A DNA stretch of 64,000 bases from positions 1-64,000 of the forward strand of contig NZ_FNCE01000001.1 of the NCBI RefSeq assembly GCF_900100655.1. Direction: 5' to 3'. The translations under genes and the position numbers were made by a program. The notes beneath the pieces are model-generated. The model did no database searches. It was given only the letters and a program-made list of their open reading frames with translations, and was not told the DNA's origin. Below are positions 1-64,000 of the stretch, one piece after another. The stretch is from Limimonas halophila. GTDB taxonomy: Bacteria; Pseudomonadota; Alphaproteobacteria; Kiloniellales; Rhodovibrionaceae. Positions within the stretch are counted from its first letter, which is position 1, and each line of letters begins with the position of its first letter.

Positions 1-66
1 CCCCGGGTCCCCGTGACGGACTCAACCATCGCGTTTGGAAGGCGTCCGTTGGCCTGACAGGCGCAT

Positions 67-84
67 CCAATACGCTTGTATTGG
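67..84 (-). terminator. Hairpin just after the DUF1192 gene
   Basis: Perfect 7-bp inverted repeat CCAATAC / GTATTGG with a GCTT loop. It lies directly downstream of the minus-strand stop codon at 85-87. There is no clear U-tract, so it may be a weak terminator or a transcript-end hairpin. Confidence 0.45.
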
Positions 85-267
85 CTAAAGGTTGAAGAGC
101 TTGTGCGCGCCCTCGATCTCGGCCTGCTTGGTGTCCAGCATGGCCTTCACGCGCTCCTGCTCTTCGGCGAGGGCCCGCTGATAGGCCTGCAGCTCTTCGA
201 TGGAGAAGGTGTCCAGCGGCTTGGTCTCGGTCAGGCGCTGGCGGGGATCGAGCGGATCGTCCTCCAT
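85..267 (-). CDS. DUF1192 family small protein
   Basis: This 60-residue acidic protein has the family's pattern: an N-terminal 'DDPLDP' segment, then 'FSIEELQAYQRALAEE' and a charged helix likely to form a coiled coil. No signal peptide or membrane segment is seen, so it should be cytoplasmic. DUF1192 proteins are small alphaproteobacterial proteins of unknown function, often next to a zeta-crystallin-type quinone oxidoreductase, as here, where that gene is divergent. The call rests on sequence pattern and neighbourhood; no biochemical role can be given. Confidence 0.8.
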   Translation of the reverse strand: MEDDPLDPRQRLTETKPLDTFSIEELQAYQRALAEEQERVKAMLDTKQAEIEGAHKLFNL

Positions 268-280
268 GGCGCGCTCCTCC

Positions 281-361
281 GGGGTGTTTGCGCGGCCGCG
301 CCGGGGCGGGGTGTTTGCGCGGCTGCACCGAGGCGGGTTGCTTGCGCAGCTGCGCCGACGG
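281..361. repeat. Three tandem 27-bp imperfect repeats
   Basis: Units lie at 281-307, 308-334 and 335-361. Each is built around TTGCGC(G/A)GC(C/T)GC. Units 1 and 3 contain perfect 12-bp palindromes, GCGCGGCCGCGC and GCGCAGCTGCGC; unit 2 is degenerate (GCGCGGCTGCAC). They fill the divergent intergenic space between the DUF1192 gene and the quinone oxidoreductase, so they may be an operator array. No regulator is identified. Confidence 0.7.
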
Positions 362-440
362 TACGAGAGGCGCTACAGTTTATGCGACAAGATCGGCCGC
401 CGCCATACGCGCGGCGCGGGATGAGGAGGAGGCCGAAGCC

Positions 441-1445
441 ATGGCGGATGTTCTGCCCGACCACACCCACGCGGTCGAGATCAGTGAACCGGGCGGGCCG
501 GAGGTGCTGCGGCTGGTACCGCGCCCCATGCCCGAGCCGGACACGGGCGAGGTGCTGATCGCCGTCGGCGCCGCGGGGGTGAACCGGCCCGACGTCTTCC
601 AGCGCGAGGGGCGCTACCCGCCGCCGGAAGGCGCGTCCGACATTCCGGGGCTGGAGGTCGCCGGGACGATTCGCAAACTGGGGCCTAATGTCTCCGGTTT
701 GAACGAAGGCGACACGGTCGTGGCGCTGGTCCCCGGCGGCGGGTACGCGAGCTACTGTGTCGCCCCGGCGGCGGTGTGCCTGCCCATCCCCGAGGGCTAC
801 GACGCCGTCCACGCGGCGGCGCTGCCGGAGGCGGCGTTCACCGTCTACGGCAACCTCTTCGAGCGCGGGCGGCTGCGCCCCGGCGAAACCCTGCTGGTCC
901 ACGGCGGCAGCAGCGGCATCGGGCAGATGGCGATCCAGATGGCCAAGGCGTTCGGCGCGCGCGTCTTCGCCACCGCGGGTTCGGCGGAGAAGTGCCGCGC
1001 GTGCGAGCAGGCCGGCGCCGAGCGGGCCGTCAACTACCGCGAGGAAGACTTCGTCGAGGTGGTCAAAAGCGCCACGGGTGGCGGCGTGAACGTCGTGCTG
1101 GACATGGTCGGCGGCGACTACATCCAGCGCAACATGAAGGCGCTGGCGCCCGAGGGGCGGCTGATCTTCATCGCCTTCCTCAAGGGCGCGACCGCGGAGG
1201 TGGACTTCACGCCGGTCATGCTGAAACGCCTGTCGCTGACGGGCTCGACGCTGCGGGCGCGCGAGCTGAGCTTCAAGGCGACGCTGGCGGCGAAGCTCAG
1301 GGCCTACGTCTGGCCGCTGCTGGAGCGGAAGGCCATCCGCACGCGCGTCCACTGCACCTACAGGCTCAGCGAGGCGGCGGACGCGCATCGCCTGATGGAG
1401 TCCTCGCAGCACATCGGCAAGATCGTGCTCGTGCCCGACGCCTGA
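441..1445 (+). CDS. NAD(P)H quinone oxidoreductase, zeta-crystallin/PIG3 type
   Basis: The product is a 334-residue medium-chain dehydrogenase/reductase without zinc, probably cytoplasmic and NADPH-dependent, reducing quinones or related electrophiles. The N-terminal GroES-like domain carries 'GAAGVNRPDVFQREGRYPPP'. The Rossmann domain begins near residue 153 with 'VHGGSSGIGQMAIQMAKAFG', the AxxGxxG-type nucleotide motif typical of quinone oxidoreductases. No structural-zinc cysteine cluster is seen. The ATG at 441 was chosen because a GAGGAGG ribosome-binding site lies just upstream (423-431) and homology begins there; the reading frame is open further upstream from 288. Substrate is inferred from family only. 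Confidence 0.88.
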   Translation: MADVLPDHTHAVEISEPGGPEVLRLVPRPMPEPDTGEVLIAVGAAGVNRPDVFQREGRYPPPEGASDIPGLEVAGTIRKLGPNVSGLNEGDTVVALVPGGGYASYCVAPAAVCLPIPEGYDAVHAAALPEAAFTVYGNLFERGRLRPGETLLVHGGSSGIGQMAIQMAKAFGARVFATAGSAEKCRACEQAGAERAVNYREEDFVEVVKSATGGGVNVVLDMVGGDYIQRNMKALAPEGRLIFIAFLKGATAEVDFTPVMLKRLSLTGSTLRARELSFKATLAAKLRAYVWPLLERKAIRTRVHCTYRLSEAADAHRLMESSQHIGKIVLVPDA

Positions 1446-1779
1446 TCCGGCCGCTGCGGTAAACGCCGTCCCGGTCGTTCGCCGGGATGGCCACCGCCGG
1501 CGGGTTTCGCTGCCGGCGCGCGCGCCCTATATTGGGGGTGAGGCGCGGGCGGCGCCGGCATGTCCGCAGCCGGCATGGCCGCCCGCCGATCCGGCCGCTT
1601 TCCGGGTCCGCACCGGTTCCCCCAGGTTCCAGAGGTTCCGGCTCCGCACCGGCGAGGGCGGCCGCGGGAACGCGCGTCACCCACATCAATACCATGTCCG
1701 GGCGCCGCGCCCGGGCGCAGCAAGCAGCCGGCCCGGACGGCCTTTTCCGCGGGGGCCGCAGCCAGGCGAGGGAGCAACC
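1446..1779. other. Non-coding gap before trcR
   Basis: No convincing gene. The gap holds a strong GC-rich inverted repeat around 1696-1712 (CCGGGCGC / GCGCCCGG), two short direct repeats of 'CCGCACCGG' near 1617-1650, and a TATAT-containing patch near 1531 that could be a promoter element. A GAGGGAGCAACC ribosome-binding site for trcR ends the gap. Confidence 0.5.
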
Positions 1780-2343
1780 ATGACAAGACCGCTGATGCCC
1801 AAGGCCACGGCCGTGTGGCTGGTGGAGAACACCTCGCTGACGTTCGACCAGATCGCCGCGTTCTGCGGCCTGCATCCGCTGGAGGTGCAGGGCATCGCCG
1901 ACGGCGAGGTCGCCGGCGGGATGCAGGGCATGAACCCCGTGGAGAACGGGGAACTGACCCAGGCCGAGATCGAGCGCTGCCAGCAGGACCCGGCGGCCCG
2001 CCTGCAATCCCGCGAGGCGGACCTGCCGCGCCCGTCCGAGCGCACGAAGGGGCCCAAGTACACCCCCATTGCCAAGCGCCAGGACAAGCCCGACGGCATC
2101 CTCTACCTGCTGCGCTACCATCCGGCGGTGAAGGACACCCAGATCTGCCGCCTGCTCGGCACGACCAAGAACACCATCAACCAGGTGCGCGAGCGCACGC
2201 ACCGCAACTACGCCAACATGCGCCCGCGCGATCCCGTGTTGCTGGGGCTGTGCACGCAGTCGGAGCTGAACCACGTCATCGAGGTGGCCGAGCAGCAGGC
2301 CCAGCGCGAGGGCCGGCAGCGCTCCCAGGCCGAAGAGGGGTAA
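1780..2343 (+). CDS. trcR: TrcR (DUF1013) cell-cycle transcription regulator
   Basis: This 187-residue cytoplasmic protein begins 'MTRPLMPKATAVWLVENTSL', the hallmark start of the alphaproteobacterial DUF1013 family. A first helix-turn-helix-like segment (LTFDQIAAFCGLHPLEVQGIAD, about residues 19-40) and a second (VKDTQICRLLGTTKNTINQVRE, about 117-138) suggest two DNA-binding units. The family member TrcR is described as a conserved transcription factor associated with RNA polymerase and cell-cycle gene control in alphaproteobacteria. A good ribosome-binding site (GAGGGAG) precedes the ATG. The identification is strong; the detailed role here is by homology. Confidence 0.9.
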   Translation: MTRPLMPKATAVWLVENTSLTFDQIAAFCGLHPLEVQGIADGEVAGGMQGMNPVENGELTQAEIERCQQDPAARLQSREADLPRPSERTKGPKYTPIAKRQDKPDGILYLLRYHPAVKDTQICRLLGTTKNTINQVRERTHRNYANMRPRDPVLLGLCTQSELNHVIEVAEQQAQREGRQRSQAEEG

Positions 2344-2401
2344 ACGCCCGAAGCGCCGCCGCGCGCGGGGCCGCTCGGCCCCGCGGCTTCGGCGGCCTCC
2401 C

Positions 2402-3178
2402 TCAGTCTTCCACCGGAACGGTGTAGTTGAGCGCCAGGCGCCCGCCGTCGGCGTAGATGCACTCGCCCGTGATGTAGCTGGACTCGGGGGAGGCCAGGAA
2501 GGCCGCGATCTGGGCGATCTCGTCCGGCTCACCCAGGCGGCCCATGGGCGTGCGGCTCATCACCGCGCGCCACTTCTCCGGATCGCTGGCGACCTGCTTG
2601 ACCATCTCCGTGCCGATCGAGCCCGGTCCGATGGCGTTGGCGCGGATGCCGTGCTTGGCAAGGCCCAGCGCCTCCACTTTGGTCAGCTGGTTGATGCCGC
2701 CCTTGCTGGCGACGTAGGGCGCGATCTCCGGGATCGCCACGACGGCGTTGATCGAGGACATGTTGACGATCGTGCCGCCGCCGCCCTGGGCGACCATCTG
2801 GCGCGCGGCGGCCTGGCCGGTGAGGAAGGCGCCTTTCAGGTTGGTGCGGATGACGCGGTCGAAATCCGTCTCGTCAAGCTCAAGGAAATCCGCCTTGGCC
2901 ACCAAAGCGGCGTTGGCGACGGCGCAATCCAGCCGCCCGTAGGTGTCCACCGCACGCTGGATCAGCGCGTCCACCTGCGACCGGTCCCCGACGTCGCAGG
3001 GCTGATAGACGGCCTCCCCGCCGGCGTCGCGGATGCCCTTTGCGGCGGCCTCGCCGCCGGCGTCGTCCACGTCCGCGAGCACCACCTTCGCGCCTTCACG
3101 GGCGAAGCGCTCGGCGACGGCCTGGCCGATGCCCTGGGCCGCGCCGGTGATGACGGCGACCTGGTTTTCCAGCCGCAT
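2402..3178 (-). CDS. Short-chain dehydrogenase/reductase (SDR)
   Basis: A 258-residue classical SDR, cytoplasmic, NAD(P)-dependent. Visible signatures are the cofactor motif TGAAQGIG (residues 11-18), Asp36 following the second strand (suggesting NAD rather than NADP), Asn113, Ser142 and the catalytic YVASK (Tyr155, Lys159). The ATG at 3178 is preceded by GAGGAGGCAAGG and matches the usual SDR start; the frame is open 126 bases further upstream. The terminal segment 'YITGECIYADGGRLALNYTVPVED' closes the fold normally. Substrate cannot be told from sequence. It is convergent with trcR. Confidence 0.9.
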   Translation of the reverse strand: MRLENQVAVITGAAQGIGQAVAERFAREGAKVVLADVDDAGGEAAAKGIRDAGGEAVYQPCDVGDRSQVDALIQRAVDTYGRLDCAVANAALVAKADFLELDETDFDRVIRTNLKGAFLTGQAAARQMVAQGGGGTIVNMSSINAVVAIPEIAPYVASKGGINQLTKVEALGLAKHGIRANAIGPGSIGTEMVKQVASDPEKWRAVMSRTPMGRLGEPDEIAQIAAFLASPESSYITGECIYADGGRLALNYTVPVED

Positions 3179-3324
3179 CCTTGCCTCCTCTGGTCGCGGT
3201 TCTTCGGACAACCTGTAGCAGACGGCAACGCCGCCGCAGAGGGGCGCCGCACGCACCGGCGCGGCATCGGGCTCACGCCCTCGTGAGGCGCGAGTGAGGC
3301 GCACGCTTTACAGGCGTCGCGCGG

Positions 3325-3418
3325 TTTCTTACTATTGCTCAAAATTTTGGATATCTTGTCCGCAGCATTTGGAACGGTCGTTTTGCATGTTCGTGAAATA
3401 ATTTGAGGCAAAATACAA
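3325..3418 (+). promoter_or_regulatory. AT-rich promoter region of the chemoreceptor gene
   Basis: A sharply AT-rich patch within very GC-rich surroundings, containing runs such as CAAAATTTTGGATAT and GAAATAATTTGAGGCAAAATAC. It lies between the divergent SDR and chemoreceptor genes. Precise -35/-10 boxes cannot be fixed by eye; a sigma-54 reading was tested and rejected because of spacing. Confidence 0.5.
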
Positions 3419-3487
3419 GGCGCGAAAGTCCCGGGTTCAGTCCGGCGAGGGGGCGATGGTGCGGACGCTTTTGACCGGCGGGAAACA

Positions 3488-5395
3488 ATGAGCGAGCGTG
3501 CGGCGGACAACCGGGCGCCGGGCTTCGTGCGCGGGCACGGCGTAACGATCGCGGTGGCGCTGGCGTTCCTGGCCGTGTTGACCAGCGCGGCCTTCGTCGG
3601 GCGCGACATGACGGCGCGCTACGAGACCATCGTCGGTGACTTCCAGCACAAGCAAACCAAGCAGATGGTGCAGGTGCAGGTCGCCGAGATGGCCTGGCAG
3701 CGCTACGCCGGCACCGTGACCCAGGTGGCGGTGCGGTCGGCGTCCAACGACGCGTTGGTGAGCGCGCTGCGCGAGCGTGAGACGGACAAGCTCACCGATC
3801 TGCTGGGCGAGGAGTTCAACCAGGAGGCGATCTCGACCGGCCAAGTCGTGCTCCACGGCGTCGGCGCCTACGACACCGACGGCAACCGCGTCGCGCGCAC
3901 CTGGCAGGACGTCGGCCCGGCGCCGCTGCCGGACGCCCTGATGGACAAGATCTATGGGCGCGAGGGCGCGAGCCGGCTGGAGGCCGTGGAGCACGCCTGG
4001 ACGCACCAGGGGCGGCCCCTGCTGTCGGTCGCGGTGCCGCTGGGCGGGCTGCAGCTCCACGGCTATCTGGTGATGCACTTCGACGTGCTGCACGCCCTGC
4101 GCAACCTGGACAGCAACCTCGACCGCGAGGTGACCTTCCTCACCGCCGGCGGCGGCGAGGTGCTCACGCGGCTGTCGCACATCGACCTGCCCGACAGCGC
4201 GCAGACCCGCGTGGTCGAGGTGCCCATCGCCACGCCCGGCGGCGCGCCGCTGATGACCGCGCGCATCCGCCAGGACGTCTCCAGCCTGATGACCCGGCTG
4301 GCGGACGCGCGGCGAACGTCCTTCATCACCTTCCTGATCGTCTGCGGCACCACCGGCCTTGCCGCGGTGGGCCTGATCGCCGTGGTCTTCGCCCGCATGC
4401 GCCGGCGCGAGGCGGCGATGCGCGAGCGCGAGGAGGCTATGCGCGCGGATGCCGAGCGCGCGCGGCTGGACCAGGAGCGCTCGGAGCGCCAGCGGGTGGA
4501 GAACGACAAGGCGCGCGAGCTGCGCCAGGCCCTGGTCTCGCTGTGCGACGACATCGAGCAGGACACCAATGCCCTGTTCGGCGAGATCCAGAACAAGGCC
4601 GGCTCGATGCGCGAGCTGGCCACGAGCATGACCGGCGGCATGCGCTCGATCGAGGACCGCGCCCAGGCGATGCGCGACACCGCCACCGCCGCCGCCGACA
4701 ACGTGCAGGCCGTCGCCTCCGCGACCGAGGAGCTGACGCAGTCCAGCCAGGACATCCGCGGGCGCACCACGGAAGCCACGCGCCACATCTCGGAAGCGGC
4801 GGATCTGGCGCGGCGCTGCGACAGCCAGACCCAGCAGCTCGAAACCTACGCGGAAAAGATCGGCGGCGCGGTGAAGCTCATCCGCGAGATCGCCGAGCAG
4901 ACCAACCTGCTTGCGCTCAACGCCACGATCGAGGCGGCGCGCGCCGGGGAGGCGGGCAAGGGCTTCGCCGTCGTGGCGAACGAGATCAAGCAGCTCGCCA
5001 ATCAGGTCGCCAAGGCCACGGACGAGATCTCGGAGCAGGTCACCGGCATTCAGAGCGCGACGCAGGAGTCCGTTTCGGCCATCCGCACGGTTTCCGAAAC
5101 CATCGCCAAGGTCGAGGAAACCGCCGGCACCATCGCGGACTCCGTGACACAGCAGGACCAGGCCACCCAGGACATCGCGGGCCACATCCAGAGCGCCTCC
5201 GACGGCATCCAGGACGTGGCCGCCAAGGTCGCGGAGACGGCCGAGGAAACGCGTACAACCACGCAGATGAGCGATCAGGTCAACGACTCCGCCGTCGAGG
5301 TGTCGCAGCGCCTCGACCGGGCGCTCGACGAACTCACGGACAAGCTGGCGCGCACGCGCGCCGAGAACGGGGCCGGGCAAGGGGACGCGGCCTGA
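3488..5395 (+). CDS. Methyl-accepting chemotaxis protein
   Basis: A 635-residue transmembrane chemoreceptor. An N-terminal membrane helix (about residues 14-37) is followed by a periplasmic sensor region of about 240 residues with no recognised PAS or Cache signature by eye, then a second membrane helix (about 280-303), an Arg/Glu-rich signalling linker and the cytoplasmic coiled-coil domain. The signalling tip reads '[20 protein letters not shown]' and '[17 protein letters not shown]', the hallmark for CheA/CheW binding. The C-terminus lacks a CheR-tethering NWETF-like pentapeptide. No che genes for the core kinase lie in the window. The ligand is unknown. Confidence 0.95.
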
Positions 5396-5434
5396 GCGCC
5401 GCAGGCTTCACGCCACATCGAAGGGGGAACGACC

Positions 5435-5872
5435 ATGCTGAACACGATCAAGGCCACGCTGGCGGCGCTGGCCGCCGTCGCCGTGCTCGGCGGCGCGGCG
5501 CAGGCCGCGGACGACGAGAAGGCGCCCATGCAGATCGACGGCGCCACGACCGTCGACGCCGACAAGGTGATCCAACTTTATAAAAACAAAGACAAACTGA
5601 AGATCATCGATTCCCGCAAGCCCGGCGACTACAAGGCCGGTCACATCGAAACGGCGACCAACCTGCCCAACACCGAGACCAACGCCGAGACGCTGAGCGA
5701 GCATCTGGCGTCCAAGAGCACACCCGTTCTCTTCTACTGCAACGGCGTCAAGTGCGGGCGTGCCGCAGATGCCGTGAAAACGGCCGTGAACGCGGGCTAC
5801 GAGAACGTCTACTACTACGCCCTCGGCATGGCGGAGTGGAAGAAGAAGGGCCTACCGCTCGTGCAGGAGTGA
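5435..5872 (+). CDS. Secreted rhodanese-domain protein
   Basis: A 145-residue protein with a signal peptide (residues 1-24, ending AAQA-ADD), so likely periplasmic. The rhodanese fold is shown by 'IIDSRKPGDYKAGHIETATNLP' and the active-site loop 'YCNGVKCGRA', with Cys102 in the catalytic position and a second Cys107. Single-domain periplasmic rhodaneses move sulfane sulfur or act on oxidised sulfur carriers; which is not deducible here. It follows the chemoreceptor gene by 39 bases with its own AGGGGGAACGACC ribosome-binding site, so the two may be cotranscribed. Confidence 0.88.
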   Translation: MLNTIKATLAALAAVAVLGGAAQAADDEKAPMQIDGATTVDADKVIQLYKNKDKLKIIDSRKPGDYKAGHIETATNLPNTETNAETLSEHLASKSTPVLFYCNGVKCGRAADAVKTAVNAGYENVYYYALGMAEWKKKGLPLVQE

Positions 5873-5902
5873 GCGCCGGCCCGCACCGCCTTGACGTGCA
5901 AG

Positions 5903-5934
5903 CGCCCCGCCGGCCGGACCGGCGGGGCGTTGTC
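5903..5934. terminator. Bidirectional hairpin terminator
   Basis: Perfect 11-bp stem CGCCCCGCCGG / CCGGCGGGGCG with a 5-base loop, followed on the plus strand by TTGT. It sits between the convergent rhodanese and methylmalonyl-CoA mutase genes and probably serves both. Confidence 0.7.
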
Positions 5935-5948
5935 GTCTCCGGCCCCGC

Positions 5949-8099
5949 TTACGCCGCGCGGGCGGGCGTGATCAGTTCCAGGATGTCGCGGGCGGCGCGG
6001 GGGATGGGCGTGCCCGGCCCGAAGATCGCGGCGACGCCCTCGTTCAAGAGGCGCTCGTGCTCCTGGTGCGGGATGACGCCGCCGCAGACGACGCGGATAT
6101 CGGCGGCGTCCTGCTGGCGCAGCTCGTCCAGCAGGTCGGGCACGAGCGTGCCGTGCGCGCCCGCCTGGGTGGAGACGCCGATGACGTGGACGTCGTTCTC
6201 GATGGCCTGTTGCACGGCCTCGGCGGGCGTCTGGAAGAGCGGGCCCACGTCCACGTCGAAGCCGATGTCGGCGAAGGCGCTGGCGATCACCTTGGCGCCG
6301 CGGTCGTGGCCGTCCTGGCCCATCTTCACCACCAGCATGCGCGGCCGGCGCCCGGCCTGCTCGGCGAAAGCGCGCACGTCGGCGCGCACCTTCTCGAAGG
6401 TCTCGTCGCCTTCGTAGGCGGCGCCGTAGACGCCGGAGATCGTGCTCGTCGCCGCCTTGTGCCGGCCGAAGACGCGCTCCAGGGCGTCCGAGGCCTCGCC
6501 CACCGTGGCGCGGGCGCGCATGGCCTCGATCGTCAGCGCCAGCAGGTTGGACTCGCCGTCGCGCGCGCCGTCCTCCAGCGCCTGGAGCGCCCGGTTTACG
6601 GTGTCCGGGTCGCGCTCGGCGCGCACGCGCTCCAGCTTTTTGGATTGGTCGGCCAGCACCTTGCGGTTGTCGATGGCGCGCACCTCGACCTCGTCGCGCT
6701 CGGGCGGCCGGTAGGCGTTGACGCCGACGAGGATGTCCTCGCCCCGGTCGACGCGGGCCTGGCGGCGCGCGGCGGCCTCCTCGATGCGGCGCTTGGCGGT
6801 GCCCGCCTCCACGGCGCGCGTCATGCCGCCCTGTTCCTCGATCTCGTCGATGAGGGCCTGGGCGCGCTCCATGAGGTCGCTGGTGAGCTTTTCCACGTAG
6901 TAGCTGCCGCCCAGCGGATCGACGGTGTCGCCGACGCCCGTTTCGTCGCGCAGGACCAGCTGGGTGTTGCGCGCCAGCCGCGCGGAGAAGTCGCTCGGCA
7001 GCGCCACGGCCTCGTCGAGCGCGTTGGTGTGCAGCGACTGCGTGCCGCCCAGCACGGCGGCCAGCGCCTCCACGGTGGTGCGCACGACGTTGGTGTAGGG
7101 GTCCTGCTCCTGCAGCGAGACGCCGGAGGTCTGGCAGTGCGTGCGCAGCGCCAGCGAGCGCGGGTCCTGCGGCTCGAACTGCTGCATCAGCCTGGCCCAC
7201 AGCGTGCGCGCGGCGCGCAGCTTGGCGACCTCCATGAAGAGGTTGGTGCCGATCGCGAAGAAGAAGGAGACGCGCGGGGCGAACTGGTCCACGTCGAGCC
7301 CGCGGGCGCGGGCGGTGCGCACGTACTCCAGCCCGTCCGCCAGGGTGTAGGCCAGCTCCTGGTCCGCCGTCGCCCCGGCCTCGTGCATGTGATAGCCGGA
7401 GACGGAGATGGCGTTGAACCTGGGCATGTGGTGGGCGCAGTGGGCCATGATGTCGGCCACGATGCGCATCGAGGGCTGGGGCGGGTAGATGTAGGTGTTG
7501 CGGACCAGGAACTCCTTGAGGATGTCGTTCTGGATCGTGCCCGCGAGCTTGTCCTGGGAAACGCCCTGTTCCTCCGCCGCCACGATGAAGGACGCCAGCA
7601 CGGGCAGCACCGCGCCGTTCATCGTCATCGACACCGTCATCTGATCCAGCGGCACGCCGTCGAAGAGGATCTTCATGTCCTCGACGGTATCGATGGCGAC
7701 GCCCGCCTTGCCCACGTCGCCGGAGACGCGCGGGTGGTCGCTGTCGTAGCCGCGGTGCGTGGGCAGGTCGAAGGCGACGGAAAGGCCCGTCTGCCCGGCC
7801 TTCAGCGCGTCGTGGTAGAAGCGGTTGGTTTCCTCCGCCGTGGAGAAGCCGGCGTACTGCCGGATCGTCCAGGCGCGGTTGGTGTACATCGTCGCCCGCG
7901 GGCCGCGCGTGTAGGGCGGGAAACCGGGCATCGAGCCCAGGTGGTCCAGGCCCGCCAGCGCGTCCTCGGTGTAGAGCGGGTCGATGCGGATGCCCTCGGG
8001 GGTGTCGCGCGCCAGCCCCTCGGGATCGTCGCCCTTCAGCTCGCGCCGCGCCTTGTCGGCCCAGTCGTCGCGGGTGCGCTTGGGAAACCCGTCGGCCAC
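5949..8099 (-). CDS. Methylmalonyl-CoA mutase, single-chain form
   Basis: A 716-residue adenosylcobalamin enzyme interconverting (R)-methylmalonyl-CoA and succinyl-CoA, cytoplasmic. The N-terminal substrate domain carries '[20 protein letters not shown]' and the C-terminal B12-binding domain has the DxHxxG motif 'DGHDRG' with His598 as cobalt ligand, then '[10 protein letters not shown]' and 'CGGVIPHQE'. The start is taken as GTG at 8099, with a GAGGTGG ribosome-binding site directly upstream; the frame is open to 8189 but that extension is not family-like. No small mutase subunit or MeaB-type chaperone is nearby. It would join propionyl-CoA to the TCA cycle, which suits a PHA-producing organism. 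Confidence 0.95.
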
Positions 8100-8239
8100 G
8101 ATGCCACCTCTTCGGCTGCTCGGCTGGTTGGCAGGATATCGCCGCGACGGTGTGTGAGTCGATGCACCGCAAAACGGCCCGGCTTGCATCGGACCCGACG
8201 TGGGTCGAAGCTGTCCGCGCCAACCGCAGGGAGGTGAGC

Positions 8240-9139
8240 GTGAACGCGAAGCTGAAACGGCTGACCGACGGCGGGCGGCTGCTGCTCGACGGCGGCCTGG
8301 GCGAGGAACTGGTGAACCGCGGGATCGACACCTCGACCGGGCTGTGGTCGGCGCAGGCGCTGCTGTCCGAGCCCGACAAGGTGGTCGCCGCCCACCGCGA
8401 CTTCATCGACGCCGGCGCGGACGTGCTGACCACGAACAGCTACAGCACCACGCGCCGGCGCTTTCCCGACGACGGCGACTTCCAGCGCATGAACCGCAGC
8501 GCCGGGGCGTTGGCGCAACGCGCCCGGGCGGAGGCCGAACGCGACGTCGCCATCGCGGGCTCGCTGCCGCCCATCTTCGGCAGCTACCGGCCGGAGCTCG
8601 TGCGCCCCATGGCGGAGCTGGAGCCGCTCTACCGCGCGCAGGCGGACATCCTGGCCGAGTACGTCGACCTCTTCCTGTGCGAGACGATGTCCACCAGCGG
8701 CGAGGCCCTGGCGGCGGCGCGGGCCGCGGCGGCGACGGGCCTGCCGGTGTGGGTGTCGTGGACACTGGCGGACGACGGCACGGGCAAGCTGCGCAGCGGT
8801 GAGACCGTCACCCAAGCGGTCGAGGCGCTCGACGGCCTCGACGTGCGTGCCGTGCTGGTAAACTGCGCCATCCCGGAAAGCGTGGACGCCGCGCTGCCGG
8901 AGCTCGCACGCGCCGCCGCCGGGCGCCCCTTCGGCGCCTACGCCAACGCCTTCCAGCCCATCGCGCCGGGCACGGGCGTCAACGACGGCCGCGAGCTGCC
9001 GGACGCGCGCGCGGACCTCGGCCCCGACGCCTATGCGGATTTCGCCGGCGGCTGGCTGGATGCGGGCGCGCGCATCGTCGGCGGCTGCTGCGAGGTCGGA
9101 CCAAGCCACATCGCGCGGCTGAAGGAACGCTTCTTCTGA
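8240..9139 (+). CDS. Homocysteine S-methyltransferase family protein
   Basis: A 299-residue cytoplasmic TIM-barrel methyltransferase. The N-terminal strand '[18 protein letters not shown]' and the zinc-binding cysteines in 'VNCAIPES' and near the C-terminus '[11 protein letters not shown]' match the MmuM/BHMT family, which methylates homocysteine to methionine using S-methylmethionine or a related donor. The start is taken as GTG 8240 because it follows AGGGAGGTGAGC and fits the family start. It is divergent from methylmalonyl-CoA mutase across about 140 bases. The methyl donor is not deducible; no corrinoid-binding domain is attached, unlike MetH. Confidence 0.88.
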
Positions 9140-9152
9140 TGGGCGCGCGCGC

Positions 9153-9347
9153 TCACGCCTTGCGCTCGGGATCGTCCGCGTCCCGGTCCGTATCCTCGCG
9201 GCGGCGGCGCGCGGTGTCCTCGGCGCTCTCCGCGTCCTCGCCCTCGTTGGCGACCTGCTCCAGCTCCTCGGCCTTCTCCTTGGCCTTCTCGGAGGCCTTG
9301 CGGGTCAGGCGGCCGAGCTGGCGCATGCGCTTGTCCCAGTCGATCAT
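9153..9347 (-). CDS. Small charged hypothetical protein
   Basis: A 64-residue, strongly charged protein beginning 'MIDWDKRMRQLGRLTRKASE'. The N-terminal half is basic and helical, and the C-terminal half is rich in Asp, Glu and Arg; a coiled coil is likely between residues 15 and 40. No domain is recognised. It is convergent with the homocysteine methyltransferase, and its frame and compact size look like a real gene rather than a by-product, but no function can be offered. Confidence 0.55.
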   Translation of the reverse strand: MIDWDKRMRQLGRLTRKASEKAKEKAEELEQVANEGEDAESAEDTARRRREDTDRDADDPERKA

Positions 9348-9485
9348 CCCGGCGAACCTCGCGGGTCGTGTGACGGCAGGCCGAGCGTATCACGCGCCCA
9401 CCCGGCCGGTCAGGCCGCGTGCGGGGCGCGGACGGCGGCAACGGCCACGGCCCGAGCACGCCCTCGATCGAACGGAACCACCCCA

Positions 9486-10418
9486 ATGAGCTTCCTTGTC
9501 CAATCCATCGATGGGGATGCCGAGCAGTGGCGGTCGCTGCTGCACGCCGCGCTGCCGGACCACACCATCCGCGTTTATCCCGACGACCTCGACGATCCGG
9601 CGAGCGTGCGCCACGCGCTGGTGTGGCAACCGCCGGCCGGGCTGCTCGCGTCGCTGCCCAACCTGGAGGCCATCTTCTCCATGGGCGCGGGCGTGGACCA
9701 CATCCTGCGCGATCCCGAGCTGCCGGCGGACGTGCCCATCGTGCGCCTCGCCGACGCCGGGCTGCGCCAGGGCATGGTGGAATACGTGACCCTGGCGGTG
9801 CTGCGCCACCACCGCGCGCTGCGCGGCTACATCGAGCAGCAGGCCCAGCGCCGCTGGGCGGAGATCCCGGTGCCGCTGGCGGGCGGGCGCCGCGTGGGCA
9901 TCCTCGGCCTGGGCGAGCTGGGGCAGGCGTGCGCCACGGCGCTGGCCGGGCTCGGCTTCGACGTCGCGGGCTGGGCGCGCACCCCCAAGCAGGTGCCGGG
10001 TGTGACGACCCACGCCGGCACGGACGGGCTGGAAACGCTGCTGGCGCGCTCGGACATCCTAGTCTGCCTGCTGCCGCTGACCGACGCCACGCGCGGCATC
10101 CTCAACCGCACGACCCTGGAAAAGCTGCCGCCGGGCGCGTGCGTGGTGAACGTGGCGCGCGGCCAGCACCTCGTGCAGCCGGACCTGCTGGCGCTGCTCG
10201 ACAGCGGCCACCTGGCCGGGGCGACGCTGGACGTGACCGACCCCGAGCCGCTGCCGGCCGCCGACCCCCTTTGGGCGCATCCGCGCGTGCTCGTCACGCC
10301 CCACGTCGCTGCCCCCACGAAGCCTGAGTCCGCGGTGCCCGAGATCGCGGGAAACGTTCGCCGCCTGGCGCGCGGCGAACCCCCGGCGCCGATCGTGAAC
10401 CGGAATACCGGATATTAA
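9486..10418 (+). CDS. ghrA: Glyoxylate/hydroxypyruvate reductase A-like 2-hydroxyacid dehydrogenase
   Basis: A 310-residue cytoplasmic D-2-hydroxyacid dehydrogenase. The early 'FSMGAGVDHIL' block is typical of the GhrA branch. The nucleotide-binding motif is 'GILGLGELGQA' (about 138-148), and the catalytic triad is Arg225 (NVARG), Glu254 (DPEPLP) and His273 (TPHVAAPT). It should reduce glyoxylate or hydroxypyruvate with NADPH. The ATG at 9486 is the family-like start, although only a weak ribosome-binding site is visible. Substrate specificity is by homology. Confidence 0.9.
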   Translation: MSFLVQSIDGDAEQWRSLLHAALPDHTIRVYPDDLDDPASVRHALVWQPPAGLLASLPNLEAIFSMGAGVDHILRDPELPADVPIVRLADAGLRQGMVEYVTLAVLRHHRALRGYIEQQAQRRWAEIPVPLAGGRRVGILGLGELGQACATALAGLGFDVAGWARTPKQVPGVTTHAGTDGLETLLARSDILVCLLPLTDATRGILNRTTLEKLPPGACVVNVARGQHLVQPDLLALLDSGHLAGATLDVTDPEPLPAADPLWAHPRVLVTPHVAAPTKPESAVPEIAGNVRRLARGEPPAPIVNRNTGY

Positions 10419-10545
10419 GCCCGCGCATGCAAGGTTGGGGTGCTTGCCCCGCCGTGGCGGTAGCATGTAAGCGATGGAAAGCTGCCGGGCCGAGGGTCCG
10501 GGAATGGGGGGCGCGCCGCTGTCGCGTGCCGGATGGGGAGGAGCC

Positions 10546-10908
10546 ATGACGCTGTCCGTCATCGTCGCCGACGACTCCACGCTCGGCCGCAAGCAGGTGA
10601 TGCGCGCGCTGCCGGCGGACTGGGACGCCGAGGTGCGTCAGGCGAAGAACGGGGAGGAAACCCTGGCGGCTGTGCGCCAGGGCGCGGACCTGCTCTTCCT
10701 CGACCTCACGATGCCGGACTACACGGGCTTCGACGTGCTGCAGATGATGGGCGACGAAGGCATCGTCTGCCCCACCTTCGTGGTCTCCGCGGACGTGCAG
10801 CCCCGCGCCATCGAGCGCGCCAAGGGGCTGGGGGCGCTCACCTTCGTCGAAAAGCCGGTGGACGCGGAGAAGCTCCAGGCCGCGCTGGCAGAGCACGGGT
10901 TCCGCTGA
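10546..10908 (+). CDS. CheY-like single-domain response regulator
   Basis: A 120-residue stand-alone receiver domain with no output domain. All catalytic positions are present: the acidic pair Asp9-Asp10, phospho-acceptor Asp53 (FLDLTMPD), Ser81 in the switch position and Lys103 (EKPV). The start ATG is preceded by GGGGAGGAGCC. The stop overlaps the next gene's start (TGATG), so it is translationally coupled to a CheC-like phosphatase, a natural candidate to dephosphorylate it. No histidine kinase is adjacent; the nearest in the window is at 22.6 kb. Confidence 0.92.
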   Translation: MTLSVIVADDSTLGRKQVMRALPADWDAEVRQAKNGEETLAAVRQGADLLFLDLTMPDYTGFDVLQMMGDEGIVCPTFVVSADVQPRAIERAKGLGALTFVEKPVDAEKLQAALAEHGFR

Positions 10909-11522
10909 TGGTCGAGCCGCTCTCGGAAGATCAGGCGGACGCCCTCCAGGAGGTGACGAACGTCGCCATGGGCCGGGCGGCACGCTCGCTGTCCACCTTG
11001 CTGGACACCTTCGTCACCCTGGCGGTGCCGCGCGTGCAGGTGGTGGACGCCGCCAACGCCGCCGAGGCCGTGCAGGAAACCGCGCATCTCCCCGGCACGG
11101 TGACGGCCGTGCGCCAGGCCTTCTTCCACGGCCTGCGCGGGGAGGCGCTGACGCTCTTCGCGCCGGGCGGCGGCCACAACGTCGCCGATCTCCTGGGCCT
11201 CGACGCCGACGACGCGGATCAGCCGCCCGAGGACGAAATCCTCATCGAGACCTCCAACATCCTCGTGGGCGCGATCCTCAGCGGGCTGGGCGAACAGCTG
11301 GACACCCAGTTCAGCTACACGCCGCCGTCGGTGTTCGCCAAGAACACGCCCATGGACCGTGTGCTCGACCCAGGTGATCTGGAGTGGACGACGGCGCTGC
11401 TGGTGGAGGTGACCTTCACGCTGGAATCGCGCAACTTCGTCTGCCACGTCCTCGTGCTGCTGGCCGAAGACTCCATCGCCGTGATCCGCCAGGCGCTGGA
11501 CCGGCTGCTTGAAGACTTGTAA
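10908..11522 (+). CDS. CheC-like receiver phosphatase
   Basis: A 204-residue protein with two copies of the CheC-family phosphatase motif ExxN-x22-P: Glu15, Asn18, Pro41, and again Glu114, Asn117, Pro140. In CheC, CheX and FliY these residues insert into phospho-CheY and speed its dephosphorylation. The rest aligns with the duplicated alpha-beta CheC fold, and there is no membrane segment. It is sandwiched between a CheY-like receiver (1-base overlap) and a PAS-GGDEF protein that begins directly after its stop codon. The partner and rate are inference; the motifs are directly visible. Confidence 0.88.
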   Translation: MVEPLSEDQADALQEVTNVAMGRAARSLSTLLDTFVTLAVPRVQVVDAANAAEAVQETAHLPGTVTAVRQAFFHGLRGEALTLFAPGGGHNVADLLGLDADDADQPPEDEILIETSNILVGAILSGLGEQLDTQFSYTPPSVFAKNTPMDRVLDPGDLEWTTALLVEVTFTLESRNFVCHVLVLLAEDSIAVIRQALDRLLEDL

Positions 11523-12485
11523 ATGACGCAGACCTCCGAACCCGGCCCCGACTTCGCCGCGCTGGTCGACAACATCAACGTCGGCATCGTGGTCGTGAAC
11601 CGCGACTTCGAGATTGTGTCGTGGAACCGCTTCATGGCGGCGCACAGCGGCCACGGCGCCGACGCGGTGGTGGGCCGGAACATCTTCGAGGCGTTCCCGG
11701 AGCTGCCGCAGCGCTGGCTCAAGCAAAAGCTGCGCAGCGTCTTCCTGCTCAACCACCAGGCCTTCTCGTCCTGGGAACACCGGCCCTATCTTTTCGAATT
11801 CCCGCACAACCGCCCCATCACGGGCGGCGTGGACGCGATGCGCCAGGACTGCACCTTCTTCCCCATTCCGGACGACAGCGGCGAGCCGGCCTACGTCTGC
11901 ATCACCATCTTCGACATGACGGACGCCAGCATCTACCAGGAGCGCCTGCAGCGCACGAAGCAGGACCTGGAGGAGCTGAGCGCGCGCGACCGGCTGACGT
12001 GGCTGTACAACCGCGGCCAGTTCGAAACCGAGCTGCACGCCGCCTTCAAGCACCGCGAGCGCCACGGCGGGCATTTGGCGGTAATCCTGCTGGACATCGA
12101 CCACTTCAAGACGATCAACGACCACCAGGGCCACGACACCGGCGACGCCGTGCTGCGCCACCTCGCCGTGTGCATCCGCGACAGCATCCGCGCCAGCGAC
12201 GTGGCCGGCCGCTTCGGCGGGGAGGAGTTCGCGCTCTTCCTGCCGGAGACCGACATCGCCGGCGCGCGCGCCGCCGCCGAACGCCTGCGCCAGCACATCC
12301 ACGAACACCCGGCCGAGCACAACGGCATGGCCGTCGGCATCACGGTCAGCATGGGCGTCAGCGAGGCCACCGACGGCATGCCGGACCCGGAGGCCCTGAT
12401 GAAGGAGGCCGACCTGGCCCTGTATCAGGCCAAGGAAGCCGGCCGCGACCGCATCGTCGTGTACGGGGAAAACGGCGCCGGCTAA
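11523..12485 (+). CDS. PAS-GGDEF diguanylate cyclase
   Basis: A 320-residue soluble protein. An N-terminal PAS sensor (about residues 10-135, 'VDNINVGIVVVNRDFEIVSW') is joined by a short helical linker to a GGDEF domain. The active site is GGEEF (232-236), so cyclic-di-GMP synthesis is expected. An RxxD inhibitory site (Arg223-Asp226) sits five residues before it, implying product feedback. No EAL domain is present. It starts at the base after the stop of the CheC-like gene, so the three genes form one operon. The PAS ligand is unknown; no haem- or flavin-binding residues are obvious. Confidence 0.93.
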   Translation: MTQTSEPGPDFAALVDNINVGIVVVNRDFEIVSWNRFMAAHSGHGADAVVGRNIFEAFPELPQRWLKQKLRSVFLLNHQAFSSWEHRPYLFEFPHNRPITGGVDAMRQDCTFFPIPDDSGEPAYVCITIFDMTDASIYQERLQRTKQDLEELSARDRLTWLYNRGQFETELHAAFKHRERHGGHLAVILLDIDHFKTINDHQGHDTGDAVLRHLAVCIRDSIRASDVAGRFGGEEFALFLPETDIAGARAAAERLRQHIHEHPAEHNGMAVGITVSMGVSEATDGMPDPEALMKEADLALYQAKEAGRDRIVVYGENGAG

Positions 12486-12503
12486 CGCGTCGCCTCGCCG
12501 GCT

Positions 12504-13490
12504 TCAGTACGCCCGGGCGGTGGAAAAGCGCAGGGCTTCCAGCAGGGCGTCCTTGATGGGGCCGTCGGCGAAGCCGGAAATGGCCTCGCGCGCGTCGCGG
12601 GCGTAGCTCTCCGCCCGGGCGATGCCGGCGTCCAGCGCGCCGTGGCGGTGCAGCAGCTCCATGGCGTGGGCCATATCGCCCTCGCGCTGGTCCAGCTCCT
12701 CCAGGCAGCGGCGCCAGAAGGCACGCTCCCGCTCGTCGCCGCGCGCGAAGGCGTGCACGACGGGCAGGGTGATCTTGCCCTCGCGGAAGTCGTCGCCCAC
12801 GCGCTTGCCCAGTTTTTCCGCCTCGGCGGAGTAGTCGAGCACGTCGTCGACCAATTGGAAGGCAATGCCGAGCCCGCGCCCGAAGCGCTCCAGCGCCTTT
12901 TCCTCGGCCCGCGGGCGCTCGGCGACCACCGCGCCCACGCGCGCGGCGGCGGCGAAGAGCGCGGCCGTCTTGGCGGTGATGACGTCGAGGTAATCGCCCT
13001 CGTCCGTCTCGGTGTCGTTGGCGGTGAGGAGCTGGTTGACCTCGCCCTCGGCGATCACGGCCGAGGCGTCGGAGAGGATGCGCAGCACGTCCAGCGAGCC
13101 GTCGGCCACCATGAGCTGGAAGGCGCGCGAGAAGAGGAAGTCGCCCACCAGCACGCTTGCCTGGTTGCCCCACAGGGAGTTCGCCGTGTCCAGCCCGCGG
13201 CGGAGCTGGCTTTCGTCGACGACGTCGTCGTGCAGCAGCGTGGCGGTGTGGATGAACTCGACGCTCGCCGCGAGGCCGATGTGGCGCGAGCCCGTGTGGC
13301 CGCACATGCGCGCGGTGGCGAGCGTGAGCAGGGGGCGCAGGCGCTTGCCGCCGGCTGCCACGATGTGCCCCGCGAGCTGCGGAATCAGCGGCACGTCCGA
13401 CTGCATCCGCTGAACGATCGTGGCGTTGACCTGCTCCAGGTCGTCCGCCATCAGCCGGTGCAGCGGGGTCAGGCCGGTTTCGCCCGTCAC
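12504..13490 (-). CDS. ispB: Long-chain polyprenyl diphosphate synthase
   Basis: A trans-prenyltransferase of about 328 residues that builds the quinone side chain (octa- to decaprenyl) from IPP. The first aspartate-rich motif is 'LHDDVVDES' (about residues 87-95) and the second is 'LVDDVLDYS' (Asp215, Asp216, Asp219); 'GGKRLRP' near residue 48 binds IPP. The start is uncertain. GTG 13490, giving VTGETGLTPLHRL, matches where homologues begin, but its ribosome-binding site is weak; ATG 13451 is an alternative, and an open frame runs on to 13691 with unusual low-complexity sequence. It is divergent from the DUF2007 gene. Confidence 0.9.
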   Translation of the reverse strand: MTGETGLTPLHRLMADDLEQVNATIVQRMQSDVPLIPQLAGHIVAAGGKRLRPLLTLATARMCGHTGSRHIGLAASVEFIHTATLLHDDVVDESQLRRGLDTANSLWGNQASVLVGDFLFSRAFQLMVADGSLDVLRILSDASAVIAEGEVNQLLTANDTETDEGDYLDVITAKTAALFAAAARVGAVVAERPRAEEKALERFGRGLGIAFQLVDDVLDYSAEAEKLGKRVGDDFREGKITLPVVHAFARGDERERAFWRRCLEELDQREGDMAHAMELLHRHGALDAGIARAESYARDAREAISGFADGPIKDALLEALRFSTARAY

Positions 13491-13771
13491 GGTTCCGGTC
13501 GCTGGTGCGCTGGCCGCCAAGTGCGCGTCCGTCGCTGGTGGGTGGCCGGGGGCTGCGCCCCGCTCCGGTTCGTGGTCGGGCACGCCGTGCCCCGATCGCG
13601 TTCGTGGCCCGGGCCGGCCCGCGCAGGGGACATTGCCGCTGCCGCGCCGCGACTGTATCACAGCCGGTAGCACATCTGGGCCGCAGGCCAAACGCCTTTG
13701 TGCGGCGGGGACAATAGGCGGGGGCGCGCCCGGGTCAAGTGCCCCGCCCGCGGCGCCGGAAAGGGCTCGGC

Positions 13772-13993
13772 ATGCGCGAACTGGTGCGCACCAACGACGT
13801 GGTCTGGCTGTCCTGGCTGCAGGCGCTGCTCTCCGACGCGGGGATCGAAGCGGTCGTGCTGGACACCCACGCCTCGGTGCTGGAGGGCTCCATCTCCGCC
13901 ATTCAGCGGCGGCTGTGCGTGCACGCCGACGACCACGCGCGGGCGCTGCGCACCCTTCAGGACGCGGGCGAGATCAGCAGCTCCACCCCATGA
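13772..13993 (+). CDS. DUF2007 small protein
   Basis: A 73-residue protein starting 'MRELVRTNDVVWLSWLQALL'. The pattern (a short ferredoxin-like fold with 'AVVLDTHASVLEGSISAIQRRLCV') matches DUF2007, often annotated as a putative signal-transducing protein related to a PII-like fold; no activity is established. Its stop overlaps the start of the methyltransferase gene (ATGA), and it is divergent from the polyprenyl synthase gene; this gene pair is a common alphaproteobacterial order. Confidence 0.85.
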   Translation: MRELVRTNDVVWLSWLQALLSDAGIEAVVLDTHASVLEGSISAIQRRLCVHADDHARALRTLQDAGEISSSTP

Positions 13994-14715
13994 GCGCGGA
14001 CGTCCGGGAAGACGCATTGCTGGACGGGCGGGTGCGCCTGCGCCAACCGGCCGCAGGGTATCGCGCCGCCGTCGATCCCGTGCTGCTGGCCGCTGCGGTG
14101 CCGGCGCGGGCGGGGGAGCGCGTGCTCGACCTTGGCTGCGGCGTCGGCCCGGCGGCCTTGTGCCTGCTGGCGCGCATGCCGGGCGCGTGGGCGGCGGGGC
14201 TGGAGATCCAGGCCGAGCTGGCGGCGCTGGCGCGCGAGAACGCGGCGCTCAACGGCCGCGCGGACGCGCTGGGGATCGCGGTGGGCGACGTGGGCCGGCC
14301 GCCCTTCCGCGCGGGCGCCTTCGACCACGTCATGGCCAACCCGCCGTACCAGCGCGCCGGCCACGGCCGCGCGCCCGCCGATGCGGTCGCCAACGTCGAG
14401 GGCGTGGCCAAGCTCCCCGACTGGCTGGCGGCGATGGCGGCGCTGGTGCGCCCGCGCGGCAGCGTCAGCGTCGTCCACCGCGCCGACCGCCTGGACGAGG
14501 TGATGCGCGGCCTCCCGGCCTCGCTGGGCGAGGTGACGGTGATCCCGCTGTGGCCCGGCCCCGGCACGGCGGCCAAGCGCGTCATCGTGCGCGCCCGGCG
14601 CGGCGTGCGCACCCCGGCGAGCCTGACGGCCGGCCTCGTCCTGCACGCGGCCGACGGCCGCTACACCCCGGCCGCCGAGGCGGTGCTGCGCGGCGGTGAG
14701 GCGTTGTCTGTTTGA
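13990..14715 (+). CDS. tRNA1(Val) A37 N6-methyltransferase-like protein
   Basis: A 241-residue S-adenosylmethionine-dependent methyltransferase of the TrmN6/YfiC type. The SAM-binding motif I is 'VLDLGCGVGPAALCL' (about residues 45-59) and the N6-adenine active-site motif is 'NPPYQ' (about 117-121). Homologues methylate A37 of tRNA1(Val). The start ATG at 13990 overlaps the DUF2007 stop by four bases, arguing for coupled translation. The family also contains related RNA or protein methyltransferases, so the exact substrate is by homology. Confidence 0.85.
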   Translation: MSADVREDALLDGRVRLRQPAAGYRAAVDPVLLAAAVPARAGERVLDLGCGVGPAALCLLARMPGAWAAGLEIQAELAALARENAALNGRADALGIAVGDVGRPPFRAGAFDHVMANPPYQRAGHGRAPADAVANVEGVAKLPDWLAAMAALVRPRGSVSVVHRADRLDEVMRGLPASLGEVTVIPLWPGPGTAAKRVIVRARRGVRTPASLTAGLVLHAADGRYTPAAEAVLRGGEALSV

Positions 14716-14753
14716 GCTTGGCACGGCGGGCTGCATCGGGCATCCCCGGATAC

Positions 14754-15617
14754 ATGGTGAATCGGCCGAACGTGGAGACTTGGCCCCTGATCCGCCGCTT
14801 GCCGCCGGTCGTCTCGGTGGTGCGGCTGCAGGGGGCCATCGGCGCGGCGGGCACGCTGCGCGGCGGCATGACGCTCGCCGGTTTGGCGGGGCCGCTGTAC
14901 CGCGCCTTCAAGACGCCGCGCGTGAAGGCGGTGGCGCTGGCGATCAACTCGCCCGGCGGCTCGCCCGTGCAGTCGGCGCTGCTGGCCCAGCGCATCCGCG
15001 ACCTGGCGCGCGAGCACGACGTGCCCGTCTACGCCTTTTGCGAGGACGCGGCGGCCTCGGGCGGCTACTGGCTGGCGTGCGCGGCCGATCAGATCCACGC
15101 GCACCCCAGTTCCATCGTCGGCTCCATCGGCGTGGTCAGCGCGGGCTTCGGTTTTCCCGAGCTGCTACGCCGCCACGGCGTCGAGCGCCGCGTCTACACG
15201 AGCGGCGAGAAGAAGGTCATCCTCGACCCCTTCGAGGAGGAGGACCCCGACGACGTCGCGCGCTTGAAGGGCATCCAGGCCGACATCCACGAACAGTTCA
15301 AGGCCATGGTGCGCGAACGCCGCGGCGGCAAGCTGCACGCGGACGAAGCCGACATCTTCTCCGGCGCCTTCTGGACGGGGCAGCGCGCCTTCGAGCTCGG
15401 GCTCGTGGACGGCCTGGGGGAGATGCGGAGCACGCTGCGCGGCATCTACGGCCCGCGCGTGCGCCTGCGCGAGGTGCCGATCCAGCGCAAGCTCTTCGGC
15501 CGAATCCCGATCGGCGGCCGTTCGACACCGGCCGCGGACACGGGCGGCGGCACCTGGACCGGCGACGTGCTGGCGGGCTTGGAAGAGCGCGCGCTGTGGG
15601 GCCGCTACGGCTTGTGA
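14754..15617 (+). CDS. S49 family serine peptidase (SohB/SppA type)
   Basis: A 287-residue protease of the signal-peptide-peptidase A family. The catalytic serine is Ser102 in 'EDAAASGGYWLA', and the general-base lysine is in 'TSGEKKVIL' (Lys153 or Lys154). 'INSPGGSPVQS' marks the substrate-binding loop. No N-terminal membrane anchor is seen, unlike E. coli SohB, so a cytoplasmic or peripheral location is possible. Start choice: ATG 14754 suits family length; a TTG at 14712 overlapping the upstream stop would add 14 residues. It probably belongs to the same operon as the methyltransferase. Confidence 0.88.
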   Translation: MVNRPNVETWPLIRRLPPVVSVVRLQGAIGAAGTLRGGMTLAGLAGPLYRAFKTPRVKAVALAINSPGGSPVQSALLAQRIRDLAREHDVPVYAFCEDAAASGGYWLACAADQIHAHPSSIVGSIGVVSAGFGFPELLRRHGVERRVYTSGEKKVILDPFEEEDPDDVARLKGIQADIHEQFKAMVRERRGGKLHADEADIFSGAFWTGQRAFELGLVDGLGEMRSTLRGIYGPRVRLREVPIQRKLFGRIPIGGRSTPAADTGGGTWTGDVLAGLEERALWGRYGL

Positions 15618-15701
15618 GGTACGCCGCCCTGCGAGGTGTCGCGCCGCGGCGGTTGTGTGGCACGCTGAAATTCACGCAGTGCGGCGCAAGGGGGCACCGG
15701 C

Positions 15702-16148
15702 ATGCTTCGCGACGCGGCCATCGGATTTGCCGGCGGGGCGCTGGGCGGGCTGGTGAACGCGCTCTTCGTCTGGATCGTGGGCCTGCTCGGCATCACGGCG
15801 GCGCTGGGGATCGACGTGGCGCCGCCCCTGGCCTCGGGGATGATCTACAGCAAGATCACCTGGGGCGGGGTGTTCGGCTTCTTCTTCCTGGCCCCCTTCC
15901 TGCAGCGCTGGCGGCTGGTGCAGGGGCTGGTCATCTCGCTGCTGCCCAGCTTGGTCCAGCTCGTGATCGTCTTCCCGGTGAAGACGGACGCCGGTTTCCT
16001 GGGGCTCGGCCTGGGCGGGCTGACGCCCGTGTTGGTGCTCGTGGCGAACGCGGTCTGGGGGCTGGCCGCCGGGGCGGTCGTGCTGCTGGCGGAACGCGGC
16101 CTGCCGGCGCGGGCGGGGCGCGGTGAAGGCCAGCACGCCCGGGTCTGA
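15702..16148 (+). CDS. Hypothetical multi-spanning membrane protein
   Basis: A 148-residue hydrophobic protein with about four membrane helices (near residues 5-32, 48-62, 72-92 and 104-130), many Gly/Ala/Leu/Val residues and a basic C-terminus. No family is recognised. Start is the ATG after GCAAGGGGGCACCGGC, which supplies a good ribosome-binding site. It lies 84 bases after the S49 peptidase gene in the same direction, so it may be cotranscribed. Confidence 0.7.
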   Translation: MLRDAAIGFAGGALGGLVNALFVWIVGLLGITAALGIDVAPPLASGMIYSKITWGGVFGFFFLAPFLQRWRLVQGLVISLLPSLVQLVIVFPVKTDAGFLGLGLGGLTPVLVLVANAVWGLAAGAVVLLAERGLPARAGRGEGQHARV

Positions 16149-16211
16149 CCGGCAGGGCCGTCCTGGCGTGGGCTGCGTCCTTTCGGGGGCGCGCGGCCGG
16201 GCGTGTACGGC

Positions 16212-16243
16212 TTGACGCTTGCCACCGCGCGCCGTCATATACC
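16212..16243 (+). promoter_or_regulatory. Possible promoter of a leaderless transcript
   Basis: TTGACG at 16212-16217 is followed by CATATA at 16236-16241 (18-base gap) or TATACC at 16238-16243 (20-base gap). The ATG of the next gene lies only 4-6 bases after this -10-like box, so transcription would start at or near the start codon. No ribosome-binding site is visible. Confidence 0.35.
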
Positions 16244-16247
16244 CGGC

Positions 16248-16493
16248 ATGTTTCTCAAGCTCTTGGTGCTGGTCGCGGTGGTCGTGGGCGTGTGGCAGGC
16301 GTTCAAGTACGCCCAGCGCCTGCAACTGCGCCGCGAAGAGAAGGCGCGGCTGGCCGGCGACCCCAAGGCGCGGGCGCGCGAGAACGCCGAACGCGCGCCG
16401 CGCGCGCAGGACCTCGTCCAGTGCAGCGTTTGCAGCGCCTACGTTCCCAGCAAGAACCCACCCAACTGCGGGCGGCCGGACTGCCCGCACTAA
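16248..16493 (+). CDS. Small membrane-anchored zinc-ribbon-like protein
   Basis: An 81-residue protein: one N-terminal membrane helix (residues 2-18, FLKLLVLVAVVVGVWQAF), a strongly basic and acidic helix, then a C-terminal cysteine cluster 'CSVCSAYV...NCGRPDCPH', which could bind zinc through three or four of its four cysteines and the final His. The layout (anchor plus cytoplasmic treble-clef-like tail) suggests a small membrane scaffold; it resembles alphaproteobacterial PP0621-like hypothetical proteins. Function is unknown. Confidence 0.65.
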   Translation: MFLKLLVLVAVVVGVWQAFKYAQRLQLRREEKARLAGDPKARARENAERAPRAQDLVQCSVCSAYVPSKNPPNCGRPDCPH

Positions 16494-16591
16494 TCCGTGC
16501 GGACGCATCCGCGCCGGGGGCCGTTGATTCCCCCGCGTCACGCCGATAGGTTCCACGCCCGCTTGCGCACGGCATACCCGGGTAGCATTTC

Positions 16592-17521
16592 ATGGCCACG
16601 ACGGGCGGCCTCGGCCACCACGATCCGAGCACGTGTTTCCAGCGTCTGGTGCTGACGCTCCAGGACTACTGGGCCCGACAGGGCTGCGTGCTCCTCCAGC
16701 CCTACGACATGGAAGTCGGGGCGGGGACCTTCCATCCGGCGACGACACTGCGCGCGCTCGGCCCGGAAACCTGGAACTGCGCCTATGTGCAGCCCTCGCG
16801 CCGGCCCACCGACGGGCGCTACGGCGAGAACCCCAACCGGCTGCAGCACTACTATCAGTTCCAGGTGCTGATGAAGCCCTCGCCGGCGGACAGCCAGGAG
16901 CTGTACCTGGGCTCGCTGAAGGCCATCGGGATCGACCCGCTGCGCCACGACATCCGCTTCGTCGAGGACGACTGGGAAAGCCCGACCCTGGGTGCCTGGG
17001 GCCTCGGCTGGGAGGTCTGGTGCGACGGCATGGAGGTGACGCAGTTCACCTACTTCCAGCAGGTCGGCGGCATCGACTGCGATCCCGTCTCCGTCGAGTT
17101 GACCTACGGCATCGAGCGGCTGGCGATGTACGTCCAGGGCGTGGAAAACGTCTTCGACCTGGACTGGGATGGCGTGCCCAAGGACAAGGGCGGCAAGACC
17201 TACCGCGACGTCTTCTGGCAGAACGAGCGCGAGTTCTCCGCCTACAACTTCGAGCACGCCGACACCGAGGCGGTGTTCCGCCACTTCCGCGACGCCGAGG
17301 ACGCCTGCCACCAGCTGCTCAATCTGGACGAGCCGCTGCCCTTGCCGGCCTACGACCAGTGCATGAAGGCCAGCCACCTCTTCAATCTGTTAGATGCTCG
17401 CGGGGTGATCTCAGTAACCGAGCGGCAGGCCTACATCGGCCGCGTCCGCGATCTCGCCAAGGGCTGCTGCGAAGCTTGGCTGGCCACCCAGACCGGCGCG
17501 AAGGAGCGGGCCCGTGGCTGA
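16592..17521 (+). CDS. glyQ: Glycyl-tRNA synthetase alpha subunit
   Basis: A 309-residue class II aminoacyl-tRNA synthetase subunit that binds glycine and ATP in the alpha2-beta2 enzyme. The diagnostic stretches '[20 protein letters not shown]' and '[20 protein letters not shown]' are intact, and length is normal for the family. The gene overlaps glyS by eight bases, so the two subunits are made together. The ATG start is family-standard. Confidence 0.98.
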
Positions 17522-19655
17522 ATTCCTGCTCGAACTCGCTTCCGAGGAGATCCCGGCGCGCATGCAGGCCCGCGCGGCCGAGGAGCTGCGCCGCCGCGCC
17601 GCCGCCCATCTGGACAAGGCCGGGCTCGCCCACGCCGAGATCGCCACCTACGTGACGCCGCGCCGCCTCGCGCTCGTGGTGGAGGGGCTGCCGCACAGCC
17701 AGCCGGACACGAGCGAAGAGAAGCGCGGACCCAAGGTTGGCGCGCCCGAGAAGGCGGTGCAGGGCTTCCTGCGCGGGGCCGGGCTGACCTCGATCGAGGA
17801 AGCCGAGGTCCGCGAGACCGAGAAAGGGCGCTTCTACTACGCCGTGCGCCACATTCCGGGGCGCGCCACGCCCGAGGTGCTGGCGGAGATCGTCCCCGAG
17901 CTGGTGCGCGAGCTGCCCTGGCCCAAGTCGATGCGCTGGGGCACCCACGGGCTGCGCTACGTGCGGCCGCTGCACAGCATCCTGGCGCTCTTCGACGGCC
18001 GTCCCGTGCCGGGCGAGCTGGACCTGGACGGTGACACGCTCGCCTTCGGGCGGGTGACGCGCGGCCACCCCTTCCTGGCGCCCGACGCCTTCACCGTGGA
18101 GTCCGCGGCCGACTACCGGGCGCAGCTTCACGCCGCTAGCGTCATGGTGGACCCGGACGAGCGCCGCGAGAGCATCCGCCGCCAGGCCGCCGAGGCGGCC
18201 GGGCGCGAGGGGTTGACGCCCAAGGCGGACGAGGGGCTGCTCGCCGAGAACGCCGGGCTGACGGAATGGCCGGTGGTCCACATGGGCACGATCGACGAGC
18301 AGTTCATGACGCTGCCGCCGGAAGTGCTCACGGTCTCCATGCGCACGCACCAGAAGTACTTCGCCGTCGAGCATCCGGACGGCCAGCTGGCGAACCGCTT
18401 CCTCGTCGTCGCCAACATCGAGACGGCCGACGACGGCGCGGCCGTGGTCGCCGGGAACGAGCGCGTGCTGCGCGCGCGCCTCGCGGACGCCGCTTTCTTC
18501 TGGGACCAGGACCGCAAGACCCCGCTGCGCGACCGCGTGGGCGATCTGGCCGGGGTGGTCTTCCACGCGCGCCTGGGCACGCTCTACGACAAGGTCGGGC
18601 GCATGGACGCGCTTGCCGTGCACCTGGCGGAAACCGTCGGCGCCGACCGCGACAAGGCCAGCTCCGGCGCGCGTCTCGCCAAGGCCGACCTGACCACCGC
18701 GATGGTGGACGAGTTCCCCGAACTCCAGGGCCTGATGGGCAGCTACTACGCCGAGGCCGACAACGAGCACGCGGAGGTCGTGCGCGCCGTCGCCGACCAC
18801 TACGCCCCGCAGGGGCCGGGCGAGGCGTGCCCCTCGGCGCCCGAGGCCGTCGCGGTCGCGCTGGCGGACAAGCTGGACACGCTCGCCGGCTTCTTCGCCA
18901 TCGACGAGAAGCCCACGGGCTCCAAGGACCCCTTCGCGCTGCGCCGCGCCGCGCTGGGCGTCATCCGCCTGATCGTGGAGAACGAGCTGCGCCTGCCGCT
19001 GGCCGCGCCCATCCGCGAGGCGCTGCGGCTCCAAAACGCTGAGGCGCGGCAGGCCCTCGCCGAGCGCGCGCCGCACGCCGCGGGCGAGACGGCGGCGGGC
19101 GAGACGCAGCTCGTCGGCGAGCTGCTGAGCTTCCTCACCGACCGCCTCAAGGTGGTGCTGCGCGGCAAGGGCGTGCGCCACGACCTCATCGCCGCGTGCT
19201 TCGCCGTGGAGAAGCCCGACGGCGGCGCCGAGGACGATCTGGTGCGCCTGCTGGCCCGCGTGGACGCGCTGGAGCGCTTCCTGAAGAGCGACGACGGCGC
19301 CAACCTGCTCACGGCCTACCGCCGCGCGGCGCGCATCGTCGAAAAGGAAGAGAAGAAGGACAAGGCGCGCTTCGACGCGCCGGTGGACCGCGACCGCCTG
19401 ACGGCCGAGGCCGAGCACGCCCTGCACGAGGCGCTGACGGCGGCCGCGGGCGAGGCCCACGCGGCGCTGGCGCGCGAGGACTTCACGGCCGCCATGCGCG
19501 CGCTGGCGGCCCTGCGCCGGCCCGTGGACGCCTTCTTCGACGGCGTCACGGTCAACGCGGACGATCCGGCGCTGCGGGCGAACCGTCTGCGCTTGTTGAA
19601 GCAGATCGGCGCCACCCTGGCGCGGGTCGCCGATTTCTCGAACATCGAGGGGTAA
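17514..19655 (+). CDS. glyS: Glycyl-tRNA synthetase beta subunit
   Basis: The 713-residue beta subunit of the bacterial-type glycyl-tRNA synthetase, starting '[20 protein letters not shown]', the usual first block. It carries the tRNA-recognition and HD-like domains and a C-terminal DALR-type anticodon-binding region. Length is normal. GTG is used as the start codon, within the end of glyQ. Confidence 0.98.
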
Positions 19656-19664
19656 GCTGCCGCC

Positions 19665-22349
19665 ATGAGCACCAAACAGGTGTACAGCTTCGGGCCCGAC
19701 GGGACGGAAGGCCGCTCCGACATGCGCGAGCTGTTGGGTGGCAAGGGCGCGAACCTGGCCGAAATGGCCTCGCTCGGCCTGCCGGTGCCGCCGGGCTTTA
19801 CGATTTCCACCGCGGTGTGCGCGCACCACACCGAGACGGGCGGCTACCCGGAGGGGCTGACGGACGAGGTCCGCGAGGCCCTGGCCAAGGTGGAGTCCCG
19901 CGTGGGCGCCCGCTTCGGCGACCCGAAAAACCCGCTGCTGGTTTCCGTGCGTTCGGGCGCGCCGGCCTCGATGCCCGGCATGATGGACACCGTCCTCAAC
20001 CTGGGCCTCAACGACGAGACGGTGCGCGGGCTGGCGGACAAGGCGCAGGACGAGCGCTTCGCCTACGACAGCTACCGCCGCTTCATCCAGATGTTCGGCG
20101 ACGTCGTGCTCGGCATCGACCACAGCCGCTTCGAGGAGGCGCTGGAGCTCTACAAGGAAGAGCACGGCTACAACCTGGACACCGAGTTGACGGCCGACGA
20201 CTGGAAGGCGCTGATCGAGCAGTTCAAGCAGATCGTCGAGGACGAGACGGGCGAGCCCTTCCCGCAGGACCCCGAGCAGCAGCTCTGGAAGGCGATCAAC
20301 GCCGTCTTCGGCTCGTGGATGAACCAGCGCGCCGTCACCTACCGCCGCCTGCACAACATCCCCCAGAATTGGGGCACGGCCGTGAACGTGCAGGCCATGG
20401 TGTTCGGCAACATGGGCGACGACTGCGCCACGGGCGTCGCCTTCACGCGCGACCCCTCGACGGGTGACAATGAGTTCTACGGCGAGTTCCTGCCCAACGC
20501 GCAGGGCGAGGACGTCGTCGCCGGCATCCGCACGCCGCAGCCGCTGACCACGCACGCCAAGCAGAAGAACGACAGCGATCTGCCGGCGCTCGAAGAGACG
20601 ATGCCCAGCGTCTACCGCCAGCTTCACGACGTGCGCCAGAAGCTGGAAAGCCACTACCGCGACATGCAGGACATCGAGTTCACCGTCCAGCGCGGCACGC
20701 TCTACATGCTGCAAACGCGCACCGGCAAGCGCACGGCGCGCGCCGCGCTGACGATCGCGGTGGACATGGTGAAGGACGGCATCATCACCGAGTCCGAGGC
20801 CGTCGAGCGCGTCTCCCCGGCCTCGCTGGACCAGCTCCTGCACCCGACCCTGGACCCCGAGGCCGAGCGCGAGGTCATCGCGCGCGGACTGCCGGCCTCG
20901 CCGGGCGCCGCGGCGGGCGTGGCCGTCTTCACCGCCGACCGCGCGGAGGAGCTGTCGCAGGCCGGCACGGACGTCATCCTGTGCCGCACCGAGACCTCGC
21001 CCGAGGACATCCACGGCATGCACGCCGCCAAGGGCATCGTCACCGCGCGCGGCGGCATGACCTCCCACGCCGCCGTGGTGGCGCGTGGCATGGGCCGCCC
21101 CTGCGTCGCGGGCGCCGGGCAGCTGCGCATCGACGAGCAGCAGCGCCGGATGATCGTGGACGGCGTGACCGTGAAGGAGGGCGACACGATCACGATCGAC
21201 GGCGCCGCCGGTGAGGTCATCCGCGGCAAGGTGCCCACGGTGAAGCCCGAGCTGTCGGGCGAGTTCGCCACCTTCATGGGCTGGGCCGACCGCCTGCGCG
21301 AGCTGGGCGTGCGCACCAACGCGGAAACGCCGCAGGACGCGCGCACGGCCGTCGAGTTCGGCGCCCAGGGCATCGGGCTGTGCCGCACCGAGCACATGTT
21401 CTTCGAATCCGACCGGATCACGGCCGTGCGCGAGATGATCCTGGCGGAGAGTGAAGAGGGCCGGCGCGGTCCGCTGGCGCGCATCGAACCCATGCAGCGC
21501 CAGGACTTCGTGGACCTCTTCCGCATCATGGCCGGCTTCCCGGTCACCATCCGGCTGCTGGACCCGCCGCTGCACGAGTTCCTGCCGCGCGAGGACGCGG
21601 ACATGCACGAGGTGGCGCAGGCCGCCGGCATGACGGTGGACCAGGTGCGCGCCCGCGCGCTCAAGCTCACCGAGGCCAACCCCATGCTGGGGCACCGCGG
21701 CTGCCGCCTCGGGATCACCTATCCCGAGATCTACGAGATGCAGGTGCGGGCGATCTTCAACGCCGCCGCCGATGTCGCCGAGGAAACCGGCGAAACGGTC
21801 GAGCCCGAGATCATGATCCCGCTCGTGGCCGTGGCGAAGGAGCTGGAGATCCTGCGCGGGCTGGTCGACCGCGTGGCGAGCGAGGTGATGAAGGACCGGG
21901 GCACGCGCATCGCCTACAAGGTGGGCACGATGATCGAGCTGCCGCGGGCGGCCATGCTGGCGGACGCCATCGCCAAGCACGCCGACTTCTTCTCCTTCGG
22001 CACCAACGACCTGACGCAGACCGCCTTCGGCATCTCGCGCGACGACGCCGCGAGCTTCATGCCCACCTATCAGAGCCAGGGCATCCTCTCGACCGACCCC
22101 TTCATCTCGCTGGACCAGGACGGGGTCGGCAAGCTGGTCGAGATGGGCGCCCGCGAGGGCCGGCGCAGCAACCCGGCGCTCAGCCTGGGCATCTGCGGCG
22201 AGCACGGCGGCGACCCGGATTCCATAGGCTTCTGCCAGGGCACGGAGCTGGAGTACGTCTCCTGCTCGCCCTATCGCGTGCCCATCGCCCGGCTGGCGGC
22301 GGCCCAGGCCGCCATTCGCCAGCGCAAGGCGCAGCGCGCGGCCGCCTGA
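19665..22349 (+). CDS. ppdK: Pyruvate, phosphate dikinase
   Basis: An 894-residue enzyme interconverting pyruvate, ATP and phosphate with phosphoenolpyruvate, AMP and pyrophosphate, cytoplasmic. Domains in order: ATP-grasp (about residues 1-350), phosphohistidine swivel domain with catalytic His468 in 'GGMTSHAAVVARG', and the PEP/pyruvate TIM barrel with Cys844 in 'LGICGEHGG'. Length matches the bacterial family. It follows glyS by nine bases, a frequent alphaproteobacterial order, and probably shares its transcript. Confidence 0.98.
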   Translation: MSTKQVYSFGPDGTEGRSDMRELLGGKGANLAEMASLGLPVPPGFTISTAVCAHHTETGGYPEGLTDEVREALAKVESRVGARFGDPKNPLLVSVRSGAPASMPGMMDTVLNLGLNDETVRGLADKAQDERFAYDSYRRFIQMFGDVVLGIDHSRFEEALELYKEEHGYNLDTELTADDWKALIEQFKQIVEDETGEPFPQDPEQQLWKAINAVFGSWMNQRAVTYRRLHNIPQNWGTAVNVQAMVFGNMGDDCATGVAFTRDPSTGDNEFYGEFLPNAQGEDVVAGIRTPQPLTTHAKQKNDSDLPALEETMPSVYRQLHDVRQKLESHYRDMQDIEFTVQRGTLYMLQTRTGKRTARAALTIAVDMVKDGIITESEAVERVSPASLDQLLHPTLDPEAEREVIARGLPASPGAAAGVAVFTADRAEELSQAGTDVILCRTETSPEDIHGMHAAKGIVTARGGMTSHAAVVARGMGRPCVAGAGQLRIDEQQRRMIVDGVTVKEGDTITIDGAAGEVIRGKVPTVKPELSGEFATFMGWADRLRELGVRTNAETPQDARTAVEFGAQGIGLCRTEHMFFESDRITAVREMILAESEEGRRGPLARIEPMQRQDFVDLFRIMAGFPVTIRLLDPPLHEFLPREDADMHEVAQAAGMTVDQVRARALKLTEANPMLGHRGCRLGITYPEIYEMQVRAIFNAAADVAEETGETVEPEIMIPLVAVAKELEILRGLVDRVASEVMKDRGTRIAYKVGTMIELPRAAMLADAIAKHADFFSFGTNDLTQTAFGISRDDAASFMPTYQSQGILSTDPFISLDQDGVGKLVEMGAREGRRSNPALSLGICGEHGGDPDSIGFCQGTELEYVSCSPYRVPIARLAAAQAAIRQRKAQRAAA

Positions 22350-22429
22350 TACCAGCGAGCCAATCAAGTCGTAGGCTGCGAGAGCAACGCCCCATCCCTC
22401 TCTGGGTTTCGGGCTGTCGCCCTAAACCC

Positions 22430-22505
22430 GTCTCCCCCTTGCCCTGGAGGGGGACAGGCGAGCTTTGCTTGCCTCGCGCGCCGCAGGCGCGCAAGGGGGA
22501 GATGA
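22430..22505. repeat. REP-like palindromic element
   Basis: Outer perfect 12-bp inverted repeat TCTCCCCCTTGC (22431-22442) / GCAAGGGGGAGA (22491-22502). Between the arms are further hairpins, including GCGCGCC-GCA-GGCGCGC and an imperfect GGCGAGC / GCTTGCC pair. The whole can fold as a branched cruciform. It lies in the intergenic space between convergent ppdK and the histidine kinase gene, typical of repeated extragenic palindromes, and could end transcription of either. Confidence 0.6.
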
Positions 22506-22588
22506 CAGTGGGGGTTGGGGTCGATGATCTCATCAGCTCGGCCGCGTGAGGCGGCCCAACCACGCCGGTGGGGCGGCGGTGGGCTGGA

Positions 22589-24475
<1,887 letters not shown>

Positions 24476-24676
24476 ACCAAAGATGTAGCAAGCTTGGGAT
24501 GAACACACCAGCAGATTTTCAATATTTAAATTAATTCGCGCCGAATTTGGGCGGCTTCGATGCGGTATTGCCGGGGACCCGTCGGCGGTCCGACGGCGCG
24601 GCCGGCGCCGGGCCGTTTGCGCGCCGGGCGCGCATGGCGCAGGCTCACGCGTGCGGACAGGCACAGGGAGGCCACG
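24476..24676. promoter_or_regulatory. Divergent promoter region
   Basis: Space between the histidine kinase gene and a small membrane-protein gene. It contains an AT-rich core around 24510-24540 (TTTTCAATATTTAAATTAATT), exceptional in this GC-rich sequence and a likely promoter for the kinase gene. No operator is recognised. Confidence 0.45.
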
Positions 24677-24943
24677 ATGTGGGGCAGGCGGCCCGTCAGC
24701 ATTCCGCTCTTGCGGCTTGCCGGCACACTCTCGGCGGTGGCGGCGGCGATCCTGCTGGTTGCGGCCGTTGCGGTCTTCACCGGCGGCAGCGTCGGGTGGG
24801 GCGCGGCCGGCGTGCCGCTGGGCATCGTCTTCGTCGCGGCGGCCGTGGTGGTGGCGTTCGCCGCCGCGATGCTTTTCGGCTTCGCCACCAACCTGGATCT
24901 GCTGCACGCCATTCGGGAGCAGCTGCGCGGCCGGCGTTTCTGA
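24677..24943 (+). CDS. Small two-helix membrane protein
   Basis: An 88-residue protein with two strongly hydrophobic segments (about residues 10-33 and 40-66) and short charged ends, finishing 'HAIREQLRGRRF'. A good ribosome-binding site (AGGGAGGCCACG) precedes the ATG. No known family; function cannot be assigned. Confidence 0.6.
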   Translation: MWGRRPVSIPLLRLAGTLSAVAAAILLVAAVAVFTGGSVGWGAAGVPLGIVFVAAAVVVAFAAAMLFGFATNLDLLHAIREQLRGRRF

Positions 24944-24952
24944 CGGCACACC

Positions 24953-24987
24953 AAAACGCCCCGGACCGTCAGGCCCGGGGCGCGTTT
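24953..24987. terminator. Bidirectional terminator
   Basis: AAAA, then an 8-bp stem CGCCCCGG (24957-24964) / CCGGGGCG (24975-24982), then CGTTTC. It sits between the convergent small membrane-protein gene and ilvE and fits a terminator used from both sides. Confidence 0.65.
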
Positions 24988-25025
24988 CACTCGCCGCGAC
25001 GTGACCCGTTCAGCGTGCCGCCGGT

Positions 25026-25958
25026 TCAGCGCGCTTGGGCCATGGCCGCCGGCGGCGTGCTCGCCGCGTGCTGGTCCCAGGTGCCCGGGTTCTGCACCAG
25101 GGTGTCGAAGGCGTCGACAAGCTCGCGCGTCACCGGCCCCACGGTGAAGTGGCGGTCGTCGATGCGGTTCACGGGCGTGACCTCGACGGCCGTGCCGGTG
25201 ATGAAGACCTCGTCGGTCCGGTCCAGCTCCGCCGGCATGATGGCGCGCTCGTGCACGGTGTAGCCGCGCTCGCGCGCGAGCTGGACGACCGTGCGCCGCG
25301 TGATGCCGTCCAGGAAGCAATCCGGCTCGGGCGTGTGCAGCTCGCCGTTCTGGACCAGGAAGATGTTGGCGCCGGTGGCCTCGGCGATGCGCCCGCGGTA
25401 GTCCAGCATCAGGGCGTCGTTGAAGCCCTCGGCCTCGGCCGTGTGCTTGGACAGCGTGCAGATCATGTAGAGGCCCGAGGCCTTGGAATGCACGGGCGCG
25501 GTCTGCGGCGAGGGCCGGGACCAAGGCGAGGTACGCATCTGGATGCCCTTCAGCCGCGCCTCCGGCGTGAAGTAGGTGTCCCACTTCCACGCGGCGATGG
25601 CGAGGTGGATGCGGTTGCGCTGGGCCGCCACCCCCATCTGCTCGCTGCCGCGCCAGGCGACGGGGCGGACGTAGCCCTCGGTGATGCCGTTGGCCTCGAT
25701 CACCTGCTCGGCCGCGCGATTGATCTCGTCGACGCTGTAGGGCACCTCGAAGCCCATCAGGCGCGCGGAGTCCAGCAGCCGCTGGTGGTGCTCGTCGCGC
25801 TTGAAGATGGCGCCCTGGTAGACGCGCTCACCCTCGAACACGCAGCTTGCGTAGTGCAGGCCGTGCGTGAGCACGTGGAGCTTGGCGTCGCGCCACGGCA
25901 CCAGCGCCCCATTGTACCAGATGGAACCGTCGCGATCGTCGTAGGCCACTGTGGACAT
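25026..25958 (-). CDS. ilvE: Branched-chain amino acid aminotransferase
   Basis: A 310-residue PLP fold-type IV transaminase for the last step of leucine, isoleucine and valine synthesis. The catalytic lysine is Lys159 in 'HSKASGLYMIC', 'LDYRGRIAEATGANIFL' contacts the cofactor, and 'FEGERVY' near residue 41 is a family block. Length is normal. It is divergent from a MarR-type regulator gene, which could conceivably control it. Confidence 0.96.
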   Translation of the reverse strand: MSTVAYDDRDGSIWYNGALVPWRDAKLHVLTHGLHYASCVFEGERVYQGAIFKRDEHHQRLLDSARLMGFEVPYSVDEINRAAEQVIEANGITEGYVRPVAWRGSEQMGVAAQRNRIHLAIAAWKWDTYFTPEARLKGIQMRTSPWSRPSPQTAPVHSKASGLYMICTLSKHTAEAEGFNDALMLDYRGRIAEATGANIFLVQNGELHTPEPDCFLDGITRRTVVQLARERGYTVHERAIMPAELDRTDEVFITGTAVEVTPVNRIDDRHFTVGPVTRELVDAFDTLVQNPGTWDQHAASTPPAAMAQAR

Positions 25959-26075
25959 TGTCTCGCCACCCGGCTGGGATACCGCTCACGTCGTTTCGCC
26001 GGCGGACGATACACCACCCGCCGCCGGCTGTGAAAGGCGGCCCGGCTCGTAGCACAGCGGAGGTACGCCTGCAAC

Positions 26076-26591
26076 ATGCCGACCACCAGCGGTCCCAACC
26101 CGCTCTTCCTGCGCGAGGAGGAGCTGCGCCAGGCGATGGAGATGCTCTTCGTCGCCCAGCGGGACGTCGCCGCTCAGGCCGATCCCGTGCTCGACCGCCA
26201 CGGGCTCGGGCGCGCGCATCACCGCGTGCTGGCCTTCGTCGCGCGCGAGCCGGGGATCACGGTCACCGCGCTGCTCGACCGCCTGAAGGTGACCAAGCAG
26301 AGCCTCTCGCGCGTGCTCTCGGAGTTGTCGGAAGGCGGCTACGTTGAGCAGGGGCGCGGGTTGCGCGACCGGCGCCAACGGACCCTGAAGCTGACGGAAG
26401 CCGGGGCGGCGCTGGAACGCGAGCTGAGCGAACGCCAGCGCGCCCTGATCGCGCGCGCCTACCGCGAGGCGGGCGCCGAGGCGGTGGAGGGCTTCCGCCG
26501 CGTCCTGCTGGGCTTGATGAGCGAGGGCGACCGCGCCCGCTTCGGCGAGCGCGAGGGGGCCGGTCGAGCCGGGACCGCGCGCGGGCGGTGA
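26076..26591 (+). CDS. MarR family transcriptional regulator
   Basis: A 171-residue winged-helix regulator. The recognition region 'LDRLKVTKQSLSRVLSELSE' and the wing 'GLRDRRQRTLKLTEAGAAL' (about residues 65-112) are typical MarR. Such dimers usually repress their own gene and a neighbour until a small phenolic or oxidant ligand binds. No clear palindrome was found in the 117 bases separating it from divergent ilvE. Ligand and targets are unknown. Confidence 0.9.
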   Translation: MPTTSGPNPLFLREEELRQAMEMLFVAQRDVAAQADPVLDRHGLGRAHHRVLAFVAREPGITVTALLDRLKVTKQSLSRVLSELSEGGYVEQGRGLRDRRQRTLKLTEAGAALERELSERQRALIARAYREAGAEAVEGFRRVLLGLMSEGDRARFGEREGAGRAGTARGR

Positions 26592-26600
26592 GGCCCGGCC

Positions 26601-26969
26601 TCAGTGCAGCGGGTTGCCGTCGGGCACCGGCCGGTCCGGACCGATGAGCACGACGCCGCCCTCCGCATCGGCGAAGCCCAGCACGAGGCACTCGGACGCG
26701 AAGCCGGCCACGCGCTTGCGCGGGATGTTGATCAGCGCCGCCACCTGGCGGCCTTCCAGGTCGGCCTTGGTGTAGTGCGCCGTCAGCTGCGCCGAGGTCT
26801 GGCGCCGGCCCACCTGCGGCCCGAAGTCGATCCACAGCTTGTAGGCGGGCGTGCGGGCCTCGGGAAAATCGTCAACCGCGGTCACGGTGCCCACGCGGAC
26901 GTCGACTTCCTGGAAGGTGCTGAAATCGATCTGCGGCTTGGGCTCGGGCTGATCGGCACCGTCCGCCAT
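26601..26969 (-). CDS. csaA: CsaA-like tRNA-binding protein
   Basis: A 122-residue single-domain protein with the OB-fold tRNA-binding module shared with the C-terminus of methionyl-tRNA synthetase: 'VDVRVGTVTAVDDFPEARTPAYKLWIDFG' and 'INIPRKRVAGFASECLVLGF'. CsaA acts as a secretion-related chaperone or tRNA-binding factor in bacteria. An acidic N-terminal tail of about 15 residues precedes the domain. It is convergent with the MarR gene. Confidence 0.88.
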   Translation of the reverse strand: MADGADQPEPKPQIDFSTFQEVDVRVGTVTAVDDFPEARTPAYKLWIDFGPQVGRRQTSAQLTAHYTKADLEGRQVAALINIPRKRVAGFASECLVLGFADAEGGVVLIGPDRPVPDGNPLH

Positions 26970-27031
26970 GGCTGATATCCCCCCGGGTCTGTCACCGCAC
27001 GCGATTCAGCCGAACCGGGGGCGGACATGCA

Positions 27032-27061
27032 ACGGGCCGCCGGCGAAAACCGGCGGCCCGT
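27032..27061 (-). terminator. Strong hairpin after phasin gene
   Basis: Perfect 12-bp stem ACGGGCCGCCGG / CCGGCGGCCCGT with a six-base loop, 33 bases beyond the phasin stop. A U-tract is lacking. Confidence 0.5.
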
Positions 27062-27094
27062 GGTCGGCCCAGGATGGCCGGGGCAGGGGCGTGG

Positions 27095-27625
27095 TTACGC
27101 CTTCTGCGTGGCGCCCTGGCCGCTGCTCTTGCTGGAGGAGCCGGAGCTGCTGCCGCCCGTGCTGCCGGTGGTGGCGGCGGCGGTGGGCTGCATGCTCTCG
27201 CGCACCTCGTCGAAGCTGTCGGCGACGCGCTTGTGCAGCAGCTCGAAGGCCTCCTGCTGCGACTTGGCGCTCATCTCGGCCAACTCACGGCTGCCCTGGA
27301 TGGCGTTCTCGTACGCCTCCTTGGCGACCTCGGCCTGCTTCTGCGCCCGCTCCTCGGCGGTGCCGGCGCCGGTGATGCGCTGCATCGCGTTGACCTGATC
27401 GTCCATCATCTTGCGGGCGAACTCGGTCTGGCGCTGCACGATGGCCTGCACGCCCTCGAGCGCCGTACGCTGCGCCTGCGTGAAAGCCTCGATGTTCTTG
27501 CGCTGCGCCTCGATCAGCTTGTTGCTGTCCAGCCCCGGCACCTGGAAGGCCTGGGCGAACTTGGACGGGTCGAACATCTGCGTGAAATCCTGATCCAGGA
27601 AGGGGTTGCCGGTCTTCTGTGCCAT
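27095..27625 (-). CDS. Phasin family protein (PHA granule coat)
   Basis: A 176-residue amphipathic, helix-rich protein. The central block 'QRKNIEAFTQAQRTALEGVQ' and 'QTEFARKMMDDQVNAMQ' is the Phasin_2 pattern; a Ser/Gly/Thr/Gln low-complexity tail ends the chain. Phasins coat polyhydroxyalkanoate granules and limit their size. ATG 27625 follows GGGAGAGACGACC. Two inverted-repeat sites upstream (27685-27699 and 27743-27764) may bind a PhaR-type repressor. No pha synthase gene lies within the window. Confidence 0.9.
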   Translation of the reverse strand: MAQKTGNPFLDQDFTQMFDPSKFAQAFQVPGLDSNKLIEAQRKNIEAFTQAQRTALEGVQAIVQRQTEFARKMMDDQVNAMQRITGAGTAEERAQKQAEVAKEAYENAIQGSRELAEMSAKSQQEAFELLHKRVADSFDEVRESMQPTAAATTGSTGGSSSGSSSKSSGQGATQKA

Positions 27626-27684
27626 GGTCGTCTCTCCCTCGGCTCGATCCATGTGAACGCGTCGTGTTCGCGCTCGGCGTGTTT

Positions 27685-27699
27685 TTGTGCGCTGCACAA
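27685..27699. promoter_or_regulatory. Candidate PhaR-type operator 1
   Basis: Perfect inverted repeat TTGTGC-GCT-GCACAA, 60 bases upstream of the phasin start codon. TGC/GCA dyads of this type are the known binding pattern of alphaproteobacterial PHA-responsive repressors (PhaR/AniA); binding here is inferred. Confidence 0.5.
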
Positions 27700-27742
27700 C
27701 GCTGACCCCGATATGCGGATTCAGAGCGTAAAGGTCAAGGGG

Positions 27743-27764
27743 TTTTTGTTGCACCGCACAAAAA
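27743..27764. promoter_or_regulatory. Candidate PhaR-type operator 2
   Basis: Inverted repeat with arms TTTTTGT (27743-27749) and ACAAAAA (27758-27764) around a TGCACCGC core, a second copy of the site nearer the phasin start, 44 bases further upstream. Confidence 0.45.
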
Positions 27765-27877
27765 GGGTAGCCTTATGGATCGTGCGGAAATTCCCGCGGA
27801 CGCAGCCGAGGGCGCGCGACACGCCGCCGCCCGGCGACGCAGTGGAGGTCGTGGACGATCCGGATGCGGATGCGCGC

Positions 27878-28513
27878 TTACAGCGTCCGCTCGCGCTCGG
27901 CGCCGCGCGCGCGCAGGCCCTCCATCACGGCGACGGGCTGCTCGACGCGGCGCAGGTAGGTGTCGAGCGTGGCCATCGTGCGCGACATGTCGGTGGTGTC
28001 GTCGCTGAGCCAGGTGCGCAGCACGGCGAGGTAGAGGCCGCACAGGCCGTCGCGCCGGATGCGCCCGCGCATTCCCGCGCTGGAGAGGTCGGCCGCCTCC
28101 AGCATCGTGGCCATGGAGCGCCGCAGCTGGCACAGCCCGCCCACGGCGAGCAGTGGGTCGCGCTGATAACTGTGCAGGACGGCGCGGATGGCCTCGCGGT
28201 TGGGCTGCATGCGCTCGAATCGCTGCATCAGCACCTCGAACATGCGGTCGCGCGCGGGCTCGCCCAGATCTTCCGGCTCCTGCGCGTCCAGAATCGCCTG
28301 ATCCAGGCCGCGCGTGTAGGCGCGCAGGATGTGCTGCTTGGACGGGTGAGCACGATGCAGCTCGGCCAGGCTCGCGCCCGCGGCGCGGGCGACGTCGCGC
28401 AAGGCGAGCTGTTCCCAGCCGTGCACCGCGGCGAGGTGCATGGCCGCCTCGATCACGCGTTCATGATCCATGCCGGCGCTCCCGGTCTCCGCGGCCTCGC
28501 TCGTGGTCGCCAT
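27878..28513 (-). CDS. TetR family transcriptional regulator
   Basis: A 211-residue regulator. The N-terminal helix-turn-helix is 'AAGASLAELHRAHPSKQHIL' (about residues 45-64); the C-terminal helical domain would bind a ligand. No family specialisation is seen, although length and 'RMFEVLMQRFERMQP' resemble the RpsR/AefR-like alphaproteobacterial group. The next gene in the same direction (leftward) is phasin, but the 250-base gap carries that gene's own promoter. Confidence 0.85.
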   Translation of the reverse strand: MATTSEAAETGSAGMDHERVIEAAMHLAAVHGWEQLALRDVARAAGASLAELHRAHPSKQHILRAYTRGLDQAILDAQEPEDLGEPARDRMFEVLMQRFERMQPNREAIRAVLHSYQRDPLLAVGGLCQLRRSMATMLEAADLSSAGMRGRIRRDGLCGLYLAVLRTWLSDDTTDMSRTMATLDTYLRRVEQPVAVMEGLRARGAERERTL

Positions 28514-28595
28514 TGCCGATCCGTCCCGTGCGTGCGGTGGCCGACCCGTCCCACGATGACATGGCGCGCGCCGCCACGCGATCCAGTGGGGCTCG

Positions 28596-29411
28596 CTATC
28601 CCGCCAGCTCGCGGCTGCGGCGCACGGCCGCCGCCACGGTGCGCCCGATCAACGGGCGCAGGCCTTCTGCCGCCATCAACTCGTTCAGCGCCGCCTCGGT
28701 CGTGCCGCCGGGGCTGGTGACGTTGGCGCGCAACTGCTCGGCCGAGTCCGAACTCTGGCGTGCCAGCTCTCCGGCGCCGGCGACGGTCGCGCGCGCGATG
28801 CGCCGCGCCAGCTCGTCCGGCAGCCCCTGCTCGACCCCCGCGGCGGCGAGGCACTCGATCATGTGGAAGACGTAGGCGGGGCCGCTGCCGGCGACGGCCG
28901 TGACGGCGTCGATCAACGCCTCGTCCTCGACCCAGCCGGTCTCGCCCACGCCGCGCATCAGCTCGTCGCAGGCGGCGCGCTGTGGTTCGCCCACGGTGTC
29001 GTTGGCGCACAGCACCGTCACCCCGCGCCCCACGGCGGCGGGGGTGTTGGGGATGGAGCGCACCACCGCCGCGTTTTCGCCCAGATGACGCGTCAGCGAG
29101 GGGATGGTGCGGCCCGCCGCGATGGACAGGAAGACGGTGTCGGGCCCCGTGAACTGCGCGTAGGGCGGCAGCACCTCGTCCATGATCTGCGGCTTGACGG
29201 CCAGCAGGATCACGGCCGGCGACAGCCCCGCCGGCAGCTCGTCGATCCCGGCGACGGCGTTGACCCCCCGGCGCTGGTGGGCCGCGCGCGTGGCCGGGTC
29301 GGGGTCGATGACCGTGATGTCGCCGGGGTCGATCCCGCGGTTCAGCCAGCCCGAAACCAGGGCGCCGCCCATCTTGCCGCCGCCGACCAGGAGCAGGGGC
29401 GTCGTCGCCAT
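28596..29411 (-). CDS. proC: Pyrroline-5-carboxylate reductase
   Basis: A 271-residue cytoplasmic enzyme making proline from pyrroline-5-carboxylate with NAD(P)H. The N-terminal Rossmann motif is 'LLVGGGKMGGALVSGW', 'AVKPQIMDEVLP' and the C-terminal 'NVTSPGGTTEAALNEL' are ProC signature blocks. ATG 29411 follows GGAGGCGGT. Proline is also a compatible solute, which may matter if the organism is salt-adapted (inference). Confidence 0.96.
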   Translation of the reverse strand: MATTPLLLVGGGKMGGALVSGWLNRGIDPGDITVIDPDPATRAAHQRRGVNAVAGIDELPAGLSPAVILLAVKPQIMDEVLPPYAQFTGPDTVFLSIAAGRTIPSLTRHLGENAAVVRSIPNTPAAVGRGVTVLCANDTVGEPQRAACDELMRGVGETGWVEDEALIDAVTAVAGSGPAYVFHMIECLAAAGVEQGLPDELARRIARATVAGAGELARQSSDSAEQLRANVTSPGGTTEAALNELMAAEGLRPLIGRTVAAAVRRSRELAG

Positions 29412-29498
29412 ACCGCCTCCGTTTCGCGTGTGTCGCTCCGCGAGTTGAACGGTCGCACGGCCCCGCGGCGCTGTCCACACGCGGGCCGCGCGGCGGGA

Positions 29499-32400
29499 TC
29501 ACTTGGATGCCGGGCCGCCCTCGGGCTCGCGCTCGGGCACGGCCTTGGGCCAGTCGTCGCCGGGGGCGGGGTCGCGGTCGAACAGCCCGAACACCCCGCG
29601 CAGGAAGCCGGGCGTCAGCGCCGACAGCGGATTCACGCGGATCTCGGGATCGGCCAGCGGCCCCCGCAGCGTGTAGCGCATGGCGATCACCCCCTGGCCC
29701 TCGCCGCCGGTGATGATGTCGCCGAGCAGCGGGATCTTGCCGAGCAGGCGATTGACCCGCGCGGCCGGCACGACCGTGCCGTCCAGGTCGGCGTTCCAGC
29801 CGTCCACGCGCAGCTTGCCCTTGGTGGTCAGGCCCAGCGAGGGGCCGTAGGCGTGCACCAGCTGCGTCGCCAGGGTGCCGTCGGCGTAGGTGAGGTCGCC
29901 GGAAACGCGCTGGAAGGTTACGCCCTTGCCGCCCAGCATGTCCGCCAGCCCCGTGAGCGAGGCGAGCGTGAGCAGGCGGGCCAGCGCCGGGACCTCCTTC
30001 ACCACGAGGTCGGTGACGATCAGCTCGCCGTCGACGGGGCTGTCGGGATCGGCGGCACGGCCCTGGCCGTCGAAGGTGAGCTTGCCGCCGCGCAGGCGGT
30101 CCGCGACGTCGAGCGCCCGCAGCGTGGCGCCAAGGTTGTCCACCGTCAGGCGCGCGGTCTGCGGGCCCTCCGGCTCCGGGCGGTAGTGGCCGGCGATGCC
30201 GCCGGCGGCACGGCCGTCGCGGGCGAAGCGGTCGGGCACCCCGGCGTTGAGCCGCAGCGCCCGCCAGGCGCCGCTCGCGTCGCGGCGCGCGTTCACCGCC
30301 ACGTCGGTCAGCTGCCGCCCGTCGCCGACGATCACCCGGTCCAGCGGCGCCACCGCGACCGTGAGGGGCGGGCCGCCGTCGGCTGCGCCGCTGCCGGCCC
30401 CATCGGGAACCCCGGCCGCGTCGGCCAGCCAGGGCCGGGCGTCCAGCGTGCCGCCGCCCACGCGCACCGACCAGCGCTCGCCGTGGTCACGGACCTCGAT
30501 ATCGTCCAGCGCCGTTTCGCCCAGCGTGAGGTGGTCCAGCGTGGCGCGCTCGAAGGCGCCACCCGGCGCGAAGGCGGCCGACCCCGTCGTCTTCAGCGGC
30601 GGCACCTCGCCGCCACCCGCCGACACGGAGAACGCCTCCACGCTCGGCGGATGGCCTTCGCGCAGGCGCACCGTGGTGGCGGCGCTTCCGGGTGTTCCGG
30701 CGGGCTTGCGCCAGTGCAGCGGTTTCAGCGCCAACTCGGCGCGGTCGAGCGTGACGGCGGCGTCGAGCACGCGCGCGCCGTCGGCATGGGTGCGCGAAAC
30801 CACGGTGCCGCCCACGGGGCCGGTCAGGTAGGGGGCGGTGGCCACCCCCAGGCGCCGCCGCGCCGCGGCCGTCACCTCGGGCACCTGCGCCCGCATCTCG
30901 CTGACGACGCCGTCGTCGGCCGCGAAGGTTTCCGTCCAGGCGAAGGTGAGCGGCACGTCCGCCAGCTCGATGGGCCCGGAAAGCTCCATGCGCTCGGTCG
31001 TCACCTTCAGGTCCAGATCGCCCCGGGTGGCGTTCTTGCCCAGCAGGAAATCGCGCACGCCCACATCCGTGAGCTTCGCCTCGGCGCGGGCCTCAAGCTG
31101 TTCCATGCGCAGGTCGTCCAGCAGCGGGAAGGCGAAGTGCACCTGCCCGCGCGCACGGCCGCTCGCCGCCTCGGGGCGCAGGCCCAGTTCGTCGATCAGG
31201 CCCAGGCGCGGGTGGTTCAACACCGTGAGCGCGTGGCGCAGCGGCCCGTTCACATCCAGGTCGATGGCAATGCGGTGGTCCGTGCCCTCCAGCCCGGTGA
31301 TCGCGATCTCGCCGTTCGGCACGCGGATGGGGCCGAGCTCGCCGCCTGTGGCCGACACGCTCAGGCTGGTCTCGTCCAGCGTCGCCCGCCCGCTGACCCC
31401 CGTAACCGGCGGCAGCGGGCGCATGTAGTGCACCTCGGCGCCGCGGAAGCGCAGGCGCCCGTCCATGTCGCGGACCTTCGGTCCGCCGGCGAAGCGGTCC
31501 GGGAAGCGCAGCGTCGTGGTGATCTCCGCGCGATCGATGCGGCCCGTCGGGACGTTTCCCGTGATCCACTGGCGGGTGTTGGTGCTGGCGCCCTTGGGCC
31601 AGTAGCGCCCCAGCCGCGCCATCCGCACATTCCGCGCCTTGACCGCGGTTTCGACCGTGATCGCGCCCGACAGCACGTTTGCCACCGTGGCTTCCCCGGC
31701 GATGCGCGGGCCGGGGCTGTCCGCCGTTCCGAGCGTGAGCGCCAGGGTGTCCACCGTGAGCCGATCGCCACCACGGTCGTAGTTGGCCGCGAGGGTCAGC
31801 TCGCGGATGGGCAGCGGCTCGTCGTAGCGGCCGGGCCAGCGCAGCGTGCCCGACCCGCCGTCCAGCCGGGCGGCAAGGTCGCCGATGTGGCCGTCCAGGC
31901 CGACGCGGGTGCGCACGCTGGCGTCCAGCGGCACCGTGAGCTCGCCGGGCAGGGAGAGCTGCGGGATCGCTTTCACCAGCGCGTCGGGGTGCAGGCCGGT
32001 CGCGCCCACCCGCACCGCCACCGCGTCGTCGCCGGCCGTGTAGGCGAGGTCGCCGTCCAGGCGCACGCGCGCATCGCCGACGGCCGCGGTCACTTCGGCG
32101 TCGCCGCTCAGGCCGCTCGCGGTGCGGCGCAGCGACAGCCGCGCCTCGGGAGCCCGCCAGGCCAGGCCCAGCCGCTCGTCGCGCACGTGCATGGCCGCGT
32201 CGGCGATGGTCACCGCGTTGAGATAGGACAGGCGGTTGTCCGGGGTCGGCGCGGCCATGAGGTCGTCGAGCAGCCGCGCCAGCAGGGCGGAGGCGTCGCG
32301 CTCGCCCCCGTCACCGCCCAGCCGGAAGCCGTCCTTCCCGCGCACGAGGGTCAGCGTGGCCCCGCGCGCCGTCACGCTGGTCGGGGCGAGCGTGCCGCGT

Positions 32401-32717
32401 GCCAGCGCCGACATGGAGAGCTGCATGTCCAGCTCGGGCAGGCGGGCCAGGGGTTCGCCCTCGCGCGCGACGCGCACCTCGCGCAGGCGCAGGGCGAAGG
32501 TTTCCGGCCAGCCGCGCCAGGCCAGGGCGGTGCCGCCGACGGTGACGCGCGTGTCGGGGCGCGCGGCCGTGAGGGCGTGCTCCAGGCGCGGGGTGAGGCC
32601 GTCCAGGTTGACCGGCCCCTGGCTGAGCCGCCACACGCCCACCCCGGCGACGACGGCGAGCAGCGCCGCGAGGCCGGCCACGACCTCCAAGCAGATGCGG
32701 CAGGATCGCCGGATCAC
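29499..32717 (-). CDS. AsmA/YhdP-like large envelope protein
   Basis: A 1072-residue protein with one N-terminal membrane helix (about residues 9-28) and a long periplasmic beta-rich body. The C-terminal 'GKLRVDGWNADLDGTVVPAA' and 'LRGPLADPEIRVNPLSALTP' match the AsmA-like C-terminal/DUF3971 region found in YhdP and TamB relatives. These proteins bridge the envelope and are implicated in phospholipid movement to the outer membrane. It is divergent from glnE by about 90 bases. Family membership is clear; a transport role here is by homology. Confidence 0.85.
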   Translation of the reverse strand: MIRRSCRICLEVVAGLAALLAVVAGVGVWRLSQGPVNLDGLTPRLEHALTAARPDTRVTVGGTALAWRGWPETFALRLREVRVAREGEPLARLPELDMQLSMSALARGTLAPTSVTARGATLTLVRGKDGFRLGGDGGERDASALLARLLDDLMAAPTPDNRLSYLNAVTIADAAMHVRDERLGLAWRAPEARLSLRRTASGLSGDAEVTAAVGDARVRLDGDLAYTAGDDAVAVRVGATGLHPDALVKAIPQLSLPGELTVPLDASVRTRVGLDGHIGDLAARLDGGSGTLRWPGRYDEPLPIRELTLAANYDRGGDRLTVDTLALTLGTADSPGPRIAGEATVANVLSGAITVETAVKARNVRMARLGRYWPKGASTNTRQWITGNVPTGRIDRAEITTTLRFPDRFAGGPKVRDMDGRLRFRGAEVHYMRPLPPVTGVSGRATLDETSLSVSATGGELGPIRVPNGEIAITGLEGTDHRIAIDLDVNGPLRHALTVLNHPRLGLIDELGLRPEAASGRARGQVHFAFPLLDDLRMEQLEARAEAKLTDVGVRDFLLGKNATRGDLDLKVTTERMELSGPIELADVPLTFAWTETFAADDGVVSEMRAQVPEVTAAARRRLGVATAPYLTGPVGGTVVSRTHADGARVLDAAVTLDRAELALKPLHWRKPAGTPGSAATTVRLREGHPPSVEAFSVSAGGGEVPPLKTTGSAAFAPGGAFERATLDHLTLGETALDDIEVRDHGERWSVRVGGGTLDARPWLADAAGVPDGAGSGAADGGPPLTVAVAPLDRVIVGDGRQLTDVAVNARRDASGAWRALRLNAGVPDRFARDGRAAGGIAGHYRPEPEGPQTARLTVDNLGATLRALDVADRLRGGKLTFDGQGRAADPDSPVDGELIVTDLVVKEVPALARLLTLASLTGLADMLGGKGVTFQRVSGDLTYADGTLATQLVHAYGPSLGLTTKGKLRVDGWNADLDGTVVPAARVNRLLGKIPLLGDIITGGEGQGVIAMRYTLRGPLADPEIRVNPLSALTPGFLRGVFGLFDRDPAPGDDWPKAVPEREPEGGPASK

Positions 32718-32805
32718 GGCGCCGCCGCCCGCTTGACCGGGCAGGGGGCCGCGCGCACGCTTCCGCCGCCGACGGCCAGGTTCCCGGCGCGCAAGCAGGT
32801 CAGCG

Positions 32806-35787
32806 ATGTCGCACGCGTATCCGCTTCTGTCCGCACCCGATCACCTGCCACGGCCGGGGAATCCGGAACGCGCCGAAACGGCGCGCGCCGACTGGCGGGA
32901 GCACGCGGCCCGGGCGGACGATCCAGAAACCGCCCGCTTCGCGCAGGAGCTGGAGGCCGATCCGGCGGGCCGCGCGCTGCTGGACGCCATTTTCGGCAAC
33001 AGCCCCTTCCTCACGCAATGCATCCTGACCCGGCCGGACGACCTGCACGCCCTGGTCACGCGCGGGCCGGAGCCCGTGCTGCGGGACTCGCTGGAGCGCG
33101 CGGCTGCAGCGGCCGAGAGCGCCGACCAGGCCACCGCCATGGGGGTGCTGCGGCGCGAGCGGCGGTTGACCGCGCTGGGCGTGGCGCTGGCGGACATGGC
33201 GGGGCTTTGGGACCTGGATGCCGTCACCGGGGCGCTGTCCACCTTCGCCGACACGGCCGTGCAGGCGGCGCTCGGGTATCTGGTGCGGCAGTATGGGGCG
33301 CGCGGCGACCTCGACCTCGCGGACGGTGCCGACCACAACGGCTTCACCGTGCTGGCGATGGGCAAGCTGGGCGCGCGCGAGCTGAACTACTCCTCCGACA
33401 TCGACCTCATCGTCGTCTACGACCCCGAGCGCGTGCCCTACACCGGCAAGCGCGACGTCCACCAGTTCGCCGTGAAGCTGACGCGCGAGCTGGTGCGCAT
33501 GTTGGAGGAGCGCACGGCCGAGGGCTTCGTCGCGCGCGCGGACCTGCGCCTGCGCCCCGACCCCTCGGCCATGCCGGTGGCCGTGCCCATCGGCACCGCG
33601 GAGACCTACTACGAGAGCCTGGGCCAGAACTGGGAGCGCGCCGCGATGATCAAGGCGCGCCCCTGCGCCGGCGACCCGCGCGTGGGCCGCGAGCTGTCGC
33701 AGCTGCTGCGGCCCTTCGTCTGGCGCACGCACCTGGACTTCTGGGCCATCCGCGACGTCCACTCCATCAAGCGCCAGATCTCCGCACAGCGCGGCGGCAG
33801 CACGGTCGCGGTCGAGGGCCACGACATCAAGGTCGGGCGCGGCGGCATCCGCGAGATCGAGTTCTACGCCCAGACGCAGCAGCTCATCTGGGGCGGGCGC
33901 CAGCGCACGCTGCGCCAGGCGCGCACGGTCGACGCCCTGGACGCGCTCGCCCGCGCCGGGCTGATCGGCCGCGACGACGCCGACACCCTGATCGGCGCCT
34001 ATCGCTATCTGCGCCGGCTGGAACACCGGCTGCAGATGGTGGAGGACCAGCAGACCCAGCGCCTGCCGGAGACGCCGGAGGGCATCGCGGAAATCGCCGC
34101 CTTCATGGGCCACGCCGGGGCGGAGCCTTTTCGTGATGAGCTCCTGACCTGCCTGCGCACCGTGGAAGACCGCTACGCCGCGCTCTTCGAGGAAGAGCCG
34201 CCGCTGGCGGGGCCGGGCACGCTCGTCTTCACCGGCGGCGAGCCCGATCCGGAGACGCTGGAGACGCTGGCGCGCCTGGGCTTCCGCGACGGCGAGCGCG
34301 TCTTCAACGTCGTCGGCGGCTGGCACCGGGGGCGCTACCGCGCCACGCGCAGCCAGCGGGCGCGCGAAATCCTGACGGAGCTGGTGCCGACGCTGCTGGA
34401 GGCGCTGGGGCGCACGGCCAACCCCGACGGTGCGCTGGCCAAGTTCGACGAGTTCCTCTCCGGGTTGCCGGCGGGCGTGCAGCTCTTCTCCATGCTCTAC
34501 GCCAACCCCAGGCTGCTCGACCTGCTGGCGCGCATCATGGGCGCGGCGCCCAACCTGGCCGAGCACCTGAGCCACCGCCCGGGCATGCTGGAGGCTGTGC
34601 TCACCCCCGGCTTCTTTGACGAGCTGCCCGGCCGCGAGGAGCTGGACGCGGACCTGAGCACGCGCCTCGCGGACGCGCGCGACTTTCAGGACGCGCTCGA
34701 CATCGTCCGCCGCTGGGCCAACGACCGCAAGTTCCAGGTGGGCGTGCACCTGCTGCAAGGCTTGGTCGACGTGGACACCGGCGGGCGCGCGCTGACAGCC
34801 ATCGCGGAAAGCGCGCTGGCGGCGCTGTGGCCGTGGGTGCACGCCGAGTTCGAACAGCAGCACGGGACCTTACCGGGCCCGGGCATGGCGTTGCTGGCGA
34901 TGGGCAAGCTCGGCGGGCGCGAGATGACGGTCGCCAGCGACCTCGACCTCGTCTTCGTGGCGGAGACGACGGCGGCGCGCGACGACGTTTCCGAGGGCGG
35001 CAAGCGCCCGCTGGAGCCGGGGCGCTACTTCGCGCGCCTCGCGCAGCGCGTCATCAACGCCGTCACCGCGCCCACGGCCGAGGGGCGGCTGTACGACGTC
35101 GACATGCGCCTGCGCCCGCACGGCGACAGCGGCGAGCTGGTGAGTTCCCTCGACGGCTTCGTGCGCTATCAGCACGAGAACGCCTGGACCTGGGAGCACA
35201 TGGCGCTCACCCGCGCGCGGGCGGTCCTGGGCGACGCCGAGCTGTGCGCGCGCCTCGATGCGGCTATCCGCGAGGTGCTCACGCAGCCGCGCGACCCGGC
35301 AAAGCTCATGGCCGAGGTCGTGACGATGCGCCGGCGCATCGAACGCGAGTTCCCGGCGAAGAGCGACTGGGACGTGAAGTACCGCCGCGGCGGGCTCGTG
35401 GACCTGGAATTCCTGGCCCAGGCGCTCCAGCTTCAGCACGCGCACGCCCATCCGGGCGTGCTGGCGGTGTCGACCCAGGGCGCCTTCGCCGCGATGGCGG
35501 ACGCGGGCGTGCTCGGCCGCGAGCGCGCGGAAACCCTGATCGAGGCGGCGCGGCTGATGCGCCACGTGCAGGGCATGCTGCGGCTGATGGCCGGCTCGGC
35601 CTTCGACGAGGCGAACGCCCCCGCCGGCCTCATGGCGCGGCTGGCGGAAAGCTGCGGCGAAGGCGACAGCGAGGCGCTGCGGGCGCGGCTGGCGAACACG
35701 GCCGAGCGGGTGCACGCGATCTTCGATGAGCTGGTGGAGGAGCCCGCCGCCTCGGTGTTGGCGGCGGACGAGGAGGCGATGCAATGA
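32806..35787 (+). CDS. glnE: Bifunctional glutamine synthetase adenylyltransferase/deadenylylase
   Basis: A 993-residue enzyme that switches glutamine synthetase activity by adding or removing AMP, in response to PII. Two nucleotidyltransferase domains are visible: 'GKLGARELNYSSDIDLIVVY' (about 186-205, deadenylylation) and 'GKLGGREMTVASDLDLVFVA' (about 699-718, adenylylation). A GlnD/PII-UTase-like helical region follows each domain. Length is normal. The stop overlaps the start of bcp by four bases. No other nitrogen-control gene is in the window. Confidence 0.97.
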   Translation: MSHAYPLLSAPDHLPRPGNPERAETARADWREHAARADDPETARFAQELEADPAGRALLDAIFGNSPFLTQCILTRPDDLHALVTRGPEPVLRDSLERAAAAAESADQATAMGVLRRERRLTALGVALADMAGLWDLDAVTGALSTFADTAVQAALGYLVRQYGARGDLDLADGADHNGFTVLAMGKLGARELNYSSDIDLIVVYDPERVPYTGKRDVHQFAVKLTRELVRMLEERTAEGFVARADLRLRPDPSAMPVAVPIGTAETYYESLGQNWERAAMIKARPCAGDPRVGRELSQLLRPFVWRTHLDFWAIRDVHSIKRQISAQRGGSTVAVEGHDIKVGRGGIREIEFYAQTQQLIWGGRQRTLRQARTVDALDALARAGLIGRDDADTLIGAYRYLRRLEHRLQMVEDQQTQRLPETPEGIAEIAAFMGHAGAEPFRDELLTCLRTVEDRYAALFEEEPPLAGPGTLVFTGGEPDPETLETLARLGFRDGERVFNVVGGWHRGRYRATRSQRAREILTELVPTLLEALGRTANPDGALAKFDEFLSGLPAGVQLFSMLYANPRLLDLLARIMGAAPNLAEHLSHRPGMLEAVLTPGFFDELPGREELDADLSTRLADARDFQDALDIVRRWANDRKFQVGVHLLQGLVDVDTGGRALTAIAESALAALWPWVHAEFEQQHGTLPGPGMALLAMGKLGGREMTVASDLDLVFVAETTAARDDVSEGGKRPLEPGRYFARLAQRVINAVTAPTAEGRLYDVDMRLRPHGDSGELVSSLDGFVRYQHENAWTWEHMALTRARAVLGDAELCARLDAAIREVLTQPRDPAKLMAEVVTMRRRIEREFPAKSDWDVKYRRGGLVDLEFLAQALQLQHAHAHPGVLAVSTQGAFAAMADAGVLGRERAETLIEAARLMRHVQGMLRLMAGSAFDEANAPAGLMARLAESCGEGDSEALRARLANTAERVHAIFDELVEEPAASVLAADEEAMQ

Positions 35788-36281
35788 GTCTGGCGGAAGG
35801 CGACCCGATCCCGGACATCACGCTGCCGCGCGACGGCGGCGGGGAGATGAACCTGCGCGAGCTGGTGGGCGCGCCGGCGGTGATCTACTTCTACCCCAAG
35901 GACGACACCCCCGGCTGCACGCGCGAAGCCTGCGGCTTCCGCGACGCCTGGGACGCCGTGCAGGCGCTGGGCGCGCAGGTCGTGGGCGTCTCGCGCGATT
36001 CGCCCAAGCGCCACGACACCTTCCGCAACAAGTACGACCTGCCGTTTCCGCTGCTCTCGGACCAGAACGAAGACCTGTGCGCGCGCTTCGGCGTGCTCAA
36101 GGAAACCACGCGCAACGGGCAGACCAAGACGAGCGTGCAGCGCTCCACCTTCCTCGTGGACGCGAACGGCGTCATCCAGACGGCGTGGCGCGGCGTGAAG
36201 GTGGACGGCCACGTGGACCGGGTCCTGGCGGCCGTTCGCGAGCTGGTGGGGGTCACGCGGTCGGGCGGGGCGGCCCAGTGA
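35784..36281 (+). CDS. bcp: BCP-type thiol peroxidase
   Basis: A 165-residue peroxiredoxin of the atypical 2-Cys BCP subfamily that reduces peroxides with thioredoxin. The active-site block 'YPKDDTPGCTREACGFRDAW' carries the peroxidatic Cys45 and resolving Cys50. It is probably soluble and cytoplasmic, and it is translationally coupled to glnE (ATGA overlap), a common alphaproteobacterial gene pair. Confidence 0.95.
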   Translation: MSLAEGDPIPDITLPRDGGGEMNLRELVGAPAVIYFYPKDDTPGCTREACGFRDAWDAVQALGAQVVGVSRDSPKRHDTFRNKYDLPFPLLSDQNEDLCARFGVLKETTRNGQTKTSVQRSTFLVDANGVIQTAWRGVKVDGHVDRVLAAVRELVGVTRSGGAAQ

Positions 36282-36294
36282 CGCCCCAGGCCGC

Positions 36295-36963
36295 TCAGCG
36301 GATGAGGCCGGTGACCTGGCGGTAGGTGTAGCCCTCGGCGTTGTATTCGTAGAGCTTGGACAGGCTGATGCACAGCAGCGGGTCGTCCAGGCGGTGCGTG
36401 CCGACCGTACAGCTCTGCGCCTGCTCGCGCGTCACCGCGTCGATGACCTCCAGGTTGTAGCGGTGCCCGTCCAGCCGGAAGATCGCGCGCACGGCGGGTT
36501 CTTCGCCGCCGCGCGGCGGCTGGATCTCCAGGTCCACGGTGCCCGGCCGCACGAAGCGCAGCGAGCCGTCCAGGAAAAAGGTCTGCAGGTGGGTCATGCG
36601 GTCGTGCTGCCCGTCGCCGGAGGATTCCCCGCGCCGCCACAGGCGCGTATCCAGGGCGTCCAGCACGTCGCTGCGGCCCACGCGGCGCACGAGCTGCCAG
36701 GGCGTGTCCTCGGCGACGATGTGGTTTTCCGCCTGGTGCATCAGCGTCGCGGTGTCGTCCACCGGCACGTCCACGACGTCCAGCGGGCGGATGCGCTCGC
36801 CGCTGTCCAGCACCGCGGCCGCCGGGGCGACGGCCTCGTGATCGACGTCGCTGACCAGCCGCATCCAGGGGCCGAGCGTTTCGCCGTCCAGCCGCCGGCC
36901 CATGGCCGTCACGCCGTCCTCGCTCAAGCCCACGCCCAGGCACAGCATCCGCATCCACGTCAT
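36295..36963 (-). CDS. Dual OB-fold-like protein
   Basis: A 222-residue soluble protein. The opening 'MLCLGVGLSEDGVTAMGRRLDGETLGPWMRLVS' and ending 'LLCISLSKLYEYNAEGYTYRQVTGLI' match the pattern of the dual-OB domain family (start with a 'gxC.aGk....geWiRPvs' block, a 'LDVVDVP' strand, 'HQAENH', and end with 'ICVSLgep...yKlVaai'). Such proteins are found with nucleic-acid modification and conflict genes in other bacteria; here it stands alone. ATG 36963 is the family-like start; the frame is open upstream. Function is unknown and family assignment is from pattern memory. Confidence 0.6.
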   Translation of the reverse strand: MTWMRMLCLGVGLSEDGVTAMGRRLDGETLGPWMRLVSDVDHEAVAPAAAVLDSGERIRPLDVVDVPVDDTATLMHQAENHIVAEDTPWQLVRRVGRSDVLDALDTRLWRRGESSGDGQHDRMTHLQTFFLDGSLRFVRPGTVDLEIQPPRGGEEPAVRAIFRLDGHRYNLEVIDAVTREQAQSCTVGTHRLDDPLLCISLSKLYEYNAEGYTYRQVTGLIR

Positions 36964-37333
36964 CGCCGCCGCTCCGCAGTCCAGGCCGACCGGTAAAACC
37001 GCGCGCGCCACGCGCGCAACGCGGCGGACTGTATGGCTGCGCCGGGCCGTGGTCCATATCGGTGTGTCCCGCGCGGTCGCCGGGGGCCGCCCTGGACACG
37101 CGGACCAACCGCGCGGCGGATGCGTGCACCAACCCGATTTCCGTCGATCATGGAAGCGATTTTTCATATTCGTTTCGTTCATCGCCGCATGCGCGCTAGG
37201 CTTGCCGCAACGATCGCATGTGCCGCCGGTCGGGCGCGTTGTCCGGCACGGCGGTCGAACAGGCCGGCCGGTCCCCACCGTCGCCGCGTGGAGCGGCCGC
37301 CCGTGAATTCAAAAAGACAGGGAGGACGAGGCG
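36964..37333. other. Divergent intergenic region
   Basis: 370 bases with no convincing gene. An AT-richer patch at 37140-37185 (GATTTTTCATATTCGTTTCG) is the best promoter candidate for the binding-protein gene on the plus strand. Its ribosome-binding site GGGAGGACGAGGCG lies at 37320-37333. No clear operator. Confidence 0.45.
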
Positions 37334-38230
37334 ATGTTCAAACGCGGATTCTGGACGGCCGTGGCGGCCTTCGCCGTGGCCGTCGGCATGGGCCAGGCCG
37401 CGGCCAAGCCGTCGGTCACCGTCGGCGGCAAGGACTTCACCGAGCAGCTCATCCTGGCGGAGATGACGGGGCAGTATCTCAACGCCCACGGCTTCGACGC
37501 CAACGTCCGCGACGGCATGGGCAGCACGGTGCTGCGCCGCGCGCAGCTCAACGGCCAGGTCGACCTGTACTGGGAGTACGTTGGCACCTCGCTGATCACC
37601 TACAACAAGGTCGAAGGCGGCGCGAAGATGTCGCGCGAGGAGGCCTTCGAGAAGGTGAAGGAGCTGGACGCCAAGAAGGGCCTCGTCTGGCTTCAGCCCT
37701 CCGGCGCCAACAACACCTACGCCATCGCGATGGAGGAAGAAGAGGCCGAAAAGCACGGCATCACCGCCATCAGCGACCTCGTGGACAAGCTGAAGGGCGG
37801 CGAGGAGCTTTCCTTCGCCACCAACGCCGAGTTCGCGGCGCGCCCCGACGGCCTGCCGGGTCTGCAGGACCACTACGGCTTCGACTGGCCGCGCGCGCAG
37901 GTGAAGCGCATGAACTCCGGCCTCGTCTACAAGGCGCTGGACGAGGACGAGGTCGATTCCGCGATGGTGTTCGCCACCGACGGCCGCATCGCCGCGTTCG
38001 ACTTCCGCGTGCTGGAGGACGACAAGGGCTTCTTCCCCAACTACGCCATCACGCCCGTCGTGCGCGAGGACGTGCTGAAGGAGAACCCCGAGCTGCGCGA
38101 GCTGATGAACGAGCTGTCCAGCAAGCTCGACGACGACACCATGCAGGCCCTGAACAAGCAGGTGGACGTGGAAAAGAAGGCGATCGAGGACGTCGCCAAG
38201 CAGTTCCTCAAAGAGAACGGCCTGATCTGA
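37334..38230 (+). CDS. Osmoprotectant-type ABC substrate-binding protein (OpuAC/OsmF family)
   Basis: A 298-residue protein with a signal peptide (residues 1-24, ending QAAA-KP), so periplasmic. The mature start 'PSVTVGGKDFTEQLILAEM' and 'LYWEYVGTSL' and 'DGRIAAFDFRVLEDDKGFFP' are typical of quaternary-ammonium (glycine betaine, choline) binding proteins. No ATPase or permease gene adjoins it, so it either serves a transporter encoded elsewhere or acts as a stand-alone sensor. Ligand is by homology. Confidence 0.9.
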   Translation: MFKRGFWTAVAAFAVAVGMGQAAAKPSVTVGGKDFTEQLILAEMTGQYLNAHGFDANVRDGMGSTVLRRAQLNGQVDLYWEYVGTSLITYNKVEGGAKMSREEAFEKVKELDAKKGLVWLQPSGANNTYAIAMEEEEAEKHGITAISDLVDKLKGGEELSFATNAEFAARPDGLPGLQDHYGFDWPRAQVKRMNSGLVYKALDEDEVDSAMVFATDGRIAAFDFRVLEDDKGFFPNYAITPVVREDVLKENPELRELMNELSSKLDDDTMQALNKQVDVEKKAIEDVAKQFLKENGLI

Positions 38231-38254
38231 CCTCCTTCCTGTGCCGACTTCCGC

Positions 38255-38285
38255 GGGGCGCGGCCGCCGGTCGCGCCCCCTTTTT
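38255..38285 (+). terminator. Rho-independent terminator of the binding-protein gene
   Basis: 8-bp stem GGGGCGCG (38255-38262) / CGCGCCCC (38272-38279) followed by a TTTTT run at 38281-38285. Confidence 0.85.
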
Positions 38286-38294
38286 GTGCGCGGG

Positions 38295-38435
38295 TTAGAG
38301 CATCGTGCGTGAGATCGTGTTTGCCGAGCACACCGGCGACCTTATGTTAACTTCGTATTTTTCCTGTGCGAGCAGCTTCACGCACGAGCAAGCTGAATCA
38401 CGCGCGTGATTCAGCTTTACGGCGATCTGCTCTAA
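38295..38435. mobile_element. MITE-like palindromic element
   Basis: A 141-base segment bounded by inverted ends TTAGAGCA (38295-38302) and TGCTCTAA (38428-38435). Inside is a perfect 28-bp palindrome at 38390-38417 with arms AAGCTGAATCACGC / GCGTGATTCAGCTT, and an AT-rich stretch. It has no coding capacity. Its right end overlaps the stop codon of mdoH (38432-38434). TTAGAGCA-ended small palindromic repeats are familiar in Rhizobiales genomes; membership in such a family is inferred. Confidence 0.6.
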
Positions 38436-40234
38436 TCCGCCCGCGAGGCCGGCGCCGGAATGGCCGGCGATGCGCCGGGGGTGCGCCGGCGCGGGTCAGG
38501 GGCGGGCGCGACGGGCTTCATGCCGCGTTCCTCCGGCGTCGCCCACAGGCCCAGGCGCCGCACCAGCGCGCCGGCCGCCGGGTGCGCGGTGGCCCACGCG
38601 AACAGCGGCGACACCACCAGCGGGATCAGCACGGGCGCGGCCCACGGCAGCACCGCGGGCGCGTGAACGGCGAGCGCCCAGGCCGTCGCGCCGCCGATGG
38701 CGACCTGCGGCCACAAGCCCCGCACGGCGCGGCCGAGCGGCACGCGCTGCGCATCGCGCGTCTGCGCCGTCCAGGTGAGCTTGCGCCCGAACGGCAGCCC
38801 GGCGATGAAGATGGTGACGGACAGCATCACCACGGGCGCCAGGAAGACCGAGAGCGCCAGCTCGCTCAGCGCCCCCGCGACCACCGCCAGCACGCCGCCC
38901 TGCCCGCGCCGCCGCTCGCCGTTCAGCAGAGTGTGCAGCGTGCCGAAGACCTTGGGCGCGAAGGTGATCCCGAGCATCCCGGCGAACAGCCCGATGCCGA
39001 CGGCCTTCGCCGTGTCGTCCCTCAGCGCGAAGCCGTCGCCGGCGCCCAGAGCTGCCGCCAGCCCGAAGCCCATGAAGGCGAACCAGGCGGGCGCGGCCGT
39101 GTACATCATCACGGCCATCGCCATCTGCAGCCGCCCCATGGCGCGGAAGCCGCGGCGGCCGAGCAGCTTGAGGTATTGCAGGTTCCCGAGCGCCCAGCGC
39201 AGCTCGCGCTTCACGAAGTCGAAGAGGGTGGGCGGCATGGCTTCCAGGCTGCCGTCCTCGATCGGCAGAAGGCGCACGGCGTGGCCGTGGGCGCGCATGC
39301 GTGCGGCTTCCACCTGATCGTGGCTGAGGATCGCCCCGGCCAGCGGCGAGCGCCCGCGCAGGCGCGGCAGCCCACAGGCTTCGCGGAAGGGCGCCATGCG
39401 GATGACGGCGTTGTGGCCCCAGTACGGCCCGGCGTCGCCCTGCCACCACGCGGCGCCGACACTGTGGACGAACATGCCCTGGCGCATGCCGAACTGCAGC
39501 GAACGGGCGAAGACGCTCTCCGCCGGGGCGCCCACGGCGAGCGGCTGCAGGATGCCGATCTTTGGCCGGGCGGCCATGACGCGCATCAGCCGGTCCACGG
39601 CGCGCGGCGTCATGGCGCTGTCGGCGTCCAGCACCAGCATGTAGGCGAAGCGCTCGCCGTGGTTGGTGACGAAGTCCCAGAGGTTGCCGGCCTTGAAGCC
39701 CTCGGGCTCGGGCCGGTGGCGGTAGTGGATGCGCGCCGGCCCCGGCGTCTCGCGCCGCCACGCGGCCACCTGGGCTTCCTCGGCGGCCAGGATCTCGGGG
39801 TCGTCGCTGTCCGAGAGCAGCCAGACCTCGCAGTGCTCGCCCAGCCCGAGCGCGTCCAGCCCGTCCAGCAGGCCGCGCAAGGTGCGCACCGCCGGCTCGA
39901 CCGCCTCGTTGCGCACGGGCATGACGATGGCGAGCCGCCCGTCCCAGGTTTCGCCGCGGTCGTATGCGAAGGGCGCGACCGTGCGCAGCGGGTCGCGGCA
40001 CACCGCCAGGATCGCCGTGCCCAGGGCGGCGTTCCAGAAGCCCGTGACGACCATGGGGATCGCCAGGCCGAAGCAGGCCAGCATCGCCGCGCCCTGGAGG
40101 CCCATCCCGGTGCCGCCGAGCAGGTGCGCCATCGTCGCCATCGCGCCCAGCCACGTGCCGCCGGCGAGCAGCAGGAAAACGGCGCGCGGTAGCGTCTGGG
40201 GGCGTCCGGTGTCGACGGCGGCGCGGTCGGGCAT
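38432..40234 (-). CDS. mdoH: Glucans biosynthesis glucosyltransferase H
   Basis: A 600-residue inner-membrane glycosyltransferase (GT2) that polymerises UDP-glucose into osmoregulated periplasmic glucans. About six to seven membrane helices flank a cytoplasmic catalytic core with 'VMPVRNEAVEP', the 'LVLDADSAM' aspartates and the 'RELRWALGNLQYLKLLG' (Q/RxxRW) block. Length is slightly short for the family but the core is complete. ATG 40234 follows AAGGAGTGCC. The mdoG partner is not in the window. The stop lies inside a palindromic element. Confidence 0.93.
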   Translation of the reverse strand: MPDRAAVDTGRPQTLPRAVFLLLAGGTWLGAMATMAHLLGGTGMGLQGAAMLACFGLAIPMVVTGFWNAALGTAILAVCRDPLRTVAPFAYDRGETWDGRLAIVMPVRNEAVEPAVRTLRGLLDGLDALGLGEHCEVWLLSDSDDPEILAAEEAQVAAWRRETPGPARIHYRHRPEPEGFKAGNLWDFVTNHGERFAYMLVLDADSAMTPRAVDRLMRVMAARPKIGILQPLAVGAPAESVFARSLQFGMRQGMFVHSVGAAWWQGDAGPYWGHNAVIRMAPFREACGLPRLRGRSPLAGAILSHDQVEAARMRAHGHAVRLLPIEDGSLEAMPPTLFDFVKRELRWALGNLQYLKLLGRRGFRAMGRLQMAMAVMMYTAAPAWFAFMGFGLAAALGAGDGFALRDDTAKAVGIGLFAGMLGITFAPKVFGTLHTLLNGERRRGQGGVLAVVAGALSELALSVFLAPVVMLSVTIFIAGLPFGRKLTWTAQTRDAQRVPLGRAVRGLWPQVAIGGATAWALAVHAPAVLPWAAPVLIPLVVSPLFAWATAHPAAGALVRRLGLWATPEERGMKPVAPAPDPRRRTPGASPAIPAPASRAD

Positions 40235-40431
40235 GGGCAAGGCACTCCTTGTGGCGATCTCGGCCCGCGGGAAGATACGGCCACGGGCGGCGCGGAAAAG
40301 GGCCGGCCGCATCGCGGCCCTACCGTTTGTGGACGGTTTCACGCCGTGCGCGGTGATGTACACTCATCCGGTTGGCAAAGCGCGCCCGGTCGCGGGGCGC
40401 GCGAGCACGAGCGCGTTGAAGAGGGTCACCC

Positions 40432-41034
40432 ATGCGCCGGATTTGTGCCGTTTTTGCGGCCGTTGTCGTCGGGGCGCTGTTTGTCGCGCCAGTGAGCGCC
40501 GAGCCGCGCGAGTACGAGATCGATCCCGAGCACGTCTCGGTCGGCTTCCTGGTCCACCACCTGGGGCTGGCGGACACGCTGGGCATGTTCCGGGAGGTGA
40601 GCGGGTCGTTCACCTACGACCGCGAGACCCAAGAGCTGTCTGACGTGAAGATCGTGGTGCAGACGGACAGCGTCTTCACCAACCACGAGGCGCGTGACGA
40701 GCACCTGCGCGGGCCGGACTTCCTCAACGTGAAGGAATACCCAACGATGACCTTCACGGCGGACGAGGCCGAGCCCACCGGAGACAACACAGGCAAGCTC
40801 CACGGCGAGCTGACGATGCTCGGCACGACCAAGCCGCTGACGCTGGACGTGACCTACGAGGGCGGGCGCAAATACCCCTTCGGCGACGGCCACTATGCCA
40901 TCGGCATTTCGGCGCGCGGCACGCTCCACCGCAGCGACCACGGCATGACCTATGCGGTGGAGGACGATCTGGTGGGCGATGCCGTGAAGCTGATCATCGA
41001 GTTCGAGGCCATCCGCCAGCCGGCCAGCGACTGA
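40432..41034 (+). CDS. YceI family periplasmic protein
   Basis: A 200-residue secreted protein: a signal peptide (about 1-22, ending VSA-EP) and a lipocalin-like beta-barrel. 'EYEIDPEHVSVGFLVHHLGL' and 'HLRGPDFLNVKEYPTMTFTA' are YceI signature blocks. The fold binds isoprenoids or other hydrophobic ligands in homologues. It is divergent from mdoH and has its own promoter space of about 200 bases. Confidence 0.93.
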   Translation: MRRICAVFAAVVVGALFVAPVSAEPREYEIDPEHVSVGFLVHHLGLADTLGMFREVSGSFTYDRETQELSDVKIVVQTDSVFTNHEARDEHLRGPDFLNVKEYPTMTFTADEAEPTGDNTGKLHGELTMLGTTKPLTLDVTYEGGRKYPFGDGHYAIGISARGTLHRSDHGMTYAVEDDLVGDAVKLIIEFEAIRQPASD

Positions 41035-41063
41035 TCCGGCTGACGGAGGCCGAGTCGAATCGG

Positions 41064-41315
41064 TCAGCCGCGCTTGCGGCGGGCCTGGGGCAGGCGGCCG
41101 GCCAGGGCCCCGGCGCTCCACCCCAGGTCGCGCAGGGTGTTGCTCAGGCCGTTGAACATCACGCGCTCGCGCGGCTCACCGTCCCGGCGCGCCTCGCTCC
41201 GCGGCGTCCACGTGGGGCCGGCGAAGGCGGTGTTCATCTGGTCGACGATGCTGCCGATCGGCCGCGCGGTGGCGGCGGCGTCGGTTTGTGTGCGAGCGTT
41301 GATGCGGGCGGCCAT
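41064..41315 (-). CDS. Small basic hypothetical protein
   Basis: An 83-residue, Ala/Arg-rich soluble protein (MAARINARTQTDAAATARPI...) ending in a basic tail. No family recognised. It is supported mainly by an excellent GGAGGAGACCG ribosome-binding site before ATG 41315; treat as provisional. Convergent with the YceI gene. Confidence 0.45.
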   Translation of the reverse strand: MAARINARTQTDAAATARPIGSIVDQMNTAFAGPTWTPRSEARRDGEPRERVMFNGLSNTLRDLGWSAGALAGRLPQARRKRG

Positions 41316-41486
41316 CGGTCTCCTCCATCGCGGGCTTGGAACCCGAGATGTGGGGCAGGCCGCCGGGCCTGTGGATCGCAAGCTTTTCGATCCAGGCATG
41401 CAGCCACGTCACACCGCCGCCGGACGCTTTGGCACGTTCACCCGTGGTCGGGTGATGGCGATGTCGCGTGTAACGGGCCCCGGACG

Positions 41487-41533
41487 AAAAAGGCCACCAG
41501 CCGCGCGTCCACGGGGACGGGGCCGGTGGCCTT
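41487..41533 (-). terminator. Terminator of the atp F0 operon
   Basis: Read on the minus strand: AAGGCCACC stem (41525-41533) pairs with GGTGGCCTT (41490-41498), followed by a T-run complementary to the AAAAA at 41487-41491. It lies downstream of atpF. Confidence 0.75.
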
Positions 41534-41569
41534 GATGATGGGGGCAGGTGTGCGCCCGACCGCGCCGGA

Positions 41570-42055
41570 TTAGCTGTGCAGCCGCTTGCCGACGTCCTGA
41601 ATGGCGGCGTCGACCAGCTCGCTGCCGCGCTTGTCCGTCATGTTGTCGCGGCACAGCCGCTCGGTCGCGTTCACGGCGACTTCGGCGATGCGGGCGCGAA
41701 CCTCTTCCAGGGCCTCGCGCTCGGTCTGCTCGATGCGCTGCATCGTCAGGCGCTCGCGGCGGGCGAGCTGTTCCTTCAACTCGGCTTCCGAGCGCTCCCG
41801 CAGGCGCTGCGCCTCGGTGCGGGCGTGCTCGACGATCTCTTCCGCGTCGCGCTTGGCCTCGCGCTGGGTGCGCTTGGCCTCCGCCAGTTCCCGCTGCGCT
41901 TCCTCGCGGAGCTCCTCGGCCTCGCGGATCTGCTGGCGCACGCGTTCGGCGCGCTTGTCCAGCATGCCGAGGGTCGGGCGCAGCCCCCAGTACAGGCCCA
42001 TCGCGAGCAGGATGAGGAACGAGATCAGAACCCAGAATTCGGCGCTCGCCAGCAT
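41570..42055 (-). CDS. atpF: ATP synthase F0 subunit b
   Basis: A 161-residue stator protein: one N-terminal membrane helix (about residues 6-25) and a long charged coiled coil that reaches the F1 delta subunit. It forms a heterodimer with b'. Its ATG overlaps the last base of the b' gene, so the pair is translated together. No F1 genes (delta, alpha, gamma, beta, epsilon) lie in the window, normal for alphaproteobacteria. Confidence 0.95.
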   Translation of the reverse strand: MLASAEFWVLISFLILLAMGLYWGLRPTLGMLDKRAERVRQQIREAEELREEAQRELAEAKRTQREAKRDAEEIVEHARTEAQRLRERSEAELKEQLARRERLTMQRIEQTEREALEEVRARIAEVAVNATERLCRDNMTDKRGSELVDAAIQDVGKRLHS

Positions 42056-42546
42056 CAGCCCGCCCTCTCAACAGAGCTCTGGACCGCCTTCTTGGCGTGG
42101 GCGTCGCCCACGTTGCTGCCGATCAGCCGCGAGGTGGCGTCCTGCGCCAGCCCGGCCGCGACATCCTCGACGTTCTCCAGGGCCTCGGCCTTGGCGCGCT
42201 CGATGCGCTCCTCGGCCTCCTGAACCTTTTGCTCGAGCTCCTTGCCGAACTCGGCGTGGCGCTCGGCGTGTTCCTTGCTGATGGCCTCGCTGGTCTCGCG
42301 CAGGAGCTTCTGCGCTTCCCCGCGGGCCTCCCGGAGCTGCTCCTCGTAGGCCTGATTGATCTCGCGGGCCTCGTCGCGAAGGCTCTCGGCCTTGTTCAGA
42401 TCCTCTTGGATCTTGTGCTCGCGGCCCTCGACGATCTCCTGCATGCGCGGCAGCGCGATGCGGCTCATCAGAAGGTACAGCAGCGTGAACGAGATCACCA
42501 GCCAGAAGATCTGGCTCGCGAACCATTCCGGGTTGAACTGGGGCAT
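42055..42546 (-). CDS. atpG: ATP synthase F0 subunit b'
   Basis: A 163-residue second peripheral-stalk protein: membrane helix near residues 12-31 ('FWLVISFTLLYLLMSRIALP'), then a charged helix rich in Glu/Arg. The 'MPQFNPEWFASQIFWL' start is characteristic of b' in alphaproteobacteria and cyanobacteria. It heterodimerises with subunit b, encoded next in the operon. Confidence 0.95.
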   Translation of the reverse strand: MPQFNPEWFASQIFWLVISFTLLYLLMSRIALPRMQEIVEGREHKIQEDLNKAESLRDEAREINQAYEEQLREARGEAQKLLRETSEAISKEHAERHAEFGKELEQKVQEAEERIERAKAEALENVEDVAAGLAQDATSRLIGSNVGDAHAKKAVQSSVERAG

Positions 42547-42726
42547 GGTGACTCCCCGCTACCCTGCCAGGCCGGCTCGCCCGGCCGCTGGGATCGGAAG
42601 GAAACCGCCCGAGCCGGGCTGACACGCGCCACGCGCCGCAGAGGATGTCCCGGCTGCGGCGCGTGGGGTGGCCGGACCCGGCCCGGCGGTCTCGGTCTCG
42701 CGCACGTTTCGTGTTCGCGTGGCTGC

Positions 42727-42954
42727 TTAGAACGCGAACAGGATGATGAGCGCGACGATCAGGGCGTACAGCGCGATGGCTTCCGTGACGGCGAAGCCGA
42801 TCCAGATGGTCGCGCCGATGTCGTTCTTGGCCTGCGGGTTGCGGGCCAGGGCGTCGTAGTAGCTCGCCCACAGATTGCCGACACCGATGCCGGCACCGAT
42901 AACGCCGATCGCAGCGAGCCCGGCGCCGATGAGTTTCGCAGCTTCAATCTCCAT
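42727..42954 (-). CDS. atpE: ATP synthase F0 subunit c
   Basis: A 75-residue, two-helix proteolipid that forms the rotor ring. The polar loop is 'ALARNPQA', and the ion-carrying Glu58 sits in 'FAVTEAIALYALI'. No sodium-binding Gln/Thr pattern is seen, so it is a proton-driven ring. The segment of about 180 bases to b' (42547-42726) holds only GC-rich hairpins and probably a processing or attenuation site that boosts c-subunit output. Confidence 0.97.
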   Translation of the reverse strand: MEIEAAKLIGAGLAAIGVIGAGIGVGNLWASYYDALARNPQAKNDIGATIWIGFAVTEAIALYALIVALIILFAF

Positions 42955-43034
42955 GGCGTTTGTTCCTCATGCTTGACGGATGGAGCCGCGCGGGGCCGGG
43001 CCGCAGGGCCGATCCCGCTCGCTCCGGGTGACGA

Positions 43035-43811
43035 TCAGTGGAGGTGCAGCGCGTCGCCGAGGTAGATGCAGGACAGGATGGCGAAGACATACGCCTGCAA
43101 CACGGCGATCAGGAACTCCAGCGCGGTGACCGCGACCTGCGCGGCCAGGGGAATCACGCCGGCCACGCCCAGCGCGAAGACGAAGCCACCGAGCACCTTC
43201 AGCATCGTGTGGCCGACCAGCATGTTCGCGAACAGACGCAGCGACAGGCTGATGGGCCGCGAGATGTAGGAGATCAGCTCGATCAGCACGAGCAGCGGCG
43301 CGGTCCAGACCGGCGCGCCTTCGGGCATGAAGAACTTGAAGAAGCCCACCCCGTGGCGCGCGAAGCCGATGACTGTGGTGCCGATGAAGACCGCGATCGC
43401 CAGCCCGAAGGTGACGATGATGTGACTGGTGAAGGTGAACGCCCCGGGAATCATGCCCTGCAGGTTGCCGACCAGCAGGAAGGTGAAGAGCGTGAAGACC
43501 AGCGGAAAGTAGGGCCGGCCGTCGCGCCCGGTGGCCTGGTAGAGCATGTTCGCGGTCGCGTCGTAGAGCATCTCCGCGACGGCCTGGACGCGGCCGGGCA
43601 CGTAAGCGCGCCCGCGCGTCGGCAGGGCCATCAGCGCGAAGATGATCGCGACGGCGATGAGCATCCACAGCGACGAGTTGGTGAAGGAGAGATTCAGGTC
43701 GCCGATGTGGATGGGGACGTAGGTCTTGAGCTCGAACTGGCTCAGCGGATGCAGCGAAAGGCCGCCCCCGCTCTCGGCTCCGCCGTTGGTCGCGGCATGC
43801 GCGTCCGCCAC
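43035..43811 (-). CDS. atpB: ATP synthase F0 subunit a
   Basis: A 258-residue inner-membrane stator protein with five to six helices forming the proton half-channels. The essential arginine is in 'ISLSLRLFANMLVGHTML'. The N-terminal 'SGGGLSLHPLSQFELK' is family-like. GTG 43811 was chosen: AGGAGG lies seven bases before it. The frame runs on upstream and includes another GTG at 43817, less well spaced. It follows atpI immediately. Confidence 0.95.
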   Translation of the reverse strand: MADAHAATNGGAESGGGLSLHPLSQFELKTYVPIHIGDLNLSFTNSSLWMLIAVAIIFALMALPTRGRAYVPGRVQAVAEMLYDATANMLYQATGRDGRPYFPLVFTLFTFLLVGNLQGMIPGAFTFTSHIIVTFGLAIAVFIGTTVIGFARHGVGFFKFFMPEGAPVWTAPLLVLIELISYISRPISLSLRLFANMLVGHTMLKVLGGFVFALGVAGVIPLAAQVAVTALEFLIAVLQAYVFAILSCIYLGDALHLH

Positions 43812-43813
43812 GG

Positions 43814-44332
43814 TCACCCCTCCTGGTCGCGCCTGTGATCGAAGCCCCCGCCCTGGGTGTCCGGAGCTTCGGATGATCCCTCGTCGTCGCCGCTCGCCTG
43901 GCCGGCGGGCGAGCCGTCGGCCAGGGGGTCGCCGGTTGCCCGGCCGGCGGGCGACCGGCCCGCGCGGGCGCCGCCGTCCGCCTCTGGGTCGGCGTCGCCC
44001 TGCTGCCGCGCCTTGTCGTAGGCGTTCGCCAGCCGGATGACGTTCATGAAGGCAGCCGTGGCGCCGAGGACGAAGAAGACGATCAGGAACAGCGGCATCG
44101 TCCCGAGCCATTTGTCGAGCCCGAGCCCGATGGCCACGCCCACCGCCAGCGCCGAGACCAACTCGGACACCAGACGGAAGCCGAAGCCGATCCCGCTGCT
44201 GGCCAGATTGCCGCGCTTCCCTCGGGGTCCCCCGTGCTGCCGTTCCTTCGCGGCGGCGATGCGCTTGTCCAGATCCCGCGAGCGGACCGGACCCGTGTCG
44301 GTTCCGTTATCCCGGTCCGGTTTGTGGGACAT
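43814..44332 (-). CDS. atpI: AtpI, ATP synthase assembly protein with acidic tail
   Basis: A 172-residue protein helping assemble the c-ring. Two membrane helices (about residues 52-70 and 77-98) are preceded by a charged N-terminus. A long hydrophilic C-terminal tail of about 60 residues rich in Asp, Glu, Gly and Ala, with SPAG repeats, is unusual for AtpI and not conserved in E. coli. First gene of the atp F0 operon. Confidence 0.88.
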   Translation of the reverse strand: MSHKPDRDNGTDTGPVRSRDLDKRIAAAKERQHGGPRGKRGNLASSGIGFGFRLVSELVSALAVGVAIGLGLDKWLGTMPLFLIVFFVLGATAAFMNVIRLANAYDKARQQGDADPEADGGARAGRSPAGRATGDPLADGSPAGQASGDDEGSSEAPDTQGGGFDHRRDQEG

Positions 44333-44414
44333 GGCGCGTCGCGCCCCCCGGCCGCGCAAGGCGTGGCGGAAAATACGGGCGGCCTTTTGGCGTGTCAAGC
44401 ACGCGCGGCGGCGC

Positions 44415-44436
44415 AAAAATCCCCACAAAACGGGGA
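44415..44436 (-). terminator. Terminator of smc
   Basis: Minus strand: stem TCCCC (44432-44436) / GGGGA (44420-44424) with a seven-base loop, followed by a T-run (complement of AAAAA at 44415-44419). It is 23 bases beyond the smc stop. Confidence 0.75.
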
Positions 44437-44458
44437 CTTGCCCGAAACTTCGGGGGCC

Positions 44459-47926
<3,468 letters not shown>

Positions 47927-47962
47927 GCCGGATTCATCCCTGCCGTGGAAGCGTTCGCGGGT

Positions 47963-48577
47963 TTACTGCGCCGCCTCCAGCGCCTCGACGAACTTGTCGT
48001 AGGGCTGGTTGCCGGCCAGCTTTTCGCCGTCGATCAGGAAGGTGGGCGTCGACTGAATGCCGATTTCCTTCCGCGCCTGAAGCTGCTGCTGAACGATGGA
48101 CTCGGCCTCGGCGTCGTCGTTGACGCAGGACTCGAAGGTGCCCTTGTCCATCCCGGCCATGCCCGCGATGCGGCCGAGCGCCTTCGTCGGCTCCTGTGCG
48201 CGCGCCCACTTGGCCTGGCTGTCGAACATCATCTCCAGCACGGCGAAAAAGCGGTCACCCTCGAAGCAGTTGGCGGCCATGGCCGCGCGCAGCGCCGGCC
48301 GGTCGAGGGGATAGTGCCGGTAGATCAGCTTCGCCTTGCCCGGCTCGATCCAGTTCTCCTTGAGCTTGGGCAGGGTGTCGCGGTGGAAGTGCGCGCAGTG
48401 CGGGCAGGTCAGCGAGGCGAACTCGACAATCGTGATCGGCGCGTCCGGATCGCCCATGACGCGGCCGTGCTCGGCGTGGTTCTGCGCGCTCTGCGCCCGG
48501 GCGGGCTGGCCGGGCGCCAGCGCCAGCGCGGCGAGGAGGGCGAGAACGCTCGCGATCGTCGCGGTGCGAAGCTTCAT
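47963..48577 (-). CDS. DsbA-like thioredoxin-fold protein
   Basis: A 204-residue secreted oxidoreductase. A signal peptide (about 1-29, ending ARA-QS) sends it to the periplasm. The active site is C58-P-H-C61 in 'EFASLTCPHCAHFHRDTLP', and 'GIQSTPTFLIDGEKLAGNQP' carries the cis-proline loop. It may form disulfides (DsbA) or isomerise them (DsbG-like); CPHC favours oxidation. It is the first member of a leftward run with smc. Confidence 0.92.
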   Translation of the reverse strand: MKLRTATIASVLALLAALALAPGQPARAQSAQNHAEHGRVMGDPDAPITIVEFASLTCPHCAHFHRDTLPKLKENWIEPGKAKLIYRHYPLDRPALRAAMAANCFEGDRFFAVLEMMFDSQAKWARAQEPTKALGRIAGMAGMDKGTFESCVNDDAEAESIVQQQLQARKEIGIQSTPTFLIDGEKLAGNQPYDKFVEALEAAQ

Positions 48578-48632
48578 CGTGCATGTCCCCAGGTTCGTGT
48601 CGCGCGCAGGATGCGGGCAGCGGGGGCCGGGA

Positions 48633-49190
48633 TCAATCGCCGCCACCGAGCGTCCGTCCCAGGCGGGCGAGCGCTTCGCGCAGCTCCGGGTCGGCGACGT
48701 GCTCGACCTGCTGCGTGACCCTGCGCTCGGTTTCGGGCGAGGATGTGGCGGCCTCGGCCGTATCCCGCTCGGTGGCCTGCTCGGTTGCGCGGTCTTGGGC
48801 GGCCTTGCGGTCCAGGCGGCCGTCGTGCAGCAGGCGCAGCGAAGCCACCGCCTTGTAACCGAAGAAGGCGTTCACGCGCTCCACCACCAGCGGCTCCTGG
48901 TGCTTCAGGCGCGTGGCGTGCGCGGCGGCGACGCGCAGCTCCAGCGTGCCCTCGCGGCGCTGGTTGCGGTTGGGAAAGCGGATGCCGCGCGGCACGGCCA
49001 TGCGCGCGATGTCCGCGCCCACGACCGAGGGCCATTCCGTCAGCAGGCTGGCCTCGGCGAGGCTGTGCTTGCCCAGCTTGCTGCGGGCGACGCGCTGCAC
49101 TTCCGGGGCCAGAGCGCGCAGCGTCCCGCGGCGGCGATCGTTGACGCCGCGGGCGTTGGCACCATCCTTCGACGACTTGGTATCGGACAT
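48633..49190 (-). CDS. DUF721 (DciA-like) protein
   Basis: A 185-residue protein with the DUF721 block 'TLELRVAAAHATRLKHQEPLV' and 'VNAFFGYKAVASLRLLHDGR'. DUF721 members include DciA, the helper that loads the DnaB helicase in bacteria lacking DnaC; the alphaproteobacterial members are likely DciA homologues, but only homology supports that here. The C-terminal third is acidic and low-complexity. It is divergent from mutY, 22 bases apart. Confidence 0.8.
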   Translation of the reverse strand: MSDTKSSKDGANARGVNDRRRGTLRALAPEVQRVARSKLGKHSLAEASLLTEWPSVVGADIARMAVPRGIRFPNRNQRREGTLELRVAAAHATRLKHQEPLVVERVNAFFGYKAVASLRLLHDGRLDRKAAQDRATEQATERDTAEAATSSPETERRVTQQVEHVADPELREALARLGRTLGGGD

Positions 49191-49212
49191 CGCTGAAAGG
49201 ATACCCCGTCGC

Positions 49213-50343
49213 ATGGCGGACGGCGCAAGCCCGCATTCGGACACGCCCGCGCGGCCCGATACACCAGCGAACCGCGTCCTCGCCTGGTACGACCGCCAGG
49301 GGCGGCGGCTGCCGTGGCGCGCCCCGCCGGGCGTGCGCCCCGACCCGTATCACGTCTGGCTGTCGGAGGTGATGCTCCAGCAGACCAGCGTGCAGGCCGC
49401 CGCGCCCTACTTCCACGACTTCCTGGTGCGCTGGCCCACGGTGCACGACCTCGCCGCCGCACCGCAGGACGCGGTGCTCGCGGCCTGGGCGGGGCTGGGC
49501 TACTACGCGCGCGCCCGCAATCTGCACGCCTGCGCCAGGGTGGTGAGCGAGCAATACGGCGGCGTCTTTCCCGGCACGGAAAAGGAGCTGCGCAAGCTGC
49601 CGGGCATCGGCCCCTACACGGGCGCGGCCATCGCCGCCATCGCCTTCGACCAACCCGCCGCGCCGCTGGACGGCAACCTGGAGCGCGTGGTGGCGCGGCT
49701 GTTCGACGTGCGCGCCGAGCTGCCCGGCGCCAAGGAGACGCTGCGCGAGCACCTGCGGTTCCTGGTGCCCGAGGACCGGCCGGGTGATTTCGCCCAGGGC
49801 ATGATGGATCTGGGCGCGACCATCTGCGTGCCGGCCTCGCCCAAGTGCATGCTGTGCCCGCTGGCCGAGCACTGTGCCGCGCGCGCGGCCGGCACGGCCG
49901 AACGCCTGCCCGCGAAGGCGGCCAAGAAGCCGCGCCCAACCAAGCGCTGCGTCGCCTTCTGGACGGTGCGCGACGACGGCTGCGTGCTTCTGCGCCGCCG
50001 GCCGCAGAAAGGCATGCTCGGGGGCATGCTGGAAGTGCCCTCGACCGACTGGACCGAGGCGGGCTGGGACGCGGACTCGGCGCGACCCCACGCGCCGGCG
50101 AATGCCCAGTGGCGCGAGCTGCCCGGCCGCGTGCGCCACGGCTTCACGCACTTCGCCTTCGAGATCACCGTCTGGGCGGGCGCGGTGCCGGCCGGCACCG
50201 ATCCCGGCGACGGCCAGTGGTGGCCGCTCGACCGCCTCGCCGACGCGGGCCTGCCCACGGCCATGCGCAAGATCGCCGAGCACGCCATCAAGCACGGCGC
50301 GGTGCCCGAGGGCGGGGATTTCGCCGCCATTCGCGCCCGGTAA
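49213..50343 (+). CDS. mutY: Adenine DNA glycosylase MutY
   Basis: A 376-residue base-excision enzyme removing A opposite 8-oxoG. The helix-hairpin-helix domain has catalytic Glu52 ('SEVMLQQTSV') and Asp153 ('PLDGNLERV'), the loop 'LPGIGPYTGAAI' (129-140), and the iron-sulfur cluster Cys205-x6-Cys212-x2-Cys215-x5-Cys221. A C-terminal NUDIX-like domain ('KGMLGGMLEVPSTDW') reads 8-oxoG. Full length. Confidence 0.97.
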   Translation: MADGASPHSDTPARPDTPANRVLAWYDRQGRRLPWRAPPGVRPDPYHVWLSEVMLQQTSVQAAAPYFHDFLVRWPTVHDLAAAPQDAVLAAWAGLGYYARARNLHACARVVSEQYGGVFPGTEKELRKLPGIGPYTGAAIAAIAFDQPAAPLDGNLERVVARLFDVRAELPGAKETLREHLRFLVPEDRPGDFAQGMMDLGATICVPASPKCMLCPLAEHCAARAAGTAERLPAKAAKKPRPTKRCVAFWTVRDDGCVLLRRRPQKGMLGGMLEVPSTDWTEAGWDADSARPHAPANAQWRELPGRVRHGFTHFAFEITVWAGAVPAGTDPGDGQWWPLDRLADAGLPTAMRKIAEHAIKHGAVPEGGDFAAIRAR

Positions 50344-50349
50344 CGGGGA

Positions 50350-50919
50350 TCAGAACACCCACGCCCAGTAGCCCAAGCCCGCGCCGAAGGCGACTACAGC
50401 CATCGCCAATCCCGTGCGCAGCCAGGGCTGTTGATGGCGACGGGCCAGCCACACGGCCAAGCCGAACGCCAGCGCAAGTTCCAGCGGCTGGACGATCTCG
50501 CCGTGATGCGCCGGGTTCCAGTAGGACACGGGGCTCTGGAAGCGCCAGTCGCTCAGCGGCCAGAGGTGCGGGTAGGCGTCGCCGTGGTGCAGGGCGAAGT
50601 CGCAGCCCAGGTGCACCAGCCCCGCCAGCACGAACGCGATCAGCCAGCCGCGCCGCAGCCACAGCGCGAGCAGGCCCAGCGCGCCCCAGACCACCACCGA
50701 ATTGCTCACCGCCAGCGGGATCTGCCAGCCGGGCGTCCAGTACAGCTCGTCGAAGATGACGCCGTCGGGCACGCCCTGGACGAGTTTCGCCCAGCCGAAC
50801 AACACGAACAGCGCGGCGTCTGGGGCGAACGCCCCCGCCAGCGCCCCGAGGTTCCGTCCGTCGTCGCGCACGCGCCCGGCCACGGCCAGCCCGACCAGCA
50901 GGTGCGTGGGCGTGTTCAC
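50350..50919 (-). CDS. Membrane metal-dependent hydrolase (YdjM/DUF457-like)
   Basis: A 189-residue integral membrane protein with about four to five helices. 'MNTPTHLLVGLAVAG' and 'GLVHLGCDFALHHGDAYPHL' carry the histidine/aspartate pattern of the LexA-binding inner-membrane hydrolase group. Substrate unknown; annotation of some homologues as cobalamin-related is doubtful. It ends only six bases from the mutY stop, convergently. Confidence 0.75.
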   Translation of the reverse strand: MNTPTHLLVGLAVAGRVRDDGRNLGALAGAFAPDAALFVLFGWAKLVQGVPDGVIFDELYWTPGWQIPLAVSNSVVVWGALGLLALWLRRGWLIAFVLAGLVHLGCDFALHHGDAYPHLWPLSDWRFQSPVSYWNPAHHGEIVQPLELALAFGLAVWLARRHQQPWLRTGLAMAVVAFGAGLGYWAWVF

Positions 50920-50923
50920 CGGC

Positions 50924-53900
50924 CTACGCCCCCAGGGCCCCGCGCAGCCGTGCCGCGCCCGCGCGCAGGGCGGCGGCCGTGCGCTCGCCCAGCACCAGCA
51001 GCGCGGGGGTGAACACCAGCGTCAGCACCGTGGCGAAGGTCAGCCCGCCCGCGATGGCGGCGGCGAGCTGCGTCCACCACTGCGTCGAGGGCGCGCCGAA
51101 GGCCAGCTCGCGGCCGATCAGGTCGACGTTGAGCGCCAGCACCATGGGCAGCAGGCCGAGCACGGTGGTCACCGTGGTCAACAGCACGGGCCGAAGGCGT
51201 TGTGCACCCGTACGCAGCGCGGCTTCCACGGCGTCGAGCCCGGCGCGGCGGCGCAGGTCGTTGTAGGTGTCGATCAGCACGATGTTGTTGTTCACCACGA
51301 TGCCCGCGAGCGCGATCACCCCGATGCCGGCCATCACGACGCCGAAAGGTTCGCCGCGGATCAAGAGCCCGATGAGCACGCCGCCGGTGGACAGCACGAT
51401 GGCGCTCATCACCAGCAGCGCCTGGTAGATCGAGTTGAACTGCGTCACCAGCAGGATGAACATCAGGAAGACGGCGACGGCGAAGGCCATCACCAGGAAA
51501 TTCATCGTTTCCTGGATGTCCTCGTTCTCGCCCTTGAAGGCGACCTCGACGCCCGGCGGCAGCTCGGCGTCGGCCAGCGCGGCCTGGAGGCGCTTGACCT
51601 GGGTGTCCACCAGCCGCCCTTGGGCGACGTCCGTGCCGATCTCGATGACGCGCTCGGCGTCCACGCGCTCGATCGTGCCCGTCTTGGGCGCGGGTTGCAG
51701 CTCGATGAAGTTGGTGATGGGAATCTGGCCCAGCGCGGTGGGCACCTTGAGCTGGTCGAGCTGGTCCAGGCTGCGCTCGCCGAAGGGGTAGCGCACCCGG
51801 ATGTCGACCTCCTCGTCGGTGTCGTCGGGCTGGTACTCGGCCACGCGCACGCCGTTGGTCACCATCTGCACGGCTTGGCCGAGCTGTGTCACGTCGGCGC
51901 CGAAGCGCGCGGCCTGCCCGCGATCCAGCGCCAGGCGCCACTCCACGCCGGGCGGCGAGCGCGAGTCCGAGACGTCCACGAAGCCGCCCAGATCGCGCAT
52001 GATCGCGCGGATGCGCTCGGTCGCGGGGGCGAGATCGTCGCGTTCGGCGGCCGTTACCTCCATCTGGATGGGCTTGCCCTGGCCCGGGCCGGGCTGGGCC
52101 TCGCGGACCTGCACCTTGATGCCGGGGATGCCGGCGATCTGCTCGCGGATGTCGCCCAGGACCGCGTCGGCCGGCGGGCGCAGCTGCCAGTCCGCGAACT
52201 CCAGCTGGATGAAGCCGACGGCGTCCTGGGGCAGGTTCTGCAGCCGCTGCGTTTCCCCGATCGAGCGCGCGTACACCATGTCGATCGCCGGCTCGTCGAG
52301 CACGTGGCGCTCGACCGCGCGCACTAGGCGGTCGCGTTCGTGGATCGACAGGTTGCCGCGCGCCTGCACCTGGATCTGTGCGAACTCGGGCTCGACGTCG
52401 GGGAACAGCTCGATCCCGCGGCCCAGCTTGGCGTACGCCGCGTACGCGGCGATGACCACGGCCAGCACGGCCACAAGGGTCACGAGCGCGTGGCGTGTAC
52501 ACCAGCGCAGCAGGCGCACGTACACCCCGCTCATGCCACGCAGATCGGCGAGGTTGCCGCCCTCGGCGGCGGCGAGCGCCTGGGCGTCGGTGGCCGTGCC
52601 GCGCTGGCCGCCGAGCACGCCGCCCAGCACCGGCACGACGATCAGTGCCATCGCCAGCGAGGCCGTCAGCGTCAGGATCACGCTGATGGGCAGGTACTGC
52701 ATGAACTCGCCGACGATGCCCGGCCACCACAGCAGCGGGAAGAACACCGCCAGCGTCGTCGCCACGCCCGAGGTGATGGGCCAGAACATGCGCTTGGCCG
52801 CGCGCGAATAGGACTCGCGCTGGCCATAGCCCTCGCCGCGGTTCCGGTCGGCCAGCTCGGCGACGACGATGGCGCCGTCCACGAGGATGCCGACGACCAT
52901 GATGAGGCTGAACAGGACGACGATGTTCAGCGTGAAGCCCATCATGTCGATGGCCAGGATGCCGGTGAGGAAGGCGCCGGGGATGGCCAGCCCCACCAGC
53001 AGCGAGGAGCGCGGGCCCAGCGCCGCCACGACCACGATCATCACCAGCACCACGGCGGTGACGACGTTGTTCTCCAGGTCGCCGAGCATCGAGCGCACGC
53101 GCTCGGACTTGTCCTGGGTGTAGGAAACGCGCACGCCCTCGGGCCAGCGCTCCTGGCTGCGCTCCACCACCGCGCGCGCGTTTTCCACGGTTTCGATGAT
53201 GTTGGCGCCGACGCGCTTGGTGATCTCCAGCGCCACGGCGGGCTGGCCGTCGGCGCGGGCGAAGCCCGTGGGGTCCTTGTAGGTGCGCCGGACGGTGGCG
53301 ATGTCGCGGATGGTGACGACGCGGTCGCCGTCCACCGTCAGCGGCAGGGTGAGAACGTCGCTGACGTCCTCCACCAGCCCCGGCACCTTGATGACCATGC
53401 GGCCCGTGCCGGTGTCGATGTCGCCGGCCGCGACCAACCGGTTGTTGTTCTGCACGCGCCGGAGGATTTCGTCGTAGGAGAGGTCGTAGGTCTGCATGAC
53501 CGTGGGGTCCACGATCACCTCGGCCACGTCCTCGCGGTCGCCCGCGATCTCCACCTCCAGCACGCCTTCCAGGCTTTCCAGGCGGTCCTTGGTGTCGCGG
53601 GCCAGCTCCAGCAGCGTGCGTTCGGGCACGCCCCCCGAGAGCACCGCCGTCAGCACCGGGAAGAGCGCGACGTTAACCTCGCGGATGACGGGCTCTTCCG
53701 CATCGGGCGGCAGCTCTGCCTTGGCGATGTCGACCTTTTCGCGCACGTCCTGCAACGCCTGATCGCTGTCGAAGCTGGCCTCGAACTCCAGCGTCAGCGA
53801 GGCGTAGCCCTGCGCCGCCTGCGCGCTCAGCTCGTCGAGGCCCTCGATCCCTTGAAGCTCCTGCTCCATGGGGCGGATGAGCAGGCGCTCGGCGTCCTCC

Positions 53901-54070
53901 GGCGAGATGCCCTCGTGCAGGATGGAGACGTGGATCGTCGGGATGGTGACGTCCGGCTCCGCCTCCTTGGGAATGCTGACGTAGGCGTAGGCGCCCGCGG
54001 CCACCAGCGCGGCGAACACCAGCAGCACGGTTCGGGTGTGGGCGAAGGCGGCGTCGATCAGCGCGCGCAT
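50924..54070 (-). CDS. RND efflux permease, AcrB/HAE1 family
   Basis: A 1048-residue inner-membrane pump subunit with the usual 12 helices and two large periplasmic loops. The transmembrane proton-relay sites look altered: the block aligned to AcrB D407-D408 reads 'ILVDGAIVV' (second Asp replaced by Gly), and the block aligned to K940 reads 'GIVVNNNIVLID' (Lys replaced by Asn); the 'RLRPVLLTT' Arg is kept. It follows the adaptor gene at 15 bases, so the pair is an operon with PadR first. No TolC-type gene is seen. Confidence 0.93.
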   Translation of the reverse strand: MRALIDAAFAHTRTVLLVFAALVAAGAYAYVSIPKEAEPDVTIPTIHVSILHEGISPEDAERLLIRPMEQELQGIEGLDELSAQAAQGYASLTLEFEASFDSDQALQDVREKVDIAKAELPPDAEEPVIREVNVALFPVLTAVLSGGVPERTLLELARDTKDRLESLEGVLEVEIAGDREDVAEVIVDPTVMQTYDLSYDEILRRVQNNNRLVAAGDIDTGTGRMVIKVPGLVEDVSDVLTLPLTVDGDRVVTIRDIATVRRTYKDPTGFARADGQPAVALEITKRVGANIIETVENARAVVERSQERWPEGVRVSYTQDKSERVRSMLGDLENNVVTAVVLVMIVVVAALGPRSSLLVGLAIPGAFLTGILAIDMMGFTLNIVVLFSLIMVVGILVDGAIVVAELADRNRGEGYGQRESYSRAAKRMFWPITSGVATTLAVFFPLLWWPGIVGEFMQYLPISVILTLTASLAMALIVVPVLGGVLGGQRGTATDAQALAAAEGGNLADLRGMSGVYVRLLRWCTRHALVTLVAVLAVVIAAYAAYAKLGRGIELFPDVEPEFAQIQVQARGNLSIHERDRLVRAVERHVLDEPAIDMVYARSIGETQRLQNLPQDAVGFIQLEFADWQLRPPADAVLGDIREQIAGIPGIKVQVREAQPGPGQGKPIQMEVTAAERDDLAPATERIRAIMRDLGGFVDVSDSRSPPGVEWRLALDRGQAARFGADVTQLGQAVQMVTNGVRVAEYQPDDTDEEVDIRVRYPFGERSLDQLDQLKVPTALGQIPITNFIELQPAPKTGTIERVDAERVIEIGTDVAQGRLVDTQVKRLQAALADAELPPGVEVAFKGENEDIQETMNFLVMAFAVAVFLMFILLVTQFNSIYQALLVMSAIVLSTGGVLIGLLIRGEPFGVVMAGIGVIALAGIVVNNNIVLIDTYNDLRRRAGLDAVEAALRTGAQRLRPVLLTTVTTVLGLLPMVLALNVDLIGRELAFGAPSTQWWTQLAAAIAGGLTFATVLTLVFTPALLVLGERTAAALRAGAARLRGALGA

Positions 54071-54085
54071 GGCTCGGCCTCCGGC

Positions 54086-55231
54086 TCAGCCCTGCGGATC
54101 GCTGCCGAGGCCGCGCGCGGCCGGCGGAACCGGCACGGCGCCGTCGCTGGGCACGGCGTCGGGGCTGTCGGCGGGGACGACCTCGACCCGCTCGCCGTCG
54201 CGCACGAAGCCCTGGCCGACGGTGATGACGCGGGCTTCCTCGGGCAGGCCGACGACCCAGGCGCCGTCGGTTTCCGCGCGCACGATCTCCACGGGGTTGA
54301 AGGCGACGGTGTCCTCGCCGGTGACCGTCTTCACGCCCAGTTCGCCGGCGGTGTTGAGGCTGAGGATGGCGGGGGAGATGCGGTGCGCCCGCTCGGTCCC
54401 GATGGGCACGCGCACCTCGGCGCTCATGCCGGCGCGGAAGGCGTTGTCGTCGTTGGGAACCTGGACCTCGACGCGGTAGGTGCGCGTCTGGCTGTTGGCC
54501 GAGGCGGCGACGAAGCTGACCACGCCCTGCGCGCTGTCGCCGGTGATGAACGCGACCTCCACCGGCGTGCCGACCTCCACGCTGCGGATTTTCTGCTGCG
54601 GGACGTGGATCACCACCTCAAGCGGGGTGGAATCGATGATGCGGGCGACCTCGCCGCCGCTGCTGACGAGCTGGCCCATCTCCACCGGGCGCTCGGCCAG
54701 CATGCCGCCGAAGGGCGCCTCGATCGTGGTGTCGGCGATTTCCTCGCGGATCGCGGCGAGGCGCGCCCGCGCGGCGGCGAGCGCGGCTTCGGCCTCCTTG
54801 CGGCGGTTCTTGGACTGGAAGCCGCGCGCTTCGAGTTGCTGGGCGGCCTGGTACTCGCTCTCGCGCTGGGCGACCAGCGCTTTGGCCTCCTCCAGGCGGG
54901 CGCGGCGGTCCTTCATGGCCAGCCGGGCCAGCAGCTCGCCCTCGGCGACGCGCGTGCCCTTTTCCACGGGCAGCTCGACCGCGCGGCCCGAGGTTTCCGC
55001 GCGCACGGTCACGGTGCGGTGTGGCTCCGCCTCGCCCTCGATCACGATGCGGCGGGTGACGGGCTCGGCGGTCATCGTCCGCACCTGCACGCGCGTCGCG
55101 TCGGTTTCGGCGTCCTCGGCCGGCGCGGTGGTCGCCGAGCCGTCGGTCTTGTCGGCGCGCAGCAGCCCGCTCGCCATCCAGCCGGCGAGGGCGAGCGTGA
55201 GCAGGGCGGCGAGGACGAGCGGCCGTTTCAT
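54086..55231 (-). CDS. RND periplasmic adaptor (membrane fusion protein)
   Basis: A 381-residue adaptor linking the inner-membrane pump to an outer-membrane channel. A membrane anchor/signal-like N-terminus (residues 4-22) is followed by a lipoyl half ('VTVRAETSGRAVELPVEKGT'), an alpha-hairpin coiled coil (about 115-165), the second lipoyl half ('IEAPFGGMLAERPVEMGQLV') and beta-barrel domains. Its ATG overlaps the PadR stop (ATGA), so the regulator, adaptor and permease genes are coupled. Confidence 0.92.
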   Translation of the reverse strand: MKRPLVLAALLTLALAGWMASGLLRADKTDGSATTAPAEDAETDATRVQVRTMTAEPVTRRIVIEGEAEPHRTVTVRAETSGRAVELPVEKGTRVAEGELLARLAMKDRRARLEEAKALVAQRESEYQAAQQLEARGFQSKNRRKEAEAALAAARARLAAIREEIADTTIEAPFGGMLAERPVEMGQLVSSGGEVARIIDSTPLEVVIHVPQQKIRSVEVGTPVEVAFITGDSAQGVVSFVAASANSQTRTYRVEVQVPNDDNAFRAGMSAEVRVPIGTERAHRISPAILSLNTAGELGVKTVTGEDTVAFNPVEIVRAETDGAWVVGLPEEARVITVGQGFVRDGERVEVVPADSPDAVPSDGAVPVPPAARGLGSDPQG

Positions 55232-55779
55232 TCCGCGGCGTCCTCCGGCCGGGGGGCCGCCGGGTGTTCCAGCATGTGACGGTTCTCGCGGATGTAGGCG
55301 CAGGCGGCCGAGAGCACGGTGATGCCGAAGCCGGCGGCGAAGCGCATGCCCGCGGGCATGTCGTGGCCGTGGCCGTCGGCGAGCCAGGCCCGGCAGGTGG
55401 CGATGCGGGTTTCGAAGTCCTCCAGCTGCTGGTCCAGCGTCGCCACCAGCTTGTCCTGGGGCAGGAGGTGGCCGAAGAAGACCAGCGCGATGAAGTCGGA
55501 GCGCACGTCGTGGCGCGGCGGCGTGGCGACCAGCGCGTCCGTCAGCGCCCGCCGCCCGGCGTCCGTGATGCTGTAGACCTTGCGCGCCGGGCGGTCTTCC
55601 TGCTCGACGCGCGTGCAGGTGACGAGCCCCTCCGCGTTGAGGTCGCGCAGGGCCGGGTAGATCGCCGCCTGGCTGACCGCCATGAAGTGCTTGAAGCTGC
55701 GCTCGAAGCGCTTGGTGATGTCGTAGCCCGTGGCGTCGCCCAGGGTGAGGACGCCCAGGCACAGGGTGCGCGTGTTCAT
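55228..55779 (-). CDS. PadR family transcriptional regulator
   Basis: A 183-residue winged-helix regulator. The DNA-binding part is 'LTLGDATGYDITKRFERSFK' and 'AIYPALRDLNAEGLVTCTRV' (about residues 10-66), followed by the wing and a C-terminal dimerisation helix (VTQ/Vir-like). It is the first gene of the RND efflux operon. A near-perfect palindrome matching the PadR ATGT...ACAT pattern lies 58-80 bases upstream, so it likely represses its own operon until an inducer arrives. Confidence 0.92.
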   Translation of the reverse strand: MNTRTLCLGVLTLGDATGYDITKRFERSFKHFMAVSQAAIYPALRDLNAEGLVTCTRVEQEDRPARKVYSITDAGRRALTDALVATPPRHDVRSDFIALVFFGHLLPQDKLVATLDQQLEDFETRIATCRAWLADGHGHDMPAGMRFAAGFGITVLSAACAYIRENRHMLEHPAAPRPEDAAE

Positions 55780-55836
55780 CGCCGTGCCGCCGCTTCGCCG
55801 CCCGCCACCGCCGGGCGGCGATGGTGTGGCAGCCTG

Positions 55837-55859
55837 CCATATGTCAGGCTGACATATGG
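55837..55859. promoter_or_regulatory. PadR operator palindrome
   Basis: Perfect inverted repeat CCATATGTCA-GGC-TGACATATGG with ATGT/ACAT arms, the signature of PadR sites, in the promoter of the padR-adaptor-permease operon and facing the divergent trxB side. Confidence 0.75.
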
Positions 55860-56016
55860 CGAACGCCGCTCGGCGTCAACGCGGCCGTGCTGCGACCGTG
55901 AGGCGCATCCGCATGATCCGGCGTGCGTTGCGCACGCGTCCGCGCACACCTATCTTCCAGCCGGCCACCCACGACGGAATCCCGCGTGCCACGGGCACGC
56001 ACAACGGAGAGACACG

Positions 56017-56985
56017 ATGGCGTCCGAGCGGCACACCAGGGTTCTCATCATCGGCGCCGGGCCGGCCGGCTACACCGCCGCGATCTACGCGGCGCGCGCG
56101 AACCTGCAGCCCGTGCTGGTGCAAGGCATGCAGCCCGGCGGCCAGATGTCGATCACGACGGACGTGGAGAACTATCCCGGTTTCGCCGACCCCATCCAGG
56201 GCCCGTGGCTGATGCAGCAGATGGAGCAGCAGGCCCGCAACGTCGGCACCGAGATCATCTTCGACACGATCACCGACGTGGATGTCTCGCAGCGGCCGGT
56301 GCGCGCCGAGGGCGATTCCGGCACGACCTACTGGGGCGAGACCCTGGTGATCGCCACGGGCGCGCAGGCGCGCTGGCTGGGGCTGGAGAGCGAGTCCAAG
56401 TACCAGGGCTTCGGCGTTTCCGCCTGCGCCACCTGCGACGGCTTCTTCTACAAGGGCCAGCACGTCGCCGTGGTCGGCGGCGGCAACACCGCGGCCGAAG
56501 AGGCGCTCTTCCTCACCAACTTCGCGGAAAAGGTGACGCTGATCCATCGGCGCGACCAGCTTCGCGCCGAGCACATCATGCAGCAGCGCCTGTTCCACAA
56601 CGACAAGATCGCGTTCTGCTGGAACCATGTCGTCGATGAGGTGTTGGGTCGGGACAACCCGCCGGGCGTAACCGGCGTGCGCGTCAAGCACGTCCACACC
56701 GGCGAGACGCAGGACCTGCCGGTGGCGGGGCTCTTCGTCGCCATCGGCCACGACCCGGCGACACGCCTGTTCCAGGGCAAGCTCGACATGGACGACGAGG
56801 GCTACATCCTCACCGCGCCGGATTCGACGAAGACGAACGTGCCCGGCGTCTTCGCGGCCGGCGACGTTCGCGATAAGGTGTACCGGCAGGCGGTTACGGC
56901 GGCGGGCATGGGCTGCATGGCCGCGCTGGAGGCCGAGCGCTTCCTGGCCGAGCAGGCCGTCGCCGAGCTGGAAGCCGCGGAGTAG
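56017..56985 (+). CDS. trxB: Thioredoxin reductase
   Basis: A 322-residue FAD/NADPH flavoenzyme that reduces thioredoxin. The FAD motif is 'LIIGAGPAGYTAA' (10-22), the redox site is 'SACATCDGFF' with Cys137 and Cys140, and 'VVGGGNTAAEEALFL' binds NADPH. 'GVFAAGDVRDKVYRQAVTAA' is the C-terminal FAD block. Normal length. The ATG follows GGAGAGACACG. Confidence 0.97.
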   Translation: MASERHTRVLIIGAGPAGYTAAIYAARANLQPVLVQGMQPGGQMSITTDVENYPGFADPIQGPWLMQQMEQQARNVGTEIIFDTITDVDVSQRPVRAEGDSGTTYWGETLVIATGAQARWLGLESESKYQGFGVSACATCDGFFYKGQHVAVVGGGNTAAEEALFLTNFAEKVTLIHRRDQLRAEHIMQQRLFHNDKIAFCWNHVVDEVLGRDNPPGVTGVRVKHVHTGETQDLPVAGLFVAIGHDPATRLFQGKLDMDDEGYILTAPDSTKTNVPGVFAAGDVRDKVYRQAVTAAGMGCMAALEAERFLAEQAVAELEAAE

Positions 56986-57012
56986 GGTGAGACAGAGGCA
57001 CGGACACGGCTC

Positions 57013-58008
57013 ATGCCCAGATCGGGACAGGCGAAGACACGCGGATCGCGCGCGGCCGGTGGCGGCGAGGCGGCGGCGCAGGGCCAGCGTGGGCAGATCG
57101 GCCCCAGCCCGACGCTGATGGACTGGGACAAGCTGCGCGTGTTTCACGCCGTGGCCGAGGCCGGCAGCTTCACCCACGCCGGCGATCTGCTGAACCTCAG
57201 CCAGTCGGCGGTCAGCCGCCAGATTTCCGGGCTTGAGGAGTCCCTGCGCGTGCCGCTCTTCCACCGGCACGCGCGCGGACTCATCCTCACCGAGCAGGGC
57301 GAGCTGCTCTACCGGACGGCGCACGACGTCTTCGGCAAGCTCGCCATGACCGAGGCGCAGATTCGGGAGAGCAAGGACCGCCCGCGCGGGCCGCTGCGCA
57401 TCACCACCACGGTCGCTTTCGGCTCCACCTGGCTGGCCGGGCGCATGCGTGAGTTCCTGGATCTGTACCCGGACATCGAGACGCACCTGCTGCTCGTCGA
57501 CCGCGAGCTGGACCTGTCCATGCGCGAGGCGGACGTGGCCGTGCGCCTGTCGCCGCCGCGCCAGGGCGACCTGATCCAGCGCCACCTGCTGACGGTGCAC
57601 ATGCAGCTTTACGCCTCGCCGGCCTACATCCAGCGCAACGGCATGCCGCGCAACGCCGAGGATCTGGATAACCACCGCATCGTCGTCTACGGCGACGAGT
57701 TGCGGCCGCCGGTGCCGGACATCAACTGGCCCCTGCGGGCGGGGCGCAGCGACGGCAACCTGCGCCGGCCCTGCATGACGGTGAACAACATCTACGGCAT
57801 CATGCAGGCCATCGAGGACGGCGTGGGCATCGGCTCGCTGCCCGAATACATGGTTCAGGGCTCCAGCGACTTCGTGCAGGTGCTGCCCGAGCTGGAGGGG
57901 CCGCAGCTCGACGCCTATTTCGTCTATCCCGAGGAGATGCGCAACTCCAAGCGCATCCAGGTGTTCCGCGACTTCCTGCTGCGCCAGGTCGCCCGCTCGC
58001 GATTCTGA
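57013..58008 (+). CDS. LysR family transcriptional regulator
   Basis: A 331-residue regulator. The winged helix-turn-helix is 'FHAVAEAGSFTHAGDLLNLSQSAVSRQISGLEE' in parts (start near residue 44), followed by an effector-binding periplasmic-protein-like domain. A low-complexity N-terminal extension of about 35 residues precedes it; ATG 57118 would remove that extension and may be the true start. Effector unknown. It follows trxB by 27 bases, so the two may be cotranscribed. Confidence 0.88.
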   Translation: MPRSGQAKTRGSRAAGGGEAAAQGQRGQIGPSPTLMDWDKLRVFHAVAEAGSFTHAGDLLNLSQSAVSRQISGLEESLRVPLFHRHARGLILTEQGELLYRTAHDVFGKLAMTEAQIRESKDRPRGPLRITTTVAFGSTWLAGRMREFLDLYPDIETHLLLVDRELDLSMREADVAVRLSPPRQGDLIQRHLLTVHMQLYASPAYIQRNGMPRNAEDLDNHRIVVYGDELRPPVPDINWPLRAGRSDGNLRRPCMTVNNIYGIMQAIEDGVGIGSLPEYMVQGSSDFVQVLPELEGPQLDAYFVYPEEMRNSKRIQVFRDFLLRQVARSRF

Positions 58009-58232
58009 CGTCGCCGCAGGGGTGTCAGTGCTCGGGCGGCCGGGCTGGACACTGGCCGGCGCCGACATCCCGCCGGATCGCTCGACAAGCCGCTAGCGCA
58101 CGTGTGAGCCTCGTGTTACAGTCCCCGATCTTCCGCGGCGCTCGGGCCTGCGAAGCCCGGCGACGGCGGGATTTTTTGGGCGACAAAGCACGCACGGGTT
58201 GTGGGTGCGGCGCGGCAAGCTATGCGGCGCTT
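58009..58232. other. LysR downstream region
   Basis: No gene seen. A hairpin CGGGC / GCCCG (58143-58159) with a T-run at 58172-58177 could end the LysR transcript, but spacing is not canonical. A possible promoter (TTGTGG at 58199, TATGCG at 58221) leads to the small RNA candidate. Confidence 0.4.
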
Positions 58233-58452
58233 TCATAGCACCCGTGAAACAATCCCTCTTCTCTCAGAAGCGCAAAACCATATTTTCCCGGTCAGACATC
58301 GGTGCGCGGCAGCGATGGTGCGAACGGTCCGGTGCGGAGCCGGTTCCGGTTCCGGGTTTAGCCCGGGAAGGGCCTTCGGGTCCTACGTCTCCCAGACGTG
58401 AAGCCTCCCTGTTCAACTTGCCGCCAGATCACCCGATCTGGCGGCTTTTTTT
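58233..58452 (+). ncRNA. Candidate structured small RNA (family unassigned)
   Basis: A free-standing transcription-unit-like stretch with no open coding gene. Plus-strand hairpins in series: CTTCT/AGAAG, CATCG/CGATG, a long GAAC...GTTC stem, CCGGG/CCCGG, AGGGCC-TTCG-GGTCCT and ACGTCT-CCC-AGACGT. It finishes in a textbook terminator: stem CCGCCAGATC (58421-58430) / GATCTGGCGG (58435-58444) plus seven T. The next gene is on the other strand, so it is no leader. 6S RNA was considered but not proven. The 5' end is a guess. Confidence 0.55.
58421..58452 (+). terminator. Rho-independent terminator of the small RNA
   Basis: Perfect 10-bp stem, ACCC loop and seven T residues. The strongest terminator in the window. 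Confidence 0.9.
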
Positions 58453-58581
58453 GTCCGCATGCCGCACCACGCCGCTGGGCGCGGACCGCTGGGCTGTCCG
58501 GGACTGTCTGTCTGCTGAAAAGCGACGCGCCGCCGAATGCGCGTGCCCTGTCGCCCGGCGCGGGAAGGACAGGGAGCGAAA

Positions 58582-58612
58582 GCGCGCGCCGGTGGAACGG
58601 GCCGGCGCGCGC
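58582..58612. terminator. Inverted repeat after the small hypothetical gene
   Basis: Perfect 11-bp stem GCGCGCGCCGG / CCGGCGCGCGC with a nine-base loop. On the minus strand it is followed by TTTCGCT, so it could terminate the small gene that stops at 58621. Confidence 0.5.
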
Positions 58613-58620
58613 AAAAAACG

Positions 58621-58899
58621 TCAGCTGTCGTTGGCCTGCTCGTCGCCGGTCTCGGCGTCGCCGGCCTCGCCGTTGCCGCCGGACTCCTGGCGCGTGAAGG
58701 CGCCGTTGCGGATCTTGTCCGGCAGGGATTCGACGATGTTGGCGGTGGCTTCCTCGCCGTAGTCGCTGACGAAGTTGGTCACCGCGGCGGAGAGCGTGAC
58801 GAGCTTCACGACCTCGGAGGAGGCGCCCTCGTCGATGGCGCTCTGCATGGCTTCCAGGATGCGTTGCGCGGCGAGGTCGCGCTGCTGATGTTCGTCCAT
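58621..58899 (-). CDS. Small acidic hypothetical protein
   Basis: A 92-residue soluble protein starting 'MDEHQQRDLAAQRILEAMQS'. It is helix-rich, with a Gly/Asp/Glu-rich C-terminal tail. No family is recognised. Its ATG 58899 lacks a clear ribosome-binding site. The small RNA candidate lies on the opposite strand beyond its stop. Confidence 0.55.
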   Translation of the reverse strand: MDEHQQRDLAAQRILEAMQSAIDEGASSEVVKLVTLSAAVTNFVSDYGEEATANIVESLPDKIRNGAFTRQESGGNGEAGDAETGDEQANDS

Positions 58900-59000
58900 G
58901 AGGCTTCGATCCTTGCGCTGATGGCTGCGAGAGAAGAGCGCGATGGGACGACGCGGGATCAGCCGACGCGCCGCATCGCGCTCTTGTCGTTCATGTGCGG

Positions 59001-59045
59001 GCATGATGGCTGAGCCCGGATCCGTCCGATCCGGGCTCATCATGC
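59001..59045 (-). terminator. Long hairpin downstream of tonB
   Basis: A 12-bp perfect stem TGAGCCCGGATC / GATCCGGGCTCA, extended by GCATGA / TCATGC across a four-base bulge. It is downstream of tonB on the minus strand, with no U-tract. A perfect 16-bp palindrome GAGCGTTCGAACGCTC (59145-59160) also overlaps the tonB stop. Confidence 0.5.
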
Positions 59046-59158
59046 CCTGCGGTTCGCCGCCGCGCCCCGCGTACACCGTGTGCGGCCGGGCGGTCGGTGT
59101 GGGCTGTCAGGGGCATGTGGGATCGCGCCGCGCGCGTCAAGCGCGAGCGTTCGAACGC

Positions 59159-60454
59159 TCAGCGTAGCGCGTAGCCCACGGGCACGACCAGCCGAAAGCG
59201 CTCGCGCGTCATGCTGTCGGGAAAGGCGGGGAAGGGCGCGGCCTGGCGCACCATGCGCCGGGCCGCGCGGTCCAGCACGCCGTGGCCGGAGCCGGACACG
59301 ATCTCCAGGCTCAGCAGCTCGCCGTCGCGGGCGATCTCGAAGGCGATCTTGACCGTGCCCTCCAGCTCGCGCCGCCGGGCGGTGCGCGGGTAGGTCTTGT
59401 TCGCCAGGAGCCGCTGCTGGAGCGTGCCCAGGTAGCTGTCCGGCGCGCCGCCGCCCGGACCGCCGCTCGACGCCCCTTGCCGGCCCGAGCCGGCGGACTG
59501 ACCGGACCCGCCGCTCGTGGTCGATGGCGCGCTGCCCTGCTCGCCAGTGGTCTCGGCGGCCGTATCGCCCTCGGCGGGTGCGCTGGTGGCCGTTTGCGTC
59601 TCCGGCCGCTCGACCGGCTCGGTGGCCTGTTCTGCCGGCTCGGGGGTGGTGGCGGTTTCGGGCTCGGCGTCGGCGGCCTCGACGCGCTCCGGCGGTTCGG
59701 CGGTGGTTTGCTCGGGCTTCGCGGTCGGGGCCTCGGGCGCCGCGTCCGCCGTTTCGGCTGTCGGCGTGTCGGGGCGGCTGGGCTTCGTGGTGGGGGCGTC
59801 GGGCACGGAGGCCGTGGCCGTCGTGGTGGTTGGTTCCACCGTGCTGGCGGTTTCGGCGGGTTCGGCGGTCTCGACGGTTTCGGCTGTTTGCGCCTGCTGC
59901 GCGGCTTCGGGCGCGACCGCGTCCGCCGGGGCGGCCTCGGGCGTCTCGACCGCCGGAGCGGCCTCGGCCGTCTCGACCGTCGTCGTTTCGGTGGGCTGAG
60001 CCGTGTCCACGGTTGCCGCCGTGTCGGCGGATGGTTGCGCCGTTTCCGGTTGCACAGCCTCGGCCGTGGCCGTTTCCGGCTCGACGGCCTGCGCGGTTTC
60101 CACGGTTTCCGTGGGCGTGCTGGTCGTCGACGGCGCCTGCGTCTCGGCCGTGTCCGCCGTCTCGACGGGCTCGGCGGTTTCCGCCTGCGCGGCGTTGGCC
60201 GCGTCCGTCGGCCCGACGGCCTTCGCCGTCTGCGGCGCGGACTCGACCGCGTCCGCCACGGCCGCATCGGCCGCCGGCGCGGCGCTGGCGCTCGCGGGGC
60301 CGCTGCCCACCGAGATCGTGGCGCCGCCGCCACCGCCGCCCGGCGAGGGCATTTGCGGCGCGCGGTTGGCCCACGCGACGATCGCCGCCGCGGCGGCGTG
60401 CAACAGCAGTGCCCCGCCGGCGGCGGCGGCGAGATGCCGGGTCCGCAAACGCAT
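59159..60454 (-). CDS. tonB: TonB energy-transducing protein with low-complexity linker
   Basis: A 431-residue protein. An N-terminal membrane anchor (about residues 10-29) is followed by a long low-complexity linker (about 45-340) rich in Glu, Thr, Ala and Pro with recurring ETA/VET words, in place of the usual Pro-Lys/Pro-Glu repeats. The C-terminal TonB domain (about 345-431) begins 'YLGTLQQRLLANKTYPRTAR' and contains 'LEGTVKIAFEIARDGEL'. It carries proton-motive energy to outer-membrane receptors. Last gene of the exbB-exbD-exbD-tonB run. Confidence 0.9.
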   Translation of the reverse strand: MRLRTRHLAAAAGGALLLHAAAAAIVAWANRAPQMPSPGGGGGGATISVGSGPASASAAPAADAAVADAVESAPQTAKAVGPTDAANAAQAETAEPVETADTAETQAPSTTSTPTETVETAQAVEPETATAEAVQPETAQPSADTAATVDTAQPTETTTVETAEAAPAVETPEAAPADAVAPEAAQQAQTAETVETAEPAETASTVEPTTTTATASVPDAPTTKPSRPDTPTAETADAAPEAPTAKPEQTTAEPPERVEAADAEPETATTPEPAEQATEPVERPETQTATSAPAEGDTAAETTGEQGSAPSTTSGGSGQSAGSGRQGASSGGPGGGAPDSYLGTLQQRLLANKTYPRTARRRELEGTVKIAFEIARDGELLSLEIVSGSGHGVLDRAARRMVRQAAPFPAFPDSMTRERFRLVVPVGYALR

Positions 60455-60457
60455 GCC

Positions 60458-60874
60458 TCAGCCCCCGCCGCGGACCGTGAGCATGTCGATACGCTCGACA
60501 CCCGCCTCGCGCAGGCGATCCATGACGGCGACCACACGGGCGGCGTCGGCGCGCGCGTCGGCCTTGAGGCGCAGGCGGCCGGTGTCGGCCCCACGCGCCT
60601 CGGCCCCACGCGCCTCGGCCACGGCGTCGGCGAGCCCGGCCAGCTTCACCGTCTGCCCGCCCACGGAAATGCGCCCGTCGGCGGCCACATAGAGCGTCGC
60701 CGGGTCCTTCGCCGGTTCACGCTCGCTGGCCGAGGACGGCGGGCTGAGCGGGAAGGGATCGCTGCGCGAGAGTTGCCCGGCCATCATGAAGAAAATCAGC
60801 AACAGGAAGACGACGTTGATGAGCGGCGTCACGTTCTCCGGGCGCTCGCGGCGTTGGGGCTGGCGCAGCTTCAT
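60458..60874 (-). CDS. exbD: ExbD-like protein 2 (Asn in place of the membrane Asp)
   Basis: A 138-residue single-pass biopolymer-transport protein. The membrane block is 'VTPLINVVFLLLIFFMMAG'; the key residue (Asp25 in E. coli ExbD) is Asn20, codon AAC at 60815-60817. A 15-bp tandem duplication at 60586-60615 adds an EARGA repeat in the periplasmic part. Its ExbD neighbour keeps the Asp, so this one may be a structural partner. Coupled to it by an ATGA overlap. Confidence 0.9.
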   Translation of the reverse strand: MKLRQPQRRERPENVTPLINVVFLLLIFFMMAGQLSRSDPFPLSPPSSASEREPAKDPATLYVAADGRISVGGQTVKLAGLADAVAEARGAEARGADTGRLRLKADARADAARVVAVMDRLREAGVERIDMLTVRGGG

Positions 60875-61302
60875 GACCCGCCCTCCGCGCGCAACAGGCG
60901 CGTGCGCTTCAGCCCCGCGGCCTCCACGAGGTCGATGACGCCCACCGCGCGCTGCAAGGACACACCCGGGCGCGGCTCGATCAGCACGCGCGGCGGTTCC
61001 GGCCGCTCGGCATAGCCGGTCAGGCGCTGGCGCAGCGTGGCCTCGTCGACGCGCCGGCCGTTCAGGTCCAGCCCGCCGCCGGGCAGCAGCCGCACGAGCA
61101 CGGCCGGGGATCCGTCGCCCCCGCCGCCGCGCTCCACCGGCGGCTCCATGGCGATGCTGCGCCAGCTCTGGAAGCTGGACGCCAGCATGAAGAAGACCAG
61201 CAGGATGAAGACGACGTCGATCAGCGGCGTCAGGCTCACGCTCGCGCGGCGGCGGCGCCTATTCCGCAGCCTGGACGGCCGGTGCTGGCTCGGGGACGGC
61301 AT
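60871..61302 (-). CDS. exbD: ExbD-like protein 1
   Basis: A 143-residue biopolymer-transport protein. A basic N-terminus leads to the membrane helix 'LTPLIDVVFILLVFFMLASS', with the proton-path Asp29 present. The C-terminal part is the periplasmic ExbD/TolR domain. The ATG lies inside the end of the exbB gene (44-base overlap), and its own stop overlaps the next exbD. Confidence 0.92.
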   Translation of the reverse strand: MPSPSQHRPSRLRNRRRRRASVSLTPLIDVVFILLVFFMLASSFQSWRSIAMEPPVERGGGGDGSPAVLVRLLPGGGLDLNGRRVDEATLRQRLTGYAERPEPPRVLIEPRPGVSLQRAVGVIDLVEAAGLKRTRLLRAEGGS

Positions 61303-61957
61303 GGGCGCTCGCCTCGGCGGTGAACACGCGGGTGATGGCGTCCTCGGCGTGGTGGGTGATGCGCTCGACCTGACGCTCCAGCCAGGTGAAGGCCATTAGC
61401 GTCGGGATCGCCACGGCCAGCCCGACGGCGGTGGTCAGCAGGGCCTCCCAGATGCCGCCGGAGAGCACGGCCGGGTCCACGCGGCTGCCCGCGGCCTCCA
61501 TCTGCTGGAATGCCTCGATCATGCCCAGCACCGTGCCCAGCAGGCCGAGCAGCGGGCTGACGGCGGCGATGATCTCCAGCACGCGCAGGTGCGAGCGCAG
61601 CTCCTCCATGAGCTGACCGGCCTCGCGCTCGATCTCCTCGCGCAGGCTCGCCCGGTCGCCCGCGCCGCCGCGAAGCCCCGCCAGCGCCCGCGCCAGGATG
61701 GGCGCGAGCGCCCCGCGCCCCGCGTTCAGGCGGTTGAGGGCGTGCGCCGTCGCCCCGCGCCGGTGGTCGTTGAGCGCCGCCTCCACCGTGCCGTCGGGGT
61801 CGGGGCGGGCGCGCCAGAGCTGGTACGCCTTGGCGAGCGTGACCGCCAGCGCGATCACCGAGAGCGCCACCAGGATCACCACCACCGGGCCGCCGGCCTG
61901 CGCCAGCGACAGCAGGGTGTCCAGGATGCCCTGGGAATCCGTCTGCATGGCTGACAT
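61259..61957 (-). CDS. exbB: ExbB/TolQ-type proton channel protein
   Basis: A 232-residue inner-membrane protein with three helices: one near the N-terminus ('VVVILVALSVIALAVTLAKA') and two in the MotA/TolQ/ExbB domain ('IIAAVSPLLGLLGTVLGMIE' and 'GGIWEALLTTAVGLAVAIPT'). It forms the channel with ExbD that drives TonB. First gene of the operon. Confidence 0.93.
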   Translation of the reverse strand: MSAMQTDSQGILDTLLSLAQAGGPVVVILVALSVIALAVTLAKAYQLWRARPDPDGTVEAALNDHRRGATAHALNRLNAGRGALAPILARALAGLRGGAGDRASLREEIEREAGQLMEELRSHLRVLEIIAAVSPLLGLLGTVLGMIEAFQQMEAAGSRVDPAVLSGGIWEALLTTAVGLAVAIPTLMAFTWLERQVERITHHAEDAITRVFTAEASAHAVPEPAPAVQAAE

Positions 61958-62001
61958 CCTCTGCTCGGCGCCGGGGGCGCCGGTCCGTTTCCCGCAGGGG
62001 C

Positions 62002-62424
62002 CTATTTCACGAAGGCCGCGTCCGTGCGCGAGCTGGTGGCCGTCAGGGCCGTGCAGTCCACCGTGGCGTCGCCCGCCGGCTGGCAGTCGCGCACGCGGTT
62101 GAGCAGGATGCGCCCGACGTCGCCGCAGGCCACACCCTGGATGTCGAACAGCTTCACCGTGGTCTTGTCCGCGCGAAGCCCTCGGGTGCGCACGGCCAGC
62201 CGCTTCGCGATCACGTCCCGGCTGTCGAAGATGACGAGGTCGAGCGTGTAGGCGTCGAAGGCGTGCCCGCTGGCGTTGTCGAACACCATGTAGGCGCGGC
62301 AGCCGCCGTCGACGGCCTCCAGCTTGTTCAGCTCCACGCCGACCTTGCCGGTTTCGGCGCTGGCGGTGCCCGCCAGCAGCCCCGCGGCGAGGCCGGTGAC
62401 GCCAATGATGTTATATCGTAACAT
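62002..62424 (-). CDS. Secreted hypothetical protein in the TonB locus
   Basis: A 140-residue protein with a signal peptide (residues 1-23, ending ASA-ET) and a small beta-rich domain containing four cysteines ('DGGCRAYMVFDN', 'GVACGDVG', 'RDCQPAG', 'VDCTAL') that may form disulfides. No named family. Position next to exbB suggests a part in the uptake system. A 6-5-6 inverted repeat ATGTTA/TAACAT (62408-62424) spans its start codon. Confidence 0.65.
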   Translation of the reverse strand: MLRYNIIGVTGLAAGLLAGTASAETGKVGVELNKLEAVDGGCRAYMVFDNASGHAFDAYTLDLVIFDSRDVIAKRLAVRTRGLRADKTTVKLFDIQGVACGDVGRILLNRVRDCQPAGDATVDCTALTATSSRTDAAFVK

Positions 62425-62726
62425 GTCGGCAGCCCTATCCCTGGTCCCGGCGTGCGTCAAGCATGCCGGGGGTGTGGTCCGTCGGATTCGATCCGTTTCC
62501 GTGCCGCTTCATCGCGGTATCGCCTTTCGACCGGCCGCGTCATCCCGCGCGCCGCTGGTGTGTTTCCAGCCCGTGTGACGATCTGTCGCTTGACGCGTCT
62601 TGCCTAACACGAAAGGTTCCAACGGTGGAAGGTTCGGGCGCTGGTTGTGTTCGGGCGCTTTCGATCCACCGGACCTGCGAATCATTCGCAACACGGGTGT
62701 CGCAAATCGGGGGACGGGGCTCAAGC
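62425..62726. promoter_or_regulatory. Divergent region with Fur-box-like site
   Basis: 302 bases between the secreted hypothetical gene and the receptor gene. It holds a 7-1-7 inverted repeat TGCGAAT-C-ATTCGCA at 62676-62690, close to the classical Fur motif (GAATCATTC core), 37 bases before the receptor start. No gene is seen. Confidence 0.6.
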
Positions 62727-64000
62727 ATGATTCAGCACACGGCATCGCGGCGGGCGCGCCGCCTGGCAGGGGTGGGCGCACTCGCCGGCGCCCTCGCGCT
62801 GCCGCACGTCGCGCCGGCGCAGACGGCGGACGGGACGGAAACCCTGGGCACGATCGCGGTCGAGGGGACGCCCATCATGGCGCCGGGGCCGGCGGAGACG
62901 CTCACGGTCGATCCCGCGGAAACCACAACCTCGGGCGTCGATTCGGCCGACCTCGTCGAACGCCAGCCCGGCTACAGCGTCAACGACAACGGCCCCATCA
63001 GCGGGCAGGTGCAGCACCGCGGCATGTTCGGGCCGCGCATGAACGTGCGCGTGGACGGCACCTACGTGAACCCGGGCGGGCCGAACTGGATGGACCCGCC
63101 GCTGCACTACGCGCCCTCGGGCCTGATCGACACGGTCGAGGCGGATCGCGGCATGGCGTCGGTGAGCACCGGCGCCGAGAGCATCGGCGGCTCGGTCAAC
63201 GCCAAGCTCAAGGAAAGCAGCTTCGCCGCCGGCGGGGAAATCCGCGTGGGCGCCGAGGTCAACGGCGAACTCCGAACGGCCGAGGATTCGGGCAGCGGCT
63301 CCGGCTTCGTCGAGGCGGCGAGCGACCGCCACCGCGTCCACGCCATGACCAGCGGCAGCACGGGCGGCGACATCGAATTCCCCGGCGGCGAGATCCAGGC
63401 CAGCGAGCACGAGCGCACCATGGTCGGCGGCGGCTACGGCGTGCGCCTGGCGCCGGGGCACGAACTGTCGTTCAACGTTCGCCACCACGAAACCGACGAC
63501 ACCGGCAACCCCGCGCTGCCGATGGACATCCGCTTCTTCGACACGAACATCCTGTCGGCCGACTACACCGGCGAAACCGGGCTCGGCACGGTGACGGCGG
63601 AACTGTCCTACTCCGACATCGACCACCAGATGGACAACGTGACGCTGCGCGCGCTCGGCAACGCCAATCCGCGCCGCGTCAACGCCCAGAGCACCGGCAT
63701 CGGCTGGTCGCTCGGCCTAGAACGCGGCATCGGTCTGGGATCGCTGAAGCTCGGCGTGGACGGCCACCTGGCCGGGCACGAGATGAACATCTTCAACCCG
63801 CGCAACGCCGCCTTCTTCGTCCAGAACTTCGAGGACATCGACCGCGACCGCTACAGCGTCTTCGGCGAGTGGGACGCCGAGGTGACGCGCGACCTGAACG
63901 TCGAGCTGGGCGCGCGTGTGACGCAGGTGGAGATGGACGCCAGCCGCGTCGCCACGGGCAGCGCCCCGGGCGCGCCGCCGGTGCAGCGGCTGGTGGACGA
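62727..64000 (+). CDS. TonB-dependent outer-membrane receptor (3' end cut off)
   Basis: At least 424 residues, running off the window end without a stop. A signal peptide (residues 1-32, ending APA-QT) is followed by a plug domain with 'ISGQVQHRGMFGPRMNVRVD' and 'GLIDTVEADRGMASVSTGAE', then the start of a 22-strand barrel ('FNVRHHETDDTG', 'SVFGEWDAEV'). Such receptors import siderophores, haem or metals using TonB-ExbB-ExbD, whose genes lie adjacent and divergent. The upstream Fur-like box suggests iron control; substrate unknown. Confidence 0.93.
   Translation, partial: MIQHTASRRARRLAGVGALAGALALPHVAPAQTADGTETLGTIAVEGTPIMAPGPAETLTVDPAETTTSGVDSADLVERQPGYSVNDNGPISGQVQHRGMFGPRMNVRVDGTYVNPGGPNWMDPPLHYAPSGLIDTVEADRGMASVSTGAESIGGSVNAKLKESSFAAGGEIRVGAEVNGELRTAEDSGSGSGFVEAASDRHRVHAMTSGSTGGDIEFPGGEIQASEHERTMVGGGYGVRLAPGHELSFNVRHHETDDTGNPALPMDIRFFDTNILSADYTGETGLGTVTAELSYSDIDHQMDNVTLRALGNANPRRVNAQSTGIGWSLGLERGIGLGSLKLGVDGHLAGHEMNIFNPRNAAFFVQNFEDIDRDRYSVFGEWDAEVTRDLNVELGARVTQVEMDASRVATGSAPGAPPVQRLVD

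Follow-up and report, generated by a model that had tools for sequence, protein, structure and literature searches.

A receiver, CheC and PAS-GGDEF gene trio in Limimonas halophila, a distant relative of the Burkholderia PdcABC switch

Can a stand-alone receiver, a CheC-type phosphatase and a PAS-GGDEF diguanylate cyclase, encoded gene to gene away from chemotaxis genes, act as one switch of cyclic-di-GMP (c-di-GMP), and is such a switch already known? The question is raised by the window analyzed here, a stretch of 64,000 nucleotides of Limimonas halophila (positions 1 to 64,000 of contig NZ_FNCE01000001.1). The original prediction had proposed a direct link between receiver dephosphorylation and c-di-GMP and had known of no worked-out system with this exact trio. 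The latter statement is superseded by PdcABC of Burkholderia thailandensis (PMC9899790, PMC12421958), whereas the link is retained as the best reading of the locus, by homology to PdcABC. The trio would become a testable switch with a known mechanism, the system itself being already known.

Organization and catalytic residues of the trio

The receiver, CheC and PAS-GGDEF genes form one unit coupled gene to gene, with the catalytic motifs intact (Table 1). Reading-frame analysis placed the receiver start at ATG 10546, downstream of the Shine-Dalgarno-like stretch GGGGAGGA, and its stop TGA at 10906-10908. The CheC start ATG (10908) overlaps this stop (TGATG, 10906-10910), and the CheC stop TAA (11520-11522) abuts the cyclase start ATG (11522/11523), the cyclase ending at 12485. 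The coupling described by the original prediction was thus confirmed by an overlap and an abutting stop and start.

Table 1. Features of the trio and the matches that define them.
Feature	Coordinates	Strand	Evidence
Stand-alone CheY-like receiver, PdcC type	10546..10908	+	Pfam Response_reg E 1.2e-18; 49% identity to L028 receiver
CheC-type phosphatase, two ExxN-x22-P motifs, PdcB type	10908..11522	+	Pfam CheC E 6.1e-8; 40% identity to L028 protein
PAS-GGDEF diguanylate cyclase, PdcA type, GGEEF + RxxD	11523..12485	+	Pfam GGDEF E 3.5e-46, PAS E 3.9e-9
Pdc-type PAS domain, proposed docking site for the phosphorylated receiver	11550..11942	+	profile A5 E 2.6e-58

The receiver harbors D9, D10, D53, S81 and K103; D9, D10, D53 and K103 occur in all 117 receivers of PAS-GGDEF loci, the window counted in. 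The cyclase carries the active-site motif GGEEF and, five residues ahead, RASD, an RxxD inhibition site. With its GGDEF domain and GGEEF motif, the protein is predicted to be an active diguanylate cyclase. NCBIfam matches to the three proteins (for the receiver, the best 25 of 71) fell in the same superfamilies as those of Pfam, and only GGDEF and PAS domain models scored above cut-off.

For the second protein, the Pfam CheX model came close behind CheC (8e-8), and the nearest solved relatives by sequence were Thermotoga FliY and CheC. Both motifs are intact, as originally described (E15-xx-N18-x22-P41 and E114-xx-N117-x22-P140). The AlphaFold2 model, with a mean pLDDT of 87.3, matched Thermotoga maritima CheC (1xkr) with Z 19.3 and rmsd 3.2 over 191 residues at 19% identity, while structure matches outside the CheC/CheX/FliY/FliM group reached Z 4.0 at most. 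The modeled CheC fold and the ExxN-x22-P motifs place the protein in the CheC/CheX/FliY superfamily. It shares this fold and the two-site motif with CheC of T. maritima; however, it is encoded outside any chemotaxis operon and its neighbor is a PAS-GGDEF protein.

Among the 119 CheC proteins of GGDEF loci, which include the window and one PAS-GGDEF-EAL locus, the first motif (E15/N18/P41) was invariant (119/119). In the second motif, E114 was replaced by D in 114 of the 119 proteins, and position N117 was S or T in 26. Alignment therefore points to the first motif as the one under constraint, though the window keeps the full ExxN in both; its PdcABC-type relatives usually have DxxN at the second.

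Relationship to PdcABC of Burkholderia

In B. thailandensis, according to the review PMC9899790, the operon pdcABC encodes the cyclase PdcA, which phosphorylated PdcC inhibits by binding the PAS domain, and the phosphatase PdcB, which raises PdcA activity. In a table of the same review, PdcB appears as a protein with a CheC/CheX domain and PdcC as a response regulator that accepts phosphate, and the repression of PdcA by PdcC is stated again in PMC12421958. The primary study, as related by the review, is Wang et al. 2022 (doi 10.1128/aem.02529-21). The genes are BTH_II2363-II2365, and similar operons are reported for B. pseudomallei (BPSS2342-2344) and B. cenocepacia (Bcam2836 and BCAM2837) (PMC9899790, PMC3296584).

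The window encodes the same three kinds of protein. We compared them with those of the B. cenocepacia locus L028, which comes from a plasmid collection and has the same gene order and the same catalytic residues. The identities were 49% for the receiver, 40% for CheC and 48% for the cyclase, the last over 303 residues. By these comparisons, the window trio is placed as a distant relative of the PdcABC switch, its membership running through B. cenocepacia L028.

Mutants of the relatives have been described. Deletion of the cyclase gene Bcam2836 in B. cenocepacia raised swimming by as much as 18%, and its loss slightly increased attachment in some media (PMC6335245). Deletion of BCAM2837, a gene with CheY and CheC domains that the authors thought to be co-transcribed with the cyclase and kinase genes and that is a pseudogene in strain J2315, impaired swarming and left swimming unaffected (PMC3296584); because receiver and CheC were removed together, it gives no sign of regulation. 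In B. pseudomallei, loss of II2523, the ortholog of Bcam2836, led to more biofilm at 37 C, and the PAS residue N32 was required to complement the biofilm phenotype (PMC9040570). In the relatives, these genes thus influence both motility and biofilm. Loss of the cyclase increases motility, and the effects on biofilm are mixed. The latter differ from the simple fall expected on loss of a cyclase, and we counted them against a PdcABC-type reading.

Conservation of gene order

We scanned a collection of 84,980 species, in which at least 596 stretches matched, 505 of them with a CheC relative, and kept the best 80. These nearest loci comprise 54 from Burkholderiaceae, 15 from Shewanellaceae, five from Oceanospirillaceae and six others. 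Seventy-nine were scorable, L074 being dropped because its CheC is split into stretches of 94 and 90 residues. The receiver was separate and directly upstream of CheC in 63 loci and fused to CheC in 15, so that it lay beside or within the CheC gene in 78 of 79; in the remaining 8-kb locus (L066), tblastn with the window receiver returned nothing at E 1. PAS-GGDEF was found directly downstream of CheC in 78 of the 79, the exception being L075, where it is interrupted. Rare conservation of the trio outside this genome, which the original prediction had named as evidence against it, was accordingly not seen overall; it holds within the trio's own order, where one of 58 genomes has it.

Two of the loci are broken copies: L074 (4986-5618, Candidatus Burkholderia verschuerenii), with CheC in two pieces, and L075 (5618-6432, a metagenome-assembled genome labelled Vsou symbiont), with the interrupted PAS-GGDEF gene.

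In the phylum sample, CheC profile A1 matched 110 of 398 genomes. The 30 loci first returned (L039, the window, was left out) were joined by 10 second copies and by the best match in each of another 70 genomes. About ten weakly matching genomes contributed no locus, and the genomes behind L031 and L034 also occur in the class set. These 109 loci hold 119 CheC proteins. The next gene encoded a PAS-kinase for 48 of them, PAS-GGDEF for 36, PAS alone for 21 and PAS-GGDEF-EAL for one, and no PAS was found for 13. The domain profiles were grown from the collected loci, and "PAS" in the kinase-type loci is a loose call; in L208, which was scored as PAS-only, a HATPase frame of its own follows, and the two may be parts of a split kinase. 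The receiver was fused to CheC in 52 cases and adjacent to it in 40. In the other 27 no adjacent receiver was found, in part because ten loci hold two CheC genes in tandem.

In these tandem loci (L152, L154, L183, L184, L186, L187, L190, L197, L200, L201), the CheC pair is followed by a PAS-kinase that bears one or two receiver domains. In L216, the gene adjoining receiver and CheC encodes a PAS-GGDEF-EAL protein (4119-6206) instead of the cyclase.

Proteins in which receiver and CheC are joined have been listed as a class of response regulators, REC-CheC, for Pseudomonas syringae (PMC2222644). Their receiver is paired with CheC as in the window, and the gammaproteobacterial loci examined continue with a PAS protein of the same subfamily; the window differs in having two genes for receiver and CheC and in the GGDEF domain of its PAS protein. 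One such regulator, Psyr_0886 of P. syringae, was included in a set of receivers tested with the kinase BphP1 (PMC5654926); the gel legend, Table 1 and methods of that paper contain no statement that it was phosphorylated. An AlphaFold model of a Shewanella REC-CheC fusion was poor (mean pLDDT 50.1, pTM 0.38).

Occurrence in the order and class

Within its own order, the window trio is isolated, in contrast to its PdcABC relatives: CheC profile A6 matched this genome alone among the 58 sampled. At E 1e-6, the PAS profile matched 10 of the 385 genomes in the class sample; the window scored 2.6e-58, and the second-best genome 2.3e-14. By CheC, 13 of the 385 genomes matched. The other 12 genomes gave 14 scorable loci (L021 was dropped at a contig end), in which a PAS-kinase came next in nine, no PAS was found in the short flank in four, and one was cut off. 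PdcABC is thereby extended from Burkholderia to an organism with no other Pdc-type copy in the samples of its order (58 genomes) and class (385 genomes). Horizontal gain and survival of an old gene set are both possible. We consider this isolated occurrence, together with the exchange of outputs on the CheC-bound PAS described below, the parts worth following.

Genomic neighborhood and input kinase

By Pfam, the trio is flanked by 2-hydroxyacid dehydrogenase and polyprenyl synthetase genes, both metabolic. For a mutase encoded in the window, the best plasmid matches were from Azospirillum (67.9%), which hints at the class and no further. The genome (3.04 Mb, 26 contigs) contained one CheC match, seven GGDEF matches and nine EAL matches, of which one EAL match fell below the cut-off. 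Its three CheW-family matches form one cluster at about 484-486 kb on the same contig, about 472 kb from the trio. A canonical chemotaxis CheC is encoded with chemotaxis genes; here the flanks are metabolic and the CheW-family cluster is distant, in agreement with the original description of a module without a chemotaxis cluster.

That description had also found no kinase next to the trio, and Pfam analysis of the neighboring genes returned non-kinases. The nearest kinase frame found lies from 22589 onward on the minus strand, about 10 kb away. It came from a scan of window positions 1-24000, the end of which cut the frame (22589-23998); the HATPase profile used had been built on CheC loci, and kinases of other types might escape it. 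Pfam identified the full frame (22589-25006, minus strand) as a PAS-HisKA-HATPase histidine kinase; its first ~430 residues match no Pfam family at E 0.001.

In the Burkholderiaceae loci, by contrast, a divergent gene with a HATPase domain lies upstream in 52 of 54. The two such genes submitted to Pfam, those of L068 and L028, encode kinases that carry a receiver domain at the C terminus and match dCache below threshold. When the L028 kinase was compared with the L. halophila genome, the best match was the hybrid kinase C3:283889 (39%, E 1e-59; next 2.9e-13). It was rejected as the cognate kinase: reading its sequence, we take it to be CckA-type, and it stands just ahead of a frame that we likewise take to be recA-like. 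The lack of an adjoining counterpart of the divergent Burkholderiaceae kinase and the CckA-type reading of the best own-genome match were counted against a PdcABC-type reading, as were the E114 of the second CheC motif and the unsure place of the window within its CheC clade.

In four other loci (L211, L213, L214 and L215), a kinase with two receiver domains is convergent to the PAS-GGDEF gene and is a candidate input kinase there.

Phylogeny of CheC

A CheC tree of 72 rows was computed under a mixture model. The 72 were selected from 166: rows lacking PAS were excluded, as were 11 that were long or unplaced, and the number of rows per group was capped. The kinase-type rows formed one clade (100/100), and the window fell with the GGDEF and PAS-only rows (100/100) as their first branch, at 95/72. 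In a second such tree, of 71 rows and with seven long-branched ones restored, the window lay in a 100/100 clade of 47 rows (29 GGDEF, 17 PAS-only and L007), its sister being L007, a kinase-type row on a very long branch, at 95/53. The kinase-type rows of this tree were not one clade (3 changes), with L007 in the clade of the window and the GGDEF row L151 beside L016, and some long rows fell outside their group. A quick tree of all 166 rows put the window in no well-supported set.

The two mixture-model trees thus group the window CheC with GGDEF and PAS-only rows, apart from nearly all kinase-type rows, its place inside the clade being unsure. The receiver-CheC-PAS-histidine kinase operons (L010, L015-L018 and others) have the order receiver, CheC, PAS as in the window; however, their CheC proteins lie mostly in a clade separate from that of the window. 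PAS-only rows were placed among gammaproteobacterial GGDEF rows in more than one position (4 label changes in the 72-row tree, 5 in the 71-row tree), which suggests repeated loss of GGDEF in gammaproteobacterial PAS-only loci, with the reservation that change counts cannot tell loss from gain.

Proposed mechanism

Gene order and coupling, the intact catalytic residues, the identities to L028 and the conserved co-occurrence of receiver, CheC and PAS lead us to read the trio as, very probably, a PdcABC-type phospho-switch, in which the phosphorylated receiver would inhibit the cyclase through its PAS domain and CheC would relieve this inhibition. A sensor kinase encoded elsewhere would phosphorylate the receiver at D53. 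The phosphorylated receiver would dock on the PAS domain and hold the cyclase inactive; CheC would strip the phosphate, freeing the cyclase so that c-di-GMP rises, and the RxxD site would then limit the product. Inhibition by phospho-PdcC via PAS, and PdcB as its phosphatase, are carried over by analogy from the B. thailandensis literature. We likewise infer that the sign of regulation is the same as in that species and that a distant kinase serves as input.

Some of the evidence could also fit a system that is Pdc-like in its parts and differs in sign or contact, with the phosphorylated receiver activating the cyclase or a receiver-bound CheC touching the PAS domain. CheC as the PAS contact would suit the loci where receiver and CheC are one body, as they are in many species (15 of the 79 nearest loci, 52 of the 119 phylum CheC proteins); a different sign or contact would also suit the deep branching of the window in the CheC trees and the mixed biofilm effects in mutants of the relatives. 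The studied relative, however, is described as working by inhibition through PAS (PMC9899790), and we regard such a departure as improbable.

The CheC-linked PAS subfamily

PAS profile A5 was built from PAS domains beside CheC and was searched against the 398 phylum genomes regardless of position, at most ten candidates being scored per genome. At a cut-off of E 1e-10, it listed 120 matches. Sixty-eight were strong (about 1e-30 or better), and 67 of these had a listed CheC match immediately 5' on the same strand, as did 42 of the 52 weaker ones; the gap from CheC to PAS ranged from -9 to 217 bases over all matched pairs. The lone strong exception, G604, has a CheC match whose position is absent from the match list. 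As defined by this CheC-adjacent profile, the PAS subfamily appears to be rarely found away from CheC.

Among the PAS proteins of the fetched loci, the residues of the PAS domain differed between protein types. In PAS-GGDEF proteins, K69 and W84 were each kept in 116 of 119, R87 in 117 and P98 in all 119. PAS-only proteins had K69, W84 and P98 in 25/25 and R87 in 24/25, and in several records of Vibrio, Pseudomonas, Aeromonas and Salinivibrio, a PAS protein that stands alone beside a fused REC-CheC shares these signature residues. In the 41 kinase-type PAS domains, these four residues were mostly absent; N35 (41/41), Q108 (40/41) and D131 (39/41) were present, and M106 and T133 were kept in most. 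The retention of K69, W84, R87 and P98 without GGDEF would fit a docking surface or pocket of the PAS domain itself.

PAS domains often bind ligands. The three genes might accordingly be co-transcribed only, the PAS domain sensing a small ligand while receiver and CheC serve another pathway, for instance damping the CheA of this genome, which holds one CheW-family cluster and one CheC match. We consider this very unlikely: 67 of the 68 strong subfamily matches adjoin CheC, albeit with a profile built from CheC-adjacent PAS domains, lone PAS proteins keep the signature beside REC-CheC, and the trio lies far from the chemotaxis cluster (~472 kb).

The PdcABC-type switch may be one form of a wider arrangement. 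With somewhat less than even confidence, we propose that receiver, CheC and PAS are a real signalling unit with an exchangeable output, the PAS domain being a dedicated reader of the phosphorylated receiver that is joined to GGDEF, to GGDEF-EAL or to histidine kinases, or stands alone. If so, the receiver would exert feedback on its own kinase wherever the PAS domain belongs to a histidine kinase. Lone PAS proteins would serve as adaptors gated by the receiver and would act on other enzymes in trans, with GGDEF probably lost in gammaproteobacteria. The survey suggests that PAS, rather than the cyclase, is what receiver and CheC stay with, and thereby gives further work a concrete aim in the lone PAS proteins of Vibrio and Pseudomonas.

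In the A5 alignment, the Vibrio coralliilyticus plasmid locus L007 has a kinase behind a PAS domain bearing part of the signature. The genes of this locus (2463-8570) form a single run encoding HDOD, receiver, CheC, PAS-kinase, REC-GGDEF-EAL and HD phosphohydrolase proteins.
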